Source: a bacterium
GTDB lineage: Bacteria; Thermosulfidibacterota; Thermosulfidibacteria; Thermosulfidibacterales; Thermosulfidibacteraceae
DNA length: 8,085 bases
NCBI GenBank assembly: GCA_027022065.1
Contig: JALVZS010000238.1
Span: forward strand, 9,690-17,774
Reading direction: 5' to 3'
The notes below the pieces were generated by a model, which searched no databases, had not been told where the DNA came from, and worked only from the letters and a program-made list of their open reading frames with translations. Below are positions 1 to 8,085 of the stretch, piece after piece (the stretch's first letter is position 1; every line of letters begins with the position of its first letter). The position numbers were made by a program, and so were the translations under genes.

Positions 1-944
1 GCAAGCACCGTGGGCTCTATAAGCCCAGAAATTTCTGGCATGTTCACCTGCCAGGAGACCTCAAATGAGGAAAGCCCTACAGGAGACTTCTTCCACTCCC
101 TGATGGTTTCCGAAAACAGGTTAATAGCAGAGATTACGGGAACGTTGAGCTTTTTTAGGTATTCCTTGGTTTCTTTTCTTGTTGATGCGCTCATCTTAAA
201 GGCAAAGGAAACAAGCACCTCAACGGGCACCTTCTCATCCAAAAGGAACTTAACTCCTTTGTAGGCGGGATAGCTGTAAAAGGCTACAACTCCCAGGCCC
301 GATTTTTCAATCCTGTCTATTATCCTGTCAATAAATGTGCGCTCCAGAGGATCCAGATACGCTTGGTAGAAGAGCAGGCCCACCCAGTATTTGGGTTTAA
401 ATATGTGATTTTCATACCACGTCTTATATCTGGAAAAGTGTTCAAATATCTTTGGGGCTTTGGGATGGTATATACCCGTTTTTGGAAGCACTAAAGGCTC
501 TTTGAAGCTTATCTTCCTTCCTGCCAGATGCAGGCTATACCTGATCAAGTTTTCGTAGTTTTCCCACAGAGGATTGGCGTAGTACTCCTTCAACCTTTGA
601 TCAAATATGAAGCCCTTTTCTTTCAGCTTTTTGTCGTTCACAGAAGAGTTCACGCAGTAGATCCTGCCGGAAAAACCTCTCTTTTTGAGCTTAAGGGCCA
701 CATCTGCTAGCCTTGGGAGCATCACATCCACAATTAAAACCTTTGCTTCCAAGGCACACTTTAGAATATCCTGCTTTGGGCTTTCCTCATCAACAACGCA
801 CACATCATCTTTAAAAGGAGATCGCTTCAGCACCTCTTCAATGCTGTGGGACCTGTAGCTTCCCACCACAAAGGCCACATCTTTTGCCCACAATGGAAAA
901 CAGTACAAAAGCGCAAGAATAACCGTGATGCTAATCCGGAACAT
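1..944 (-). CDS. Exported CobN-like chelatase large subunit (N-terminal part, cut by window edge)
   Basis: This is the N-terminal 314 residues of a CobN/BchH-type tetrapyrrole metal-chelatase large subunit; the family usually exceeds 1,100 residues, so most lies outside the window. The ATG at 944 is the first start after an in-frame TAG two codons upstream, and it overlaps the DUF2149 gene by 14 bases. Residues 1-20 (MFRISITVILALLYCFPLWA) form a Sec signal peptide with a likely cut after Ala20, so the protein should be periplasmic, unlike cytoplasmic CobN. Family-like stretches are GIYHP (157-161), WVGLLFYQ (187-194) and the WQVNMPEISGLIEP segment (298-311), which resembles the conserved CobN segment around a Pro-Glu-x-x-Gly motif. 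It is the last visible gene of the riboswitch-controlled operon. The known exported relative is HmuS of Bacteroidetes haem loci. Whether this protein inserts or removes metal, and from which tetrapyrrole, cannot be told from the sequence. The family call is firm. Confidence 0.87.
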   Translation of the reverse strand, partial: MFRISITVILALLYCFPLWAKDVAFVVGSYRSHSIEEVLKRSPFKDDVCVVDEESPKQDILKCALEAKVLIVDVMLPRLADVALKLKKRGFSGRIYCVNSSVNDKKLKEKGFIFDQRLKEYYANPLWENYENLIRYSLHLAGRKISFKEPLVLPKTGIYHPKAPKIFEHFSRYKTWYENHIFKPKYWVGLLFYQAYLDPLERTFIDRIIDRIEKSGLGVVAFYSYPAYKGVKFLLDEKVPVEVLVSFAFKMSASTRKETKEYLKKLNVPVISAINLFSETIREWKKSPVGLSSFEVSWQVNMPEISGLIEPTVL

Positions 945-1260
945 ATACTATTCTTCCGTCCTTTAGTCTGTATGCGGTTCCTATCCTCTCTCCTACGATG
1001 CCCTGTGCACTTTTCCCTGCACCTTTGTAAATTTTTATCTCCTTTCCCTTCTTAACAATTATCTCTATCCTTCCTTTTGCGTCCCTTTTGAATATGGTTA
1101 TCTCACTCTTTTTACTGAGGAGGTCCGACACCTTCAAAGCGGTTAGAAGTGCAAGCATAAACCCCAGAACCATAACCAGCGCAAGGTCAAAGAGATTGGC
1201 AACCCCCGTTAAGGGATCCTCATCAACCGTTCTGTGTCTTCTTTTCATAAATCTTGCCAT
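931..1260 (-). CDS. DUF2149 family single-span membrane protein, possible ExbD/TolR-like partner
   Basis: This 109-residue protein has the DUF2149 signature DPLTGVANLFDLALV (15-29). A basic cytoplasmic N-terminus (MARFMKRRHR) is followed by one membrane span at about 24-45, then a small, presumably periplasmic, domain rich in Lys, Ile and Gly. Asp25 sits at the cytoplasmic edge of the span, as does the essential Asp of ExbD/TolR/MotB-type stator proteins. This suggests, but does not prove, that it is the ExbD-like half of a proton-driven unit with the MotA-like protein encoded just upstream. Its start overlaps that gene by 38 bases and its stop overlaps the CobN-like gene by 14, so translation is probably coupled. 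The start at 1260 is the first Met; Met5 (ATG at 1248), with an AAAGGATGG stretch ahead of it, is an equally possible start. The family has no firmly assigned biochemical function. Confidence 0.85.
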   Translation of the reverse strand: MARFMKRRHRTVDEDPLTGVANLFDLALVMVLGFMLALLTALKVSDLLSKKSEITIFKRDAKGRIEIIVKKGKEIKIYKGAGKSAQGIVGERIGTAYRLKDGRIVYVPD

Positions 1261-1789
1261 CCTTTAACGCCCTCTCTGCCATGTATTCCATAAAGGCCAG
1301 GTCTTCGTGTATCCACTTCTGCTTAACCGTTGCTAGAATGTAGGCAATTACTGCGGCGGCAAGTCCCACCACTGTTGTTGTAAAGGCGATTATCATGCTG
1401 GATGTGAGCTGCTCTATCTTTCCCTGGGATAGGGCTGCAAGCCCTGTCCCCATGGGAATAAGCGTTCCCATAAGCCCCAGACTGGGGCCAATTCTTACGA
1501 GCATCTTCAGCCTGTCCAGCGGAGAAAAGGCCCTTTCCTCAAATATTCTCAAGAGCTTTTCCACCTCCACATCATCGCATCCGGCCTCCAAAAGGGATTC
1601 AAACCTTTCGCTGAACAAGGCGATGAGCCTTTTTTCGCCTCTCCTTCTTTTAAAGAACTCTCCCAGGGTTTCTCCCGCTAGGTATACGGAGTAGAAGAAG
1701 ATCACCAAAAGTCCCGCAAGAACGGGGATAAACAGAAGGGACGAGATGAGGTAAAGCACGGACTGAAACAGGGCCACCAGCTTAACCAT
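1223..1789 (-). CDS. MotA/TolQ/ExbB family proton channel protein
   Basis: This 188-residue inner-membrane protein has the three-span plan of the ExbB/TolQ family: span 1 at about 12-38, a cytoplasmic stretch at about 45-95, span 2 at about 97-120 and span 3 at about 131-153. The family core is visible as RIGPSLGLMGTLIPMGTGL (99-117) and the Thr-rich IIAFTTTVVGLAAAV (133-147). Such proteins form a pentameric channel around an ExbD/TolR-type partner and turn the proton gradient into mechanical work on TonB, Tol-Pal or flagellar rotors. Here the partner is most likely the DUF2149 protein encoded next. The gene overlaps the DUF2162 gene by 8 bases and the DUF2149 gene by 38. No TonB gene is in the window, so the energised target could be TonB encoded elsewhere or the exported CobN-like protein. 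The family call is firm; the target is inference. Confidence 0.9.
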   Translation of the reverse strand: MVKLVALFQSVLYLISSLLFIPVLAGLLVIFFYSVYLAGETLGEFFKRRRGEKRLIALFSERFESLLEAGCDDVEVEKLLRIFEERAFSPLDRLKMLVRIGPSLGLMGTLIPMGTGLAALSQGKIEQLTSSMIIAFTTTVVGLAAAVIAYILATVKQKWIHEDLAFMEYMAERALKDGKIYEKKTQNG

Positions 1790-2432
1790 GGGTTCTTATC
1801 CCCCTCAGCACTCCCAATAGCATTACAAGCAGGGTACCAAAAAGTAAAAGTGGCGTTTTGGGAGGAAGGCTGTAGGAGCTCTTTATACCCATGCTGTAGA
1901 CCTTTTTGAAATCTCTGTAGTACCTCGCTCCTGCAAGAAGCAGGATGTAATAGGTCCCCGCTGTTGCCATAACCTCCCAGGGCGAGACTTTTAAAAATCT
2001 TCCAACTGCAAAGAACACCAAAATGCTTGAGGAGAAAATGGTATAAGCGGATAGGGCAATGAGCCAGGAAGGTTCATTTGTTAAAAGGGTTGCAGTGTAT
2101 ATGGAAAAGACAATGGTTAGGAGGCAGAAGGGGCAGGGAAGGAGAAGGAGGTAGGAGATGTGATCTTTTTCCTTCCTACCCCAGCTTATAAAAGACCACA
2201 CGATCAGTCCAACTGCAACAGCTAGGTGGAAGTAAACGGCATATCTTGAAGCTTTTATTATGTGGCTTGCCGCTATAAGTTTCACGATACCAAAGGAAAG
2301 CCCAAACACAGTAAGGTAGCCGGCAAGGGTCAGGGCCAGTTGTTTTATTCCCATGCTTGCTAAAGCAAGTCCCACCCTTGCCGCATAGGCTGCGAAGGCC
2401 ACTGCAAGCGCCCATATCAGGTACTTCTCCAT
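1782..2432 (-). CDS. DUF2162 family multi-pass membrane protein with a CPFC motif
   Basis: This is a 216-residue, strongly hydrophobic protein with about seven predicted membrane spans (roughly 5-25, 33-52, 66-83, 93-115, 123-145, 153-170, 193-210). The most distinctive motif is LLPCPFCLLTIVFS (97-110), whose Cys100 and Cys103 lie inside or at the edge of a span. This Cys-Pro-x-Cys block and the company of MotA-like, DUF2149 and CobN-like genes fit the DUF2162 family of putative transporters. His57, His69 and His91 are nearby candidates for metal binding. Its ATG overlaps the receptor stop codon by one base (TGATG), so the two are translationally coupled. A role in moving a metal ion or an electron across the inner membrane for the periplasmic chelatase is plausible but not demonstrated. 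I am confident of the topology, and moderately confident of the family name. Confidence 0.78.
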   Translation of the reverse strand: MEKYLIWALAVAFAAYAARVGLALASMGIKQLALTLAGYLTVFGLSFGIVKLIAASHIIKASRYAVYFHLAVAVGLIVWSFISWGRKEKDHISYLLLLPCPFCLLTIVFSIYTATLLTNEPSWLIALSAYTIFSSSILVFFAVGRFLKVSPWEVMATAGTYYILLLAGARYYRDFKKVYSMGIKSSYSLPPKTPLLLFGTLLVMLLGVLRGIRTHG

Positions 2433-4432
2433 CAGAAGCTAACCTCCAGTCCGAATCTCCAGGTCCTTCCTGGCATGGGATAGTACTTTACGAAAGAGTA
2501 ATCCTTATCAAACAGGTTGTCTATTTTTACAAAGAGCTTAGCGTGTTTACAGGGCTTCCATGTTATTCCGGCGTTGAACACGGTAAATCCGCCTTTGCTC
2601 ACAGCCTTTCTGTAGTGGGAGCTTTTCCAATTCCACTCCTGCACCTTTTGCCTTCCCACATAGAAGAACGCCACATTTGCCATGAGCTTCTCTGGAAGCC
2701 CTATATCAATACCGCCTGTAATGTTCCACTTGGAGATGTAGGGTACGGTTTCATCCTCAAGCTCTTTTTTATACCTGTCGTCGTCAATCCTTCTCTTTAG
2801 GTAGGTTATGCCGTTTATATGAGGCCTGATAACAAAGGGAAGCTCAAACAGCTCACCAATGTCGTAGGATGCGTAAAACTCTACTCCCTCTAAAGTGGCT
2901 CCATCTACATTTTTGTAAGTGGTCCAGGTGCAGTCGCCGTTGACGCATGTTGAGAAGCCTCCTGCTATTCTGTCGTCGTAATCGGTGTGGAAGATATCTA
3001 TCCCTGCTTTTAGGCTTCCCTTGGAAACATCAATACCTGCTTCATACGTTGTGGATTTTTCGGGATCTAGGCTGGGGTTGCCTATTATTTTACCCCAGCT
3101 TCTGACAAAGTATCCCGAAAGCTCATCTGCCGTAGGTGTTCTGAAGGCAGTTCCCACGGCTGCCCTTAACTTCAACCAGTCAAAGGGCATGTAAGATGCC
3201 CCAATTCTCCATGTAACGTGATCGTAGTCCTCTTCGCTGGTTTTCAAAACCATCTGCTGGGTGGGCCTTAGCTCTTCCTCCCAGTAGTCGTACCTGATTC
3301 CCGCAAGGATGTAGAACCTTCCCAGTGTCAGCTCTCCCTGTAAGTATCCAGCATAGTTGTCATAGGCAGCATTAGGGGAGTAGGGTGTTCCCTTTGGATA
3401 TTTGGCGTTTTTTGTCCTTATCCCATCCCAATCTGCTCCTAGAGTTATCCTTAAGAAGCTTTTGGAGCTTAGCACTCCCCTTAGCCTTATCCCCTGGGTG
3501 TTGGTTATGGTCTTTGTCTTTTTGTATCCCCAGGTCATAGATGGATCGTGCCACTCATTGGAATCCTGAACGTAGTAGTAGCTTACATGGGTGGAGAGCC
3601 ACCTGTTCCACCGGGCATCATAGGCCAAAGATATGTACTTCCTTCTAACATCCTTGTAGTTGTCTTTATCGGGAGAGTATGTAGGCCCTGGATTCCCTAC
3701 ACGCCAGAACTCTGTAAACTGCCCGACAATGCTGATCTCGTGCTCTTTCAAGGGAGAAAATCCAAGCCTGAAGCCACCCTTCCAGTCGTGGTAGTCTGTG
3801 TTGTCTATCTCGTCTCCGTCTCCCGTTTCGTAGTCGTTTCGGTGGCTTTTGGATACAGAGAGGGAGTAATTGAACCTGCCCACCTCTCCCTGGGAGGAGA
3901 ACCACTGCTTGTTATAGTTCCAGCTTCCAAGTTCAACGCCTTCGGAGAAGGTGGGCTTGCCCTTTCCCCTTCTCGTTATGACATTTATCACGCCTCCCAT
4001 GGCGGCGGATCCGTATATGACGGAGGCAGGACCCCTCACTATCTCTATCCTCTCCACATCCTCTAGAGGTATCTCCGCCACATTGCCCGTTCCCGCCCTG
4101 TGGCCGTCAACGAGGATGAGAACCCTTCCCTTTATGTCTGTCCCGTGGGCATCTGTTCTAAAGCCCCTTATGCCAACGCTGGTTAAGAGCCCTGGATACT
4201 TGTGGATGTGACCTGCCAGCTTTTCCTCCAGAAGCTCCCCGAGGTTGTTTGCGTGGGACTGCTCAATCTCTTCTCTAGTTATCACCTGCACATTCACAGG
4301 AAGCCTTGTTACAGGCGTTTCAACGGCTGTGGCGGTCACCACCACCTCTTTGAGCCTTTTGACCCTTTCCTGGGCACCGGCCGAGACAGCAAGGGAAAAA
4401 AGCACGAAGAAGACCAGACACTTTCTGAGCAT
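2432..4432 (-). CDS. TonB-dependent outer-membrane receptor, BtuB-like by regulation
   Basis: This 666-residue receptor should carry a scarce ligand across the outer membrane using TonB energy. Residues 1-20 are a signal peptide (MLRKCLVFFVLFSLAVSAGA). A TonB-box-like KEVVVTATA follows at 28-36. The plug domain spans about 40-155 and ends with the typical RGPASVIYGSAAMGGVINV (133-151). The remainder is a beta-barrel with typical C-terminal blocks: NPSLDPEKSTTYEAGID (452-468), DNLFDKDY (638-645) and a terminal GLEVSF ending in Phe. The ATG at 4432 was chosen because GGAGG lies 6 bases upstream and the signal peptide begins there; the longer reading frame from 4552 would run through the riboswitch terminator. 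Two cysteines, C496 and C501, could form a disulfide in an outer loop. The cobalamin riboswitch upstream makes a corrinoid or cobalt chelate the likeliest ligand. A haem-type ligand remains possible, since the downstream genes resemble a haem module. Confidence 0.93.
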   Translation of the reverse strand: MLRKCLVFFVLFSLAVSAGAQERVKRLKEVVVTATAVETPVTRLPVNVQVITREEIEQSHANNLGELLEEKLAGHIHKYPGLLTSVGIRGFRTDAHGTDIKGRVLILVDGHRAGTGNVAEIPLEDVERIEIVRGPASVIYGSAAMGGVINVITRRGKGKPTFSEGVELGSWNYNKQWFSSQGEVGRFNYSLSVSKSHRNDYETGDGDEIDNTDYHDWKGGFRLGFSPLKEHEISIVGQFTEFWRVGNPGPTYSPDKDNYKDVRRKYISLAYDARWNRWLSTHVSYYYVQDSNEWHDPSMTWGYKKTKTITNTQGIRLRGVLSSKSFLRITLGADWDGIRTKNAKYPKGTPYSPNAAYDNYAGYLQGELTLGRFYILAGIRYDYWEEELRPTQQMVLKTSEEDYDHVTWRIGASYMPFDWLKLRAAVGTAFRTPTADELSGYFVRSWGKIIGNPSLDPEKSTTYEAGIDVSKGSLKAGIDIFHTDYDDRIAGGFSTCVNGDCTWTTYKNVDGATLEGVEFYASYDIGELFELPFVIRPHINGITYLKRRIDDDRYKKELEDETVPYISKWNITGGIDIGLPEKLMANVAFFYVGRQKVQEWNWKSSHYRKAVSKGGFTVFNAGITWKPCKHAKLFVKIDNLFDKDYSFVKYYPMPGRTWRFGLEVSF

Positions 4433-4435
4433 CCC

Positions 4436-4443
4436 TTCCCTCC
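4436..4443 (-). promoter_or_regulatory. Ribosome binding site deciding the receptor start
   Basis: The minus strand reads GGAGGGAA, with the GGAGG core 6 bases before the ATG at 4432. It lies downstream of the intrinsic terminator, so it is present only in read-through transcripts. This supports the start at 4432 over the upstream in-frame ATG at 4552. Confidence 0.8.
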
Positions 4444-4457
4444 GCAAGTTTTTTTGT

Positions 4458-4497
4458 AAAAACAAAAACGCCCCGGCCCTCAGAGAGAGCCGGGGCG
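4458..4497 (-). terminator. Intrinsic terminator of the riboswitch expression platform
   Basis: On the minus strand CGCCCCGGC (4497-4489) pairs perfectly over 9 bp with GCCGGGGCG (4477-4469) around an 11-base loop, and the stem is followed at once by TTTTTGTTTTT (4468-4458). It sits between the cobalamin aptamer and the receptor ribosome binding site. That is the expected place for a transcription-attenuating riboswitch that stops synthesis when adenosylcobalamin is bound. Confidence 0.9.
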
Positions 4498-4540
4498 TAG
4501 TGTATTCCCCTTTGCCCACGGACCCCTCTCCCCGAGGGCC
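4475..4540 (-). promoter_or_regulatory. Candidate antiterminator pairing
   Basis: The minus-strand segment GGCCCTCGGGGAGAG (4540-4526) can pair along its full 15 bases, with two G-U wobbles, with CTCTCTCTGAGGGCC (4489-4475). That target covers the last base of the terminator 5' arm, the whole loop and the first three bases of the 3' arm, so the two folds exclude each other. A small hairpin directly after the aptamer, GGCCC-ATCA-GGGCC (4550-4537), would hide the start of the antiterminator and may be the ligand-stabilised competitor. The base pairing is seen directly; its regulatory use is inferred. Confidence 0.55.
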
Positions 4541-4552
4541 CTGATGGGCCAT

Positions 4553-4728
4553 GTTCCCGGGCCGGTCTCCTGGCTTCCGGATCGTCCTACTCGCCCGCGC
4601 CTTCCCAGAGCCTTAGGCTCCAGTGGCCTGTCGTCCCGCAGGATCTGTGGGACCAAGCGGGCTTTCGTCCCCGGTCACAGTTGCGGGCCAGCGCCGGATT
4701 CTCACCGGACTTCCCGTCACCCGGGAAC
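4553..4728 (-). promoter_or_regulatory. Cobalamin riboswitch aptamer
   Basis: The minus strand shows the conserved blocks of the B12 riboswitch in order: GGTGACGGGAA near the 5' end, CCGGTGAGAATCCGGCGCTG, GCCCGCAACTGTGA (4688-4675), GCCACTG (4627-4621), GGGAAGGC, and the 3' B12 box AGCCAGGAGACC (4575-4564). The closing P1 helix is a perfect 9 bp between GTTCCCGGG (4728-4720) and CCCGGGAAC (4561-4553). These RNAs bind adenosylcobalamin or another cobalamin and lower expression of downstream B12 or cobalt uptake and synthesis genes. It controls the receptor/DUF2162/MotA-like/DUF2149/CobN-like operon and is the strongest evidence in the window about that operon's substrate. Confidence 0.97.
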
Positions 4729-4734
4729 GCCAGC

Positions 4735-4763
4735 TTTACAAAGCTACTGTTACCAAATAATCT
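4735..4763 (+). promoter_or_regulatory. Candidate promoter of the UPF0282-radical SAM-ispH-rpsA run
   Basis: TTTACA (4735-4740) and TAATCT (4758-4763) are 17 bases apart and resemble -35 and -10 boxes. Transcription would begin near 4770, leaving a leader of about 18 bases. An alternative -10 is AATAAT at 4756-4761, with shorter spacing. It overlaps the divergent minus-strand promoter candidate, so the two may compete for polymerase. Confidence 0.4.
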
Positions 4764-4776
4764 CTAAACTGTGCAA
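4747..4776 (-). promoter_or_regulatory. Candidate promoter of the riboswitch operon
   Basis: On the minus strand TTGCAC (4776-4771) resembles a -35 box and TAACAG (4752-4747) a weak -10 box, 18 bases apart. Transcription would begin near 4740, about 12 bases before the P1 helix of the aptamer, which is a sensible position. The -10 match is poor, so the exact box is uncertain. Confidence 0.4.
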
Positions 4777-4782
4777 GGGGGT
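4775..4782 (+). promoter_or_regulatory. Ribosome binding site for a TTG start
   Basis: AAGGGGGT lies 5 bases before the TTG at 4788 and matches the anti-Shine-Dalgarno end of 16S rRNA with one G-U pair. An in-frame TAA at 4758, with no ATG or GTG between it and the TTG, makes TTG the only reasonable start for the UPF0282 gene. Confidence 0.7.
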
Positions 4783-4787
4783 GCGGC

Positions 4788-5672
4788 TTGAACATAGAGA
4801 TTTTGGGCGCCGACAGTATGGGGGCAAGGAGCATGGCCACCTTCGTTGAGGCAGGTGGCCACAGTTTTCTGATTGATCCTGGTGTTGCCCTTGGCCCTAG
4901 AAGGTATGGCCTCCCTCCTCACAGGCTGGAGTTTGAGGCTAAAGATGCCATATGGAGGCTCATAGAGGAGAGGGCGAAAGTGGCAGAATTTATAGTTATA
5001 ACCCACTACCATTACGACCACTACAATCCAGAAGGGTTGCATGTGTTTGAGGGGAAAGTTTTGTTTATAAAGGATCCCGAAAAAAACATAAACAAAAGCC
5101 AGAAGGGAAGGGCCAGCTATTTTCTTGAGAAGGTTAAGGGCATAGCAAAGGAGATAATCGTTGCCGATGGGAAAAGCTTAAAAATAGGCGATGTGGAGCT
5201 TGTTTTTTCTGAAGCCCAGCCCCATGGCTACACACCTAGGTTGGGCTGTGTGCTACAGGTTTTGATAAGGGAGGGTAATTTTAGCTTTCTCTTTACCTCC
5301 GATATACAAGGTGCGCCCCTTAAAGAGCACCTTGACTTTCTTCTGGAAAGTGGTGCCGATGTGGTGTTCATGGATGGCGCTCCCACATACCTCTTCCCCA
5401 CCAAGTTTTCCAAAAGTGCCCTTGATGCTGCCTTTTCCAATACAGCCTTGTTCGTTGATGAGGCACCCTTCAAGGCCCTTGTCATAGACCACCACACCAC
5501 AAGGGACATAAGGTACCAGAGGTGGTTTGAGGAGATTTTTGCTGTTGCTAAAGAGAAAAACAAAAGGATACTTACTGCTGCAGAATTCATGGGGAGGGAG
5601 AATCTGTTTCTGGAGGCAAGAAGGAGGGAGCTTCACAAGGGTGAGGGTAGCGCTTCGCATAACCAAGTATAA
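4788..5672 (+). CDS. UPF0282 family metallo-beta-lactamase-fold protein
   Basis: This 294-residue protein has the metallo-beta-lactamase fold and should bind a two-metal centre. The metal motif HYHYDH is at 73-78 (His73, His75, Asp77, His78). Other likely ligands are His146, Asp172 in the SDIQG block (171-175) and His235/His236 in the DHH motif (234-236). The N-terminus, with SMGARSMATFV (10-20) and IDPGVALGPRRYGLPPH (29-45), closely resembles the UPF0282 family, which I know mostly from archaea and a few thermophilic bacteria. It is not a standard beta-lactamase or glyoxalase II, and its substrate is unknown. The start is a TTG with a good ribosome binding site. The 3' end overlaps the radical SAM gene by 32 bases. 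It is divergent from the riboswitch operon, so shared function is possible but not shown. Confidence 0.86.
   Translation: MNIEILGADSMGARSMATFVEAGGHSFLIDPGVALGPRRYGLPPHRLEFEAKDAIWRLIEERAKVAEFIVITHYHYDHYNPEGLHVFEGKVLFIKDPEKNINKSQKGRASYFLEKVKGIAKEIIVADGKSLKIGDVELVFSEAQPHGYTPRLGCVLQVLIREGNFSFLFTSDIQGAPLKEHLDFLLESGADVVFMDGAPTYLFPTKFSKSALDAAFSNTALFVDEAPFKALVIDHHTTRDIRYQRWFEEIFAVAKEKNKRILTAAEFMGRENLFLEARRRELHKGEGSASHNQV
5621..5628 (+). promoter_or_regulatory. Ribosome binding site for the radical SAM gene
   Basis: AAGGAGGG inside the end of the UPF0282 gene lies 12 bases before the GTG at 5641. The spacing is slightly long, but no better start is near. It supports GTG 5641 over the in-frame ATG at 5527, which would add 38 residues with no family-like features. 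Confidence 0.55.
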
Positions 5673-6792
5673 CCGATACAGCTTCATCCCCCTTTTCTGG
5701 TTTCTAAAAAGAAGGGGGATTGAGGCTGTCGCTTGCTTCTCTAAAGAGGAGGTGCTTGTTTCTGGGGCCTCTTTTGCCTTTTTTTCCTTCATGACACCCT
5801 TTGCAGAAGAAGCCTACAGGGAAATGGCGGAGCTTAAAGAGAAGGGCTTTAGGGTTATTGCTGGAGGCCCTCATCCCTCGGCATTACCTTACGAGGTGCT
5901 CTCCTCAGGTGCCGATGCGGTGGTTGTGGGAGAGGCAGAAGGCGTGATGGATGAGCTTATAAACGATATAGTTAGCGGTTCTCTAAAGGAGCTTTACAGC
6001 GCTCCGCTTAACAGCTTCCCCACATACAGCATGGAGGCTTCTCCCTACACGGCTGCAGTGGAGCTTGTGAGGGGCTGTCCTTTTGGTTGTAAGTTCTGCC
6101 AGGTGAGCTACCTTTTCGGCAGAAGGCCTAGAAACAGACCCGTTGATGAGGTGCTTTACGAGGCTCAGGTGCTCCTTAAAAGAGAAAGAAGGTTTATAAG
6201 ATTTATAGCTCCCAATGCCCTTTCTTACTATTCCCACAACGGAATTGAACCCAATGTGGAGCTTTTGGAGGAGCTCTTCTCCAAGCTCAAGGAGATGGGA
6301 TTATTGCAGATATTTTTTGGATCCTTTCCCTCTGAGGTGAGACCGGAGTCTGTCAGCGGGAAAGCAGCGGCTATTATGAGGAGGTTTTGTGCCAATAAAA
6401 GGGTTGTGGTTGGTGCTCAAAGCGGTAGCAACGAGAGGCTAAAGGAGCTGGGAAGGGGCCACGTCGTTGAGGATGTGGAAAGGGCTGTGTCCATTCTTAA
6501 CAGCTACGGATTTGAGGTATCTTTGGATTTCATCTTCGGCTTTCCCAAAGAAACGGAAGATGAACAGAGGCAGACACTTGACTTCATAGAAGAGATGCTA
6601 AAGAAATACAAGGTAAAGATCCACGCCCACGCCTTTATACCTCTTCCGGGAACCCCTTACTGGAACGAGGAACCCTCTCCTATACCTAGATGGCTGAAGA
6701 GAAGGCTTCACGAGCTTGAGGAAAAGGGTCTTCTAGACGGCAACTGGGCACAACAGGAGTACTTAAGGAGGAGGCTTTGCAGGCTCCACTGA
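5641..6792 (+). CDS. B12-binding-domain/radical SAM protein, probably MJ1487-like family
   Basis: Read from the GTG at 5641 this is a 383-residue protein. Residues 1 to about 125 form a Rossmann-like cobalamin-binding-type domain, with GGPHPSALPYEVLSSGAD (75-92) and VVVGEAE (94-100) typical of such enzymes. The radical SAM domain follows, with the iron-sulfur cluster motif RGCPFGCKFC at 144-153 (Cys146, Cys150, Cys153) and later blocks GAQSGSNERL (258-267), FIFGFPKETEDE (297-308) and FIPLPGTPY (332-340). The domain order and N-terminus fit the B12-binding/radical SAM group named after archaeal MJ1487, whose reaction is unknown. No DxHxxG cobalamin motif is visible in the N-terminal domain, as in many enzymes of this class, so cofactor binding is not certain. 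The gene overlaps both neighbours (32 bases upstream, 16 downstream). A cobalamin link to the divergent riboswitch operon is possible. Confidence 0.84.
   Translation: MRVALRITKYNRYSFIPLFWFLKRRGIEAVACFSKEEVLVSGASFAFFSFMTPFAEEAYREMAELKEKGFRVIAGGPHPSALPYEVLSSGADAVVVGEAEGVMDELINDIVSGSLKELYSAPLNSFPTYSMEASPYTAAVELVRGCPFGCKFCQVSYLFGRRPRNRPVDEVLYEAQVLLKRERRFIRFIAPNALSYYSHNGIEPNVELLEELFSKLKEMGLLQIFFGSFPSEVRPESVSGKAAAIMRRFCANKRVVVGAQSGSNERLKELGRGHVVEDVERAVSILNSYGFEVSLDFIFGFPKETEDEQRQTLDFIEEMLKKYKVKIHAHAFIPLPGTPYWNEEPSPIPRWLKRRLHELEEKGLLDGNWAQQEYLRRRLCRLH
6765..6774 (+). promoter_or_regulatory. Ribosome binding site for ispH TTG start
   Basis: AAGGAGGAGG lies just before the TTG at 6777, inside the 3' end of the radical SAM gene; the AAGGAGG part is 5 bases from the TTG. 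This very strong site supports the rare start codon. Confidence 0.75.
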
Positions 6793-7637
6793 TAAAGGTG
6801 GCGGAAAAAGCGGGTTTTTGTTTTGGGGTGAAGAGGGCTGTAAGGATGGCTTACGATGCTGCATCTTCTTGCAGCGGTCCTGTTTACACCCTTGGTCCCC
6901 TCATCCACAACCCCCAGGTGGTAGAAAGGCTCAAAGGCATGGGAATAGATGTGTGCGATAACTATGAGGAGCTTCCTCCAGGGGCAACGGTGATAATAAG
7001 GTCCCACGGGGTTCCACTGGAGGTGCTGGAGTTTCTGAGGTCCAGGGGGGTCAGGATAATAGATGCCACATGCCCCTTTGTGAAAAAGGCACAAGATATA
7101 GTCGCTACACTCACCAACAGCGAGTATCATGTTGTAATTGTGGGCGATGGGAACCATCCAGAGGTAAAAGCGCTTCTCTCCTACGGGAAAGGGCGTGCTT
7201 CTATATTCCCCCATGTTCCCGACGGCGTCTTAAAGCTTGGCGTGGTTTCCCAAACTACACAGCTTCTTGAAAAATTTATAGAGTGCATAAAGTGGCTGAT
7301 AGGGCATCGCGAGTTTCAGGAGGTCAGAATCTACAATACGGTTTGCCAGTCCACTGCAGAAAGACAGAAAGAGTGCAAAAGGCTCGCCCAAGAGGCGGAT
7401 CTGGTAATCGTTGTAGGTGGTAGAAACAGCGCCGGTGCCAAAAAGCTGTGGGTGGTAGCTTCTGAAGAGGTGGAGGCGTATCACATAGAGGTGGCGGAAG
7501 AGCTAAATCCCTCTTGGTTTTTAGGAAAAAGAGTGATAGGGATAACGGCTGGAGCTTCTACGCCAGAGTGGATAATATCCGAGGTGGTTGAGGAGGTTAA
7601 AAGAATAACGGGAGGTAAGGTAGATGGAAGAGGTTAG
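6777..7637 (+). CDS. ispH: 4-hydroxy-3-methylbut-2-enyl diphosphate reductase
   Basis: IspH (LytB) catalyses the last step of the non-mevalonate isoprenoid pathway, reducing HMBPP to IPP and DMAPP with an iron-sulfur cluster in the cytoplasm. The 286-residue length is normal. Cluster ligands are Cys15 (KAGFCFGVKRAV), Cys99 (IDATCPFVKKAQ) and Cys190 (YNTVCQSTAERQ). Substrate-site motifs include HNPQVV (44-49), RSHGVP (75-80), NHPEV (126-130), VSQTT (157-161) and TAGASTPEWI (257-266). One oddity is NSAGAKKL at 216-223: many homologues read NSSN there, so residues matching E. coli Ser226 and Asn227 appear to be Ala and Gly. The start is TTG 6777 with a strong ribosome binding site, overlapping the upstream gene by 16 bases; the 3' end overlaps rpsA by 14. 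The ispH-rpsA order is common in bacteria. Confidence 0.96.
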   Translation: MQAPLIKVAEKAGFCFGVKRAVRMAYDAASSCSGPVYTLGPLIHNPQVVERLKGMGIDVCDNYEELPPGATVIIRSHGVPLEVLEFLRSRGVRIIDATCPFVKKAQDIVATLTNSEYHVVIVGDGNHPEVKALLSYGKGRASIFPHVPDGVLKLGVVSQTTQLLEKFIECIKWLIGHREFQEVRIYNTVCQSTAERQKECKRLAQEADLVIVVGGRNSAGAKKLWVVASEEVEAYHIEVAEELNPSWFLGKRVIGITAGASTPEWIISEVVEEVKRITGGKVDGRG

Positions 7638-8085
7638 GGATAATAATGTGGAGGATATAGGGGCTCTTTACGATCAGAGCTTCAGGGAGCTTCGCCCTGG
7701 GGAGATAGTGAAGGGTACTGTGGTTAGCGTTACTTCAAACGAGGTTCTTGTGGATGTGGGTTACAAGGCAGAGGGAGTGGTCCCCCTTTCAGAATTTGAA
7801 ACCCCTCCTGTACAGGGGGAGGAAATAGAGGTTTTTGTTAAGAGCCTTTCAGGTGAGGGGGGAATTAGACTTTCCAAGAAAGAGGCGGAGAGGATAAGGC
7901 GTTGGGAGGAGATAGAGAAGGCCTGGAATAAGGGGGACTATGTTGAGGGAGTAATTAAGGAGAAAATAAAGGGTGGCTATAGGGTGGATCTGGGAGGCTA
8001 CCTTGCCTTTCTCCCCCAGTCCCAGGCGGATATAAAGCCGCTGGAAGATCCCGAATCCATCGTGGGAACAAAATCCCTGTTCAAG
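7624..8085 (+). CDS. rpsA: 30S ribosomal protein S1 (N-terminal part, cut by window edge)
   Basis: The first 154 residues of ribosomal protein S1 are present. S1 binds mRNA on the small ribosomal subunit and helps start translation through a row of S1/OB-fold domains. The first domain is at about 25-84 (LRPGEIVKGTVVSVTSNEV, then VDVGYKAEGVVPLSEFE), ending with the typical IRLSKKEAERI (81-91). The second begins near residue 105 with GDYVEGVIKEKIKGGYRVDL and FLPQSQAD. The ATG at 7624 has GGAGG 8 bases upstream (7611-7615) and overlaps the ispH stop by 14 bases, so the two are probably co-transcribed and translationally coupled. The number of later S1 domains cannot be seen. Confidence 0.94.
   Translation, partial: MEEVRDNNVEDIGALYDQSFRELRPGEIVKGTVVSVTSNEVLVDVGYKAEGVVPLSEFETPPVQGEEIEVFVKSLSGEGGIRLSKKEAERIRRWEEIEKAWNKGDYVEGVIKEKIKGGYRVDLGGYLAFLPQSQADIKPLEDPESIVGTKSLFK

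Follow-up and report, generated by a model that had tools for sequence, protein, structure and literature searches.

A cobalamin riboswitch heads an hmu-like operon with a BtuS-type protein and CbiZ that may serve corrinoid salvage

The window (the whole 8,085-nucleotide stretch of DNA that was analyzed) covers contig positions 9690–17774 of a draft genome of 1.57 Mb that is 88% complete. On its minus strand lies a module that begins with a cobalamin riboswitch aptamer (RF00174, 4543..4739) and a terminator-like hairpin (4468..4498), followed by the genes for a TonB-dependent outer-membrane receptor (2432..4432), a DUF2162 membrane protein with a PCPFC motif (1782..2432; PF09930, 1.1e-17), a MotA/TolQ/ExbB-type proton-channel protein (1223..1789; PF01618, 1e-11), a DUF2149 protein with one membrane helix and a conserved Asp, D25 (931..1260; PF09919, 5e-27), and the N-terminal part of a CobN-like protein of the BtuS type (3..944; PF02514, 6.6e-37). 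By their ORF coordinates, adjacent genes overlap by 1, 8, 38, and 14 bases. The original prediction had placed five overlapping genes behind a riboswitch at positions 1–4728. The RF00174 match and the Pfam matches to all five proteins confirm that the module itself is real, and the overlaps and gene order stand, but the riboswitch runs to 4739 rather than 4728, and the operon goes on past the window. The left edge of the window is a 10-N scaffold gap that interrupts the CobN-like gene; past this gap, on the same contig, the gene completes (L006:6993-9679; PF02514, 1.7e-255) and is followed by a gene for CbiZ (L006:5800-7002; PF01955, 1.3e-45). The operon therefore comprises at least six genes, and their overlap and conservation suggest that all of them are carried on a single transcript. 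Both sister genomes (G007 and G008) have the same gene order, riboswitch, and CbiZ, and this recurrence of order and riboswitch excludes chance as the origin of the layout.

The aptamer match (4739–4543, minus strand) scored 92.2 bits with cmscan against a gathering score of 31.5 (E 1.8e-22), and spans model positions 1–189, i.e., the full length of the model. The hairpin downstream has 14 pairs, 11 of them G-C, as well as a T tail and a fold z-score of −3.9, and is the probable expression platform; similar hairpins come after the aptamer in most relatives too. Considering that it sits between the aptamer and the first gene, the anatomy of the leader points to control by premature termination. 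For the receptor, 4432 is the most likely start, since the longer ORF would open inside the riboswitch. The protein encoded at 4432–2432 contains a TonB plug (PF07715, 6.6e-23) and a barrel (PF00593, 1.1e-53). Its score against the BtuB model TIGR01779 was 168.6 bits, below the curated cut-off of 599.7, and its best model in the scan of curated families was a haem family, again with a score below cut-off; no decision on its ligand was reached by sequence comparison. In one sister genome, a TonB-like C-terminal ORF lies immediately ahead of the riboswitch (L011:5285-5956).

The presence of CbiZ (adenosylcobinamide amidohydrolase) in the operon is the best pointer to its function. Enzymes of this family convert cobinamide, and in bacteria also pseudo-B12, to cobyric acid (PMC3541065). 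The CbiZ domain scored 156.2 bits against a cut-off of 27 and is preceded by about 190 residues to which no Pfam family matched. CbiZ is probably exported: the contig's CbiZ sequence has a recognizable signal-peptide-like start, which the automatic signal-peptide test missed, while the test was positive in both sisters. In the family, the module occurs in three genomes, and CbiZ is part of the operon in each. When two in-operon CbiZ proteins from the Desulfobacterota loci described below (L038 and L057) were scanned with Pfam, both had a BtuF-like domain (PF01497) ahead of the CbiZ domain; most of the set have signal-peptide-like starts.

The top solved relative of the CobN-like protein is HmuS, in which His254 is a haem ligand, His538 is needed for turnover, and His1209 is named together with Glu1212 (PMC12583661). 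The alignment to 9d26 leaves out the head region with the Met79 haem ligand. The window protein retains His538 (in HLGTHG) and has Phe, Asp, and Gln at the columns of His254, His1209, and Glu1212, respectively. The same pattern runs through the riboswitch-headed relatives, which keep His538, have a hydrophobic residue for His254 and Asp for His1209, and carry Gln, or in a few cases Met, for Glu1212. All four HmuS residues are present in 2 Bacteroidota loci without a riboswitch (L055 and L056). In the tree, whose root is for drawing only and whose rows exclude CobN and ChlH, L055 and L056 are set apart by a long, fully supported branch, and the window's phylum is nested in a riboswitch-rich group. 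Judged by these residues, the CobN-like protein is probably not an HmuS-type haem dechelatase. It does contain the DDxxQ pattern (in DNDDVFQYLGG) that also occurs in two cobaltochelatase chains of known structure, 7c6o and 9uk9. Nearly all riboswitch-linked proteins further share a CC(D/E)HTCNNP stretch, where HmuS has 2 cysteines. The protein ends in a hydrophobic, transmembrane-like stretch with a basic tail and is predicted to be membrane-anchored outside the cytoplasm. The PF02514 domain, the C-terminal transmembrane helix, and the riboswitch are the features of BtuS, the third CobN type, and all are present here. A CobS/CobT/ChlD-type subunit (TIGR02442) was found above cut-off in none of the 9 genomes of the phylum, of which the window's own is 88% complete. 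CbiK-type chelatase genes adjoin several operons; together with the DDxxQ signature, they would fit cobalt chemistry as well.

Of the membrane partners, DUF2162 contains a PCP(F/V/I)C motif that is present in 31/31 homologues, which we take as a hint at redox or metal chemistry. Its structure model (mean pLDDT 62) had no Foldseek match under E 0.001, and in a second structure comparison many helical transporters scored only moderately well (best Z 9.8; rmsd 3.6 over 149 residues), so that the weak model yielded no match of use. The transmembrane Asp D25 of DUF2149 is present in 98% of 46 sequences, and ExbD-type stators likewise have an Asp in their transmembrane helix. The DUF2149 model (pLDDT 62) is likewise weak; it contains this helix and Asp, and its soluble part comes out beta-rich, with low confidence. 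Together, MotA and DUF2149 could provide a proton drive.

To place the module among relatives, we surveyed genome samples by whole-genome searches, with phylum labels taken from the seed loci L017 and L019; a single contig-level DUF2149 profile search had given eight loci. DUF2149 was found above cut-off in 34/297 Desulfobacterota genomes versus 3/296 Bacteroidota genomes. Among the 35 Desulfobacterota loci, which include that of the seed genome G013, CobN is chained to DUF2149 in 29, and CbiZ lies within the gene chain in 15. An operon was considered assessable if CobN was present and at least 600 bases lay upstream, and all riboswitch counts come from Rfam matches. Riboswitches at the module head were tabulated, as suggested with the original prediction: RF00174 lies within 1.5 kb at the operon head in 18 of the 23 assessable Desulfobacterota operons (17/22 without the seed), while the head of the remaining 5 is without a riboswitch. 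Genomes with the module family have one to ten cobalamin riboswitches each, and this placement is therefore far beyond chance.

Elsewhere in the window's genome, at L007:13763-13574, a further cobalamin riboswitch (100.4 bits) heads genes for a porin, a CbiK with a signal-peptide-like start, an ABC-2 pair, a FecCD permease, an ATPase, a periplasmic binding protein, and a tetrapyrrole methylase. The assumption that BtuCDF-type transport is missing thus fails, as BtuC-D-F-like genes are found in the same genome under this second switch. The proposed comparison with the occurrence of BtuCDF could be made through the FecCD permeases, which are present in 9/9 genomes of the phylum; DUF2149 is found in 3/9, as is the module. 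In other words, the module is an addition and not the basic B12 route. CbiD was not found in the 88%-complete genome itself and is present in both operon-bearing sisters, which rules out B12 auxotrophy as the reason for the operon.

On balance, we lean towards reading the locus as a B12-repressed, proton-powered operon for the salvage and remodelling of corrinoids, built on the hmu plan. Gene content and residues make a corrinoid the most likely substrate. That an hmu gene set had come under a cobalamin switch, with a corrinoid or a cobalt chelate as substrate, was already predicted, and the corrinoid gains support from the in-operon CbiZ, the BtuF-CbiZ fusions in relatives, and the cobaltochelatase-type residues of CobN. 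Going by the anatomy of the leader, the riboswitch would let transcription through the terminator when coenzyme B12 is scarce. Corrinoids would enter the periplasm via the TonB receptor, and the secreted CbiZ, with a known family activity and a predicted exported location, would remove the lower loop to yield cobyric acid. Outside the inner membrane, the chelatase cleft of the membrane-anchored BtuS may hold the corrin ring, and MotA and DUF2149 may form an ExbBD-like proton motor that, with DUF2162, drives BtuS and so replaces the missing AAA+ subunits. The system would act alongside BtuCDF, not as a replacement. As to what BtuS does with the ring, we give its capture and handover across or to the inner membrane somewhat short of an even chance, and rank an exchange of its cobalt below this, as a rather doubtful option. 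Handover is favored because a B12-starved cell gains from keeping the cobalt-containing ring; cobalt exchange is kept alive by the CPxC motif, the nearby CbiK genes, and a cleft resembling that of chelatases.

The module may also insert or remove metal in earnest. BtuS would then be a periplasmic cobalt chelatase or dechelatase for corrinoids or other cobalt tetrapyrroles. Run by the proton motor and given electrons via the CPxC of DUF2162, it would take out, put in, or swap their cobalt and thereby provide cobalt or repaired rings. The top solved relative, HmuS, takes iron out of haem (PMC12583661), and several features of the operon agree with such chemistry: the retained His538 required for HmuS turnover, the DDxxQ signature of the cobaltochelatase type, the invariant CPxC of DUF2162, and the CbiK-type genes both beside several operons and in the genome's other riboswitch operon. 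We nevertheless consider it unlikely, since the starved cell would be better off retaining its cobalt-containing ring, and the energy-giving CobST-type subunits are absent (0/9 genomes above cut-off). Moreover, we know of no enzymatic reaction that removes cobalt from corrinoids. It appears improbable that BtuS, DUF2162, MotA, and DUF2149 together make up an extracytoplasmic, proton-driven enzyme for the insertion, removal, or exchange of corrinoid cobalt, in which the ExbBD-like pair stands in for the AAA+ motor of class I chelatases.

Another possibility is that MotA and DUF2149 simply work as the ExbB-ExbD pair dedicated to the TonB receptor of the operon, with BtuS as a passive periplasmic corrinoid binder that feeds BtuCDF. 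DUF2149 has the transmembrane Asp expected of ExbD-type proteins, BtuCDF is present in the genome, and the TonB-like ORF ahead of the riboswitch in the sister genome would suit this reading. However, DUF2149 was also detected in the control genome of the archaeon Methanosarcina acetivorans, and considering that archaea, to our knowledge, are without an outer membrane, the pair cannot serve TonB receptors only. It is also most tightly kept with CobN, even where the receptor sits elsewhere in the operon. Although the hmu literature ascribes HmuU/HmuV to the receptor (PMC12583661), we therefore think a dedicated pair improbable as well. Far less probable still is that an ordinary hmu system for haem iron has simply moved under a cobalamin switch. 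While the gene set equals hmu and the best model of the receptor, below cut-off, is a haem family, the operon proteins have no HmuY match in Pfam, the HmuS-specific His254, His1209, and Glu1212 are replaced, and CbiZ and the riboswitch are conserved across lineages. Haem uptake was set aside on these residues and the gene neighborhood.

The operon is a variant of what is already known, as both hmu-like operons with a riboswitch at their head and BtuS proteins have been described. The name BtuS was given to a third type of CobN on the basis of comparative genomics (Rodionov 2003, as cited in PMC6460266). The window protein resembles this family in being B12-linked and CobN-like, neither CobN nor ChlH, and predicted to be membrane-anchored outside the cytoplasm. 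Its tested members, BtuS1 and BtuS2 of Bacteroides fragilis, were studied for haem iron (PMC6460266), whereas the role predicted here concerns corrinoids. One paragraph of PMC10100974 notes riboswitch-headed hmu-like operons in B. fragilis NCTC 9343, in which a cobalamin riboswitch likewise precedes hmu-like genes and HmuY is missing; these belong to Bacteroidota, while the operons described here extend to other phyla and add CbiZ and the residue evidence. The original claim that no example had been characterized is therefore fair for the function but not for the type, which is in print in these sources, the first as far as it is cited. Our search, with subscription literature outside its scope, found no link of the module with an exported CbiZ or the residue swap.

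The hmuYRSTUV operon of Bacteroidota (PMC12583661, PMC10100974) also combines a receptor, a CobN-like protein with a signal or anchor and a C-terminal transmembrane helix, a membrane protein, an ExbB-like protein, and DUF2149, and its HmuS shares His538. It differs in that the operon here has a cobalamin riboswitch, CbiZ, and DDxxQ, lacks HmuY, and has His254, His1209, and Glu1212 replaced. CobN of the aerobic cobaltochelatase CobNST (7c6o, 9uk9) shares the fold family and the DDxxQ active-site pattern; in contrast, the protein here is predicted to be anchored outside the cytoplasm, has an extra C-terminal Cys-containing region, and is without CobST subunits. As in BtuB-BtuCDF uptake, a TonB receptor is under a cobalamin riboswitch, but the operon is without an ABC transporter, and the BtuCDF-like genes stand elsewhere under their own switch. 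The haem dechelatase activity of HmuS was demonstrated in 2025, and most of its relatives are without an assignable function (PMC12583661). Regulation, gene partners, and named residues now separate a B12-linked branch, with a predicted substrate, from the haem branch, and offer a testable case that corrinoids are processed outside the inner membrane and that a proton motor acts on a chelatase-fold protein. HmuT, HmuV, and HmuY have been proposed as diagnostic of haem transport (PMC10100974); our results indicate that DUF2149 (HmuV) is not, and warn against its use as a haem-transport marker.

On another stretch of the same genome (L007:13763-6338, contig C14), a second operon behind a cobalamin riboswitch comprises a porin, CbiK, an ABC-2 pair, BtuC-D-F-like genes and a tetrapyrrole methylase. 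The sequence of this CbiK has a signal-peptide-like start, and the protein may be a second B12-controlled chelatase-type protein that acts outside the cytoplasm.

Among relatives, operons of the same type as that of the window are preceded by paired cobalamin riboswitches in tandem at three loci (L021:13559-14147, L039:13394-13956 and L043:11879-12375). In one sister genome, an ORF with a TonB-like C-terminal domain (L011:5285-5956) lies immediately 5' of the riboswitch. Chitinophaga sp. YR573 carries this operon type without a riboswitch, and the alignment places Phe in the superfamily His538 column (HmuS numbering) of its CobN-like protein (L019:10337-14335); chelatase chemistry may have been lost in this protein, or this column may be misaligned. 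In the membrane protein DUF2162, the motif PCP(F/V/I)C is invariant across 31 loci (for example, window 1782-2432).

Divergently oriented relative to the operon in the window is a gene for a radical SAM protein with a B12-binding domain (TIGR04013, 370.7 bits; 5641-6792, + strand), adjoined by a metallo-beta-lactamase-fold gene (4788-5672) and IspH (6777-7637). A gene for an S1-domain protein also neighbors it.
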